Shown here piece by piece: positions 1 to 64,000 of a DNA stretch of 64,000 bases. Within the stretch, counting starts at the first letter, position 1; each line of letters begins with the position of its first letter. Origin of the DNA: Blattamonas nauphoetae (Eukaryota; Preaxostyla; Oxymonadida); contig JARBJD010000065.1 in the NCBI GenBank assembly GCA_033064195.1, positions 124,001-188,000 of the forward strand, in the 5' to 3' direction. The position numbers were made by a program, and so were the translations under genes. The notes beneath the pieces were generated by a model that searched no databases, had not been told where the DNA came from, and saw nothing but the letters and a program-made list of their open reading frames with translations.

Positions 1-1458
1 GCGAGTTGCATCCCTCTAATCCGATCCAAATCGGATCCTGTTCTGATCGGAGCAGTGACGATCCAATCAATCCAACATCTTCTCGGAAATCGAACAATTC
101 TCGAACGAGCTATTTTGGCGTCGCTGGACGTTCCTCCGATGATCTCGTCAGAGTTTGTGAAAGGAAGAGAAGGCGTGTCTGACAAAAAACGGTTTGTAGA
201 AGCCCAACACACGCTGAAGAGGAATCGACAGCGAGCGAAAGAACGAGTGAGAGAAACAGGAGAACATGGGCGAGATCGGAAAGATCGGTTCCTGCATTCC
301 CACATCCAACAATTCGAGCCAACTCTGTTCACTCCATCTTCTGTCCTCGCTGGATCCCATCCGCCTTCTCGTTTAGCGTCTCCATCGAACATGTTTCTGA
401 GCAAGCAAAGACATGGAATACCAGGAGACACAGCTCATCTTCCGCACCATCCAGACTTCCGCATCAAATCAACCTCACCCATGTCACTCTCTCAACACTC
501 GAATCTGAGTCTGAGTGGAAATCAAGGAGAGGAGGTGTTGTGTTGGGATTGGAATGGCCAAACAGAATCTGTTGACATTTCTCGAATCTTGCCAAAGCCG
601 CTCATGTTCCATGGCTTCGTCAATCCCGCTGTTTCGAGAGTCAACTCATTCTTCTGTCAAGGCGAAGAGAATAAAGATGCTCTGAAGAAGGATGTGGTCG
701 TTGATGAAGAGGATTGTGATCAACAGAAAGATGAGAATCTGTTAAGTCCAATGCCAACGCTCCCAAAACTGTCATCTCCTCAAACAACCTCTGAAGACCA
801 TCAACCACCTCATTCCCTCCCTCGCTCGTTTGTGACTCGCTTCACTCTCGACGTCACGGCCCCTGCCAACCCCGAAATCATCCAACCAATCATCCACCAC
901 ACAGACTCTCCCATGAACAAACACTCAAAAGATTCTGATTCATGTTCGAGTTCGAATTCGGACGCACAATCACCAAAGATTTCGTCGAGTGACATTCTTT
1001 TACAACAGAAGCACTTCGCCTCTCATCGAACATTCCGAGAGACACATGCAATATCTCAACACATTCTGGCGAAGATGGAATCGATCGCCGACGACGAAGA
1101 AGCGTGGAAAGCAATGATCCGCCAGAAGAAGAAAAACGAAGAGAAAGACGAAGGCTGTGCAGTGATCGAAATGAACGACCAGTGGGTCCTGATTGACCGC
1201 GCTCCGTTTGAACTGTCTGTGGAGACAACACTGAACAAGGCACAAGGCGTGTTCGTCATGCTCGCTTTGGATTTCTGCATCGTCGTCGAGCAAGGAGTGT
1301 ATTGTGGGCTGCTCTTCAGAAGTGATTTTGAGCAAGTGTTCAGAACAGAGTATGACGTTGTGGAGAGACGATTGATTGAGAAGGAGAAGAAAAGGGCGGA
1401 GAAGAAGAAGAGAAAGAGGGAGAGGAAGACGGATGAGGACGAAATGGAGGAGAAATGA
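1..1458 (+). CDS. CLC-type chloride channel/transporter, cytosolic CBS tail (5' partial)
   Basis: The reading frame is open from base 1, so this is the 3' end of a longer gene; no start codon in the window should be trusted. The first ~30 residues (CIPLIRSKSDPVLIGAVT and on) read like the end of a first CBS domain. Near residues 405-450 comes a second CBS-like segment with the CLC-style pattern of a hydrophobic strand, an aromatic-Gly turn and a final RSDFEQVF resembling the usual RxDL. Paired CBS domains in the cytosolic tail regulate CLC anion channels and exchangers; all membrane helices would lie upstream of the window. The ~340-residue linker between the two CBS segments is Ser-rich, charged and apparently disordered, which is long for the family. 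It ends in a Lys/Arg/Glu-rich tail and TGA. An isolated CBS-pair protein is the alternative. Confidence 0.6.
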   Translation, partial: ASCIPLIRSKSDPVLIGAVTIQSIQHLLGNRTILERAILASLDVPPMISSEFVKGREGVSDKKRFVEAQHTLKRNRQRAKERVRETGEHGRDRKDRFLHSHIQQFEPTLFTPSSVLAGSHPPSRLASPSNMFLSKQRHGIPGDTAHLPHHPDFRIKSTSPMSLSQHSNLSLSGNQGEEVLCWDWNGQTESVDISRILPKPLMFHGFVNPAVSRVNSFFCQGEENKDALKKDVVVDEEDCDQQKDENLLSPMPTLPKLSSPQTTSEDHQPPHSLPRSFVTRFTLDVTAPANPEIIQPIIHHTDSPMNKHSKDSDSCSSSNSDAQSPKISSSDILLQQKHFASHRTFRETHAISQHILAKMESIADDEEAWKAMIRQKKKNEEKDEGCAVIEMNDQWVLIDRAPFELSVETTLNKAQGVFVMLALDFCIVVEQGVYCGLLFRSDFEQVFRTEYDVVERRLIEKEKKRAEKKKRKRERKTDEDEMEEK

Positions 1459-1989
1459 AATGTTCGGAGGATTCGAGAGAATCGACAGGAACTCTGATGG
1501 AATATCAGATTGATGCAGAGGAGGAGATGTCCAACGTTTCTGGGAATTGCGCTGGGTCAGATTGTTGATTTATGTTCGTTTGAGTGTCGGTTTCCCACTC
1601 ACAAAACCAAACCATGAACAGAACCCAGAAACATAGATACACTATTCACTCGACATCTCTTCGCGGAATCTTAACACTTTGTTTTGAAAGAAATGGAACA
1701 ATTCAAATGAAATGATACGTTTTTCGTTGTTAATTTCTAAATGTTCACAGAAAGTGGAGATTAGTTGGACAACTCACTTCATTTACGCTTTTGTGTGGAC
1801 GATGTATTGAGAATGGGATGAAAAAACAGAAGAGAAATGCGTTGTTTCGTGAGATGGGAACAATCAATGAAATGAAACTGAATGTGAAGGTGTGAATGGA
1901 ATCTGACTCCCTCTAATCATACACCCTGCTCAAGTTTGCCCCACAGAAGTTCATCATCACTTTTGATTGTGCTGTGATGTTGCTCTCAT
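1459..1989. other. Intergenic, no gene seen
   Basis: This is 3' flank of the CLC gene, A/T-rich, with no convincing ORF, splice pattern or RNA gene. Confidence 0.5.
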
Positions 1990-1991
1990 AC

Positions 1992-2345
1992 AGGGTGGCC
2001 CAGAAGTAGTCTAACCGTATGGGTCGATCACTTTTCTTCGATCTTGCGCAATTGACCCCAATCGTCTTTCTCTTCTTTCCTATGCTTCAAAATTTCCCTT
2101 CTTTTCATTTCACAAGTGCTTCCTCGACTGTAGTCTCGATGGATCTCATGAAACGGGACTGACTCCGTTTTTTGAACACTCCTTTCTTGAGCGGACAAGG
2201 ATTGTTGATCAACGAAACAGTGGTGAAAAGAAAAGAAGTGAAATTAAGAAGCATTGTAGTGAGGAGAAAGACGATTGGTGTCAACGGAATTTGTTCGACG
2301 AGAAGTGATCGACCCATAGGGTTAGACTACTTCTGGGCCACCCTG
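1992..2345. mobile_element. 354-bp Tc1/mariner-type MITE, near-palindromic
   Basis: The element starts with CAGGGTGGCCCAGAAGTAGT, and the inverted sequence ends it. TA dinucleotides flank both ends (1990-1991 and 2346-2347), the target duplication typical of Tc1/mariner. The arms pair imperfectly over at least ~150 bp each, so the whole element can fold into one hairpin. It encodes nothing and would need a transposase supplied in trans. The CAGGGTG-type terminus is common in mariner/IS630-group MITEs. Several arm differences suggest it is not very young. Confidence 0.85.
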
Positions 2346-2347
2346 TA

Positions 2348-2596
2348 CTTCCTGTACCCAAAGTCCTGCTTTCCAAAATGGGAGCCATGTTCGAAAATAG
2401 CTATCAAAAACTGAGAAAATGGTTGTCTAATTTAGAGTAGGCTATCATAGGGAGCCGCAGACTACGTGTTCGGCAGAAAGGGAGAACGAGAGGTTTTGAT
2501 CGAACCCAACATTAAATCAAAGTACCAGTTCTTTTTTCTCTAATCTTGGAAGTTAGTCATATGGATCAAATTGGTAAACAATCAGCCCTCATACAG
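2348..2596. other. Intergenic, no gene seen
   Basis: No coding or structural signal was recognised between the MITE and the SINE-head repeat. Confidence 0.4.
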
Positions 2597-2667
2597 TAGG
2601 GATGGGCAGCGGTCGGTCCGACTGCTCGTCGACCGACCGACTGCTTTTTTTGCGATCGTGCCCTTTT
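2597..2667 (-). repeat. Head-only copy of the GGTCGG-headed SINE-like repeat
   Basis: It reads tagggatgggcagcggtcgg, then a GC-rich palindrome, a T run and ...gtgccctttt. The same ~70 bp occurs at 12826-12898. The first ~20 bp match, in inverse orientation, the outer end of the full elements at 5617-5937 and 15380-15702. It looks like a truncated or subfamily copy lacking the tRNA-like core. The strand given is arbitrary. Confidence 0.7.
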
Positions 2668-2762
2668 CCTCCAAAATCGATGATCTTGTCGCTGAGATAG
2701 TTTTTTCACACTTTTCTTCAATTTCCTTTGTTTCTAAGTGAATTGTTGTGAAATGGTGATGA

Positions 2763-5545
2763 TCATGTTATTGAAAGATACTGGACTGAAACAGAACAAA
2801 CACATATGAAAGAGAGTGGAGTGAACTGTGAAACTATCCGCATTATCTCACTCTTTTCTTCTCGTTCGTCCTTCTCTTTCTCTTCTTCCCTCTCCCCTCT
2901 TCGCAGTTCCACTGTGGCGAACGCATTCTCCCTCCCAGACTGCTCTCCGCTGTCTGTGTCTGAGTCATCGATCTCCCCATCCACTCCCTCCATCCGCTCT
3001 GCACTCTCCCCTCCCTTCACTCCTTCCCCGTCCTCTTTCTTCTCATCGATCTTCTTCCTTCTCACTCGCAGCTTCAATTGCCCAAACAGACTCACATTCG
3101 ACTTCTTCTTCAGTTGTGGGGACGGTAGCGCAAAGGCAAACAGAATATCATTCGTCTTCCGCAGCATCTTCTTCAGCGCCCGCTGCGTCGAGATCTTCGC
3201 TGACAGTGCTCCGATCTCAAAGAAGCCCTTCATCTTCTCCTCCACCCTGTCCTTCTTCACCGACACAGACGGCAGCGGCAGTCCCATCACTCCAGACACA
3301 ATGTTCAGGCAGCGTCTCTCCCACAGAATGTCCACGCACAACGCCCCTTTCAGCTCGAACCGCCCGTCGGCTTGCATTCCGTCGTTCACTGCGCAGAACG
3401 TGGGTGTGAAGGAGTGTGGTGAGATGGAGCGGCTGCTGGTGAGGGAGGGAGAGACCGGCTTCGACTACGATAACTCCGAGTGGATCGACCTGAAGACGAC
3501 GAAGGATGGTGAACACAGTTTGGGCGTGCTGCCGAGCCGTTGTAGATGCAGCGAGAGAGAAGTGCCCTTTCGTTGTTGACTGCACATCAAACACGCCTGC
3601 TGCCAAAACACATCCCTTCGTCGCTTTCGCTTCGTGTCCAATTTTGAACTGCGAAAACATGATTGACATCCCATCTCCTCTCTTTTCCTCCTTCTTCTCT
3701 CCATTTTTCTCGTTGTCTTCTCCACTATCTCCCGCTGTGCATTGCGTCAGTTTCGTTATGCAGGTTCGTTCACATTCTGTCATTTCGCTCTTCCCGCAAT
3801 CCAACACGCATCCTTCGCTTTTCTGATAACACTGATCCACACACCGCTCAGTGTTGTGCATGGAGAACGACGGGCGAGTGTTCGGAGAGTTTGGGAGAGG
3901 TGCCTGTTGGGATGAGCAGAGTTCGACGCAGTTGAGAAGCGATGAGCGGCAATTCTGTTGGCAGGAGGACAGCTATGAGAGGATGGAGCGAGCGACGCAC
4001 AATTCTCCTCGTTGAAGACAGTCTGTGATGCAATCAGTTCCATTTTCGTCGAAAACTGACAGACATGAATCGAATGCTGCGACACATGGCGCGAGTGAGG
4101 GTGTATCGAGTGTTTACAGTGAAGATGCAAAGAATGATGGTTTGCAAAGCGAGAAACACGAGCGACGAGTGTCGATGAGAGTTTAAAGAGAGCACAGGTC
4201 GTCTGGTTGGATTTGGTGTAGTCCGTGTTCGAAGTTAGTTTGGCAGAGCAGTTCGCATTGGGTGATGTTCTGGTTGGTCAGAAAAAATGGAGAAAATGAA
4301 AAGGGGAGAAAAGAGGCGAATATGGTTGAAATATGAAGAAAAATGGAATAGAAAGGGAGAGGAGTGTGTCAGACCTCGTTTGAGAGAATGGGACAGCGTA
4401 GGACACATTCCATCTTCTCGTCGAAGCATTAAACATCGCAAATGGCTCTTTCTTCGTCTTTCTCTTTCTAAGTTTTGGTTTGTTCCAGTTCGGGTTCATT
4501 TTCAGTTTTTGGCTCGTCTTCTGTCTTCATTTGGGCATCCGGTTTTTGGTCACATTGGTTCGAGCAGAGACGGTATTGTGAGGAACAGATCCCATCGCAC
4601 AGGGAAGAACTGATCGACGGGGATGATTTGAGGGAAGAGGAGAGCTGGATGAAGATAATATTTGGATCACAGATGGCGGAGGCAGAGTCGGAGGAATGGC
4701 AGAAAATAATGAAGAAAAATTGTGAACAAACCTCGTGAGCTCCCTGAATGCAACTGTGGATGCAGGGACGCTGCTTTTGGAAGCAGGACAGAAGACACAT
4801 CCGATCTCCCTTGCACTTCATTTCGCACTTCTCTTGTTCATCCATACACACCCCCACATACACGCTTTTTTCCATTGGATGAGACGAGGCCGACGAAAGA
4901 GTGGACTTGGTTGGGATTCGAGTGGTCAGAAAGAGGGGAGTGGTGGGGGAGGACGGGTTGAATGTGACGCTGTCGGGATGCGCCCTTTTGCACTCCGATG
5001 CGCATGGAACTATACTTCCCTTCCTGGAAATGTGGCGCGGTTGCAATCCATCGACGAACAATCTTTTTATTCTCGTCGGGGATGTTGGACGAAAGTCCAA
5101 GGCACAGGATCTCACATGGAGCGTGTGATCATGACCACCTTCTGATTCTCACATGCTTGGAAGCCTTGTCGGATTCGTGTCCAGTGAGTGCTGCAACAAA
5201 TCACATATCAGAAAAGAGGAAAAGGCATGAATCGAGAAAAGGGTGTCATGTATTGTAAGGAGATGGAAAGGAACGCAAAGGAAGGCGGAGTATTAATGAA
5301 GGTGAGAACAGACTCATGTGGGAGAGGCACTTCAAGTGTGAGATAGTCGATGGAGGGGACATTTGTCTTCATCTGTGGAAATGTGGTTCAAGAATCCTGA
5401 AGAGAGAAATAATGTAGAAAAATCAAGAAAAAAATACTCAGGAGAAGATTAAGGAAGGATCGTTGATACTGGTGGTTATCATGTCTTGATCCAAGTCGGC
5501 TGTGGGACAGCTGGGTTCAAGAGTGAGATCCTGCAAGAGAACGAT
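2763..5545 (-). CDS. Multi-exon Cys-rich protein, coding status uncertain
   Basis: The minus-strand exons carry repeated Cys modules spaced C-x3-C-x6-C-x3-C: CVDQCYQKSEGCVLDC near 3800, CITDCLQRGELC near 4010, CSSQYRLCSNQC near 4560 and CEMKCKGDRMCLLSC near 4790. The C-terminal part (about 3389-2763) is a Cys-poor domain followed by an acidic, Lys/Glu-rich tail. Exon edges with GT and AG are visible, for example an acceptor just upstream of the block beginning DLTLEPSCP near 5530. Between about 4540 and 3900 the Cys frame runs on through four in-frame TAG/TAA codons without losing Cys spacing; these could be short unrecognised introns, decay, or readthrough. The 5' end is missing and may lie beyond the SINE and hAT insertions. 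No family was recognised; a secreted disulphide-rich protein is the best guess. Confidence 0.45.
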
Positions 5546-5616
5546 TGATATGTATTGAAAAGAAATAAAACACTATTTAACAATTATCTAAATCTATGGA
5601 AAGGTGTTCGAGTAAA

Positions 5617-5937
5617 AAGAAGGAGTCGGAGTCGGTCGGTCAGGCCGACTTTTTGTCCGATGTTGGGGAAAGACAGACCGACTCAGGGACTCTTGAACCA
5701 CGACCCCAGAAACAGTAATTTCGTGAAAAATGTGATGAACTAATTATAGAGATGTTGTGAATCAAAAATGAGAAAAAGGCAACAATAAAGTGTCCCGGGC
5801 GGGATTCGATCCTGGGTCCGGGGAACAAAAAGCTGCGGTGCTACCGCTCGACTAAAGGGCACTTCAAAAAAGTCGCCGACTGTTTTGTTTTTAGGGACTG
5901 GACTCGATGTTTTCAGACCGACCACCGCCCATGCCTA
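5617..5937 (-). repeat. tRNA-derived SINE-like element, copy 1
   Basis: It is about 321 bp and collinear over its whole length with the copy at 15380-15702, with moderate divergence. On the minus strand it begins taggcatgggcggtggtcgg and contains a 73-nt tRNA-like core at 5862-5790: an acceptor pairing GTGCCCT with GGGACAC (one mismatch), an A-box-like TTAGTCGAGCGGTAGCAC, an anticodon-loop CTTTTTG (anticodon TTT) and a B-box-like GGATCGAATCC. The D and T stems are degenerate, so it is not a functional tRNA gene; it is what a pol III SINE core would look like. The core sits ~75 bp inside the element rather than at its edge, which is unusual. Confidence 0.7.
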
Positions 5938-8321
5938 TCATACAGAGGTTTCAGATCGAATTCGGCAATTCTGACTCCGTCTTTCGGATTGTGGAAGATT
6001 CAGGAATTATTTGTACTCTCTGTTCGAACTACTACAAAAACATCTTCAAAACACAGAAAGCTTTCATCAATCATCCTTCCTCGACGCTAAAATTCAACAA
6101 TTTAACGAAACATATCTCGTCTAGAAGACATCAAGCAGCAGAAAACGATGATGTGCCCACGAATGTTCCAAACAAGCGGTCGCTCCCGCTTCCTCAACTC
6201 TCTGAAATTCTACTCCAAAATCTATTTCGTGCCGTGCATTGGATAGTCAAAAACAATCAACCGATCCAACTGTATTCGTCACTAATTGAACTTCTAGATC
6301 GAGCCTCGGGTGTGCCATCGGAATCAGTAGGCACATATAGATCTCATCGATCGTTTCGGAAAGGCTTAGCAATTCTTTCAAAGACCTTCGGCTTCAGATC
6401 AAACAATCTGAATTCATCATTTCCAAAGTTTTGTCTTGTTCTCGACACTACCACAGATTTACTGGGTCAAACCCATCTCATTATTTTACTAACGTTCCTT
6501 GATTTGGATTTCACGCCACAATCACAAATCCTCGCACTTCCTGCATTGGAAACCTCATCAGGAGAGGAAATGCAAATCTCGATTCAGAATGTTCTATCGA
6601 AGCACAATCTCGACGTCTCACAATGCATTGGGCTTTCGACAGACGGGGCCAGTTCGATGGTAGGTCTCCAAAATGGATTGCTGGGAAGACTTAAGAGGGT
6701 TGGGTTCTGTGGCTTGCACGTTCACTGTTTTGCCCATCGTGTGCAAATCCTCATCAACAGAGTCCAACAATTCACCCACAATTCTCAATTTAAGCAAGCG
6801 ATCAAAGAGCTCCAACGTGGTGCAGCGTGGCTAAGAAAGAGTGGGAACAGGAGGAAACGATTGGAGGCACTGCAGAGACACCAACATTCCCATCTCACAA
6901 CTATCCCGATTGTCCATCGAATCCGGTGGACGTCGGTGTATCGGTCTCTCACCCACGCTATCGCTGTCTTTTCTTCCATGAGAAAAGTCATCCAGTCTTT
7001 TGCTTCATCACGCAAAAAGGATCTATCCTTGAAGTCGGCTTGGTCAAGTTCTCTACTGTCACAATTTATCATTCTCGAACGAATTTTAACACCTCTAAAC
7101 AATCTGACACTTGCTGTGCAGTCGGAAAGGCTCACAGTTTTTACGCTTCAGCAGAAGCTCAATCAAACTATCCTGGAACTCTCTGAAATTGGCTCACCAT
7201 CTCTTCTCCTCGAGTCAATTTCGAATCGAACACTGTTTGATGCATCTCTACAGGATCTGGAAATTGTGAGTAATGGATTGAGGATGGCAGCTGATTTGGA
7301 GAAAGAGTTGCGGGCCGAGACAAAACAAGGAGAGTGGAGGTTGTTGGTGGACTTATTTTCTTGGACCGACGTAGACGAACTAATGATGTCGAGGAGCGCA
7401 TTCAAACAGCTATCGGATCTCCTCTCCGGACATTTTCCCACTTTTCAAACAATTTCTCTCGATGCTGAATTTGATCGTTATGTTCTAGTCTGTCAAGAGA
7501 ATCCAGGTCTTTCTCTCGAAAGAGGCCTCCAGAGGGCACTTCATTTCTCGAGTATGAACGACGTTGGTTCGTTTCCACGCATCACCCTTTTTTCTCACAT
7601 GTGTTTCATCCTTTCTCCTACTTCAGTTGCTGCTGAGAGAGGATTCAGCCGAAAGAACCGGATAAAGACTTCATTCCGAATGTCTCTCTCGAACAAAACC
7701 TTGGAGGCCCTCTTCCTTCACTCAACAAATGGGCCAGAGACTCTCTCAGAAGATCAGCTCACTTCACTCATCTCAAAGTTAAGACAAAAACATCCACTGA
7801 CTCGATATTCACCGATTCGACGCGGTGTGAAGCGCTATGGGTCTCCAGAAATCTCAGTTGGTGAAAAGGTGATGAAGCCAGGGATTGGATTTGGAACCCA
7901 GATTGAAAGGCTCTCAGCTGAAATGGATCGATGTGATGAATGGGAAAGAGAAAGTGAAGCTACTCTGGTCTGGAGCAGTTTGGCCAATGAACAGACTCAT
8001 TCTTCAATGCTGGTGCTCCCGTGTTCAAACGACTCAATCAGATCCATGCCAGTTCCATTTGATGCTCCACTTCACAATCACACCAACTTTGAACAGGTGA
8101 ATTCATTCCCTCCTCGTTTTGACCCGGTTTTCCAACATTTCTCTGGCCGCCGGAATCAAGAAGTGGAAAAGCAAGATACTCCTTCTTTGTCAACACAGAT
8201 TCAGAAAGCCTTTTCGTCACAGGAGGACAATTTCGGGACAGAACAGCAGGATTCTTCGGATCTGAATGAAGAAATGATGGAGAATTCGATGTTGTACCTT
8301 CCGACAATGCGATTTTCTTGA
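5907..8321 (+). CDS. hAT-superfamily DNA transposase
   Basis: This is an uninterrupted 804-codon ORF ending in TGA. Residues ~30-75 form a zinc-finger-like segment (TLCSNYY ... KHISSRRH). The RNase H-like core shows VLDTTTDLLGQTH (~175), GLSTDGASSMVG (~244) and HCFAHRVQI (~273), as in hAT transposases of the ZNF862/KIAA type. The C-terminal dimerisation block SPTSVAAERGFSRKNRIK is at ~570-590. Both candidate start codons (5907 and 5931) lie inside the SINE-like repeat that abuts the ORF, so either the repeat donated the start or the true N-terminus was replaced. I did not find terminal inverted repeats or an 8-bp target duplication. The intact frame argues for recent activity or domestication. 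Confidence 0.85.
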   Translation: MFSDRPPPMPIIQRFQIEFGNSDSVFRIVEDSGIICTLCSNYYKNIFKTQKAFINHPSSTLKFNNLTKHISSRRHQAAENDDVPTNVPNKRSLPLPQLSEILLQNLFRAVHWIVKNNQPIQLYSSLIELLDRASGVPSESVGTYRSHRSFRKGLAILSKTFGFRSNNLNSSFPKFCLVLDTTTDLLGQTHLIILLTFLDLDFTPQSQILALPALETSSGEEMQISIQNVLSKHNLDVSQCIGLSTDGASSMVGLQNGLLGRLKRVGFCGLHVHCFAHRVQILINRVQQFTHNSQFKQAIKELQRGAAWLRKSGNRRKRLEALQRHQHSHLTTIPIVHRIRWTSVYRSLTHAIAVFSSMRKVIQSFASSRKKDLSLKSAWSSSLLSQFIILERILTPLNNLTLAVQSERLTVFTLQQKLNQTILELSEIGSPSLLLESISNRTLFDASLQDLEIVSNGLRMAADLEKELRAETKQGEWRLLVDLFSWTDVDELMMSRSAFKQLSDLLSGHFPTFQTISLDAEFDRYVLVCQENPGLSLERGLQRALHFSSMNDVGSFPRITLFSHMCFILSPTSVAAERGFSRKNRIKTSFRMSLSNKTLEALFLHSTNGPETLSEDQLTSLISKLRQKHPLTRYSPIRRGVKRYGSPEISVGEKVMKPGIGFGTQIERLSAEMDRCDEWERESEATLVWSSLANEQTHSSMLVLPCSNDSIRSMPVPFDAPLHNHTNFEQVNSFPPRFDPVFQHFSGRRNQEVEKQDTPSLSTQIQKAFSSQEDNFGTEQQDSSDLNEEMMENSMLYLPTMRFS

Positions 8322-9480
8322 AAGAGAATGCCTCTTCAACATCCAAACTCACGCCTCGCCCGACTCCTCAAATCTCTATGCACAGGCCGCCTCTCACCCA
8401 CTTCGAGAGCTTCACAAGTGCAACACTCGCCAATGAGACAGGAACAGAAGAAGCTGTTCATGCCATCGCCTCCACACCCCAACCACCCCGCGCACTCGTC
8501 TCTCTTCGTCACCCTCGCTTTCGCCATCCCAACGCACCCCTCCCGCGATGATTGAATACGAAGGGAAGATCGTTCGTCGTCGCTACAACCCAAGTCGCAC
8601 ACCGTCCAACGACGACCATCTCTGGCGGAGAGTGCCGAAGTATCAAGTTGACAAATATCCCATGGAGGAGAGTGGATCAGAACCAATGACACCAGATTCC
8701 ATGATTTCGATGCACAACGAAGGGCTGCTGTCGACCGAACCAGAAAGAAGGAGGGTTTCTGAACCGATTCAAATCAGAGACTAAACAACCACACCTCCTT
8801 CCCTCCGCAGATCGACGGAGCACGCACACGAATCGGCAGTGGCGTCGCCTCGAGTGGTTCAGAACAGACTGTCGCTCCAATTTGAGGAGGTCAACCTGCC
8901 TGTTTTGAGGTTTACGAACTCTACGACAGCTGAAGGGATTCAAACGAGAGATATGATCCTGGAGATCCCAGAAGTGTTGGGGAAGGATGAGGAGATTGAC
9001 GGCACACACGATGAACAGGCAGTTCCAGCGACGGAACCAGCAATGGTGAAGGAACCAGCGGAAGAAACACAAGATTCACTTTCACAAAACTCATCATCAT
9101 CAATCCAAATTAGCAGTCTTTCTCACCAAAGCCAGGATCAAACTCCATCCGAATCGAAAGAAGAAGGCGACACACACACTCCTTCAAACTCGATCGCACC
9201 AACTCCTCCAATTTCGGCCAAGTCGCCACTTCACCACCGTCTCCCTCCCTCGAAGCTTCGAGCTCGCCAAGTCCTCCTTCTTCGCCATCTGATTCGTCGT
9301 CGTCCGCCTTCCTGTCTCAACTCACCAGCGGCGAAACACCAGCGCCTGTCTCGGAAACCAACGATTTCTTCAACACTCCGCAGGCCTCTCTCGTCAAACG
9401 ACAGTCAGGATTCACCAAAACAAGCCCTGATTTCCTGAGCGATTTGGATTCAACACAGACAAAATTGATTTAGAACCCGA
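8318..9480 (+). CDS. Disordered Ser/Pro-rich protein, fragment or multi-exon gene
   Basis: The reading frame starting ATGATTGAATACGAAGGG at 8548 continues to 9438, broken only by one TAA at 8782-8784. A second frame (SQLTSGETPAPVSETNDFF to KTKLI) carries the 3' end to a TAG near 9473. Composition is Ser, Pro, Thr and Glu-rich with no recognisable domain. The frame change near 9230 and the internal TAA suggest introns or decay. It may be the remnant of a host gene whose upstream part was displaced by the hAT insertion. Function unknown. Confidence 0.35.
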
Positions 9481-9572
9481 CAATAGAAGGGTTGAATGTA
9501 GAACGGAAGTCAAATTGCGGAATGAGAGGTCCTGAAAGAAAAGAGATGACGAAGACAACTCATCGTGGGGAA

Positions 9573-11746
9573 GAGGATCGGGACAAATCGGACATGGGTG
9601 AGAGTCTGAGCGAAGTCAAAACTGCCTGAGATGACTTCTCTCAAATTTTACTCATATTCTGACAACATTTCGAATAAAAATAGAGAAACAGAAACATGAG
9701 GGAAACGTGTCAAAACATGTTATTGATAAGGTAGATTCGTGACAGAATGGTTGCCCAGCTTCTTGACCAATCGAGTGCTTGGAGTCCGTGTACCATATGG
9801 TCGATTCAGTAGTACTTCATCATCAGATTCTGATTCATTCTCTGTCCGTCTTTGCGGCCTCTTAAATTTGGTGATTTTGCTCAGAATTGAGTTGATCTCT
9901 TCAGGAGATATCGACTCACTGGATGTGTCCGTCTTCATGGCTAGGAGGAGAGCATTACGTCGCTCGACACGACATAGCGTATCGTGTTTTGTCGGACATT
10001 CTGAGACGGGAGTCTGTTCCGGATATGATCTGATCACTCTTGGAGGCGTAGATTTTGGCTTCACAAATTGGACAATTGTCCACAGGTTGAGAGGAAGACA
10101 TGCAAATGGCGAAGCGTATACACAGCCATTTTCGACTTTAAAATTCAGAAAATCTTTGATGCGTGGGAGGGTGTACGTCTCAAAGAGTTCTGTTGACTCA
10201 ATTCCACCAAATGGAAACTGTGTGAAGGCGGAATATGTTTCAGTTTGATCTGTGAACGAAAAAGTCGATAAGTTGTTGAACTGTCGTAATTGAGTTGTCA
10301 ATTTTGGATGATCGGAGACAGCTTGCGAGGACTCCGAAGGCTCCGTCGCAGACGCACTTCCCATGCCCCTCGCAAAAAAAGGCGACTGATACCGTGCATT
10401 GGGGTAGATAGGCCTGTAATCCAAAAGAAAACAAAATGGAGAAAAGAGCCGGAACGAAAATGAGGGCCAGTATCGGACCAAAGATATAGGTGGGTGAGAG
10501 AACGAAAGTCAGACATGAGAAGGAGATCTCTGAAGCAATGGATGACATGTTGTGTGTCATGATTTAGTGTTTTCGAGAGGAAGTGGAAATATCGAATTTG
10601 GTGGGTTTGATCATCTTGTTTTGTGAACAGTGCAAAACCAAGATGGGATATTTGCTGTTTCTTATAAAAATCTTTGGAATGTTGTTCAGGGGGAGACGCA
10701 CAGGCGCCAATTTTCTTTGAAATCAAAGACGAGCAGTCCTTGTCCCTTTGGAGTTGTTCCACTTGAGAATGATACGAGTCTCTTGTTATTCTCGCTTGTT
10801 CCTTGTGGTCTTCGAGAATTTGTTTCTCTCTTTTCTCTCCTTGCAAGAGTTCTCTTCCTTGACTGTGAAGTGATGATTCCTGCCGCTTCAGTTGATCCAG
10901 TCTTCCGCAACGATTGCATATATCCGTCCTCCTTCTTGGTTTTGAGAGATGCTTGCAAAATCGGCGAAATGACGATTTCGAGATTCGATTTGCTGGATGT
11001 TCTTGACAGTACAACTGATGTAGGTTTTTGAGAATCATTGAGAGTTCGAGCCGACCATTTCCATTTATATCTGTCTGTATTGAATTTTTGGGGAGATTGT
11101 CATGGTCCCTTGATTGTTCTTGTCGGACCGCTTCTTCCAACGAATTCAGGTTTTGTTTTTTTTGTTTGTGCTGTACACGATTCCACTGAATGTTTGTGAA
11201 GGAATGTGTGGACCAGTATCTGTGTTTCCACGGGAATTGAATGTCTGGATTGGTTTTGGATTGGTGATCTTTCTGGTGGGTATAAATTCAGGCGCTTCAA
11301 ACGATATGGATGGCGTAGAGTGTTTTGATCTATACCAAATCGGTATTTTTTGAAGTCTTCAAAGGTGAAGACTTGCAGAAGAGCAGTGAGCAGGAGAACT
11401 TTGGAGTGCTTGGACATTGATAAGAATGCGAGACGAAGTTGTTTCATTAGGCTGTCGAAGGATTCTACTTGAAGAGAATAAGAAGTTAGAAATGACAGAA
11501 ATAAACCAAGATGTTTGCGACGAAGGGCATCTTCCACTTTCTTTCCTTCTGATGTGTGTTCAATCGTAAACTTGAGTAGGGCCTCCGGGTTCAGATGATC
11601 GAGTTCTTTCGCTCTATTGATGATCTGTCTGGCACGAGCTTGACTTGTTTTACGTGTTACGCGATATTCGGTATTCATTCTGATCAGACCCAAGTTTTGA
11701 CATCATCCAGATTCTTGCCCACATGTCCGATTTGTCCGATTTGTCC
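9573..11746 (-). mobile_element. Broken DDE-type DNA transposon of unassigned superfamily
   Basis: Imperfect terminal inverted repeats of about 55 bp bracket the region. The left end reads gggacaaatcggacatgggt near 9590. The reverse complement of the right end near 11745 carries the same gacaaatcggacatg, and both continue with a matching ...tctg...gtcaaaact block. Between them the minus strand carries a transposase-like reading path in several frames. The element is ~2.17 kb. Further copies of the motif gtccgatttgtcc at ~11812 suggest a second terminus nearby. I could not assign a superfamily. Confidence 0.65.
9720..11693 (-). pseudogene. Transposase of the 9.6-11.7 kb element, broken by frame changes
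   Basis: Three minus-strand ORFs (11693-11100, 11140-10298 and 10560/10481-9720) form one decaying protein. Parts include a Cys pair ICNRCGRL, a coiled Gln/Glu-rich stretch, a strand-rich segment leading to LYLWSDTGPHFRSGSFLHF, then FFCEGHGKCVCDGAFGVL. The D-x-G-x-H-F-R and H-G-K-x3-C-D-x2-F-G-x-L motifs recur in the fragment at 62872-63504, which supports a transposase family. At least two frame changes separate the pieces. The acidic residues would fit a DDE catalytic core, but this was not tested by alignment. Confidence 0.6.
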
Positions 11747-12710
11747 TCTTTTGAGATAAGTGCAGAAGTTGGATGAACTAATTGAGAGAAAGTTCCAGTG
11801 TGAATATAAGGTGCTTGTCCGATTTGTCCTCCTCTTTGTCCTCTCTTGGGCCGATCGTCCTCTAAACTCCTAATTAGGAGTTTAGGAGACAGAGCCCCTA
11901 CGGCTCGTGATTCACCACCAAACTGATTTTCACACATATTAACGCCCTTTTTAATGTCATACGATGGATATGATCGAATATTGAAGGATCAAGTCTGCTA
12001 TATAGTCAGAAAATTCCATGAAAAAAGTGCGGGGTGAAGAAACTTCTTTTCAGACATTTTGAAGCATTCTCTGGCATTGAACAGGTCCGAATAGAGACAA
12101 AGAGTGTTTGAAGAACAGAGAGAAGGTGAATTCAGATGAAATGGAGGAAAACAAAGCTGATTTTCCGAGGAGGACAGGACCCCTGTCCTCTGTCCTCAAG
12201 ATTTTGTCCTTCGTCCGTCCTCTTAACATCATAATTTGGATGTTTGTATCTCTCATTCCTCTCAATAAGATGGAATCTGTTCACTTCCGGAATGGCATGC
12301 TCAACAAGATCTCCAATGGCATTCATCCCAACTACTTGGATCTTGGAATGATGGTGTGTTCCTCAAACTGCCTTATGATTGCAATTTTAAGGTTTCCTCA
12401 CTTTTTTCACAGTAGATCCGAGATGAGGCAAACAGAATCTCATTCACATTCTCCATTCCAAGCAAAAATGATACAAGTCGTCTGAATCCGCTTCAATTGG
12501 TTGCGAGAGGCTGAAAACAATCAATTGGCACCCACAAAACTCTCCGTCGTCAACTTCTTCTTCGATGGATCCATTCTCATCCTCGATGGGGGGATGAACT
12601 GAACATACATCTAAATAGTTCCAAATGTTATTTAATCACTTCACCTCTTTGCTCGATTGGCTATTGTGTGAGAATAGCAAAAATGGATGAGGGAAGTGAA
12701 CAAATACAAC
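11747..12710. other. Region of GTCC-rich repeats, a palindrome and an unassigned ORF
   Basis: It contains repeated gtccgatttgtcc/gtcctc motifs at 11812-11862 and 12170-12230 and a perfect 24-bp palindrome at 11862-11885. A plus-strand ORF at 12108-12485 contains KMESVHFRNGMLNKISNG, and a possible spliced continuation reads IRDEANRISFTFSIPSKN near 12420-12485. No family was recognised. The ORF could be a small multi-exon host gene fragment. Confidence 0.35.
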
Positions 12711-12775
12711 TGTCACTCCGGAATACGGTAATCAGGAATCACGGACAGATCAATGGGGAGATCACACTTCAAACC
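12711..12775 (+). repeat. Interspersed repeat R, copy 1
   Basis: The segment gtcactccggaatacggtaa, followed by ...gaatcacgg...gatcaatggggagatc and ...cacttcaaa, recurs on the minus strand at 15903-15948 (continuing at 19338-19360 on the far side of the Tc1 element) and at 61190-61253. Outer limits are unknown. Confidence 0.6.
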
Positions 12776-12825
12776 AAAATATTGGACGTATCAATTGTTA
12801 AAAATGTTAAAATGATGATGTGGAG

Positions 12826-12898
12826 TAGGCATGGGCAGCGGTCGGTCCGACTGCTCGTCGACCGACCGACTGCTTTTTTTTGATGATCTGCCCCTTTT
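12826..12898 (-). repeat. Head-only copy 2 of the SINE-like repeat
   Basis: It is nearly identical to 2597-2667 through the taggcatgggcagcggtcgg head, the GC-rich palindrome and the T run, then ends in gatctgcccctttt. It lies just downstream of the AlaRS pseudogene. Confidence 0.7.
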
Positions 12899-12937
12899 CT
12901 CACAACTTGTTTTGTTGATTCCTTATGATTGACTAGT

Positions 12938-15080
12938 TTAACTAAAAACAAGAATGGTAAAGATAGATGTGTGTGGGGAATGATAAAAAGAATAGGTAAT
13001 GGTGGGTTGGCACATGAAAACGTAGAAAAGGTGCTGGACGCTTCGAGAAACAAATGAAACAACACATCTCAACCAGTACAGTCCACAGTTCGAGCAGAGG
13101 ATGCGAATGGACCTGACTTGGGCAGAATTATTCAGATGCAATCCACAGCACGCCTTGACGTCCCCCACCACTACATCGTCCTCTGGTACATCGTGGACAG
13201 TCGGGCAGGCAGAGTGGAAGGCTGCGAGATGGTCGTTCTGATGTCTTGTCTTTGGAGCTGGCTTGAGCATCGACACAACACGCACGTCGAGGCCAGGGAC
13301 AACGCCGCCCTGGTAGAGAGAGAAGCCGTGCTGCCTCTCTGCATCCTCCTTCTTCATGTGTGTCTTCCGGATCATCAGCTCCTCTGTGACCAGCTTGTTG
13401 GCGTAGTCTTCGATCTGCTCCACTTCCTCTTCCTTCAGAGCAGCGAAGTGGGTGATGTCCAGATGGGCCTGCACGACTGTCTTTTTGGCTGAGGCCTGCC
13501 ACACGCGAGGACCGTCTGACTTGTGGCTCGTATGTCAGCTGTTCGTGCTCCTCTCGATGAACTGGATATGCTGCTCGGTTAGGGCAGGGACGATCTGGTG
13601 TGTGACACAATGCCCAGCCTTCCCAACGTCGACCACATCAAACACGGCTGCTCTGCGATCGGCGAGGATTTCAGCGAAGGAGCCTTCGAATCGACTTCCT
13701 TCAGGCTTCGCTAAGAAAAGGGTGAGCTTTCCATTGTCGTGGTCTTGGCCACCTGATGTTGGGTAGAAGAAAGTCTGGTCGAGCACAACGAGATCGTGGA
13801 CTGTGTCCTTTTCAGGTTTTTTCGGTCAATTCAACTCTTTGAGGTGGATTCTTGCGTTGGACAGGAAATCAGCGTTGTATTTAGAGGAGAGACTTCGTCA
13901 TTGTTTCCGTAATCTCTGTCAACTCAGAATAGCGATTTTTGAGGTTGAGATGTTTTGTGATTACTTTAAGTTGATCAGAAATCACACCGTGCGTGGTAAT
14001 GAGTGTGATCCAAATCGTAAACAGTCAGATCAGAGCTGAGCTGTTCACCTCCCTTCGCCTTCATCTGAACTTCCTTCTGACCAGTGTTCTGGGAGTTTTT
14101 TACAATGATTTCGGCTGCCTGATCGGTGGGGTTCCATCGCTGGTATGCTAGTTCAATGATGGTCAAAAGAGAGTGATTGATTGTGAAGCATCCATCTAAC
14201 TGCATCAATGTTGAGCGAACAGACATGTCTTCATTCGAAGTTGGATAACTGTTGATCAGCAACGGAATTCGATCCAGACCGTGACCCACATAAACAATGC
14301 GCAATGGAAGGTCAGACTTTGTTCTTTTCACGTGATCTGCCTTGTAGACATTGAACACCATGTTTCCGACTTCCAGTCCTTTCACAAAGGACTCTGTACA
14401 TAGTCCCATGTTTCCTCCACCAGTCCATACATCTTCATTGAAGGTAATTTCTGTTTCTTTAAAGTGAAATGTTGTGGTCAGCCAGTTCAGATTGTTTTCA
14501 ATGACCTGAACCTTTTAACATGCAGTTTCGTCCTGAAAGTCCAATTGAATCGAGATCATTGAATTGGAGACAGAATAGAGGTTAGATGAGAGGATTGGCT
14601 GGTGGTTTGGGTTCTACCGTGACACAGTATGGTTGGAAGCAGTAAATTCCTGCGGCAACATAGTCCACATCATCACGCCACCTTGCAACAACAGGATATC
14701 GATCGATAGCAGTGTGTGGAGTAACAGTATGTGTGAACGATCTGGGAGACAATATCAAGAGGTGAAAGAAGAAGTTAAGAAAAATAAAATGAAAGAAACA
14801 ATGTTCAAAGCAGGTGAAAGCCTCCTGGCATGTCAATTTATGTTCATATGATTTGATTTCTTGGCAAGGCTCTTGGACGAACATGTACGATTCTTCGCAG
14901 TTGTTATCTCCATTGATCTGGAAAGAAAGGACGAGAGACATTGGAATAAATGAATTGAAGGGAAATGAAGCGCCATACTGCTCGTTCTGTATCGTTGGTC
15001 CAGAAGTTGTGGCCACATTTACAATGCTTGCGTTACCAGCATGCTGCTTTCAACCAACACATTGGATCGAAGCAATCAGA
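12938..15080 (-). pseudogene. alaS: Archaeal-type alanyl-tRNA synthetase pseudogene
   Basis: Minus-strand blocks follow the order of an archaeal-type AlaRS. They are a zinc-binding [16 protein letters not shown] near 15040; [20 protein letters not shown] then [17 protein letters not shown] (14700-14590); NEDVWTGGGNMG then FVKGLEVGNMVF (14440-14350); VYVGHGLDRIPLL; VLDQTFFYPTSGGQ (13780); VWQASAKKT then LDITHF (13505-13440); and GFSLYQGGVVPGLDVRVV then DVKACCGLHL (13330-13130). The family would charge tRNA-Ala. Here the HLTSFEMMxHH stretch expected after GRxGR is missing, the editing-domain HxxxH region is lost around an in-frame TGA, CGGTH reads CCGLH, and the C-terminus runs out. Several stops and frame changes show decay. 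A functional copy must exist elsewhere. Confidence 0.8.
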
Positions 15081-15379
15081 CTTTTCAGCAAATGATGGCT
15101 GGTAAATTGCTTTACTTCCATTTCTTCGTCAGTTTTGTACGATTTGTCGCGTGTCTACGTATATGATCGTGTCGGTTGTTTCTACAGCTTTATTATCCTT
15201 CAAAACGAGAATTTGTGGAATCTTTGAGACTATTTCCATGATTGTGCCTTGATCCGATCCGATGATGGGACGAGAATCAATCGTGAGCGTGATCTTGAGT
15301 GAAAGCGAGAATAAAAGGTGGAGAAGAAAAAAAGCAACAATTTTCTGTTCTTTAAACCCTTGGAAAAGCAGTCAGAACC

Positions 15380-15702
15380 AAAAGGAAGAGTCGGGGTCTG
15401 TCGGACAGTCCGACTTTTTGTCCGATGTTGGGGAAGGACAGACCGACTCAGGGACTCTTGAACCACGACATCACACACAGTAATTTTGTGAAAAATGTGA
15501 TGAACTAATTATAGAGATGTTGTGAATCAAAAATAAGAAAAAAAGAATAATAAAGTGTCTCTGTCGGGATTCGATCCTGGGTCCGGGGAGCAAAAAGCTT
15601 CCGTGCTACCACTCGACTAAAGGGCACTTCAAAAAAGTCGCCGACTCTTTTATTTTTAGGGACTGGACTCGATGCTTTCAGACCGACCACTGCCCATGCC
15701 TA
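15380..15702 (-). repeat. tRNA-derived SINE-like element, copy 2
   Basis: It is collinear with 5617-5937 over ~323 bp. The 73-nt tRNA-like core is at 15627-15555 (minus strand), with an A-box-like TTAGTCGAGTGGTAGCAC, a CTTTTTG anticodon loop inside a better-paired stem than copy 1, and the same B-box. Both copies share the non-tRNA parts, including the left end with agtccgactttttgtccgat, so the whole ~320 bp is the mobile unit. Confidence 0.7.
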
Positions 15703-15902
15703 ATGTGGAGGATACAACTATGCGGAATTGAACATGTGTTGTGATGATGGAAGCCTTGGTGAAAGAAGAAGAAAGCTTTGCAATGCTGGAATTGAGAAGA
15801 AAAGAAGGAAATCTGCCTCATAACTCGACTTGTCTTCCATTTCAACGTTTTTATGAGATGTTTTTTGGCTTTTGAACAGAAAATATGAATGATAAGCGGT
15901 TT
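15703..15902. other. Short unassigned stretch
   Basis: This A/T-rich DNA lies between the SINE-like copy and the repeat R copy that holds the Tc1 element. No gene was seen. Confidence 0.3.
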
Positions 15903-15948
15903 TGAGGTGAGATCTCCCCATTGATCTTTCCATGATTCCCGATTCCCG
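15903..15948 (-). repeat. Interspersed repeat R, copy 2, split by the Tc1-like insertion
   Basis: The reverse complement reads cgggaatcgggaatcatgga then ...agatcaatggggagatctc, matching 12711-12775. On the other side of the transposon (19338-19360) the same repeat resumes with cagtcactctggaa. The insertion TA therefore sits inside the repeat. Confidence 0.65.
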
Positions 15949-15950
15949 TA

Positions 15951-16880
15951 CAGTCCTTTCCAAAAAGTTGATCAGGTGTTCCAAAAAGATGACTGATCGA
16001 CTGGATACCCTCGCCCATAATACTCTTTCTCGTGTCAGGACCACTTTCTCCGTTAACCTCATATCTCTTTTTTGTGTGCATACATGGACAGATCGTGACT
16101 TGAAAGAGGGTATGTCTTCTTTGTGGAGGGAACAAAACACACTTTGTCGAGATTTTTTGTCGTTTGTTTTCCGTCATGTTTTTGCTCTCACTATTCGTCC
16201 TTATCTCTAACAGGGCAAGATAATTCATTAAAATGTGAAATTACTCGGCAGTTTGCTTTTTCATCGCTGTTAAATACATATTTTCAGATGAAGAGAACTC
16301 ATCCATTCCAAAGCAAGAATTGGGTGCGTATGTCAATTCTTAGCTCTTTTCTCTTCGTCCTTCTTCATAGTCACGACTTCTGGACGCCACTTCAAATGTG
16401 TTTTCCAGTTCCGAATGCACTACCTGCCTGTAATGACCACAAGAACGCTGATCCCGATTCTCTCTCTTCAACAACTTAACGTTGACTTTCGCATGTTTTC
16501 TCTCTTATTTTAATCATGTTATTCAGGAATCACAAACAATACTTCCGAGAGAGGAAGCATTACAAGAATTTCTTCCCATACTTTGAAAAGCCGTCATTTC
16601 ACTGCAAATATACATTTTTATGCTTGATTTCACTTGTCAAAATGTTTATTCCCTTCTATTATTCTCGTATTTCTTTTTTTCTCGGTTTCAATACATATTC
16701 ATCTCATAACTTCCACTTCACTAAATTGTTGTTCGGATCTTTTGATGGACATGTGATGTTTTTTGGCACTTTGCATTTTTGTGACATCGACATTCGTTTA
16801 TTCTCATTTTGCTCTCAAAACTACTGTACAAATTTTTCTTACTCGTCATTTCACCTCGACTACTTTTTGCCTTTTCACTC
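15951..16880 (+). repeat. Left terminal inverted repeat of the Tc1-like element
   Basis: It pairs with 18408-19335. The arm contains A/T-rich sequence and short ORFs that occur in mirror image in the other arm; none shows coding features, so I treat them as non-coding. Confidence 0.85.
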
Positions 16881-17061
16881 CCACAAAATTTTTTCAATTA
16901 ATGTCAATTATCATTTCGCGATTTAGACAATACAATACATCTACTATCAATTTTATTCTAATTTCTGTAAACACAAAAGTCGGTCAAAATTCTGGAGTCC
17001 CCATAGTAATTTTTCTTCTTTATCTCGAAGCCAATCCATCCATTTTCGATCGTTCTCTTCC

Positions 17062-18332
17062 ATGAACTTCTACGATGGAAACGCTCTTCCAAATCCACTT
17101 TATCTTGATCTGCGCAATCCATTAGAACAAGACAATGCAATAAACTACGTTCCGCAACTTCATCAGTACCAAATTCAGCCACAACCAGAGCCGCCACAAA
17201 TTAATCAGCAAGCCCTTCATGCTGAGGTAGACATGTACGAAGCGTTGGCCCCTCCTCCTCCACCTCCGCCTCCGCCTCCGCCTCTGGTACCACTTCTACC
17301 AATCCTCCATCGACCATACACTCCAGCCACACCTGAAAGAGAGTCCGACTGACGCTCCTGTATCGTGAGAATGGAGAGACAAAATCAGTCACGTGGTATG
17401 CGCAACGGGTAACGCTCACTGTCCCAACAACAACTCGCTTCATTCGACAACTTCGCCGAGGCGAATCAATTACTCACAATCTTCCACGAAGAGGCAGACC
17501 GGATCGAAGGAACGACAGGTTCCGCAATCAGGAAGTTAGACGGCTGCTCCAGGAGGACGGACAGCGAACTCTCAGAGAGATGGCGGCACATCTCAGCGCG
17601 CAAGGTCACCAGACAAGCCCAACAACAGTCTTTCGGATGTTGTCACAGCGGAATGAAGTAAACCGAGACATGCCTCTATTCTCCTTCAAACGTGTCAGAG
17701 TGAGAGCTCCAGCGGCCAACACAGAAGAAAACAAGAATGCTCGCGTGGCTTTCATCCAAAATGCGATGGCTCACATCCGCGACGGATGGTTTCCAATCTT
17801 CTTGGACGAAACATTATGGAACATCGAATGCGTGCGGAGATACGGATGGGCTGAAGTTGGCAGGGCTCCACTCGTCGCAAGACCGACCAATTTCGTTTCG
17901 TTGACCGCGATTACGTCAATCTCACCCAATGGAGTTGGTCACACAGAGCTCATTCGAGGTCCAATCACTGCCGATGTCTTCGAAGCATATCTCAGGAGAC
18001 TCCTTGAAACCAACACAGCTCGACGTAGATGGGTTCTTATCCTGGACAACGCCGGAATACACCATGTGGCCACTCAGAACATCGTTCTCGAGGCAAATCA
18101 ACGAATTCTGTACAACGCCGCTTACAGTCCAGACCTGAATCCCATCGAAAATGTCTTTGGCTTCTGGAAAAACAGAGTGGAAGCACAAATTCGTGACTGG
18201 CAAGGAGAGAATCACTTTTTGGATCAGATTCGTGAAGCATTTTCGCAGATCTCTCCTGATGAAGTCTTCAGATGCATTGAAAGTTGTCGAGCGGTTCAGT
18301 GGCCTCGAGCAGTAAGGCGAGAGGATATGTAA
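17062..18332 (+). CDS. Tc1/mariner-like transposase, two overlapping frames
   Basis: The first ORF (17062-17352) encodes a Pro-rich N-terminus with eleven consecutive prolines. The second frame is open from 17337 and contains the HTH region: TKSVTWYAQRV, the GRP linker in LPRRGRPDRRN, then the second helix set REMAAHLSAQGHQTSPTTVF. The DDE core follows: FLDETLWN, LILDNAGIHH and YSPDLNPIENVF, with about 33 residues between the second Asp and the Glu. The first ATG of the second frame (17580) would leave out half of the DNA-binding domain. Expression therefore needs a -1 frame change or splice near 17336, or the Pro-rich ORF is unrelated. The product ends with TAA. It acts in the nucleus by cut-and-paste at TA sites. 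Confidence 0.85.
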
Positions 18333-18407
18333 GGAATCGAATTCTTTGTTCAGTGAAGTGATGTTTGGTCCACTTCATTTTCAGTTTTGTTCACTGGTAG
18401 TTGCAGA

Positions 18408-19335
18408 AAATGGGAAAAAGTAGTCGAAGTGAAATGACGAGTAAGAAAAATTTGTACAGTAGTTTTGAGAGCAAAAATGAGAATAAACGAATGTCGATGT
18501 CACAAAAATGCAAAGTGCCAAAAAACATCACATGTCCATCAAAAGATCCGAACAACAATTTAGTGAAGTGGAAGTTATGAGATGAATATGTATTGAAACC
18601 GAGAAAAAAAAAGAAATACGAGAATAATAGAAGGGAATAAACATTTTGACAAGTGAAATCAAGCATAAAAATGTATATTTGCAGTGAAATGACGGCTTTT
18701 CAAAGTATGGGAAGAAATTCTTGTAATGCTTCCTCTCTCGGAAGTATTGTTTGTGATTCCTGAATAACATGATTAAAATAAGAGAGAAAACATGCGAAAG
18801 TCAACGTTAAGTTGTTGAAGAGAGAGAATCGGGATCAGCGTTCTTGTGGTCATTACAGGCAGGTAGTGCATTCGGAACTGGAAAACACATTTGAAGTGGC
18901 GTCCAGAAGTCGTGACTATGAAGAAGGACGAAGAGAAAAGAGCTAAGAATTGACATACGCACCCAATTCTTGCTTTGGAATGGATGAGTTCTCTTCATCT
19001 GAAAATATGTATTTAACAGCGATGAAAAAGCAAACTGCCGAGTAATTTCACATTTTAATGAATTATCTTGCCCTGTTAGAGATAAGGACGAATAGTGAGA
19101 GCAAAAACATGACGGAAAACAAACGACAAAAAATCTCGACAAAGTGTGTTTTGTTCCCTCCACAAAGAAGACATACCCTCTTTCAAGTCACGATCTGTCC
19201 ATGTATGCACACAAAAAAGAGATATGAGGTTAACGGAGAAAGTGGTCCTGACACGAGAAAGAGTATTATGGGCGAGGGTATCCAGTCGATCAGTCATCTT
19301 TTTGGAACACCTGATCAACTTTTTGGAAAGGACTG
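18408..19335 (-). repeat. Right terminal inverted repeat of the Tc1-like element
   Basis: Mirror copy of 15951-16880. The pairing fades inside ~18408 just after the block gtagtcgaagtgaaatgacg. Confidence 0.85.
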
Positions 19336-19469
19336 TATTCCAGAGTGACTGAATGAATGGTCTGATCGTTCTCAAACTCTTTGTTGAAGCCGTAAAGCGA
19401 TTATCAATCAACTTTACAGTCAAATAAGGAGGTATCCTTGACATACCTACCCTTTGTCCGACTTGATGA

Positions 19470-20228
19470 ACAAGTCCGGCTTGGTCGGGGAACTATGAAT
19501 ATGGTGGAAAACATGCTGCAATACTTCCAAATGGTGAAAACACATTGGTACCAAACCCGACAACACAGGAACCAATGCCGCATCCTTCTCTAATCACAGA
19601 AACCGATAAGACACTCCTCAACAGCAAAGAAACCCTTCAGTTCCTCACCAACCCACAAACCGCTCCAATCCCGAAAAATCTCATCGCCCTCATCACTCGC
19701 CTTAAGCTTCTCTGGAACAAGTCCCTCCACGGTCCTGTGATCGACTTCATCAGACTCTTCGCTCTGAATGAGCGTGGACAAGGATCTATTCTCAGGATCC
19801 CTGGCGAAAAGGATGCCAAGGGCATGACTCCTCTAACTCCTTTATCTGCTCGGACAATCGTGTCGGAGTATCTTACACTCACAGGAACCGATCAATCCGA
19901 TCCAACCGTCCAGGAAAATGCTGTGCTTGCGATGTGTGTCATTGGAAATCTTTGTGCAACAACGAATGGTCGCTCATTTCTTCTGGATTCGTCAGATCAA
20001 TGTCAGCCAACGAACTTCATCTTTTTCCTCTCAAAAGTGGTTGAGATGCTTAACCATGAATCAGGAATGATCACCAAACCTGCCATCCTTCTTCTCTACA
20101 ACATCATCGTCTCAATGACTGTCGAAACTCGAGAACACGCTTTTCTTGTGGGCAGGAAGGGACGAAAGTTCTGTCAATTGTCATCGTGTCGAGTTGAATT
20201 TCGGAGATTAAGGGGTTTCCCGACGTGA
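19470..20228 (+). CDS. Helical-repeat (ARM/HEAT-like) protein, fragment with replaced 3' end
   Basis: The open frame reads NYEYGGKHAAILPNGEN, then helical segments such as NLIALITRLKLLWNKSL, AVLAMCVIGNLCATTNGRSF and ITKPAILLLYNIIVSM, typical of ARM/HEAT-type helices. No upstream start codon is in frame; a 5' exon is expected before 19490, close to the Tc1 insertion. The last ~20 codons coincide with a ~70-bp segment that also forms the 3' end of the minus-strand gene at 21944, so the natural C-terminus seems lost. Likely a truncated gene or pseudogene. Confidence 0.5.
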   Translation, partial: TSPAWSGNYEYGGKHAAILPNGENTLVPNPTTQEPMPHPSLITETDKTLLNSKETLQFLTNPQTAPIPKNLIALITRLKLLWNKSLHGPVIDFIRLFALNERGQGSILRIPGEKDAKGMTPLTPLSARTIVSEYLTLTGTDQSDPTVQENAVLAMCVIGNLCATTNGRSFLLDSSDQCQPTNFIFFLSKVVEMLNHESGMITKPAILLLYNIIVSMTVETREHAFLVGRKGRKFCQLSSCRVEFRRLRGFPT

Positions 20229-20252
20229 ACGAGGAACTGAGAGGTAGACTCG
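20180..20252 (+). repeat. ~70-bp duplication shared with 21920-21990
   Basis: The block tcgtgtcgagttgaatttc through aaggggtttcccgacgtgaa and gaggaactgag is found at both places in the same orientation with a few differences. At 21944 it encodes the last residues of another gene on the minus strand; here it is read in sense as the end of a helical-repeat ORF. Confidence 0.85.
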
Positions 20253-20428
20253 TTGTTCAGTTCAATTGCAGTCCTAAACTTACCCATCTTTGAGAATGCA
20301 ACAGTCATTTTTCCTTGACATCTCGAAATACACGATTTTGAATGGTACAGGCGAATTAGGTGGCGAAAACGTTCAAATCTGACAAATATGGGCCAGAGAA
20401 TCGTAGATCTGGATACTCGAATCTAAAC

Positions 20429-21781
20429 ATGGCACATAAAGCAAAACGTCCTCTGAGAATCATCATTGCCATAGCTCATACTCTTCTGTTGCTTGGTGGA
20501 ATCGCTAGTGTCATCCTTGGATCAGTGTTCTACAAGCATTTTGAATCATCTCGTACAGTCCTTATCGTATGAACTTTCAGGATTATTTCTCGAATATTTT
20601 GTCTTCTCAGATTGGCATCGTGTCTCTCCTCATTGGTGCAATCGGGATCATCTTATGTCTGTCATCTCCTCCCTCTCCTCACAGTGATGTTTAGCTTTTC
20701 TTGCTCCAAAGAACCGATGTGGCTCTGTTTTGCTCTGGATCTCCACCCTTTTATCTGTCTGCACATTCCCCATTGCCATTGTTATGGCAATCACGAATTT
20801 CAACAACAAATTGACGTTATTTGTTCAATTTCCCACGAAAGACAAACTTTTGCAATACGCAAAAGTCTGGAACTGGATGACATGTGCAGAGAATCCCACG
20901 ACAGAATGCATCTATGAGTTCAATCTCAGTACCTACTTCCATGGATTGTGGATTCCAGATTTCTGTGTCTGTCTTGCCTGCTTCATGGTGATTTCATTGT
21001 GTCTCACACGTATGTTCACTCACACCTATTCATTATCAACTTTTGTCTTCAGATATTCTAAAAGGCAAGAAATTCATAGCTATCACGTCCCTCTCGCAAA
21101 TCGCGATTATCAGCGCTCTTTTCGGAGCTGTTCTCATTGCCTCGGCTGTTATTCTTCTCTTGCGAATGGCAATATCCAGCGTGTATCGACCAGTTTGTTT
21201 TTTCATTTTCCACTGAAACTGTCGTGATTTTTCGATAGATTATGATAGGTCTTATTGTTGTCGGTGGAGTATTGTTGGTATCAGCGGTCCTGAAGCTGTT
21301 TGGAAGTTGTTTCAACAGAATCTGCCTCCACACCATTTTGATTGCCATCGATGGAGTCTTTGTGTGCATTCTCACTGTGTGTTCAACACTCCTTGTGGTC
21401 TATCAACGCTACTACTCAAGTATAATCGCAACATCTTATGTTTGTCATGTTTGTTCATCACTCTTACCTCTTCAACCCAGCTCGTCGATGTGATTGACCA
21501 ATACTGGGATATTTTCACTGTGTTTCTTCCTTCAGAGAGGATATTGTTCCTTTACAACCTTTCTATGGGTACTTCGAGCATAATCATCACATACTGTTTG
21601 TCTTTCAATTCATTAGACATCTCTTTCGATTCTATCAGTATTCTTGCTTGACTTTATGTTTGTTGTGTCCATTGTGATGTCTTCTGTTCAACTTCGCCTG
21701 CAACGAAGAAGAAAATATGGAACTGACGAAACACAACCTCTTCTCCAGGGAACGAACAACGCAGACTACAATTCCTATTAA
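20429..21781 (+). CDS. Eight-TM membrane protein, two tetraspan units in tandem
   Basis: I read seven exons: 20429-20566, 20611-20656, 20695-21009, 21053-21192, 21239-21439, 21536-21568 and 21617-21781, all GT-AG and in phase, giving 345 residues ending NADYNSY-TAA. Hydrophobic segments: IIIAIAHTLLLLGGIASVIL, IGIVSLLIGAIGII, LLWISTLLSVCTFPIAIVMA, CVCLACFMVISLCL, then LSQIAIISALFGAVLIASAV, IGLIVVGGVLLVSAVL, IAIDGVFVCILTVCSTLLVV and LSILSVFLLDFMFVVSIVM. The first four and last four form two similar tetraspan-like halves. The loop after TM3 holds a Cys pair (TCAENPTTEC), and the C-tail is cytosolic and basic. The family is not recognised; a surface or endomembrane role is inferred. The fifth intron (21440-21535) could instead be two short introns flanking a tiny exon. 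Confidence 0.75.
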
Positions 21782-21919
21782 CTTTTTTTATATACGTTAC
21801 GTTCCGAGTGTTGACCATTCACAATAATATGTTTTCCTGATTCTTGATTACATCAACCTCTGACTAATACGGAAAAGCAATCCGATAACTTGAGTGGCAA
21901 AAAACAGGAAAAATTAAGA

Positions 21920-21990
21920 TCGTGTCGAGTTGAATTTCAGATATTAAGGGGTTTCCCGACGTGAACGAGGAACTGAGCGGTAGATTCTGG
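21920..21990 (+). repeat. ~70-bp duplication shared with 20180-20252
   Basis: This copy contains the last codons (SRRETP, then TAA) and 3' flank of the minus-strand membrane protein gene. Because it fits a gene end here, this is probably the source copy. Confidence 0.8.
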
Positions 21991-24515
21991 TCGTCTCTTG
22001 TGAATCAGAACGCGTGAATGTGAACGTGAACGGATATTGAGCAAACTGGGATTTCTGATCTGATGGAAGGCTCTGACGATTGGTGTGATCGCGATTCTCT
22101 TGTTCCTCATCATCAACGGCTCCCATCAGAGGTGTAACCCGTGGTTCTTTGATCCTTCCGTAACTCCCTTTTTGTCCATCAAGTGGAGCAGAGAGAGGAA
22201 CAGAGTGTTTTGTATCGTGATTCGGCACTTCATTCTTTCTCTTTCGTTCATTCAGATCCGCTAGCATGTTCTTGTCCAACTCTTTTCCATCAGGAACATG
22301 GACATCTGGTCCTTCGAGCGAATGCACTGGCTCTTCGTCCAAATCCTCATCAAAAGCAATCGAGGATGGGAAGAGAAAGGTCACTGTGGGATCAGTTTGG
22401 GTGTTTTCGGCTGGAACGAGGAAAGAGAGAGAAAGGAAGGAGGACAGTGGATTTGCGCGATTTGATGATGGTGAGTCAACGGATGGAGTTGATGGGATGG
22501 ATGAAAGTGTGTTTGGTGTGTCGTCCTGATCGTTTGAAGGAAGGGGTTCTTTTTGTTCTTCTGTTTCTGTTTCTCCTTCTTCGAGATCTGAATCGAGAGC
22601 CAATGCATCATAACGCATGCATCGAGTGGAATGAGGTGTGTACAACGTCTTTTCGCTCTCGCTCAGCATTCCCCAGTCGAAAATCAATCCTTCATCCTTC
22701 CCATCGTCACTCTCGCTCGGTTTCTTGCATTTTCCTCCATCTGATGAACATTCACTGTCATCAAACCAGTCAAATGGAATTCCAGCAACGTATGAATTCT
22801 CCAATGTGGGTTTTTCATCCAAATTGTTGGATGTTTTGTTTGATGAACGACGGAGCAGAATAACTGCGGTGATTGTCCCAAATGAGAAGGTAACGAGAAT
22901 CAAGACTATAAGAGTGATGCTAGTCCTGGTGCATAAGGGTGACTTGAGGGTCGGGGGCGAGAGGTTGGTATTTTGGTTGTTGACTGTGTGAGAGATTGAT
23001 GATGGTTGTTCTGGCGGAACCAACCCCACAATAATGTTATATGCGTCTGAATTTGCGGGTGGAACGTCATGTTCATCAGGCGGGGGTGTCAGTGCGAGGC
23101 TGAGGGAGAGATCTGATTGATCGTCTGGGATTGGAGAAAGGGGAGAATGGCGTGTCGGAGAATGCTCATTTCCAGATTCATGAGTTGAAGGCGATTGTGT
23201 GGTTGGAGACTTTGGAGATTGTCCAGTTGTAGATGTTTTACTTTTGGACTTGTTGCGTTTTCGCTTGCTCTCGTTTCCTGTTGGGCTTCCAGACGACTGT
23301 TTCGTTGCATTTTGGGTAGCGGTGAGCTGAGAGGATAAAGTAACGCTGGTGGATATCGGCACATGTGTGTGTGATTGTCTCGTTGAGGCAAGTGTTGATG
23401 GAGGTAGCGATCGTTCTGTCAGGGAATGGAATGTATTCTCATATGTGCTTTCCACCTCTCGTGTTTCGCAGAGGTCGCTTTCACTTGTGCCTGTCCCAGT
23501 AAACGTCGAGGAGAATGAAACAAGGGGCGATCCAGAAATAGTGGCATCTAAATGAAGGGGACTGCCCACAAAACTCGCTGGTGAATCAGATGACATAGTT
23601 GAAGAATCTGAGGGGGATAGGTCGAGTGTTTGTTTCATTGACGCTGACCTTTTGGCTTTTCTTTTCTGTGACTTCGTTGATGGCGATGATGGCACTTCCG
23701 ACGTCTTAGGGAACGAGACAGCAGAAAGTGACTCACGATTGACTTTTGGTTCGGGGCTCAGTGGATGGGAGGTTAAAACAAAGTCGTCTGATGATGATGA
23801 AAGGCTCCCCTTTGGGCGCGGAATTTCAGTGGGACGCTTTTGGAGAAGGAGGATATTATCGGATTGGGGTTGTGTGAGAACTTGTTTTCGAGGTATTTCG
23901 GGGGTTGGAACATTCGTTCTGCGTCTGAAAGTCGTTAGGCATATCAACGATGTGTCTGGTGGTCCTATAAGAGAATAAACGAGGATATTGTTGAAAAACC
24001 TTCAAATTCAACTGATAAATCGGCTCCTTTATATGCGTCTCGATCAGCGAAAATAGATATATCATCTGCGAGCGACTGGAGCCATAGATCTTGAAACTGT
24101 TTGATGGATCGTTCTGGTGTGAAATTCTCGTAGTAAAATATGCCAAGCTTGAATAGAAGATCAGTTAATCTAATGTCATATTTACCAGCCTCAATATCCG
24201 TCACCGGGAACTGACAGTCAAATGATGGATCTGTGGAGCGGAATAATGAATGAGGAGAATACCAATGTGTTCACGAATAGCTTGTTGGAAAATCATGAAG
24301 TTTACAAGGATATCCTGCTGCCTTTTTGGATGTTTTTTGAACGTGATCACATGATGAGGTGAAATGAGCCCACGAACGATTAAGCACGGAATAGTACCAT
24401 CACGAAGGTGAACAATGAACTGCTGTGATGTAAAGTACTTTCTGGATGCATTAAGCGATGAAGTCCAGAAATTTAGGACAGCCTGTCGGAGAATGAATTC
24501 ATCCGAGGGATTCAC
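21944..24515 (-). CDS. Single-pass membrane protein with long disordered region
   Basis: I read three exons: from about 24515 to 24263, 24230-24000 and 23964-21944, with introns of 32 and 35 bp in phase. This gives at least 834 residues; the 5' end is unresolved, since VNPSDEF follows an acceptor-like tttcag. The N-terminal ~200 residues are folded-looking (FTSQQFIVHLRDG, DIRLTDLLFKLGIFYYENF). A Ser/Thr/Pro-rich disordered stretch follows, then one membrane helix ITLIVLILVTFSFGTITAV ending in RR, then an acidic tail. The basic residues after the helix suggest the acidic tail is cytosolic. Function unknown. Confidence 0.6.
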
Positions 24516-24539
24516 CTGAAAACACGATCATTATCGAAG

Positions 24540-25330
24540 AGATGAAGGCAAACGGGCGAGGACATGAACTAGATGGACTTTTAATGGTAGAGTTCAATGA
24601 AATTGCTCCCAAACCCCTTTGACATGAAGTGCGAGTCATAATTGTTATTATGATGGGGAGATCGCGCCTCAGACTGGTGAATCGATATTTTGAGACAAAT
24701 ATGGACATAAAATGGTCCTTCGCGAACAGACACTCCAACCACGTTTAACTCAACCTCACCGACAATCCAGACATTCACGCCGAGTCTTTGACAGTCTTCT
24801 TATGTTCTCTGTGTGGAATCTTCTGGTAAGTAACATCGCTAAGGAGTCTTTGAAACTCCCAATACTTTGGTTTTCTTCTTCAGAGAGAAGTTAGTTCCGT
24901 TTCGAGGAGATTTCTGCGGTGGTTCATGAAGGAGTCTGATGGACTGCATGGTGAGAAAATTACCAGCGAATGTGTAAAAAATCAAAATCATGAAATGCGG
25001 ATAGCACATGCCGAAAGAAAAAAGTCAGAATGCAACCGTATTCGGGAATAGTTTGTCCGAGAACGGCGAGGTCAGAGATGTGAAGATAGTCCTTTGGAAA
25101 AGGTGAATAGAGAGGCTAATCTCTCTTTTCGGACTTTTTATCGCTTTTAAGGAGAGTACACCCAATTGCACTCTGAAATAAGAGAGAAATTTGAACATGA
25201 AAGATGTGAAGAGGTGACTGAGATTTTCACACAAATATAACAAGATGAATTCCAACGGCTGCGACAATAATGAGTTTTACTGGTTGTGATAGATCAGTCA
25301 TGCCGAATATCTTTGAATCTCTGAGTTGAC
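24540..25330 (-). CDS. Unresolved exons upstream of the 21.9-24.5 kb gene
   Basis: Minus-strand coding-like blocks include MTDLSQPVKLIIVAAVGIHL (a start plus membrane helix near 25300), then after a GT-AG intron SAIGCTLLKSDKKSEKRD, a TAG, and PFPKDYLHISDLAVLGQT continuing in the same frame. Further down lie NVWIVGEVELNVVGVSV and FVSKYRFTSLRRDLP. They may be the 5' exons of the membrane protein gene or a separate decayed gene. The frames do not join cleanly by simple splicing, so I give no model. Confidence 0.3.
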
Positions 25331-25433
25331 AGAATGATTCGATGATTTGGGCCTGATCAATCTCAGCTCCACGAAATTCACGTTTCAGAAAAGTTCAGGA
25401 AAGAAACTCGAAATAATGATAGAATGTCAGTGG

Positions 25434-27430
25434 CTACAAGTTTGAAGTGCGATTGAACAACGGGGTACTGGAATGAATCTTCTGCTTCTCATCTCTTGTG
25501 GGTTGTGGTGTGCTGATGGAAGAAAAAGCCAACACATCCTTACGAAGAGTCGCTGTGCGCAATGTTGATTGTGAGGAAGGCAAGATGAACGTAGAAGGTC
25601 TGTTTTGTGCGGTTTGCGGTGGTGTTCTCGGAAGTTGGTCATTCCGAACAGTCTGAGGTGATCGAAGGGGTGACGGCATTTCCGACTTTATGGCAGATGT
25701 TTGGGAAGTTGCTGGGAGAATATTCTTCTTCTCTGTGCGAGTTGGGCGTTCGCGGATGGACGAGAACGTTTCGTTCATTTCGTTGAAAACAGAAGAGTAT
25801 GTCGTGTTCAAATTCTTCTTTTTGTCCGTTTTTGCTCCTTCCTTCTTCGTCTCGGTGTCGTTAAACACGCGATCGTACACACTTTGCTTCGTTCGGTCCT
25901 TCGGCTTTGAACTTCGTTGAGTTTCATTAAGCTGAGGTTTTTGCTCTTGTTTCGCTGGGCTTTTGGAGAGAAAATGGAGTTTTGCCGCTCCCATTTGTCT
26001 GTCTTTGCTTTCTTTTGATTGTGAAGGTGAGCTGAGGGGTGCTGTTGGGTTCGCTGGTGGTTGAGGCCGAACAAGAAGTTGAAAATGAATAGCTGGCTTT
26101 CCATGCGATCCCGCAGGCGAGAGGGTGTCATTTGACGTTTGAGAAGTGATGGGACTTTTGTGGGCGCGAATTGGAGAGAATGATGACAGATAATTGGAAT
26201 TGACCTTCAGAACAAGAGAATCTGCTTCATCGTCTTCTTCGGTTTCCTTGTCTTTGTTTTCTTCCGAAGATTTTCCATTTTTTTTCGACTTCAATCTTTT
26301 CTGGCGGATTGTGGGTGTGTGAGAAGAGAGGAGTGTGAAATAATTGAGCGGTGGATATTGTCGTGTTGGTGACACCATTACCTCTTCTTCTTCCTCTTCT
26401 TCCACATTCTCATCATCTTCTTCAAATTTAGCCCGTTTTTCTCCTCTATCAGCTGAGCTTGGTGATTGTGCGGTTTCATTGAGGCCCAAATCACCATTTT
26501 CCGACCTTGTGGATGATTCATCTTCGAATCGTCTTTCCTTTTTCGGTACATCGTCTTCAGGTGATGTTGGTCGTGATCTTTTGATTCCCTGACCAGCATC
26601 ATCTGCATGAGTGTTTTCAGGTTGGTCATTGGTTTCAGGTTTTTGGGCACTTTGTGATGGTTCGACGATCTGGGACGTGAAAGGATTGCGAACACGGAAT
26701 GGTGGTTGGATGGATGGTTTAGATTCAGGAGGTGGTTCAGAAGGTGGTGATGAATGAACTGAATGTGTAGAGTGTTTCGAGGACGTATTAGTACTGGTTG
26801 ACCGATGCGAGAAGAGAGATTCAGATTCTGACGCGACATCGTCATTCTCCCCATCACTAACAATCTTACCTCGAGTTGCATCGAAAGAACATGTTTGAAT
26901 TCCACTCTTCTTCTGATAGACTGGTTCTGGCTGCTCATCCATTGAGACATCCTGATCGGGATCCGTTCCTTGTTGGATCCTCGCTGAGAACCGGTCGCTT
27001 ACGATTGATGTTTTATCTTTGTTTGGATCGATTCGCATTGTCATCACATGAGTTGGCGAGAACGAAAACGAGGATGGGCCGAGACTGTGTTCCAGACCTG
27101 ACGATTCTTCAGGATCGTACCCATGCTTCTGTGAGTCTACAAAAGAGAGTGGTTCGTGCATTAAATCATCAGCAGCATGTGAAATGGAATCGAGGGAGGA
27201 TTTTGACGATTGGAGAGAGGGGGTTGACTGTCTATTGAGGGTTGGGATCTGATGGAGGGAAATACGAATAAATAAAGGGAGGATGGAAGAGAACGAATGG
27301 ATGGTATAGATATGTTTCGTAGTGGATGTGAATTCAATTCATACCATGTGTTGTTGAGCGTTATCTGTTCCAGATTGATTCATCAGATCGGAAAATTGAA
27401 GGGAGTCAACGTTGAGTGATTTCTGACGGA
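25434..27430 (-). CDS. Large disordered, charged protein
   Basis: The main exon is in frame from an acceptor at ~27249 (IPTLNRQSTPSLQSSKSS) to TAG at 25434. An upstream exon reads KSLNVDSLQFSDLMNQSG then TDNAQQHM near 27430-27345. The sequence is Ser/Pro/Lys/Glu-rich with an acidic run of Glu, repeated SQ/SP sites and Lys-rich segments, consistent with a nuclear, phosphorylated, intrinsically disordered protein. No domain was recognised. The true start codon is not established. Confidence 0.5.
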
Positions 27431-27887
27431 AAGATCAGGAAAAAGAGCACATAAAGAGAGAAAAATGGAGGAGAATGATGATGAAAGGTTTAGAGGGAGA
27501 TGGGCAAAGTGTAAGACTAAGATTGGGCAAAAAGGAACTAATATGCTTCAATACAAGATTGTTTTGGAGTGCATCAAATGTTGTTTGTGCAATAAAGTCG
27601 GCCATCTGAACTGCAACGCCTGTAAGCGATTCCTACATGAGGACAGAAGTCAAAATGAAAGATGATTTGAATCGGAGAAAAAGAGAATTGAGAAGAAAAC
27701 GGAAAAAAATAACTTTGTACAATTGGAAAGTGTACGCAGGGTTGAAATGTATTGTGTGATAACAACAAATCAGAGAGAAAAACGAACTATTGAATAATAA
27801 GTTGCTAAATCGACAAAAATGAAAATAATGGAAATATCTTTCCTCAAAATCATATTGTATGATGAAAATTGGGGTCAAAACTGATTT
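27431..27887. other. A/T-rich intergenic stretch
   Basis: A/T-rich with only short chance ORFs. This is probably the upstream region of the disordered-protein gene and the 3' flank of the coiled-coil gene; no specific signal was seen. Confidence 0.35.
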
Positions 27888-28244
27888 CTAAAGACATACA
27901 AGCGAAGCAAGATCATTCAAGAGAATTGTCTCCAGTTGTTCCATGCTTTCAGGGATTGATTGAAGAAGACTTTCATCCTGTTGTGAAAGAGATGACTGTT
28001 GGAAGTATTTTTTGGATTGTCGGATTCTGCTTAGCTGCACATTAAGCTCTTTGATTTGTGAATCGATCGTGTCCCTGATTCCATGGAGAGTATCGTTATG
28101 TGCTGTCATTTCCGTGCGATGCTGCTCAAATGTGATTTTATTTTCATTGAAGAGTTTTTGAGTTCTATTGACCAAATCAAACAACTGGGATGTTGAGGTT
28201 TTGGTGATTAGATGAAAATCTGAAGGTAAAAGAAAGCTAAACAT
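27888..28244 (-). CDS. Small coiled-coil protein
   Basis: This ORF of 118 residues starts MFSFLLPSDFHLITK and ends LASLVCL-TAG. Most of it is amphipathic helix with heptad-like spacing (LFDLVNRTQKLFNENK, IKELNVQLSRIRQSKKYF). Length and helix pattern resemble small subunits of tethering or lysosome-positioning complexes (KxDL/BLOC type), but no diagnostic motif is clear, so that is only a suggestion. Confidence 0.5.
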   Translation of the reverse strand: MFSFLLPSDFHLITKTSTSQLFDLVNRTQKLFNENKITFEQHRTEMTAHNDTLHGIRDTIDSQIKELNVQLSRIRQSKKYFQQSSLSQQDESLLQSIPESMEQLETILLNDLASLVCL

Positions 28245-28466
28245 CAAAAATGCTCTTTTGGCAAATTTGTACTCGTCTGATGTCTGTCATGCCTGATTGG
28301 ACGAAGATTAAATTCGAAAGATGGGTGGAGCCTCAGATTGGGTTGATCAGTTGACTTGCCTTAGCTTAACTTCTCAGACTTCTGCACAGTCAACAAACTT
28401 CTTTCGAGGGCAAATCTCCCTTTTATCCTGTGTACTTAACGAATTGACACCATTTATCCTTGACAA

Positions 28467-30755
28467 ATGTTTTCACCTAATCCTGTCCCAAATTCCTTTC
28501 ATATCCAACACAAAATTCATGATTTCACGCGAAACAAAGATTTTGAGAATGACGAAGGAAGTTGTTCAGAGGATGAAGGTTCAATTGTTCTCAGAAAGAA
28601 GAACAGACGGAAGATAGCACACCAGGGAGACTATCAACGAAATGCATCATGCAATCCTGATCATGCTCAAGAAGTTGAAGTACTTTCCACTTTTTCCAAC
28701 AGGGATCCTTCTTTATCTCCTCTCAGATCAATCAGGACCACCTCCAAAAGCTCATCAGCAATATTGCCACAACTGATGATATTTTGGTTAATTATTCGGC
28801 TGATCAGATAAAATCACTATTATGTATGTCTTCTGAGTATTTAATTGCCTTTAGATCAACAAAACTGTGGTTCCGTGTTCATCAATCTAAATGGACTTGA
28901 TGAATTAATTAATGCGTTTAAGAAACCATTTACCTCAAAAACACATGTATTTCGTCTTTTTTAACATTTTCTGATCTAGATATCTCTCTTTCACCTTCTA
29001 ATAAAGCTCAGTTTGTCATTTTCATTCACATCACTTCATCTGTTAAGGTTTAGCAGATGATATCGATGACAAAATACCATTATATGATATTTCGAAGGCA
29101 ATTATCCCCTTTTTACCATCGACAGACCCATATCTTGCTCAATTAGTCTGACTATCTTTTCTGTCATCATTCTCTGATCATGTAGGCAATTGAAGTATTG
29201 CTCGACTTTTGTCAACAGGAGACAGATCTTCCGGAACTTTTAATTCAGAACGGATTGATACCAATTGTATTAAATCTGTTAACCACAATTATGAGCCAGT
29301 GTCACGTGACCATGATTCCTTCAAGTTTCTTTCCAATCGTTGACGTTCCTGACGGCTATCCACATCCTGAAGAACTCATTCTTCTCCTTCGTGAATGTGC
29401 TATCAGACGAAACTCTTCCCAATGGAATAGTTGCTGCACCACAACTTTCTTGCCGTGTCTCCTCTCCACTGAGGATTGTGTCTTGTTCAGCTACCTCCGG
29501 CTATTCTCCACAGTGTTCACTTACGACGAATCCTTTCAGATAAATCTTATCCGATCGCAGGATACATCAATTATGGTGAGGGAATCTCGGATCGACTCGA
29601 CGAGAATTCTGATGTATATGAGCTATCTCATCTCGAAATATCAGAAGCTGGTTCTCTCAAACATCAAACAAGGAGCTATGCTGAGTGCAATCCTTCATTG
29701 GCAGCATATTGAAGAATGGAAGAATGGTGATTTATCTGAAGAGGGATCCAAAGACGAAATATCTGTGATTAACAGCCTAAATGCTTCCTTTGATCTAAAT
29801 TGGCATATATTATCCAAATTATTGTCGATTTTAGGGAAGATTGTGGGACACAACGACGAGAACGTGATTGTCTGTTATTTCCTCTTCCTTATTCGTATTC
29901 TATCTTTTTAATCCAAATTCTCGTATTTCTCCATCACAGGATCTCATTTTCTCAGCCGGAATCATTCCACAACTTGGAACCCTCCTGTCGTTCATGTTTT
30001 CTCTCTTAAACCCTCACACTCACGCTGAAACCGACATTGCTTCCGACGGTGACCTTTTGGGCTTTCTCGAACATCATCACACCAACTCTGTCCCCGATGG
30101 TTGGTCAATGCTCTTGGAATACACAAAAAAGAGAAGTTTGAAGCAGCCATCCATCTCAGACTGTGCTGGTTATGAACGAGCCGTGGCCCAGATGCGTTCT
30201 GTGGAGATTGGCATTTTTCCAGCGCAAAGGAAGGAGTGCATTGAGCGGATATTAACGAAAGTGTTCTTTCTTTTGTCCAACCTCCTCTCGGACAAAGAAG
30301 AACAATCCCTCATTTGCCTGAACTCATTATATCCTTGCAATGTCAACTCGACTGTGGAATCAATCCGAATGCTCGTCTCATTCGTCACATGTTCTCGTCT
30401 CTCGAACTCATCCTCTCTCACCGAGGTTCTCTTCTGTCTCAGAAGTCTCGCGGCTTCTGGAAGCAGAATTCAGGCTCTTCTGATCACAGAGGGTGTTCTA
30501 CTCAGTCTTTGGAATCCAAGAACACGGCTAAGCATGGCTCATTCGGAAAATACAAAAATTTTACTCGAGATCTCGTTGAGTTTGACAAACCCACAGTTTT
30601 GTCAAACTGAACTGGCCAGGAAGGCGTCTAAGCAGATTGTGGAGTTTGATGTTGCTGACACTCTTCAGGAGATTGTTGAGAATCATTATGATGGGATCCA
30701 GGAACTCGCCCATCAACTCAGAAGAGTTCTCAACATGAATCTCACTGGAAACTAA
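28467..30755 (+). CDS. Importin-alpha-like ARM repeat protein, multi-exon
   Basis: ATG at 28467 begins a region with a basic cluster (IVLRKKNRRKIAHQ) that resembles an importin-beta-binding segment. A 47-bp intron leads to INQDHLQKLISNIATTDDIL, and further short introns lead to YQQNCGSVFINLNGLDELI, then IPLYDISKAIIPFLPSTD. The intron 29146-29185 joins DPYLAQL to AIEVLLDFCQQETDLPELL, and 29864-29939 joins GHNDEN to DLIFSAGIIPQLGTLL. The rest is armadillo-like helices to TAA at 30755. One junction near 29045 does not resolve cleanly. Importin-alpha carries NLS cargo through nuclear pores; conserved Trp/Asn ladder residues are not obvious, so a divergent ARM protein of other function remains possible. 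Confidence 0.55.
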
Positions 30756-30892
30756 TTTTATTCTGTTTTCACACATTTATTGACTTTTAATGTGTTTATC
30801 TATATTATTCACAAGATTGCATTATCAGCATTTCGCAATAAGTTAGAATTTTTCGATTTGATGGGTCGCTTGATCTCATCTCGAACCAAGAA

Positions 30893-31213
30893 ATGGACAC
30901 ATCTAAAGGCATTTGGAATCGATACCGCACGTCCACTCCCGGACTTATTCAAACATTGGACTTGTTTATCGTCTTCTGCGGCGTGATGGTTGTGGCAGTG
31001 TTTGGATACGGCCTGGTCTTCACAACACAGCCATTCAATGCATTCATCTCTGCGATTTTTGCTACCGCTGGTCCTCTGTTCTTCACGATCAGTTTGAGAA
31101 TGCAAATCCTCAATCCAAAGGAGTTCAACAACATGTCTCCAGAATGGGCATTTCTCTCTTACCTTGCCTGCATAGGACTCCTCTTCTTTGTGATATCAAG
31201 CTTCCTTGGCTAA
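30893..31213 (+). CDS. DAD1: DAD1/OST2 subunit of oligosaccharyltransferase
   Basis: This single-exon ORF has 106 residues. It has the family layout: a short N-terminus with STPGLIQTLDLFI, three hydrophobic helices (FCGVMVVAVFGYGLVF, AFISAIFATAGPLFFTISL, LACIGLLFFVIS) and the signatures PFNAFIS, SLRMQI and NMSPEWAF. It ends SFLG-TAA, matching the FVG end of other DAD1 proteins, so TAA is a true stop here. DAD1 is a membrane subunit of the ER complex that transfers N-glycans to nascent proteins. It lies 137 bp after the ARM gene. Confidence 0.92.
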   Translation: MDTSKGIWNRYRTSTPGLIQTLDLFIVFCGVMVVAVFGYGLVFTTQPFNAFISAIFATAGPLFFTISLRMQILNPKEFNNMSPEWAFLSYLACIGLLFFVISSFLG

Positions 31214-31561
31214 TATATTGGATCTCATCTCTTTTTTCAGAACATCTCATCCCACAGCCATCCAAAATTACACACACTGTTCTTCCTCCTGTTGAACCAT
31301 CTCACATTTTACTTCTTCATTCACACTATTTTGAAGTATTTTTGTGAACCGGGAACAAATTTACTTTCGTACAGTTCTCTCATTCGCCTGTTTCTGAGAA
31401 GGACATCACACAGATCTTGTGGTATTTTGGTCCATCCATCCGTAGTGAAATTACCCTTAAGGCAGATTCATAAAAAACTATTGTTTTTTTCTGAGCATAA
31501 AATGATTATTGAGGTCTATTGATGTTTCTTTTCTCGATCGAACCATTTGTTCTCGCAGACC
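31214..31561. other. Intergenic between DAD1 and the giant gene
   Basis: 348 bp holding the DAD1 3' flank and the presumed promoter of the giant gene. Only short ORFs are present and no element was recognised. Confidence 0.4.
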
Positions 31562-34500
31562 ATGACTGAAATCAGTCCGGAACAATATCGTCTCTTTTTC
31601 TATCCTGACTTGATATGTTTTCTCTTCATTCTGTAGGATGGGTCCAGACAGTCAACTTTGACTGGGATTCACTCGATGAGCCAATTGAATACATGAAACA
31701 GATTTCTAAGTGCGCTACCTCGCTAGAAGATTTCAGAGATCGTTATATCTATACAAGGAAGCGTCTACTGTTCCTTTCTCGTCTCGCAAGTACGGGAATT
31801 CACATCAAACTCGCCACTTTCATCGCAAACGAATTTTACAAGTCGGCTGAATGTATGGCGTTTATATTCTTCTCATTGAATTATTTATTTTTTTAAAAAT
31901 CCGTTTAGCTGAGATGAAGACCAGAAATATGCTTGACAACAAGGGATTCAAAGGTTCTTTTCATTCCATCTCTTCACTGTTGATACCTAATTTCAATCAG
32001 CATCTGCCGGTGATCTCGCGAAATATGATGAGTGTCATCCATTAACGTCACTGCCAGAACATATGCAAACGATATGGTCTGGAAAGAGTGACTCCGGAAA
32101 TATTGGGTACAAACCAGGAATGCGACCTCTTCCTGGAGGACCAGTGAAAAAAGCCAAGGCCAAGTGGGTCAAACAAAACGGTCAATGGGTCCAGGTCAAG
32201 CCACAAGAGGAGGAAGATGATGGAGAGGAATTCGAAGAAGTTGTCGGAGCAGACGGAAAGCGAGTCCGTCGGGTCGTAAAAGAAGGTGCATCACGCGCGA
32301 AAAAGGGAAAAGCTGGTGTTACCCAAAAAACGGAGATCACAGAAAAGGGAGGAGGAGACGATGAAGAAGAGACACAGCAAAGTCAGGGAATGAAAGCTTT
32401 TGCCAAGCGAAAGAAAGCCGCACAAGAAAGCAAACAAGACAAAGAAGATGAAGATGATAAAGATGCAACTGTTCTCAGTGTTAAACTTCCTGCACCCATA
32501 CCAAAAGTCGATCTAAATGGACCGGAACCAGATCTCTCTAAAATGTCGGCTGTACAACGGATGATCTACGAAAAACGAAAGAAAGAGAAGGAAGCTGAAG
32601 AGGCACAACATCCAAAATCTCCATCTCCCATTCCAGCCTCACAAAGAACTGGAGCACAAAAACCAGCTACATATGCTCCATCTGCTGTTACAACCAAAAT
32701 TGGTGCTTTAATGAGCAAATATGAGAAGGATGTCCCTCATAAAATGGAAAAAGTTAAGATCAAAGTCCTCAACGGAAAGAAGATGATGATCGGTCCAGAT
32801 GGTACTGTTTTGGGAGAATACAAGGGATTCATTCCAGGAGAAGGCAACTGGAAGGAAGGTGAAGAATATGGCGCATACATTCGAAGCAACTATGTTGAAT
32901 CAACCGGTCCTGGTGGGGCAAAGATCTTCCGCCCTGCCTACCAATACAAAGGAGACACAGATCCCGGCCCTACAGAAACTAGGAAAGTCACTGTTAAGAA
33001 TGGAAGTGTTTTGGTGGAGAGGAAGCCTGATGATCCAATCCTGAAGCGCGATGGAGAAAAAGCGAAATATGAAGGAGAGTATACTGGATATTTGAAAGAC
33101 GAAGCAAAGATGGAAGAAGGAAAAAGCTATACTGTTCAAATTCCAGTTGCTCTCATCAAAACAATTGGTCCAGCTGGCAATATGTTCCTTCACGATGCTG
33201 TCGAAGTCGCTGAAGTTGGAGGTGACGAAAGTTCGCCAACTGCTAAAGCTGAGAAAAGAACTATTGAAATCAATGACGGACGAAAAATGCTTCTTAGAAA
33301 GGAAGATGATCCCCAACGCAGCAAACCTGGTGAAGAAGGTCAGTTTGAAGCTGAATACACGGGAAGAATCCCTGGTGAAGAAAAAATGAAAGAAGGAAAG
33401 AAATATGACATCCTCCTCAAGCATGATTGTCTGAAAACTGAAGGTGTTCTCGGAAAAAGGGAAATCAAATCAGTCCGTGAAGCTGTCGATGTCTCGCATG
33501 AAAACGCCACTCCTCGCCAAATCGAAATTGTGAAAAGCCGGAAAATGCTTATCAAAGAAGATTATGACGGAAAAAGCAAAAAGGAGGAAGATAAATTCAA
33601 CGGAGAAATTGTTGGTCGTGTGGACCAAGAACAAACTTTTGAGGAAGGAAAAACTTATAACTCAAAGATTATTGATCTTGTTACAACAAGTGGACCAGAA
33701 GGACGCCGTATTCTCCGCACCCAAACCGAATTATCTAATCCAAATCTCGGAGTTGTCGGAGCAGCTGTTGAACACGACCAAGGAGAGCCAGGCAATGACA
33801 AAAAGCAATACAAAGTGAAAGTTAAGGACGGGAAGAAGATTCTCGTTGACGAAGACGGCAAAGAAATCGGTGAATACATGGGATACATTCCAGGTGAGGA
33901 GCACATGAAAGATGGAGAGACATACGATGTGGTCCTCTCCACAAATCTCGTCAAAACACTTGGCCCGAACAAAGCCCCACAATACCAAGATCCGACAGAC
34001 GCTCGCGGAGGTATGGGTGCTCAGAACGACTGGAACGGGGCTGAAAAGGAGGAAAGGACGATCGAAATCAAAAATGGGAAGAAAATGCTTCTCCGAAAGG
34101 AAGACGACCCTCTCAGGTCACTTCCTGGTGATGAGGGGCTGTATGAGGGAGAATATGCAGAGTACATTCCAGGCGAAGAGGAATGGAAGGATGGTGACAC
34201 ACTCCAAGTTGAGATTCCAAAGAATTACGTCACAATGAAAGGGCCGAATGGGACGACAGTTCTGAGACATGGAAACGACAAATCAACTACTGATGGAGTT
34301 GGAGGAAAGAAGAAAAGCGGTGATGAAGTCGCTTTAGAGAAGAAAACAATCAAAGTCATCAACGGAAAGAAGATGGTTCTCGACGAAGCCGGAAACGTGA
34401 TTGGGGAATACATGGGCTACATTCCAGGCGAAGAGAACTGGAAAGAAGGGGAACAATACGACGTTCTGTTGAAGGATGATTATCGAATGGAAGCTGGACC

Positions 34501-37500
34501 CAACGGACAAGCCAAAATGTATCCGAGACACGCACAGAGCGCTGCCAGTGGAATCGGTGAGGCTCGTAAGATTGAAATCAAAGACGGGAAGAAGATGCTT
34601 CTCCGAAAAGATGATGATCCTCTCAGATCTCTTCCAGGTGACGAAGGAAAGTATGAAGGGGAAATCGTTGATCACATCCCTGATGAGGAGAACTTCGAGG
34701 AAGGCAAAGTGTATAATGTCAATATCGGTCAACTCATCCCAACTGTCGGTCCAAACGGTGATCGCAAACTGTACAGTGCAGAATCACTCCATCCTGACAA
34801 CGCCGGCACGAAAGGAAAGGCGGTGAAGAAAGGATCAGGCGAGCCAGGTTCGGAAACAGAGAAGAGGAAAATCAAAGTTGTGGATGGCAAGAAGATGCTT
34901 CTGGATGAAAATGGAAAGGAAATCGGAGAGTACATGGGATACATCCCAGGCGAGGAGAACTGGAAAGATGGGGAAGTCCACGATGTCATGCTTCCGGTCA
35001 ACTTGGTTGTGTTGAAAGGACCAAACGGAAAGACAAAGGTGTATGATCCTGCAGATACTGATGGAGGACTCGGACGCAGCACGACTGGAGAAGACACAGC
35101 CACGCAAGAAAGAAAAATCAAGATTGTGAATGGGAAGAAGATGATCTTTGACAAAGATGGAAAGATGATTGGTGAATACATGGATTACATACCAGGCGAG
35201 GAGAAATGGAAGGATGGCGAGGAGCACATGGTCCAAGTTCCCATTGATCTTCGCGTGACTTTGGGACCGAACGGACAGAAGCAGGTACGAAGCGGAGGAA
35301 GTGGTGAGGAAGGAGATCTTGAGGGAGAAAACAAGAAAGCGTCCAAAATCCGAATTCGGGACGGAAAGAAGTACATTGTCGATGAGGATGGAAATGAAAT
35401 CGGAGAATACAAAGGTTATATTCCCGGCCAGGAATACATGAAAGAAGGGGAGGAATACACTGTCATGCTTCCTGCTGGAATGATCGAGACGACAGGGCCG
35501 AATGGGGAGAAACTCTTCCGAGACCCAGCCAGTTTCCGAGATGGGTTTGGTGACAAATCAAAGGAAGGAGAAGTGAAGATGAAGGAGAGAACGATCAAAA
35601 TCGACAAAAGTCGAAAGATGCTTCTCAGAAAGAAGAAAGATCCGTTCCGCGGACTCCCTGGAGAGGAGGGCAAGTACGAAGGGGAGTACACTCCATATCT
35701 TCCTGGCGAAGACGCGATGAAAGAAGGCAAAAAGTACAAAGTTATGATTCCAAAGGGATATGAAGTGTTGATTGGACCAAATGGACAACGAATGATCTAC
35801 AACAAGGCGCCTAAGGATGATAAGGAAGTCAAGGAAACTAAGGAAATGAAGATCAAGTTGGTGAATGGGAAGAAGATGGTTCTTGACGAGGCAGGAAACG
35901 TGATCGGGGAATATAAGGGATTCATTCCTGGAGAGGAGAAATGGAAGGAAGGAGAGGAGCAGACAGTCAGCATCCCTGATGACTACATCATCACAACAGC
36001 TCCAGACGGAACCAAACACTACGTCCCGAGATCAGGCCCAACTGGAACAGAAACCAGACAGATCAAGATCATCAACGGAAAGAAAATGTTGGTTGATGAA
36101 AAAGGAAATGTTGTTGGTGAGTATCAGGGATACATCCCGGGCGAGGAGAACATGAAGGAAGGAGAGACGTACAACGTCAAACTCTCCAAAGGATTGGTCT
36201 ATCGCAAAGGACCAAATGGAAACACGATGATTTATGATCCATCAGACGCTCTCGGAGGTCTTGCGGAAGAGCAGAATGATCTCCCAACACAGGTCCGAAA
36301 GATTGAGATCAAGGATGGACGAAAGATGCTTCTCCGAAAAGATGATGATCCTCTCAGATCCCTCCCAGGTGACGAAGGAAAGTATGAAGGGGAATACATG
36401 GACTACATCGAAGGGCAAGAAGATTTGAAGGATGGAGACATTGTCGAAGTCAATATCCCGATCAATCTGAGGATTGGCAAGGGACCGAATGGCCAGACAC
36501 AGATTCATGTTGCTGGACTATCGAAGGAGGCGGAGAAGAAAGGAGGAGATGTGAACACAGAGAAGCAGGTCGTTAAGATCATCAACGGAAAGAAAATGCT
36601 GCTTGATGAAGACGGAAATGTGATTGGGGAATATGTTGGATATATTCCAGGCGAAGAGAACTGGAAGGAAGGGGAAGAGTATGAAGTGATGCTCAAGGAG
36701 GGATATCGTGTCGAACAAGGACCGAATGGGGCGTTCAAAGTGTATCCAAGGAATCATGCGAATGCCGACGACGAAAACGGTGAGACTCGAAAGATTGAGA
36801 TCAAAGACGGGAAGAAGATGCTTCTCCGAAAAGACGACGACCCTCTCAGATCTCTCCCAGGTGACGAAGGAAAGTATGAAGGGGAAATCGTTGATCACAT
36901 CACTGGAGAGCACGAGTTCAAGGAGGGTCAGACGTACGACGTGAAACTCGGACATTTGGTCAGAACTGACGGACCCGATGGAAAGCCTCATCTTCGACTG
37001 GAAGCGAACCTTCACACGGACAACCTTGGAACGAAGGGAAAGGCCGTCAAGAAGGGGACAGGTGAGCCTGGAAAGGAGTTTGAGAACAGACAAATCAAGA
37101 TTGTCAATGGGAAGAAGATGCTTCTGGATGAAAATGGAAATGAAGTTGGGGAGTATATGGGATACATCCCGGGCGAGGAGAACTGGAAGGAAGGAGAGAC
37201 ATACACCGCCAAATTGTCGACAAATCTCGTTGTGACAACAGGACCGAATGGACAGAAGCAAGTCCGTGATCCAAACAACTCACAGGGAGGGTTCGGATCG
37301 GATGTCAAACACGGAAACGTCGCGACACAAGAAAGGAAGATCAAGATCATCAACGGAAAGAAAATGTTGTATGATGAGAACGGGAATGAGATTGGAGAAT
37401 ACATGGATTACATCCCAGGCGAGGAGAACTGGAAGGAGGGCGAAGAACACACTGTTCAGATCCCAATTGATGTGTCAGTGATGATCGGACCCAACGGACA

Positions 37501-40500
37501 GAAGCAGGTCAGATGCAGCGGAAAGGATGACAGGTCACATCCAAATCAGACTGCTGTTGCTCCCGGTGATGCTGGAACAGAACAACGTGTCATTGAAATC
37601 AAGAACGGAAAGAAAATGTTGCTCAGAAAGGAAGATGATCCCCTCAGAGCCCTTCCTGGCGACGAAGGAAAGTATGAAGGTGAGTTGATTGACTACGTTC
37701 CTGGAGAGGGGGCGCTGAAGGATGGAGACCAATTGACCATCACTGTCAACAAGAACCTTCGTTCCTTTAAGAACGGTTCAGGTGAAACACAGCTGACTTC
37801 GGGTCTGGAAACTGGAGCTGATGAGAACGGAGAGATTGCGACTGAAAAGAGAAGCATTCGCGTTGACCAAGGTCGAAAGATGCTCATCCGAAAAGAAGAC
37901 GACCCCAAGCGCAAAATGAGTGGTGAAGATGGAAAGTTCGAAGGACAGTGGATGCCGTATATTCAAGACGAGGAAACGTGGAAGGAGGGCGACACTCACG
38001 AGGTTGATCTCCCGATTCTGTACATGATCCACAAAGGACCTAATGGACAGAACCTCATCAATGTCTGTGATCCTGAAGAGATGAAACAGGAAGACTACGA
38101 CTCGGTCGAGTTCGAGTTCCAGTTTGAAGAGTCTGGACCGAGATTTGTTGAGAAGAAAGCGAAGATTATCAAAACAGATGCGGAAGATGATGATCTGCTT
38201 GCCAATCGTCGTACTGCGGGTGGAGTGGTTGAGGAAGTCCTTGAAAATGATGAGGAAAGCGAGCTTCTTCGCCAGGAGGAAGAGGAACTTCGTCGCAAGC
38301 AAGCTGAAGAAGCAGCGAAGGAGGGACTTGGAATTGACTCGTCGGTCACGTTCACGTTCGATGACCGCTCAGAAAAGATGATTCTGCATGTCTACGATGC
38401 AACCAAGAAGATCTTCACTCATCAGGCCCACAAAGGAAAGGTTGACAAGATGGTCTTGAAGAAGGAAGGCTCCTTCTCATACAGATCTCTTGAACTTGAG
38501 CAGAATCAGGAGAAAGTCAAGTACATCGTTCATGGACCCATCACTTCTCCACAAGAGCTCAACACGATGAAGTGTTACGCTAAGACGCAGGGTGTCATCA
38601 CACAATTCGCCAAGGAGTTCAATGATTGTGGGGTTCCTAAGAAAGTCACTGTTGCTCGTGTTGGTCTTCTTCAATTCGCTGAGCGTGTTGGAATGCCGCT
38701 GTTCTTCGCTGTTCAGACAGACAATGTCGAATATCTGTCTGAAGCGTTCAATGGGGAGGGGGATCGATTCACTCTGATCGACGGAACACAAACAGAACAC
38801 GAAGATCTCGTCGCACTGCAGCATTACACATTCAACAAAATGAACAATGAAATGTTGATTGAGAAGGCTGTTGGTGAGATCACGCCGCTTGGCTACCACT
38901 TTGTCATGACTGAAGCTTGCTCGATGGACAGCCGTTTCTGGACTGGTCAGAGCGGAGCGATCACTCGTTCCAAGTTGGGCGAGTTCATGTCAACTCACAA
39001 CTGCAACAAGGTTTGCGAAATGTTGAGCGTTGAAGAAGGAGAAGACGCCACTGAGACCAGTGAGGAGTCACTTCAGATCATCGAGGCACTGAAGGTTGCT
39101 CTTAAGAGTAAGGAAGACGTGAAAGTTCAAGTTGCGATGGTTCCGTTTGTCACAACCTTCGGAAAACTCGAAATCTGCCTCAATACACCCGCCCTTGAAG
39201 ACGAGGAGCTTCTCACTCTTCTGGTTGAAGGAATCAAGGAGACCAAAGACGATGATCTCCAACAGAAACAACTCGCTGCAATGCTAATCCTCACCCACCG
39301 AGCCAACAACCGTGTCAGAATCGCCAAATTAGGCGCCATTCCACTCATCCTCAAGTTAATCGAATCCCAATATCAGTCGAATGCTGATGTTGTGAAGAGA
39401 GGAGGCCACATTATCTGGAGTCTCACTCGAAAAGAGTCAAACAGACCAATTGTCAGAGACAACAAGGGAATCGCAATTTTGGCAAATTGTGTTGCTTTCT
39501 ACGGCGAGAAGGACGCCGACGCTTGTCAGAAGGCTTGCAACGTGTTGTGGAACATGTCGACTGGAGAAGAGAACAAAAAGGCGTTTATGGACCCATGCGG
39601 AGTTGTTGGAGGCAAGCCACCGAAGACACCATCTGCCTTCCTCACATCATGCTTCAAGATTGTCGAGCAGTGCAAGGCAATCAGCCCAAGAACTGTTCTT
39701 GCTGTTGCTGGAATGCTTCTCAACTTGTCAAACAATGAAGTTCTCGGAGAGTGCATCTACAGTGTTCCAAACTGCCTCCAGACTGTTGCCACAGCCACAT
39801 CAGCAATGATTGAGACTGATCCTCACGTTGGCAACTCGCTGATTTCGCTCATTCAGAATCTTGGCTCTGACGAGAAGGGAGCTGAGAAACTGGTGAAACA
39901 AGGAACACACAAGGTCCTTCTCAAAATGGGAAAAGACTTCAGCAAGAAGCCAGATGGAACCATTGTCGTTGATCGTGTCCTCTCTGCTCTCACAAACATG
40001 TGTGCCTGCGAAGCTGCGATCTCTGGTCTTGTGAATGACGGAGCCATCGACTTCTCAGTGGCTATCATTAAAGAGCACAAGGAAGACGCCAAACTGTGCA
40101 AAGCTGCGTTGGGTGTGATGAGAGAAATCTCGGCTGTTGAGGAATTCGCCGAGCCAATCGCTGATCAAGACGTCATCGATTCAATTCTGGATGTGGGTGA
40201 CCATTACACAATGAACGATGCTCTTGTCGTCGGAACGGCTTTGGAGATTATGGTGAATCTCACAGCAAGCGAAGACTTCAGAACGATGGTCGCTGGAGAG
40301 GAGACACTCAAGAAGATCCTCCAACTTCTGTCGTCTCATGTGATGATTGATGAGGCAGTCGCCATTCTCGGTGTGAAGGTGATTGCGAATATCGCCATCT
40401 CAGATGCTTGCCAGGCTGAGATCGCAAACGCGAACGGAACAGACATTTTGGTCGACATTCTGAAAAAGAGAGCAGGAAAGATCGACAGGTTAGTGTTCAA

Positions 40501-41705
40501 CACAATCGCCTGCCTCTCAAATGTTCTGAATGATGATCAAAACAGTTGTGATTTCGTGGATGGAAAGGGAATTGTTCCTGTGATTAATATTTTGAAGCTA
40601 TGTCTGAACCCAACACAAGAATCTCTCACTCCACTCCCACGAATGACACTGAACGACGAGGAACCGACCCAAGAAGAAGCCTTCAAGCCAGATGTTGCCT
40701 TTGTCCACAATTTGATGAGCAAGTGCTGCAGTGTCCTCGGAAACATCACATTCGTCGAGGACAACATCCAACCACTCCTCGACGAGGGTGTCATGGACGT
40801 CATCTACCAATATCTCGACGTCTTCAACCAACGCGACACAACGCCAGCCCCAGCCACTCTCGCCCTCCCAGTTCTCAACCCATCACCGACAGCATCAATC
40901 TGCATTCGGTCCATCCTCCAACTCTTCAGCAACATCCTTGTCCTCCCATCGGCCAGAGAGGACCTGGCAAAGGACCCAACAGTCTACAAGCATCTCTCCA
41001 ACATCCTCAGAATTGGAGTGAAGAGACAGGAATTGATCTCAAATGGACAAAACTATGAATCACCTGATCCTGGCAAGAAGAAGATGACGATCGGACCAGA
41101 ACATAACTTCTTGTCGTATGGATGCGAGGTAATGCGCAAACTCGCTACCCTTCCGACAGGAAAGGTGGAATTGTCGAAGATCAACGCAATCCCACAGCTG
41201 ATCAAGATTGATCAGATTGAGGCCAAGATCCAAAAAGATATCGAGCGAGACGATGAGGACGAAGATGAACCAGAGTCCGGCGAGGTCCTCATTGAGTCAT
41301 GTAGTGGTGCCCTAACAAACGTCATCACAAAGAGCGGTTTGTTTCTTCATCTTTTTTTCAAATTCTCATACTTCTCTTTTTTTCTTATTCTCATCTTTCT
41401 CGTTTTTTTCATATTCTCATTTTTCTCGTTTTTTAGAAGAGAACTTGGCCCTCTTCATTAAGAGCGGTGGACTTCCAGCATTCAAAGATGTTTTGGAAGC
41501 AGTCGGCACAATCATTGAACCTGCAGCCAAGACGGTGTGTCTTGGTCTCATGAACATCTGCGGAAACAGTGTTTATGCGAAGGAATGTGGAAGTCTTGGT
41601 CTCGCCCCGATCTTGACGAAGGTCAAGAACCAATGGAAAGATGACGGTCCACAAACCGCGAAGTACGCTCAGAGTGCGGTTGAGCGTATCGAAAAGGCTA
41701 AGTAG
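31562..41705 (+). CDS. Giant protein: 21 tandem modules + alpha-kinase-like domain + ARM repeats
   Basis: Exons 31562-31589, 31637-31852, 31909-31953, 32001-41336 and 41437-41705 join in phase to 3,297 residues (MTEISPEQYR to ERIEKAK). Residues 1-120 are helical. About 346-2120 hold 21 modules of 65-90 residues built on NGKKMLLDENGNEIGEY, YIPGEENWKEG and GPNGQ, in a short and a long form. An acidic coiled linker follows. About 2212-2440 match the alpha-kinase fold: YAKTQGVITQFAKEFN, LLQFAERVGMPLFFA, LQHYTFNKM and STHNCNKVCEML. The zinc ligands are kept, but DLQG reads KAVG and TDP reads TEA, so catalysis is probably lost. From ~2450 to the end are armadillo helices. This is likely a cytosolic scaffold; I know of no protein with this order. 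Confidence 0.85.
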
Positions 41706-41854
41706 TAGCCATTGTCAATCTTCCTTTTTTTCCTTTTTTTCTTGACGTCCTTCCCTCTCAGTTCTCGTCTTCTCTTCTGTACCTATGGCGCCCCTTTGAA
41801 AAAATATTCAATCTCAAGTCGAATATAATGAGTTAAACAAGAGTAAAGAGAGAG

Positions 41855-44800
41855 TCAAAGTTCCTCCCGCTCTTTTGAGGCGAGAGGAGGATCCTCCGAT
41901 TGTGGGTCTTTCTGTTGGCCAGATTGTGTCTGTTGGGGTTTCAACTGCTCAGTCTCAATCGTTTCCATGAACGATTTGAATTGCTACGAAATATAAGAGA
42001 GAGGGGGTCAAACCTGGTCTTTGTCTTTCAACCATCCGATCACATCAAGTTTTGAGCGTTGCTTGTCCGGACACACTTCATCACTCCAAATCAGTGCCCC
42101 TTTTCGTCCATCATCTTTGCACCACACACGACTCCAACTCCATTCTCTTCGCAGAATGGCTATACTCACTTTGTCAGCGAGAGAGTTGATGATGTTGAAA
42201 CAGATGGGAGTGGATGTCGAGCTTGAGTCAATGAAAGAGATTGAGAGCTGAGAAAACAACGTCCTGAGTTCCTTTTGTGTTTCTTCAAGTCGTAGGTCAG
42301 TCAGATTGAAGAAAAGAAGGGTTGGTGAGAGGAAGACACTGTTCTCGTCAGTCTATTCGATGAAAAATGATGAACAAAATATCAGAAAAAAGCGAAGAAT
42401 ACCATAAAATCTTGATATCGATGCATTTCTGGTCGCTCCACACAGCTCCGGACAGCCCCAATCGACAGATCTCCACCAGCTGTCTTCCTTGTCTCTCTCA
42501 TCTCCGTTTTCAATTTGTTCAAATCTGTCTTTGTATAAAATGCACCGTTCGGGACGATAATTTCGTGGAGCGACGTCGGAAGAACGACATCAGTGTAAAT
42601 CATGAGACCTGCTGCTTGATGAGCGATGATTGAGTCGCGGAAGGGGCACGCAATGTGTTGATACTCGTGGCAATCAACGACACGATGGTCAATCTGTGAG
42701 GTTTGCAGGAAGTTGTGGAAGGTCGACGAGAGAAGATGGTTGTAGACGAAGACTCGCACAGGGGATTGCTTTTGGGCAGAGAGTATGAAGAGTTTGGTTC
42801 TGTATTCTTCGTGCTTGCCGATTGGGGCAACGAGAATGTTTGCAACGTCGTTTTTCAGGAGTTCTTCATCTCCGACGTCTTTCTCGTTTCGGTCTAGTTT
42901 GCCTGTTGTTGAGATTCGCATTGCTCGCATCGCCTTCGATAGACTTGATCCTTGTTGCAGCTTCATCCGCTCCTTTCGCTTGTCAAACTGGTAGCTGAAG
43001 AGTGATTTCCGGAAGAGGGTCGAATGCATCGAAAGAAACACATTCACCGAAGATTGATCCCAAGTGTGATGGCTGAGGGTGAGTGTGATCTGGTTGGATC
43101 CAGACGCTTGCTGGATATTTCCGATTGATGCATCCTTACTCCAAATATTGCTGAACTGATCCTTGTCCTGATTCATCCTCTCCTTCCACAGCCACACATG
43201 CACTTTATCTCCAAGATCATCAAAGACGATCGTCGTTGGTGATCCAATTGAAGCTCCGACTGTTGCGATCCCATTATTGTCTGTGAGACGCTCGATCCAC
43301 TGCGTGTTCAGACTTGTTTGTGTGAAACGGGACGAAGTCGAGCGATATTTGATTGGAGTGAACGATGCTGGGAGATTGGCAGTGTCAGCAATATGTAACA
43401 CCGCTGTGAGAGAATCTAGATGGAAGGAGAATGCCTGCGTTGGCTTTTCGTTTGACAGAACAATCTTTTGACGGTCACACGACGCAGAAAGTTCGGAAAT
43501 ACTCCAACCTTTTGGTGGATCTAGCGACAGTTTGTATTCAACAGTTCGGAACTCTTTTTGTCCATCTTTCTTCTCTTTGGAGATGAACATGGGGAGATTT
43601 GTGAAGGATGAGGCTTGGTCATCAGAGAATGGTGTTGGGAATCGGTAAAATGAGAGAATCTTCTCCAATTCGGATGGGCAGTGAAGATACGGTGTTAGGA
43701 ACACGTTCATTTCAGCGTTGAAGTGAAGCGTGTTAATAACTGAGAGGATGAACGGAATCTTTCGTTGGCTAACGTCAAGCGGGTTGAAAGAACTGAGGAT
43801 GGAGAGTGTCGGCTTTCCAGATGGTGCAGGGACGGTGAAAGATGCATTATTGTGCTCGACAACATTGAGCAACTCTCGAGTGACAGGAGTGGCACGTGGA
43901 TGTGAAAATGAATGGATAGACTGAATAAGAGACAGATGGGCGATGAATAACGAAGGGAGAATGCTCTCGTGACCATCCATGCGAGGAGTACTGGGATCAA
44001 AAATCAAGTCTTTGAAAGAGGAGAAATCGATGATGGACTCCGAAGTGTGGACGAGAGTATCAAACAGTGGAGTGGCTCTTTGGATGAGCTCAGATGCCTC
44101 CAATGCTTCGAATTCGGCAGGGGAAATGGCTGATGTGGTGTTGTCGATTGATGAGACAAGTGTTGAGGTTTTGAGATCATTCAGAGATCTGGTGTCAGCG
44201 ATCTGACGGATTGTCCTCGCTGAATGGAATCCAAGCTGCTCAAAAGATGTGCGAGTGCTCTTGAGAGAACGAACGAAGCCATTTGTGATGAGAAGGATGG
44301 ACGAATCATCGAGGAGACCAGTGTTCGTAAGAATCTGATTCAATCGTGATACACTATCCCAAGTCTGATTGTTTGATTCATTTGTCGTGAATTCTGCGTT
44401 CGCTTTCAAGAATGAAACCTCACGATCGTTGGCTTCCTCAGTATCTTTGGGAGAACGAGAACGGCGATATTCCCAGATGTGTGTTTCGATCCAATCCATC
44501 ATGAATGATTCAACATTCTTGAGATTTAAGTCTGGTCCTTTTAAAACATCAGAAATGAACCAGAGCTGAAGATTTTTGTCAAGTTTCCCAACGCACCTGT
44601 CGATGAGCCTCGTTTTGAAGGTTTCTTTCTGCCACAAGAAGGCGATCTGTGATGTTCCAGCCTTCATTCCGTCAATGATGTTGATGGCCGTTTGACGATG
44701 GACTGGATTTTGGATATCGATTGACAGAATGTGGGTGAGTGGGATGGTATCTTTGAGAAGAGTGGAATTGATGGAGTTTGGATCTAATTCCTTTTCTTCC

Positions 44801-47604
44801 ACTGTCTCTGTCTCGTTTTTCAGCATCCGTTCCTTCTCTCCAAGAACATCCACGCCAGTTGGAGTTTTCTTGCTTGGTTTGGAGAAGAAATTAAGGACCG
44901 TCAAAAATGTGAGATGATCCTCTTCACTCAGGAAGAAGGCCTGACGATTCTGTCCTTCACCAGAGACCACAATACCTCGCTGTGGGTGACGGTGAGGTGG
45001 AGTCACTTCATTCCAAGATGTGTTCCGTGTGTAGCGTTGTGCAGCATGTGGATTGACAGGGACAGCAGAAACAATGGTCTGAGGTGAGAAGACTTCCGAG
45101 GTGATGAAACTGTACCTCTCGAAGCCTCTCAGCTGTCGGCCAAGAATGCCCCATGACACACCCCCCAACTTCTTCCGCTGGATCATGACTCCCGTCCGCA
45201 ACCCTCTCTCGATCTTCTCGCGCGGTCCTTCTTCGTCAAAAGCTCCCGTTGCTCTCAATTCTTCTTCCATTTTGGCTTCTGTTTGTGAGACGATATGTGT
45301 CTGGGTCACCACACCATACTGTCTCATGTGTTCGATGATTTTTGTTGTCCGTGTGGCGTTCCAGAGTGTCTCCACCATCTCGTTCGATCGGATGATGGGT
45401 GCAAGATAAGTTGGGCTCTTCGATCTGAGTTCCATAAACCCATTTGAGAGAAGAAGTCGGTACAAATCGAATTCTTGCTCAATGTAAGTCTGAACAAGAT
45501 TGACAATATCATCGCATGGGCCAAGGATTCCGTTGAAGAGAGCACACGGAAGAGGAATGTTGGTGTGTTGGATGGTTTTGACGATCGACTGTTTTTCATT
45601 GTCGACAGTTTGGTTTTTTCCAAGGATGATGTCGTTCCATTCCTGGGCGGGGAAGAGTCCTGCCTTTTGGAGTGTTTTCTTGACGGTTGCTGGAGATACC
45701 GATTCGCCTTGTCGAGCGATTGATTCGATTATTTGGCAAGCTTCAGTTGATGTTCTGGCGAGACAGTGCCATATGTACCAATTTTGGACTTGTTCTTCGT
45801 CTGAGGGAGATGTTGATTGAGATTTGGATTCTTCCGACGTTTTCTGGCCAGTAGGATGGATTACAGGGACAACTGCAAAGCGAACGAAGGCTTTTTGAGC
45901 GAGGAGTTCATTGATCTGAAGAATTGCACTAACACCTTCGCGTGACGTAATATCGACCCAAACAGAGAGAACAAGAGCATTCCTTCGTAAGTGTGGGATA
46001 CCACCCTTCTGGGCCATGAGTGCCTTTCGTGGGTCCTTCGGCCAATCTTTAAATTCTTTCTGAGTTTCAATGTTGTTAAGATAGAAACTGAGTGACGGAA
46101 CACGACAGGCAATCCTGATAGTATCCATTGAATATGCGTATGTTCCCCCAAAAACTTGTGGGAACGGCCGGGATGAGACTAAGGCTGGCATCAATCCGGC
46201 CGATGAGATCGAGATAGCTGCTTCAGACGGAAGTCCATAGCTCAAGAGTCGCTTGATCTGAATGGATTCTTGTCTGAGGACAGAGATAATTGAGGGAAGA
46301 GGAGAATCAGGATCGATTTTGCGTCCGTTGCACAGAAGAAGGCTGTGATCGCTCGTAAACATATCAATGTTGTATGAAATATCTTCTTTGATGGTTTTAG
46401 ATGTTCTTGTCTTTAATAACTGAGGAAGATGGATCGGAAAATCGGAAATAGTGGCTGTCAGGGCATTCAGTGGTGTTGATGACTTGTTGATGATATATGA
46501 AACTAAGTGTCCTGCCGTATTAGTAACAAATGATAAAGGCTGTTTTCTTGCATCAGTCAAAGTTTTGGACGCAAGGTTCATATATAGCTTCAAAGCCGAT
46601 GAATTTGATTCGTCCCCGATTAGTTCAGGGTGAGCCAATGACATCTGTGTGATGTTAATGCCAAGAATGGAAGAGGAAAAGGGATATAAGTTGAAGTTTG
46701 AAGGAAAAGATTCTTTGTATATTCCTGATGGAGAACTGATGGTGTCTTTTCCGCGATTGAAATGGAGACTAACTCCAAATCCGCCGAACAGAATTTTATT
46801 AGACTTTTCTGGAGATCCTAACTCATCAGTATCAACAGCCTGGTTATGACGAATAACCAGGGTAAAATCGCCCTGTTCCGTTTGAAATTGCTCGAATTGA
46901 CCAATGAAGGTCAAACTTTCTTTCGACATATCGGCATATATGATAACTATTGGTGGGTTGGTCTGCTTTGTTTGAGAATATCTAACGTGTTCTGAGATGT
47001 ATATGTCCTGAGTCGATGCTGGAGTGGATTTTGGATTCTGTTCGTTTTTTTTGGTTTTGGCGGATATGAGGGATTTCAAGTCTTGAAAATTGTCAGAAAT
47101 GACTATATTATCAGAAAAAAACGTGTTCGCTGAGGTTACACCATCCAATATAGCCTCAGTAGAATTCTCCAAAATCCCATCCGACTTGGAGAAAACGATG
47201 GTTCCAAAAAAAGGTGGAACAGGGGGTAATGTCGGCAAATTTTGCCTTTTTGTGACTTTATTCCATGTTTCAGCGCCTTGTACGGCATGAGATCGGATGA
47301 GGGGCAGATAGGTATGGAGTTTCCGTGAGACGTGAGCTTGTTCAATGAATGACTGGCCAAAGCGATATTTCTCAGAAATTATCGTAATAAATTCCTTTAT
47401 TGATGAGCTAGGACCACTAGCTTTGAGATATCTGTTCAGCTCAGAGAAAAATCCCCAAGAAAGTTCTTGAGAATGTGAGGAGCAGAATTCACAAAATTCT
47501 GCAAAATCGTTAGCAGGGGCTACATTTGATGTGAGGTCCACTGAAACGCGTTGGCGATCAGTTGTAGTCGCTGAAACAGCACAGAACACGAAAAAGAGAG
47601 ACAT
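41855..47604 (-). CDS. UGGT: UDP-glucose:glycoprotein glucosyltransferase-like, probably inactive
   Basis: Exons 47604-42403, 42352-42014 and 41983-41855 (introns 50 and 30 bp) give 1,889 residues, somewhat longer than the usual 1,500-1,650. The N-terminus is a short signal peptide (MSLFFVFCAVSATTT). The long middle fits the thioredoxin-like sensor domains. The C-terminal GT24 domain is recognisable: KLFILSAQ, IYTDVVLPTSLHEIIV, CVERPEMHRYQDF, then REWSWSRVWCKDDGRKGA and DEVCPDKQRSKLD. The protein ends KEREEL, an REEL retention signal as in animal UGGT1. Active enzymes re-glucosylate misfolded glycoproteins in the ER. Here the DAD metal motif aligns with PNG (residues 1685-1687) and the NLDQD region reads FNIIN, so transfer activity is doubtful and a sensor or scaffold role is inferred. 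Confidence 0.85.
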
Positions 47605-47725
47605 GAATTCGATCCAATACCACAGACAAGTTGAGTAAAATCTGGTTCATCAAAACGGAACAGTTTCAAATATAAATCGATGAAGAATGTGAGATGAAAT
47701 GAATGAATTTAAATAAGTGCAAGCT

Positions 47726-50700
47726 TTAGGGTTTCTTCAAAGACGGAAGTTCCCAGCCAATCTTTTGCGAATAATGCAATGCACTCTCAGCAAAAGGTTC
47801 TGACAATAAAAGGAATGTGCTTGGGAGGGAAGTCGACGAGGTAGAAATCCATTCTAACATATTCAAAATCATGAATTGTGCATTTGCTCCAACAAATGTC
47901 AGTTTCTCTTCCTCTTTCCGCTGATCCTCTGCAGAGTCGTCAATGTGTGGGAATTTCCCTTCTGATAGTTCTTTGGTGAGTTTCCATACATTCTCTGTCC
48001 TCTCTTCCAAATCTGGTGTCCTTTCAGTTTTGAGAGCAAGTTCGATGCCACAGCCTCGCTCGACAAAAGCAGTGCACCCTTCCACAACTTTTTTATGGTT
48101 CCACCCAATTCCGGCAATAATGAGACTTGTGGAGAGGATAGCAGCTTTTGTGAAGCCGTTTAATTCTTCGAAGATACGAATGGTGTTCATTGTTGTGGAA
48201 AGATCTCGTTTTTGGAGGAGGGAGACAATCAAAGCATCGACGCCGTTCAGTGCGACTCCAATCTCGTGGATGGTGTGGAGTGAGAATTCATCGTAAAACG
48301 GGTCGTTTTCAGGGATTTTGAGGGATGAATGTGTTGGAATGAGACTGGAAGGGGAGATACAAGTGAGAGGGGAGAGGAGATGGTGCTGTGAGAGGAAGGA
48401 TGAGAGGGCAGCGAAGAAGCTGGCCCATTTCGACGGAGCAACCATTCGAATGGCCGAAACAATCGCTGCATCCCAATCGTCATATGAACATAGGAATGAA
48501 AATAGTGCTTGCGGTGTGGCTTGTTTCCTGACGACGACTCCAGCGGATTGGGAAGGGTGGAGTTGCTCGGTTCGGGTATGTTCAGTGCTCACACCAACCC
48601 TGATCCCGCTGAAGGCGTTTGATGCGATGGAGTTTAGTGAGTTGTGAGGGCTGCTGGTGGTTGGAGATCTTGTGGGTGATGGGAGGGGGATGTCGGTTGG
48701 ACTCACTCGGATGGCCTTGCGGTTGAGATACTGTGTCAGGCGAACAATCAGTCTCTCTCTGATTTCAAGGTGGTCAATTCCTGATTCTGCGGAAAGTTCT
48801 GAACAGTGATCGGTTGCGTTTTCCAGTCGTTTGGGGAGACTCTCTTTGCCATCTTCATCTTGTCCAAAAAGCAGGAGCGACTCAGTCATCAAATCAGACA
48901 AGACTTTCTTCCAAACAACAAGGCGAGATCGGACTGAGAGATGCCCTTTCATTGATTCTTCCTGTTCGACAGATGACGCGCAATCAAAACCAATGAGTTC
49001 TCCAGACTCGTTGATGCCTCCGATGCCAAATGTCCCACGACCAGACACAAGGGATTCGGTCACCCCATTCAGAAGACATCGGGTTCCTCCTTCGTCAGTT
49101 CTGAAGAGAGCGCCAGTAGCACCTGGCTCGATGACCCAGATCCATCTGCGGTGAGCAACGACCGTCGAGGAAAAGTGGGAGAGAAGGAACTCTTTCTGGA
49201 TGAGAGCGTCGAAGAGAGAGACTGAGCCATCCACCCGACAGATAACAAAAAGGTGCGGATGGAGGGAATACTCTGTCACCAGTGAGTGTGTGACTGGTTG
49301 GGGTGGTTGGCCGGATTTTTGAGGAGTTTGAACGTCCTGCTGAAGTCGTTTGGTGGGAGTGTAGCTTGGATCGAGTGGGATGGTTTTTACAATCGGGATA
49401 TGGCAATGGCTTCGGGCTGCTCGTTCCAATTGAGTCAGACGCTGCCCCTCTGAATCTTCAGTCGTGGTGGAGATTGATGACTTCACTGGACTTGGGACGA
49501 ACTGGGCTTGTTGTGATGAGGCGAGGAGCCGATTCAGGTCTTGTTTGTGGAGGTCTTTCTTGGAATCCCATTCGCCCAGCACACAGTCGCGGAACTTGTT
49601 GGGGTTTGGAAGGGTTGGGTTGTGGAACATGCTGTGGAGGGAGTATCCAAAGAACTCGTTGGTGTGCGGATTGTGTTGGTTTCGCAGTTCATACGTCTGC
49701 GTCAGACCGCTTTCTGATCGGAGGACAAAATGGATGCCATCTGAACAAGCATCGATTGACGATACAGCTTGCGGGAGAGGAACTTTGACGGTTTCGACTT
49801 CTTTTGTGAACTGGACACATTCAGGAACGGTGGCAAGTTTGGATTGGGAAGATTGATCAACGAGGAATTGTTGAAAACTCTGGAAGACGATGGCAGTGCA
49901 GAAGAGGCGGAGGAACCACTGCCCTTCCAACTCCGACACAACCACGAAAGAGTTCTCATTCAGAAAAGTGGCGATGGAGATCTTCTCCTCCTTCATGTAT
50001 GTGAAGGTCATCCACTGAGAGAGGTCTGAAGAGACCCCGTGTGGGAAGAGCTTGTTTGTGTGTGGAGGAGGTGTGGAAGGCGGTCGAGCAATGAGAAGGA
50101 GACCAACTCCTTTTCGTCCACACACAACGACCGCTGAGCAGAGTGGAGATTGGGCGACAAGACGAGGAAGCGAGAACTGAGAAATGGGTTGTGGGTAAGA
50201 GAATGACCTGATGTTGGAGTTGGGATAGGGAATGTCGAGTGGGAGGTTGGTTTCTTGATGGTTTTGAATGGCAAGTTGAGAGGTATCGTTCTCTTGCGCT
50301 TTTTCGAGGGCTTTGATGGTGTCGATGGTGTAATAGTGGCCTGATGGATTAAGAGAGTAGTTCAAGCGAAGGAGAGACGTTGGGGAATACAGAATGTATG
50401 AAGGGACAGCTGTGGATGGGGTTTGAGACAGAGACAGACACTGTTGTTTGTAGAAGAATGGTTTGGTGAGTGTGTATGTGATGAACAGGGAGAGAGAAAG
50501 AGGCGAATAACAAAGAGAATGGATAGGGACAGGGGATGTCGATGGAGATGAAGTGGGCTCTTCGGTGTTGGGTGGGAGGGGAGAATGAAGATTGAAGAAA
50601 CACGATGTCCCATCAGAATCCCATCCGTTAATAGTTCCGTTTTCTGTCATGGCCAGAACAACAACATTTGACGGATTCACAGCCACTGTGGTTCGAGATT

Positions 50701-52132
50701 TTTGGGATGGAAGAATGTAGTAGAGGTTGGCTGTATCTGCTGATCCCAGCATATTTTGGAGTGATGGTGTTTCAACCTTGGAATCTGAAGCTGTTTGTGG
50801 GAGTGGAATATTTGGTTCGGCTAAAAGAGGTATGGGAGGATCAATTTTTATGGCTGATGTTTTGGATGATCGATTTGCGAAGAGAAGGGTGGTGATGGGT
50901 GAGAGGACCTTCTGTGGAGAGGCCTCGGCATCTAACTGCTGTGTAGTGATTGAACAGAGATGCCAAGGAAGGGTTATGTAGAGGGATTGATGTGTGAGGA
51001 CCTGATAGAAAGGAAGGAGTTGGTGGAGGATGATGGTTTCGGGATGCTCGCTGTTCGGGACAATCGGTGGATATTGTGTTTGATCATCCATGTCACCAAA
51101 CCATAGCACAAATCGCATCCATTCAGGCACATGGAACTGTTCGAGGCAACCGCAATGAGTTCCCACTACGATTCTGTTGAGGGAATGACAGAAAGCAACA
51201 GAAGTGTGTCGTTGAATCCAATGAAGAGTGTTCTCCTTAAGGTCAGTATCTGGTGTCATAGTTGAGATATGTTTCATCTCGACGGAGGTGCATAGAGGGA
51301 TGGCGATGCATTTCAGTTTTTTAATCCGGAGCTCTGTTTCAACCGTACCTCCAGTGTTATTGTCAAAAGCATCAAGTGGAAGCAAGAAAATTCTTTGGTA
51401 TTGTGTTAGGACAGCAAGTGTATTCATGATTGAAGAAGCAGAAATCGATTGGAGACCTTGGAGATTATTGCTCGCTCCTGACTGATGAAGACAGAAGGTA
51501 ATGTCATATGACCGGTATATTGTCTTGCTGCCCCATGGAATAAAATCAATGACATTGTTTGTGGGGCGACTAACAAGGATCCCATTCGAAGAAGTGGTCA
51601 AAGAATTTGCGGGTTCAGTTTTGATAGTTCCTGCGTGTTGAATCCCATAATGTTCGTAGCGTTGTTTGAAGAATGCAGATGTAAGTGGTTGAGCTTTATT
51701 TGATGGGGCTAAAGTTTATGTGTTGAGATTAAATGATTGATCATGAAAATTGATGAAAAGATACGTGGTGCAACAGAAACGAGGATTTCATATTGATCAA
51801 TGTAGCCTTTGTTTGTCTAAGAATGATAGAAGAAGATGAAGAGAGTTGGAATGAGGATATCACTTTAGTACAGAGATAGGAAGTCAAACAAGTGCGGCCA
51901 TCATGGTTGAGTCCGTATTCCAAGTTATGGTGATATATTCTCCAAGATCTTCAAGATCTTTGTGATCTCTTTTCAATGTCCCCTGTAAGAATGTTGATTT
52001 TCCTGCATTCCAAAGAGAAATGGATGATGGAGTGAGAACTGCTAAGATTGTTCCATTTGGGGAAGGGAGTGTTTTGAGAATTGGCTCATCGAGTGGAGAG
52101 GCGTATGATGAGAATGAACCAATGGGAAACAT
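47726..52132 (-). CDS. RIC1-like Rab GEF subunit
   Basis: Exons 52132-51890, 51816-51765 and 51708-47726 join in phase to 1,425 residues. The N-terminus resembles RIC1: a Pro-Leu start, AVLTPSSISLWNAGKS, then TWNTDSTMMAALTNKGYIDQ, matching the RIC1 pattern WRPDST-M-AV-T-GYI. Beta-propeller-like strands follow (VAVNPSNVVVLAMTENGTI). The C-terminal half is helical with LIVSLLQKRDLSTTMNTI, where RIC1 has its conserved helical domain. RIC1 with RGP1 activates Rab6/Ypt6 on the Golgi. A large Ser/Pro-rich region sits between the parts. It ends in TAA. Only 121 bp separate it from UGGT upstream of that gene's start. A different WD40 trafficking protein is the alternative. Confidence 0.65.
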
Positions 52133-52325
52133 AACGAATCTCTTTGTAGCTCGCTCAAAAACCTCGGTCCAGAATTAAAGAAAAAAGAATGGTGAGAAAT
52201 GAGTCTTGATGAAATGATTCGTAACTTTATCATGAATTCAGAGCACAAAAAGAGTGAATCTTTAATAAAATATAGAGGAAACAATTGTTCTTTGCATGTT
52301 GAGAAATGTGTTGTGGTGCGATCAA
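52133..52325. promoter_or_regulatory. Divergent promoter region between RIC1-like and PhLP genes
   Basis: The two genes start 193 bp apart and face away from each other, so both promoters must lie here or overlap the coding ends. No consensus box was identified. Confidence 0.45.
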
Positions 52326-53352
52326 ATGACAGACCTCCCATACATCGATCTCACATCAAACGTCCGTTCAGATGGTGTTACAACAACTGAATTCCATGAT
52401 CAAATTGTAAAGCGTGGAATTATCGAAGATGGTCAGCACTAATTCATTCGTCGATTTATTTCTCTGCAAATGTGATATCTCAGATACTCCTCTCCCTCCC
52501 GAATCAAACATTGATCCTTCTGTGGAATATTTCAAACCAATGGGTGATAAGGATACTAAATCACGGCAGGAAATGGAAGATGATGAGGACGATGAAAGAC
52601 GATTTCTCGAACGATACAGGTTTCCTATCTCAACTTCTCACACTTTCTGCGAATTTTGTATCTGATATCATACTTTTAACTTTTAGAGAACAACGTAAAC
52701 AACAACTTAAGGAGGAAAAAGCACGCTTCAAGTTTGGTCGCTTGTTCATGATTACAGAGCCTGATTACGTTGGTGAGGTTTCTGAAGCGAGTGTGACAGA
52801 TGATGTTGTTGTGTTACTCACATGTGATGGGTCTGTACTTTTTGTTCTCAAACCCACAGAAACCGTGATTGTGAGAAACTTGAAACGATATTCAACCAAA
52901 TGGCTCCAATTCATGGTCACATTAAATTTGTCCGAATAAAAGCACAGCATGCTATTCATGATTATCCTGATCAGAACTGCCCCACTGTCCTTGTCTATCG
53001 CAATAAAACGATTATCAAAACATGGGTTACAGCAGCCCCATTCGGAGGACGAGTGATGTCGAAGAAAACCGTTGAACTGGAACTCATGAAGATTGGTGTA
53101 TTAACATCGGCTGATCTCCTTGGCGTTGATGATGATGAGGACGTTGAGATGGACATCCATCAAAAGAAAGGCGGTGGAATGAGTGTTTCGTTGACTGCCA
53201 AAAAGGGAAAGGGATACAGCGAGAATTATGACTCTAATTCAGATGATGAAAGTGATTCAGACAGTCGGACACGTCGGAATCACACTGGTGGAAGGGCTGA
53301 CTTTGGGCGTCAAGGATCTGGTTGGAACGAGGTGAGATTTGATTTTAAGTGA
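52326..53352 (+). CDS. Phosducin-like protein (PhLP2/3 group)
   Basis: Exons 52326-52431, 52484-52619, 52687-52830 and 52860-53352 join in phase to 292 residues. The N-terminus reads MTDLPYIDLTSNVRSDG, TTEFHDQIVKRGIIE, then DTPLPPESN, followed by an acidic EDDEDDERRFLERYREQRK, as in PDCL2/PDCL3. The thioredoxin-like domain shows FGRLFMITEPDYVGEVSEAS, KFVRIKAQHAIHDYPDQNCP and TVLVYRNKTIIKTWV. No redox Cys pair is present, as expected for the family. These proteins assist the CCT chaperonin in folding actin, tubulin and related proteins. The C-terminus adds a Gly/Ser/Asp-rich tail. Introns are 52, 67 and 29 bp. Confidence 0.9.
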
Positions 53353-53551
53353 AGTTCTGTTTCTTCATTCTGTTATTCGTTCATTCGGTCACTTCTTTCT
53401 CCTTTTTCTCGATGATTGTGGACGTATAAAACGGAAAAACTGGCAAAATGATGATCGTTGGAAAAAGGAGATAAAAACAAGAAATAGGAATAAAAGAGTG
53501 AATTAAAACAAAAAACAAGAGTGAAATGATGACATTGCAAGGGGTACTAGT

Positions 53552-56500
53552 TCAGTAATTGAGGATAGACGAAAGGGTATCGTGAACCGATGTGAGGAGT
53601 GTTCTGATGTCTTTATTTGTGCTGAAATCCGGTTGAATGGCCTCAATGGTTGCATAAGTATCAGCCAATTCATCGTGTATCGTATTATGGAGCTCCCTGA
53701 GAATGAAATGTGAAGAATAGATGAGTCAGAGAGAGAATGAGCAAACTGTTCTTCATCATCGTTTGATTCATCTTTTTTGAGCTTGTTCTCGAATGTCTCC
53801 AACAGACTCTTCAGCATTTCTGCTCCAGTTGAAACCTCATTTGGGTTTGGACATCGCAAGAGAGTGTTGATGTTCGGGAGCAGGCGAGACATGTCTGAAA
53901 ATGAGATGATTCCACCAAAACCCGATTTCTTCGAAAGAAACACTTTGAAGAACGAGACGATGGCTGCATTGTCTTTGCAGAAGGAGTTTTCTGGCCTGTC
54001 TGACTTGAATTCCGGGTCATAATCCAGCACTCCGATGATCCCTTTCATTTTACTGCTTCGATAGACTGATACGAGAGACGTGACGTTCTCGTTTCGATGG
54101 CAGAGTGTGTCGTATACACTTTTATGTGACGAAGTGATTGAGTCAATGACGAACAAGTCATCCAGTCCACGCGTTCGGTCTCGTTCGAGTTCGGTCTGCC
54201 CTCGTTTGACTTGGTTGATGAGGCCCTTCACTCCAACACTTTCGATGTTGGGGACAAAGACAACTTCGGGCTGTTGTGGTTGTTCCTGTTCGGCTCGGTC
54301 GGCTCGTTTCGGTGCTGTTTGCGGGACTTTCTTTGGTTGGATGGGCGATGGATTGGGGGATTCTGGGCGTGCTTTCGGGAATTGGGGAGGAGGAAGATTT
54401 GAAAATTTGGGTTCCGATTTGACCCGTTGTGGTTTGACCTTTTTTTGAACTTTGGGCTCGCTTGGAGTTGGACCTTTGTCTCGAAGCTCGCCCTTTTTGG
54501 CCTCTTTCAGTTGGTTCTCCCACAGATTCTCCATCTGAGCGAGTGCGTTCTCTCTGCTTTCTCGTTTCTGGATTGTCGAGGAGAGTTGGGCTGGCTGGTC
54601 CGTTGATTGTTTGTCAAAGATTTTCATCAACTTCTTCTCAAACCGAATTTGGTTGAGAGGAGTGTCGAATGCGTTGGATGGGATCTTCACGTTGAGTTCC
54701 TGCGCCAGAGCGATAAGGTCCTGTTTCGTCATCGCTCGTTGGTTGAAGTCGATTGGTGAGAGGTCTGGTGTGTTGACAGGAATCAATTTCGGAGTCTCTT
54801 GTTGTGTTTGAGGAGACTGCGATGGTGCTGTTGCTGGTGCGTGTGATGGGACAGGTGAATTGGTCGGCTGAGAAAGTGATAAGCAATGAGGAACACACTG
54901 TGCCTTGTGATCTTGCTGTGGAGGGTGGTTTTTGCTCTTTCTTCTTCGGGAGGACGAATGCTCGTCTGGTCCCTTGAGGAATTGGGTCGGATTCTTCCGC
55001 AGGACTGGGAGTATCTCGCTCTCGAGGCTTTCCTTCCTTCTCGTCAGTCTTCGGATCGACCTTTTTGTCTGATTTTGGTGTGACCAGTTTGTCGTCGTTC
55101 TTCTCGTCATCGTCGTCTTCCCACTCTTTCGTGTATTCGATGTCATCGCTGTCATCCTCCTTGTTCACCTTCACGTTTAAAGCAGTATCTTCGAACTCAT
55201 CGGATGAACTCGTCGACTCGTTCTCCCCTTTCGGCTCTTCGCTCTTGTCGTTGTCTTCTTTTTCTTCGGTCTTGTCGTGATCCTCTTTTTCTTCGGATAG
55301 CTTTTTCTGTTCCTCCTTCATCTTCAATTTTCGTAATTCTTGCTCCAATTCAGCTTGATCGATTTGAACGTATGTTTGGTTCATGAATTTGACATTCAGT
55401 GTTCCATCATCGTCGCTTGACTCTTCGTAATCATCGTCTTCGTTGCCTGTCGACCAATCAGAATACTTTCCTTGGACTGAAATGCCAGATTTGTGTTTGT
55501 GTTCACTTTGAGAACTTTTCCAGGGTTCAATATGTTCATTTCCGACGGCAGAAAAGGTAAGGGTCGTATCTTTTGCAGAAACGGTGCAGATTTCTTCGTC
55601 GAAGACTTGGAATGCTCCAACCTTTCCTGAAGGAATATTGAGTCGATCCAAGGTCTTTCCGCCCATACCCCGACCATATGGATCTTCCCATGTGCAAAAC
55701 CTAATTGCATCTTCGGAGGAAATGCATAAGACTGCACCGTCATTCCCTGCAAATTGAAGTTGTCGAATCGTCTTCTCCTGTTTAATATCACACAACTGTT
55801 GGAAGTTTCTGAGATCATAAACCTTTGCAGTCCTGTCAGCACTTCCAGTAGCAAGAATTGTTTTTGTGGGATGAAGTGAGAGACATGTTGCTGGTCCTGA
55901 GTGAGGGAAAGAGGTGTGATTGAAAAAATCAGAATAAAACCGTTGTGTTGGAAGGTTTTTATTGATTTTTCTTGTTGTAGATCGATGAGTGAAACAGTAT
56001 TATCACCTCCAGCTGTGAATAAATACTTTCCATCTGGACTCATTGAAACATTGTTCACAACTCCATTATGAACTTTGTATGTGTGAAGACATTGTCTGGT
56101 TTGAATATCCCATATCTTTGCAGAGGTGTCATGACTTCCAGTACAGAGAAAGCGACCATCTGTAGAGAAGCTTACACATCCACAGGTCTGGTGGTGGCCT
56201 GCTGGGAATACTTTGACACCTAAAGGAAGAATATGAAGGAAGGCGTTGATATACTTTGTTGTTGCTCATCTTGAAAATCCCAGACACGTAGTCCACCTCC
56301 AAAGTTACCAGACGCGATGAGTCGATCATCTGGACCAAATGCAACGCAAGTGACACCAGATGCATGTCCTGACAATTTCTAAAGCGAAAAACGAATCATG
56401 ATAGGATAGAACATCTGAAAAGAATCATACGACGGTTGGTTTGCCTTTCTTCTGCATGCTCTTGAGAGTCCACACACATGTCTTTTTATCATCACCTCCA

Positions 56501-56821
56501 GAAGCAATTAAACCAGAAAGAGGGGAAAGTGCGACACAGAGGATCCCTCCAGGGTGAGCTTGGGCATCTACAACAGAAATTGCATGTCAAGAAATGAATC
56601 GATTGAGTCGGTGGATATAAAAATGTATCATGAGTCAATAAAGGCAGAATGAAGGTATAGGAATCAGACCTAATCGAGTGTTTGGTCCCCGCTGGCGAAT
56701 GGTCATATCCTCGCCGTCTGGAGTCGAAAAAAAGTGGCAAGGGTTGATCAATGTTGGTGAAAGCTGTAAGCTGTCTAAAACCAAAAAATGAATGAAATGC
56801 TATAAAAGACTGATGACACAT
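53552..56821 (-). CDS. KATNB1: Katanin p80 (KATNB1) homologue
   Basis: The first exon is only ATGT (56821-56818); a 43-bp intron then leads to SLQLSPTLINPC. WD40 repeats follow: GILCVALSPLSGLIASGGDD, KLSGHASGVTCVAFGPDD, RFLCTGSHDTSAKIWD, VNNVSMSPDGKYLFTAGGD, TKTILATGSADRTAKVYDL and DAIRFCTWEDPYG, matching the p80 order including the final CxxWEP-like strand. An acidic and basic disordered linker leads to the con80 helical domain (GFGGIISFSDMSRLLPNINT, ETFENKLKKDE), and the gene ends DTLSSILNY-TGA. p80 targets and regulates the p60 AAA ATPase that severs microtubules. Several introns of 36-60 bp are visible. It converges with the PhLP gene, 199 bp apart. Confidence 0.88.
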
Positions 56822-56899
56822 AATGATTCAATCAAACAAAGAGAAAATAAGAAAAATGAATGAAGAAAAGGACGAGAGAAGTCCATCATCCTAGATTGT

Positions 56900-59800
56900 T
56901 TAGTTTATTGGCATAGCCTCTTTCTTCTTCTGCTGGACTCTCTGATTCGGAGGAGGGTTTCCTCTTGATCGTTGTGGTGCCTGTGGATATAATTCCTCCT
57001 TTGCCAGTCCCCACAATCGGATCGTCCCATCGAGAGATGAAGAAGCAAGGCACACCCGGCATGGACTCCATCCTGTCCCACTAACAATATCCGTGTGCGA
57101 CACAAGTGCAGCCTCTCGACTTCCTCGAAAGTCGTACACATATAATCTGCTGTCTGCACCGCCTGTGGTGATGAATCGTCCGCAGGGTGAGAAGGATGAT
57201 GACGTGACTGAAGCGGCTTTGATTTGAGAATTGGTTTGGAGAGTGAGGATCGGTTGGAGCACGCGAAGATCCCAAATCTTGATCCCGTCCAGTGCTGCGG
57301 ACATGAAGATGTCTGGAAAGTGGACAGAGCAGACGGAGAAGGGTGAGAGGCTTGGGGTGACAAGATGAGAGGCTGGTCGAGTGTGAGAATTGGCGAAAGT
57401 GTGGATCAGTCTCTCTGTCGGAAGGTCAATCACGTTGATACTCCGATCTGACCCAGCTGTGATGCAAAGTGGGGAGAAGAATCCGTTCGGAGAAGAGATT
57501 GCGGTTAAGCTGGTGCTTGGGTGTTTGAGGGAGAAGAGGAGTCTGTGCTCGCCTTGCTTCTGCGTACTCAGATCGGTCCCTGAGTGGTCTTGAAAGGCGG
57601 GGTCATCACCCAACACGTACGAATGACAGAGCAGAGAGGATCCAGAGGACGAGAGAATGGTCGTGTCACGAAGAGCAAAGCAGGCACTGGTAACGTTGGT
57701 CATTCTGTTGTTGCCAGAGGAACTTGGAGAGTTTGAACGAGGGGGAGTGTTTCCGACTGTTTGCTTTGATTTGGGGACAGTCACTTTTGTCATGAAAAGA
57801 CGAGTTGTCTGATTCGATTTGGGGCCAGTTGTCATTTCTGTGGGATGTTCGTGTTTGCTCTCTCGTTCGTATCGCATCTCCAGTACCATCCCAGTCGACA
57901 CAAATTCTGTGTCGCTCCCACCAACTGTCCGCAAAACTTTCACCGAATCTCCATCAGCTGTGATCGCATGTGATCCTGTCAAATTCCATCCCAAATCCAG
58001 AATCTGCTTCTCGTTTGTGAAGACAATGGTTGGGGCCTTCGTTGTCGTCCCTTGGAAAGGCTTGACCACACTGACAGCGTTGTCTGTCCCAACAACAGCA
58101 AGCTGTCGTCCGCTCGGTGCCCAGACGAGTCGTCCCAATCCCCCTCGCCCAGTCTCGATGATCCTGCTTGGCGGTGCAGACGGCGTTGAAGCCGTGACGG
58201 GATAGACAAAGTCGGGCCTGTCTGGAACATTTGTTGGGCTGTCCGAAGCCTTTTTCGGAGGCTGGTTCTTCTTCAGCGCTTTCGCCTTCGCTTTGGCTTT
58301 GGCTTTGGCTCGGATATCTTGCCCATAACCCGACGATTTGATTTTGTTGTGGAACATTATCGGCTTGTCTTCGAGGGTGGGTGTTCTTTTGTCGATGATC
58401 GGGCGGTTTGTGGTTGTGACAAGGATGGTCCCGAGTCGATGTGGTTTCGTTGGTTGGGATTCGAAGGATCTCGTTGCGTTTCTTTCTTTCCATTCGGCAA
58501 TAAGATCTGAACGGAGAGAGGATGAGGAATGAAGATGGGACGTTTCTGGGAGAGAAGCATAAAATGACGACATGGACTGAAAATATGGAGATGAAAGAGT
58601 GTTTTGTGGGATTTGGAAAGACGGGTGAGATGATGTTTGTTGTGAAGATGGGTGAAGTGAAAAGCTAACAAGTGATGAATCAGCGGAGACTGCACAAAAA
58701 GTTGGATCTTCCGATGATCTCAATCCAGTCAGTGGGACACATTGTTGAAGCGTCATGGGTGTTGTTTGTCCAGACGAGTCTGTTGTTGTGAACGTGCGGA
58801 GAAGGGTTGTTTGATGTGAATGGGGATTCAAGACGAAGAGACGCTGGGAGGAGCAGATTATGATGAGTGGTGTTTGTGATGTGGCTATGGTGACAAAATG
58901 GAGAGAGAGGATTGAATCGGAAGATGTTGTTGATGGGATAGGGAAGGTGGAGAACGCAGAACTCCGCGTTGCTGGTGCAGTCTGTGGGATGAACGAAGAT
59001 TGTGTTTGAGGTCGATTTGAAACAGCTGATGACGGGTCAGAAACAATAATATCGTGGACAAGCGAATCTGTCTCGTTTCCTTTTCTTAGAATGTCTTTTG
59101 TATCCACTTTCAGAGAGATGTGGAAGGTGAGACGCTGTTGCTGTTTCACAATGACGTCTTGGACATCGAGACAGAAGAGACGACCGTCTGTTGTTCCAAC
59201 AAGAACAGTGGGACGGGCTCCTCCGAAGGCTGAGAGGCGAGAGAGGGTGCCTTTTCCAGTGAGAACTTCTGATTCGCCAATGAGAGCTCCAATAGAGAGG
59301 TCGAAACAACTGACAGTGGACGAAGTGGTTGCGAGAAGAAGTTCTGTTGACCAAGGGCAAAAAACCATTTCAAGCAAGGGAGAAGACGATTTGAGGGAGA
59401 TTGTGGTGATTGTTGAGAGTGATGACATCGAATTCACGATAATACAGGTTGGAGTGAGGAAGGCCATTCGTTCTCCTCTTGGACAAACTGAATTGGCTAA
59501 AATCGGGTGTCCAGCAGCACAAAAAGTGCTATATGGTTTGAGTGATGGGGAAAATGGATCCAAAAACGGTGAAATATTGGGGGTGGAGTCGGAAATGAGT
59601 GCAATTAGAAGACCACTGTTTGTTCCTATAACAACAAATGTTGGTGATGCTTGATGTTCAGTAAACGATTCCAGATTATACGGAAAATCGTCTTCGTGAG
59701 GTTGGAAGTCGGGATGTTGTTCAATGATTGAGAGAAACGGATGATTTGGCACAGCATCGAGAACGAACAATGAGAGGGTGGTTGGTGACAAAAGTCCAAT

Positions 59801-59965
59801 ATCGAGTGAGGAAATATCTGTAAGGCTCTTTGATGCACTGAGTATAGAAACTGTGTTATCTCTATCTGAGTACCAAGCGAGAAAATGATTAGTTTGCGAA
59901 ATGAGCTCAACTGAGGCACAACGTAAAAGGAGGTGGGTCTGAGCGGCCCAAACAGTGGTTGTCAT
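56900..59965 (-). CDS. WD40 protein, WDR27-like
   Basis: One exon of 1,021 residues (MTTTVWAAQTH to EAMPIN-TAA). WD-like strands occur at both ends: HFLAWYSDRDNTVSILS and FVVIGTNSGLLIALISD early; LVWAPSGRQLAVVGTDNAV, CITAGSDRSINVIDLPTERL, DIFMSAALDGIKIWDLRV, GRFITTGGADSRLYVYDF and CLASSSLDGTIRLWGLA late, suggesting two propellers. Between them is a basic Ala-Lys run (RAKAKAKAKAKALKK) and Ser/Thr-rich sequence. The length and closing repeats resemble WDR27, but the match is general. It lies 78 bp upstream of the katanin start codon on the same strand. Confidence 0.6.
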   Translation of the reverse strand: MTTTVWAAQTHLLLRCASVELISQTNHFLAWYSDRDNTVSILSASKSLTDISSLDIGLLSPTTLSLFVLDAVPNHPFLSIIEQHPDFQPHEDDFPYNLESFTEHQASPTFVVIGTNSGLLIALISDSTPNISPFLDPFSPSLKPYSTFCAAGHPILANSVCPRGERMAFLTPTCIIVNSMSSLSTITTISLKSSSPLLEMVFCPWSTELLLATTSSTVSCFDLSIGALIGESEVLTGKGTLSRLSAFGGARPTVLVGTTDGRLFCLDVQDVIVKQQQRLTFHISLKVDTKDILRKGNETDSLVHDIIVSDPSSAVSNRPQTQSSFIPQTAPATRSSAFSTFPIPSTTSSDSILSLHFVTIATSQTPLIIICSSQRLFVLNPHSHQTTLLRTFTTTDSSGQTTPMTLQQCVPLTGLRSSEDPTFCAVSADSSLVSFSLHPSSQQTSSHPSFQIPQNTLSSPYFQSMSSFYASLPETSHLHSSSSLRSDLIAEWKERNATRSFESQPTKPHRLGTILVTTTNRPIIDKRTPTLEDKPIMFHNKIKSSGYGQDIRAKAKAKAKAKALKKNQPPKKASDSPTNVPDRPDFVYPVTASTPSAPPSRIIETGRGGLGRLVWAPSGRQLAVVGTDNAVSVVKPFQGTTTKAPTIVFTNEKQILDLGWNLTGSHAITADGDSVKVLRTVGGSDTEFVSTGMVLEMRYERESKHEHPTEMTTGPKSNQTTRLFMTKVTVPKSKQTVGNTPPRSNSPSSSGNNRMTNVTSACFALRDTTILSSSGSSLLCHSYVLGDDPAFQDHSGTDLSTQKQGEHRLLFSLKHPSTSLTAISSPNGFFSPLCITAGSDRSINVIDLPTERLIHTFANSHTRPASHLVTPSLSPFSVCSVHFPDIFMSAALDGIKIWDLRVLQPILTLQTNSQIKAASVTSSSFSPCGRFITTGGADSRLYVYDFRGSREAALVSHTDIVSGTGWSPCRVCLASSSLDGTIRLWGLAKEELYPQAPQRSRGNPPPNQRVQQKKKEAMPIN

Positions 59966-60594
59966 GAAATTGACAATCGAAGGACACTTCGAATGAGATC
60001 AAGCAAAGAAATGTTGATGTGGGGCGATCGAAATGGTTTTGGAAATGTGGTTGAAGACCTACTCAAATGTCTTAAGAATCACGTAAAGATGGTCGAGAAG
60101 GTGACATAAGGAGAATGGAAGACAGTGAGGTTGATCATCCCCAGTTTTTTTTTATATTGGTCATGTGAAAAAGCATGTCCAAACTGTAAAATATGAAATA
60201 GATATTTGATTATTTTAATGAAAGAATTAAATTAAACTTGCTTTGAAGAATTCATCCTTTTATACCAGCGAATTCTGAATGTGTTTCGTCCACTGAGAAG
60301 AAGTGTGATGTAAAAACTTGTGTGAATACCCTGAAGATTCATAACAATGGCTCAATTCCTCCAAAACATCCATCCTCTTTTCTTCATAAATGCGGACGAG
60401 ATGATGTTTCATGGAAAAACAAGATGCCTTCAACCATTCTCTGATTCAATCTGGTGTGAAATTGTGGCTGAGTATGCTCAAATTTCCCTTATTCAACAAA
60501 AAACACTTTGATCGAAAGGGGTTAGGAGAAATTCGATCGAACTTTTCTTGAATGCGAATAATTTCGACCCATCTGGTACATCACCTCGTGTGAT
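59966..60594. other. Gene-free stretch
   Basis: 5' flank of the WD40 gene, then A/T-rich sequence with no convincing ORF. Near 60566 the phrase gacccatctggtacatca resembles one at 61797, hinting at repeat debris. Confidence 0.4.
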
Positions 60595-61193
60595 AATAGT
60601 GGCGTCTCCAATTAGTTCCACGTCAACAATTAGTGCTTTTTTCTGGATTTATCACTTTTGGTCAAACTAAGAAAAAATACAATTTTTGAATTTTCCTCCC
60701 ACTGGATCCCAAAAAATCCTCACAATCGCTCTTTTCAACCACTGTTTTCATTTGTTTTCGTCATAACTTCACAACCTGTGAACCGATTTGGAAGAAATTT
60801 TCCACAGACACGTTTGCTTGGTGAAATGAACATTTTGTAAAAATTTGGAATTAAAATTATGGGTATCTGGGAAGATATGAAAAAAGGCTGTTTTTCGCCC
60901 AGAAAAATTTCATGGGAACAAATTTTTTAATTTTTTGAGTGTCTTTTATCGAAATGTTTGCGAAAATCATGCTTTTTCTTCGGTCTCAAACGGATGTCTG
61001 GTTATGGAAAAATGATCGTCAACAGTTTGGAAAATGTGTGGCGTTTCCCTGTATAACGTATTTTGAGGTTTTCTCGGGATCCAGTGGGAGGAAAACTCTA
61101 ATTTTTTATTTTTTTCTTAGTTTGACAAAAAGTGATAATTCCAGAAAAAAGCACAAATGGTTGACATGGAACTAATTGGTGACGCCACTATCA
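60595..61193. mobile_element. ~600-bp MITE-like element with ~120-bp inverted repeats
   Basis: The left end reads atagtggcgtctccaattag, then ...agtgcttttttctgg, ...ggtcaaactaagaaaaa and ...cctcccactggatccc; the inverse of all four blocks closes the element at 61085-61193. The interior has no ORF with coding character. A second copy starts at about 63700 and runs off the window end. This is a non-autonomous DNA element of unknown family. Confidence 0.75.
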
Positions 61194-61253
61194 GTCACTC
61201 TGATATCTGGGAATTGGGAATCACAGAAATTTCAAAGGGGAGATCATACTTCA
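61190..61253 (+). repeat. Interspersed repeat R, copy 3
   Basis: The segment cagtcactctgatatctggg, then ...gggaatcac...ggggagatcatacttca, matches copies at 12711-12775 and around the Tc1 element. It directly abuts the MITE-like element, which may have inserted at its edge. Confidence 0.55.
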
Positions 61254-61269
61254 CGAATGTATATCCTTC

Positions 61270-61662
61270 GTGACTAAATTTTCAAAACAAAAAATGACGT
61301 GGACAAAGGAAAGATGCAGTATACTACTTGCCACTGTGGTGCCTGAAGCAAGGGCCGAAGAAATTGTTGCCGGGATTGAGGAGCGGATTGGCCAATCGCA
61401 ACCTCGCGAAAGAAGTCTCTGGTTGAAACAACAGCTTGGTGACAGCATCTTCAATCCATTGACCCAACGATTGGAAGCCTTGATCGTTGGATGTTCGCAG
61501 GAAGCGGTTCACAATGCACGGATCTTTCGACCCCGTCCTAAAAACAAGAAAAAAAGAATGTATATTTTTCAATTGAGGAGGAAGAAGAACTGGGTCAGAA
61601 TTTTTGACATCCTTCAAAAGTCCGAAGACCAACATTCAAAACTATTCTCCTCTCATGGTTGA
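61270..61662 (+). CDS. Orphan ORF, 130 residues
   Basis: The ORF reads MTKFSKQKMTWTKERCSI, AEEIVAGIEERIGQSQ, then a basic KNKKKRMYIF; its last ~25 codons belong to the left arm of a hairpin (61591-61642). No family was recognised. It could be the remnant of a transposon-borne DNA-binding protein. Confidence 0.3.
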   Translation: MTKFSKQKMTWTKERCSILLATVVPEARAEEIVAGIEERIGQSQPRERSLWLKQQLGDSIFNPLTQRLEALIVGCSQEAVHNARIFRPRPKNKKKRMYIFQLRRKKNWVRIFDILQKSEDQHSKLFSSHG

Positions 61663-61815
61663 GAAATGAATCAACCTTTCTCTAGAATTGGTGGATGACA
61701 TGATTGAAGAATCTTTTCGAGATCTTTGATCAAGCTGCGACAAGAGCGGTGAATAGCATTTTTTTGAATGTTGGTCTTCGGACTTTTGAATGATGTCAAA
61801 AATTCTGACCCATCT
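61591..61815. repeat. Inverted repeat (hairpin), ~52-bp arms
   Basis: Arms 61591-61642 and 61764-61815 share gggtcagaatttttgacatc and ttcaaaagtccgaagaccaa in opposite orientation, with one or two differences and a spacer of ~120 bp. It may be a small foldback element or a folded RNA. Confidence 0.75.
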
Positions 61816-61924
61816 GGTTACATCAATTTTAGAAGCTTCATGACTGTCGTGTCTCAGTTCATAGCGACTATCCAGCAGCACCTCTTATTCGATCACTGGA
61901 TAGCAGGCATGACCTGAGGGACGT

Positions 61925-62500
61925 AAAGGAAATCATTCAAGCTCATTAGAACAGTTTGTATCTCTTTTCTCTCATTCTTTCTCACTTTAGCAAAATTCAC
62001 TTCATTATTGTCATCATTGTCTCATTTGTACAACGAAATGAGGAATAATGATGACAAAGTTAGGTTGATGCAGTTTGTTTTGCACGTGTGTAGTCTCCAC
62101 GAAACACGAACCTTCGGCTTCCGTGTCGAAGAGGGAGGCTTCTATTATGCACACTCCTGCTTCGACACAATAAATGGAAGACCGAGAGCACCAACCCGCA
62201 AAAGACCAGCCTCAAAACAGGTTACCTCTCCTTTTCTCTTTCCTTTCTTTACAGCAAATCAATAGTCAGGACGATCAAGAATTGATGAAAGCGATTTTTG
62301 ACAAGACATCGCCAAGTTGCGAATCACAGTCAAAGCTCACCAAGAAGCAGAAGAAGAGTAGTTTGCATTTTCCTTTCACATTGCTCGCTTGTGTTCTCGA
62401 TAGAACCGTCTGTCCTCGTCTCACTCGACGAAGACGATAACGATTTCCTTCTCGCTCCACAATTGACTCATCATTCTTCAACAACCCAACGATGATCACC
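61925..62500 (+). CDS. Small unassigned multi-exon gene
   Basis: After a pyrimidine-rich acceptor at ~61989 the frame reads AKFTSLLSSLSHLYNEMRN, VRLMQFVLHVCSLHE and FGFRVEEGGFYYAHSCFD. A 45-bp intron from 62220 joins to SQDDQELMKAIFDKTS, followed by a Lys-rich stretch. The 5' exon is not resolved. No domain was recognised. Confidence 0.4.
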
Positions 62501-62871
62501 TCCATCTAAACCTGCTTCTCTCAGAACGCTCCAAAAGTCGAGCCAAGACTACTATCATCAGCGAAGAAAGACCTTCACCAGGAATTGGTCCAAGAAGGCA
62601 AAACCAAAATGTCAAACTCTTCATTATATAAAACACAAATTTACAAAAAAAGCAACAACACGAACTGACCTTTGCTCAACTTGTGAGCGAGGGAAGTATC
62701 TGCAAAAACACAATTAACAAACCAAAAACTCACAGAAAAATAAAAAAAAAGAATTAGAAACAATAGAAAATCACAAAAAAATAGCAGAAAAAAAACAAAG
62801 AAATTCATCCAATTACTGCACATCACACATCGACGAGAACTCTTTATTTATTGTGATGGATTTAAAGAAAA
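62501..62871. other. A/T-rich stretch without gene
   Basis: Poly-A-rich DNA (62640-62800); no coding or RNA feature was recognised. Confidence 0.4.
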
Positions 62872-63504
62872 TTGGCGTTTACCCCTTGCAAACGACCAAA
62901 TCGGACACGATTTTTATTCTCAGACACAAGTCTCTCATTTGTGTATTCCTTGTTTCTCCTCAACGAATTCAGTTCTCTTAAAACACCTCACAACTTTATT
63001 TCACCTGTTCTTTCTTATGATCACCGTTTTGTTCAAGAACGTCTTTCAAAATTATTGACTCTTGATTCATCCATTTCCAAGAAACACATCACTGTTTTAA
63101 CTGATATTGGTTTTCATTTCAGGAACCAGTATGTTCTTGATTACTTTCTGTCTTCACAAAATCCCCTGTTTTCAGGGACGAAAATTCATTGCTGTTTCTT
63201 TTCAGAGCAGCATGGAAAAAACTGCTGCGACTCCGAACTCGGAGTCCTTTCGAGTTTTGTTTCCAATCATCCCACTGAACCAATCCGCTCCTCGGTTGAC
63301 CGTGTTGCTTTTTTAACTTCGCTTTACCCTCAATTGAATGGGAATGAAAGCAATACCGTTCGTTCCTTCCACAGGTGTGACACATTTTTGACAGTTCGTC
63401 TTTCCATTCATTTTCGACGGATTGTTTATACGGACAGTCTTTTTTGGGTCATTCTCACCGGTCTCAAGGAATACCATGTTTTTTCCTTACAGATACCTCC
63501 CTGA
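62872..63504 (+). pseudogene. Transposase fragment, same family as 9720-11693
   Basis: The frame contains VLTDIGFHFRNQYVLDYFL and then FFSEQHGKNCCDSELGVLSS, matching the D-x-G-x-H-F-R and H-G-K-x3-C-D-x3-G-x-L motifs of the element at 9.6-11.7 kb. N-terminal parts of the protein are absent and the rest reads poorly, so this is a decayed fragment. No inverted ends were found. Confidence 0.6.
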
Positions 63505-63699
63505 CCAGGGCCCCAGTTTGCGTTGATTCTTCTTCCTTTTCTTATCTATTACGTTTTACAAAGAAGAGGGGTGTGGATAAAAGGGAGAGGAAGGTGTTTG
63601 AGAAAGAGGAAGTGGAGCGGCAGGATAAGAAAGAGTTGAGTTCGTCTGTTCAGTCTCATCTTCTTCAATTTTGAAACTCTTCAAGAAGCGTCAATAAAG

Positions 63700-64000
63700 C
63701 ACGAAAATCAATTATTAACGATCTATCAAGGATAAATTACAATTGGTCAAACTAAGAAAATACTTAAATTTTTGAATTATATCCTAGCGCAATTCCGAGA
63801 AAACCTAAAAATACCCCTACTTGCCCAAGAAAAAAATGTATTTCGGAAATATCTTCACAACCTGTGAACTAATTTCGATGAAAGTTATTGTAGAATCGTT
63901 TTTTGGTGAAATGTATTTTTTGACAAAAAATTCGAACAAAACATTGTGGGAATCTGGGACGATGTGAAAAAACGCTATTTTTCGCCCAGTTAAAATAATA
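63700..64000. mobile_element. Second copy of the 60.6-kb MITE-like element, cut by the window end
   Basis: From ~63745 the sequence follows 60660 onward: ggtcaaactaagaaaatact, ...cttcacaacctgtgaac, ...ttggtgaaatg, ...ggaatctggga and ...tttttcgcccag, with clear divergence. Its left ~45 bp (caattatt...) also resemble the first copy weakly. The right arm lies outside the window. Confidence 0.7.

Follow-up and report, generated by a model that had tools for sequence, protein, structure and literature searches.

Titin and related giants of muscle carry many small beta-domains in tandem and, close to one end of this long array, a domain derived from a kinase, and in ALPK3 Ig domains lie beside an alpha-kinase domain. 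Armadillo (ARM) repeats usually serve as docking surfaces, and oxymonads have a large microtubular skeleton. ALPK3 is termed a pseudokinase in one paper (PMC9698156), and a second, from another group, reports activity and so disputes its inactivity (PMC11358020). Further papers describe an alpha-kinase joined to SH3 in Entamoeba EhAK1, in which the nucleotide-binding lysine is required for activity (PMC4192601), give Lys645 as the nucleotide-binding lysine of MHCK-A (PMC4876393) and refer to oxymonads as known for mitochondrial loss (PMC10703272).

The window analysed here, a whole stretch of 64,000 nucleotides to which all positions refer, was taken from the genome (88.3 Mb in 837 contigs) of the oxymonad Blattamonas nauphoetae, a gut protist, and carries the gene BLNAU_9451 on contig C612. 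The five exons proposed in an earlier note made from the letters of this DNA (31562-41705, forward strand) were spliced to give 3,297 residues with a single stop at the end, and the predicted product was letter for letter the same as public protein BLNAU_9451. The donor of intron 1 was placed at 31590, where the exon junction is formed without a stop. At NCBI the product is a hypothetical protein, its UniRef name is taken from the alpha-type protein kinase domain, and in the literature searched two papers named the organism and none mentioned the locus prefix BLNAU. PF13098 is named in the Pfam list of the public record and was unlisted by our own Pfam scans. The gene was divided as follows:

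31562..41705, + strand: gene BLNAU_9451, exons 31562-31589, 31637-31852, 31909-31953, 32001-41336 and 41437-41705; the splice equals the public protein
31562..32755 (introns included), + strand: N-terminal region, residues 1-348, by eye a helical start followed by charged low-complexity sequence
32756..38104, + strand: 21 tandem modules of 70-100 residues each, residues 349-2131, from HMM, leave-one-out and shuffle control
38105..38350, + strand: acidic linker, residues 2132-2213, net charge -13 over 82 residues
38351..39052, + strand: alpha-kinase-like block, residues 2214-2447 (Pfam match 2262-2435), from PF02816 and alignments with eEF2K and MHCK-A
39053..41705 (intron 41337-41436), + strand: armadillo/HEAT-like tail, residues 2448-3297, from five ARM-type profiles

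Exon 4 (32001-41336) accounts for 9,336 of the 9,894 coding bases (94%) and alone contains all 21 modules, the kinase-like block and nearly the whole ARM tail; because this single exon spans them, the three parts belong to one gene and one polypeptide. Separate genes, which had been named beforehand as the outcome that would overturn the architecture, and a chimaeric gene model were both ruled out by the single exon together with the identical public protein. No Pfam family was found in the N-terminal region, scanned as residues 1-164 (E <= 1) and as positions 32003-32719 (E <= 10).

Assignment of the kinase-like block was carried out using Pfam, solved sequences and structure prediction. On the whole protein PF02816 reached 31.3-31.4 bits against a cut-off of 21.3, with residues 2262-2435 covering profile positions 14-185 of 185, and on the block alone it reached 37.4 bits (E 3.7e-9), in agreement with the alpha-kinase homology that had been proposed. 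Matches to solved sequences were weak but specific, the best being eEF2K (E 0.0097), followed by MHCK-A (E 0.074-0.12), and hhalign against a two-sequence eEF2K/MHCK-A profile gave a probability of 94%. Structure prediction did not confirm the proposed fold, the single-sequence model of the block having a mean pLDDT of 36.6 with 213 of 253 residues below 50, and for this reason the alpha-kinase fold assignment rests on profile homology. BLNAU_9451 was the only PF02816 match found in the genome (E <= 0.001; two first-look candidates, both scored) in a search that runs exon by exon, so that introns could hide further alpha-kinases. No other relatives of the block were found in the genome and protein searches, and none of the alpha-kinase pattern matches in viral contigs (58 and 22) or in prokaryote genome contigs (52 and 532) was confirmed by tblastn.

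Residues kept and lost were tallied over seven alignments (eEF2K 7shq; MHCK-A 4zs4, 3lmi and 3pdt; A2; A3; hhalign), which are not independent of one another, as MHCK-A and eEF2K underlie all of them; the 9ocw alignment, which repeats that of eEF2K, was omitted. Three sites were delineated:

38822..38824, + strand: His2371, first zinc-site residue (LQHYTF), opposite MHCK-A His742, or the corresponding residue of eEF2K, in all seven alignments
38996..39016, + strand: H2429-x-C2431-x3-C2435, remaining zinc site, opposite MHCK-A His794, Cys796 and Cys800, or the corresponding residues of eEF2K, in all seven alignments
38864..38875, + strand: K2385-A-V-G replacing the catalytic D-x-Q-G, from alignment with MHCK-A and eEF2K

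All four zinc-site residues (H2371, H2429, C2431 and C2435), at the positions of the zinc ligands of alpha-kinases, were kept in every alignment, as the earlier note had read them. Its second reading, that DLQG has become KAVG with loss of the catalytic acid, was likewise borne out: no acid was found opposite the catalytic Asp in any of the seven alignments, its partner being K2385 in six and A2386 in one, whose reference chain has Ala there, and the motif was K2385-A-V-G in the four alignments in which it was aligned whole, with neither gap nor slip. The Gln of DxQG was never matched (V2387 in four alignments, G2388 in one, no partner in two). Nor was a match obtained in any alignment for the hinge Glu, MHCK-A Glu713 (Q2335 in six, V2334 in one), or for Asn781, which also has a role in active alpha-kinases (A2416 in five, Q2413 in two). 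The partner of the TDP Asp (MHCK-A Asp766) was alignment-dependent (Met2399 in three, Tyr2395 in two, Pro2392 in one, none in one), and the proposal that TDP reads TEA (T2400-E-A) was not confirmed, as none of the seven alignments gave that placement. Such a placement would itself leave an acid, Glu2401. Glu2384 adjoins Lys2385, and a slip of one residue, made by none of the seven alignments, would restore an acid. From the Pfam match boundary and spacing we infer that the nucleotide lysine (MHCK-A Lys645) has been lost and that His2274 stands in its place.

On this residue evidence the block is likely to be a pseudokinase, a claim already made from the letters, of which the kept zinc site and the lost DxQG acid were confirmed and the TEA reading was not. 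We consider it unlikely that the block is instead an unusual active kinase, or another ATP-using enzyme with substituted residues: the PF02816 match runs through to the end of the profile, Glu2384 and Glu2401 lie near catalytic positions and activity has been reported for ALPK3, itself called a pseudokinase, but the catalytic Asp, hinge Glu, DxQG Gln and Asn781 were matched in none of the seven alignments and the beta7 lysine position appears to be occupied by His2274. With the catalytic residues gone and the zinc site intact, the domain seems to have been retained for its shape. Those losses would also be expected of a decaying, functionless remnant carried along by the modules and ARM tail, and no relative was found that would show constraint on the block; a remnant is nevertheless very improbable, as the reading frame is open throughout and random decay would not favour survival of the four zinc-site residues with the catalytic set gone. 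A phosphopeptide reader that keeps the phosphothreonine (Pi) pocket, rather than a general scaffold, is quite doubtful. MHCK-A and eEF2K possess such a pocket (PMC4876393). Two of its side-chain ligands have like partners in A3, Lys684 in Lys2310 and Thr736 in Thr2359, but the third, Arg734, pairs there with Asp2357, at a point where an insertion makes the alignment uncertain.

The ARM-like tail was scanned on its own over the part lying in exon 4 (39053-41335). Scores above the respective cut-offs were obtained for ZER1-like (32.9 bits, cut-off 27), CCP1-like (30.2 bits, cut-off 27), V-ATPase H (29 bits, cut-off 25.7), Arm (23.3 bits, cut-off 20.6, with no individual stretch passing) and Arm_2 (21.4 bits, cut-off 20.4), and the top score, that of ARMC5 (73.6 bits), was yet below its cut-off of 79.9. 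When the whole protein was scanned, ZER1-like alone passed among the five tail profiles and Arm fell under its cut-off.

The earlier note had counted 21 tandem modules, and an HMM built from the array returned the same number, every one with E 1.2e-23 or lower (the end of the last module was placed by hand). In the leave-one-out test 21 of 21 modules scored at least 51 bits, and none of 200 shuffled BLNAU_9451 proteins matched the module HMM at E < 10; a chance repeat was rejected as the origin of the array on these three results. Module loops are long in 10 modules and short in 11. Three segments of the array were analysed separately:

34055..35341, + strand: modules M6-M10, first copy of a higher-order repeat five modules long, compared with M15-M19
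36296..37585, + strand: modules M15-M19, second copy of this five-module repeat, compared with M6-M10
37088..37585, + strand: module pair M18-M19, structure predicted, from AlphaFold2 on 20 internal module pairs

The two five-module blocks share 65.4% amino acid identity over 419 aligned residues, with dN 0.26, dS 1.68 and a dN/dS of about 0.16, in which dS is near saturation and one sub-pair was not computable; as judged from these rates, and with dS so high, the blocks are constrained at the protein level. The M18-M19 model had a mean pLDDT of 82.0, with values of at least 90 for 109 of its 166 residues and below 50 for 25, and from this mostly confident two-module model the module is predicted to be a small beta-domain without a clear relative. 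Foldseek returned no match of the module fold at E <= 0.001 among PDB entries or viral models, solved sequences yielded no convincing match to the module profile (best E 0.21), and no Ig or FN3 family exceeded its Pfam cut-off in the modules. Single-module Pfam matches to ZGRF1-like_N, BppU_IgG and FlbD (10 of 21 modules scanned) were set aside at E 0.06-0.09, the BppU_IgG match to one module having E 0.082, below its cut-off. FxLYD (NCBIfam NF038353) scored 61.3 bits on the whole protein against a cut-off of 23, with a best stretch covering only positions 26-57 of 71, presumably as a sum over repeats; on single modules it gave E <= 0.1 in 5 of 21 and at best 22.7 bits, under the 23-bit cut-off. 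Many OB-type names occur among the 50 VIA-align matches listed, in the rows for cold-shock, NusA, EF-P/IF5A, telomere-end proteins and proteasomal ATPases, which by name we take to be OB-type barrels, and these names would favour an OB/S1-like array that binds nucleic acid and makes BLNAU_9451 a nucleic-acid-associated factor. With a pI below 6.5 in 20 of the 21 modules and a net negative charge in 19 (M12 is basic), a plain nucleic-acid-binding array is distinctly unlikely.

Relatives were sought separately for the modules and for the kinase-like block plus ARM tail. For the latter part all 9 candidates in the genome were scored and no second copy was found; a weak match lay on C68 (E 0.0019, 19% identity), in which a 192-residue piece was scanned with no Pfam family found. 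The modules gave at least 62 matches in the genome (25 of 34 candidates scored), including two further giant frames, C146 (3,651 residues) and C45 (3,164 residues, probably continuing in a further exon), with 25 modules each, so that at least three giant frames of this oxymonad are built from the module domain. C146 and C45 are colinear: for 21 of the 25 modules of one, the best match in the other bears the same number, with a mean same-index identity of 57.6% (range 41-72%), and by eye they have an N-terminal helical block in common. Neither kinase nor ARM was found in these two giants. The C146 tail contains 14.8% Lys and 11.0% Pro in 905 residues and that of C45 58% Glu+Lys+Arg, with a 290-residue stretch composed of at least 90% E/K/R/A/L/D/Q; no Pfam match at E < 0.2 was obtained for either tail (985 and 634 residues scanned). 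By eye, 11 frames from 10 of 13 short module loci look like degenerate fragments, mainly of the C45-type gene, and short module frames were left out of the gene count. Protein searches were confined to proteins of similar length sharing 5-letter words with the query. They returned BLNAU_9451 itself and nothing else for the kinase and ARM part (1 of 6,614 candidates) and for the modules (1 among the 7,985 candidates scored, the candidate set being capped), and no match at E <= 10 among 814 candidates for kinase words at a query length of 995 residues; the module/kinase/ARM architecture was not found elsewhere within them. The module search probably missed the C146 and C45 giants because of the length limits, which also make relatives of other lengths possible in other oxymonads. 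A literature search for alpha-kinase, armadillo and protist together led to one paper, on a trypanosomatid kinome.

We favour, with a probability of roughly 60%, the reading that BLNAU_9451 is a non-catalytic scaffold in which an alpha-pseudokinase and an ARM tail act as binding domains, and that it is a member of a scaffold family. The binding or scaffold role is itself inferred, and a structural role is made more plausible by the C146 and C45 giants, in which these modules are combined with tails that are charged or of low complexity. According to this reading BLNAU_9451 would work without phosphotransfer: the zinc-held C-lobe of the kinase-like block would be retained for binding proteins, the ARM tail would offer a further surface for docking and the array of 21 modules would serve as an extended spacer, keeping partners at a distance from each other or lined up on a cytoskeletal structure. 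With the array as structural spacer, the ends attached to it would differ among the giants, here being the pseudokinase and ARM tail. A cytoskeletal setting would fit the large microtubular skeleton of oxymonads. Should the scaffold reading be true, inactive alpha-kinases have become structural parts outside animals, with the catalytic acid itself lost, and loss of alpha-kinase catalysis has occurred in a genome with no other alpha-kinase match found. A more speculative reading, which we hold to be rather unlikely, is that a new domain family gave rise to titin-like elastic giants for the unusual oxymonad microtubular skeleton (21-25 beta-modules, with Pro-rich or charged-helix tails). One of these giants would have independently gained an ARM tail and an alpha-pseudokinase and so, in a cell that has no muscle, would parallel the muscle giants that bear a kinase.

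Compared with described systems, BLNAU_9451 has in common with the alpha-kinases (MHCK-A, eEF2K, TRPM7; PF02816) the profile match through the C-lobe and the zinc-site residues, but differs in its unmatched catalytic Asp, hinge Glu, DxQG Gln and Asn781 and in the modules and ARM-like tail fused to the block. Like ALPK3, it has an alpha-kinase domain altered in its cleft, within a protein linked, in the case of BLNAU_9451 putatively, to a structural lattice, whereas no Ig family was listed here (whole protein at E <= 1; exon 4 at E <= 10). With ARMC5 and ZER1-like proteins it shares the ARM-type profiles of its tail, although no other known part of either was matched and the ARMC5 profile stays under its cut-off. 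Like titin, it combines tandem small beta-domains, in this case predicted, with a kinase-derived domain near one end, a likeness that does not imply homology; in contrast to titin, its modules reach no Ig or FN3 cut-off and its kinase block is of the alpha type. The kind of protein is thus already known and the form taken in BLNAU_9451 appears to be new within the limits of the searches, the module family being most likely the part that is new.

Outside the window, two giant frames (G000) were identified by their module matches on other contigs of the same genome, and two further frames were located just downstream of the giant on C45:

C146:216413-227365, minus strand, giant frame with 25 modules
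C45:12878-22369, plus strand, giant frame with 25 modules
C45:22373-23029, frame just downstream of the C45 giant
C45:22969-25587, frame just downstream of the C45 giant

The two giants are colinear with each other across 25 modules apiece and differ in their tails, one being Pro/Lys-rich and the other long, charged and probably helical. By eye, a block around 'LWILEMEIRD' / 'LWVLEMEIRD' is common to the end of the C146 giant and both downstream C45 frames. Modules are also borne by short dispersed frames (L020-L032) on contigs C35, C355, C107, C527, C203, C234, C825, C754, C200, C277 and C46, many of which contain stops; those inspected look like degenerate copies, for the most part of segments of the giant gene of the C45 type.

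Within the window, the following frames accompany BLNAU_9451:

30842-31210, plus strand, DAD family protein (Pfam E 6.9e-25), an oligosaccharyltransferase subunit
5895-8318 and 17337-18329, both plus strand, transposase-like frames, hAT-type and DDE_3
53506-55999, minus strand, frames that overlap one another and carry WD40 repeats and a katanin con80 domain, possibly a katanin p80 gene
42385-47646, minus strand, 1,754-residue frame in which Pfam marks a pair of thioredoxin-like domains, PF18402 and PF18401, probably UDP-glucose:glycoprotein glucosyltransferase
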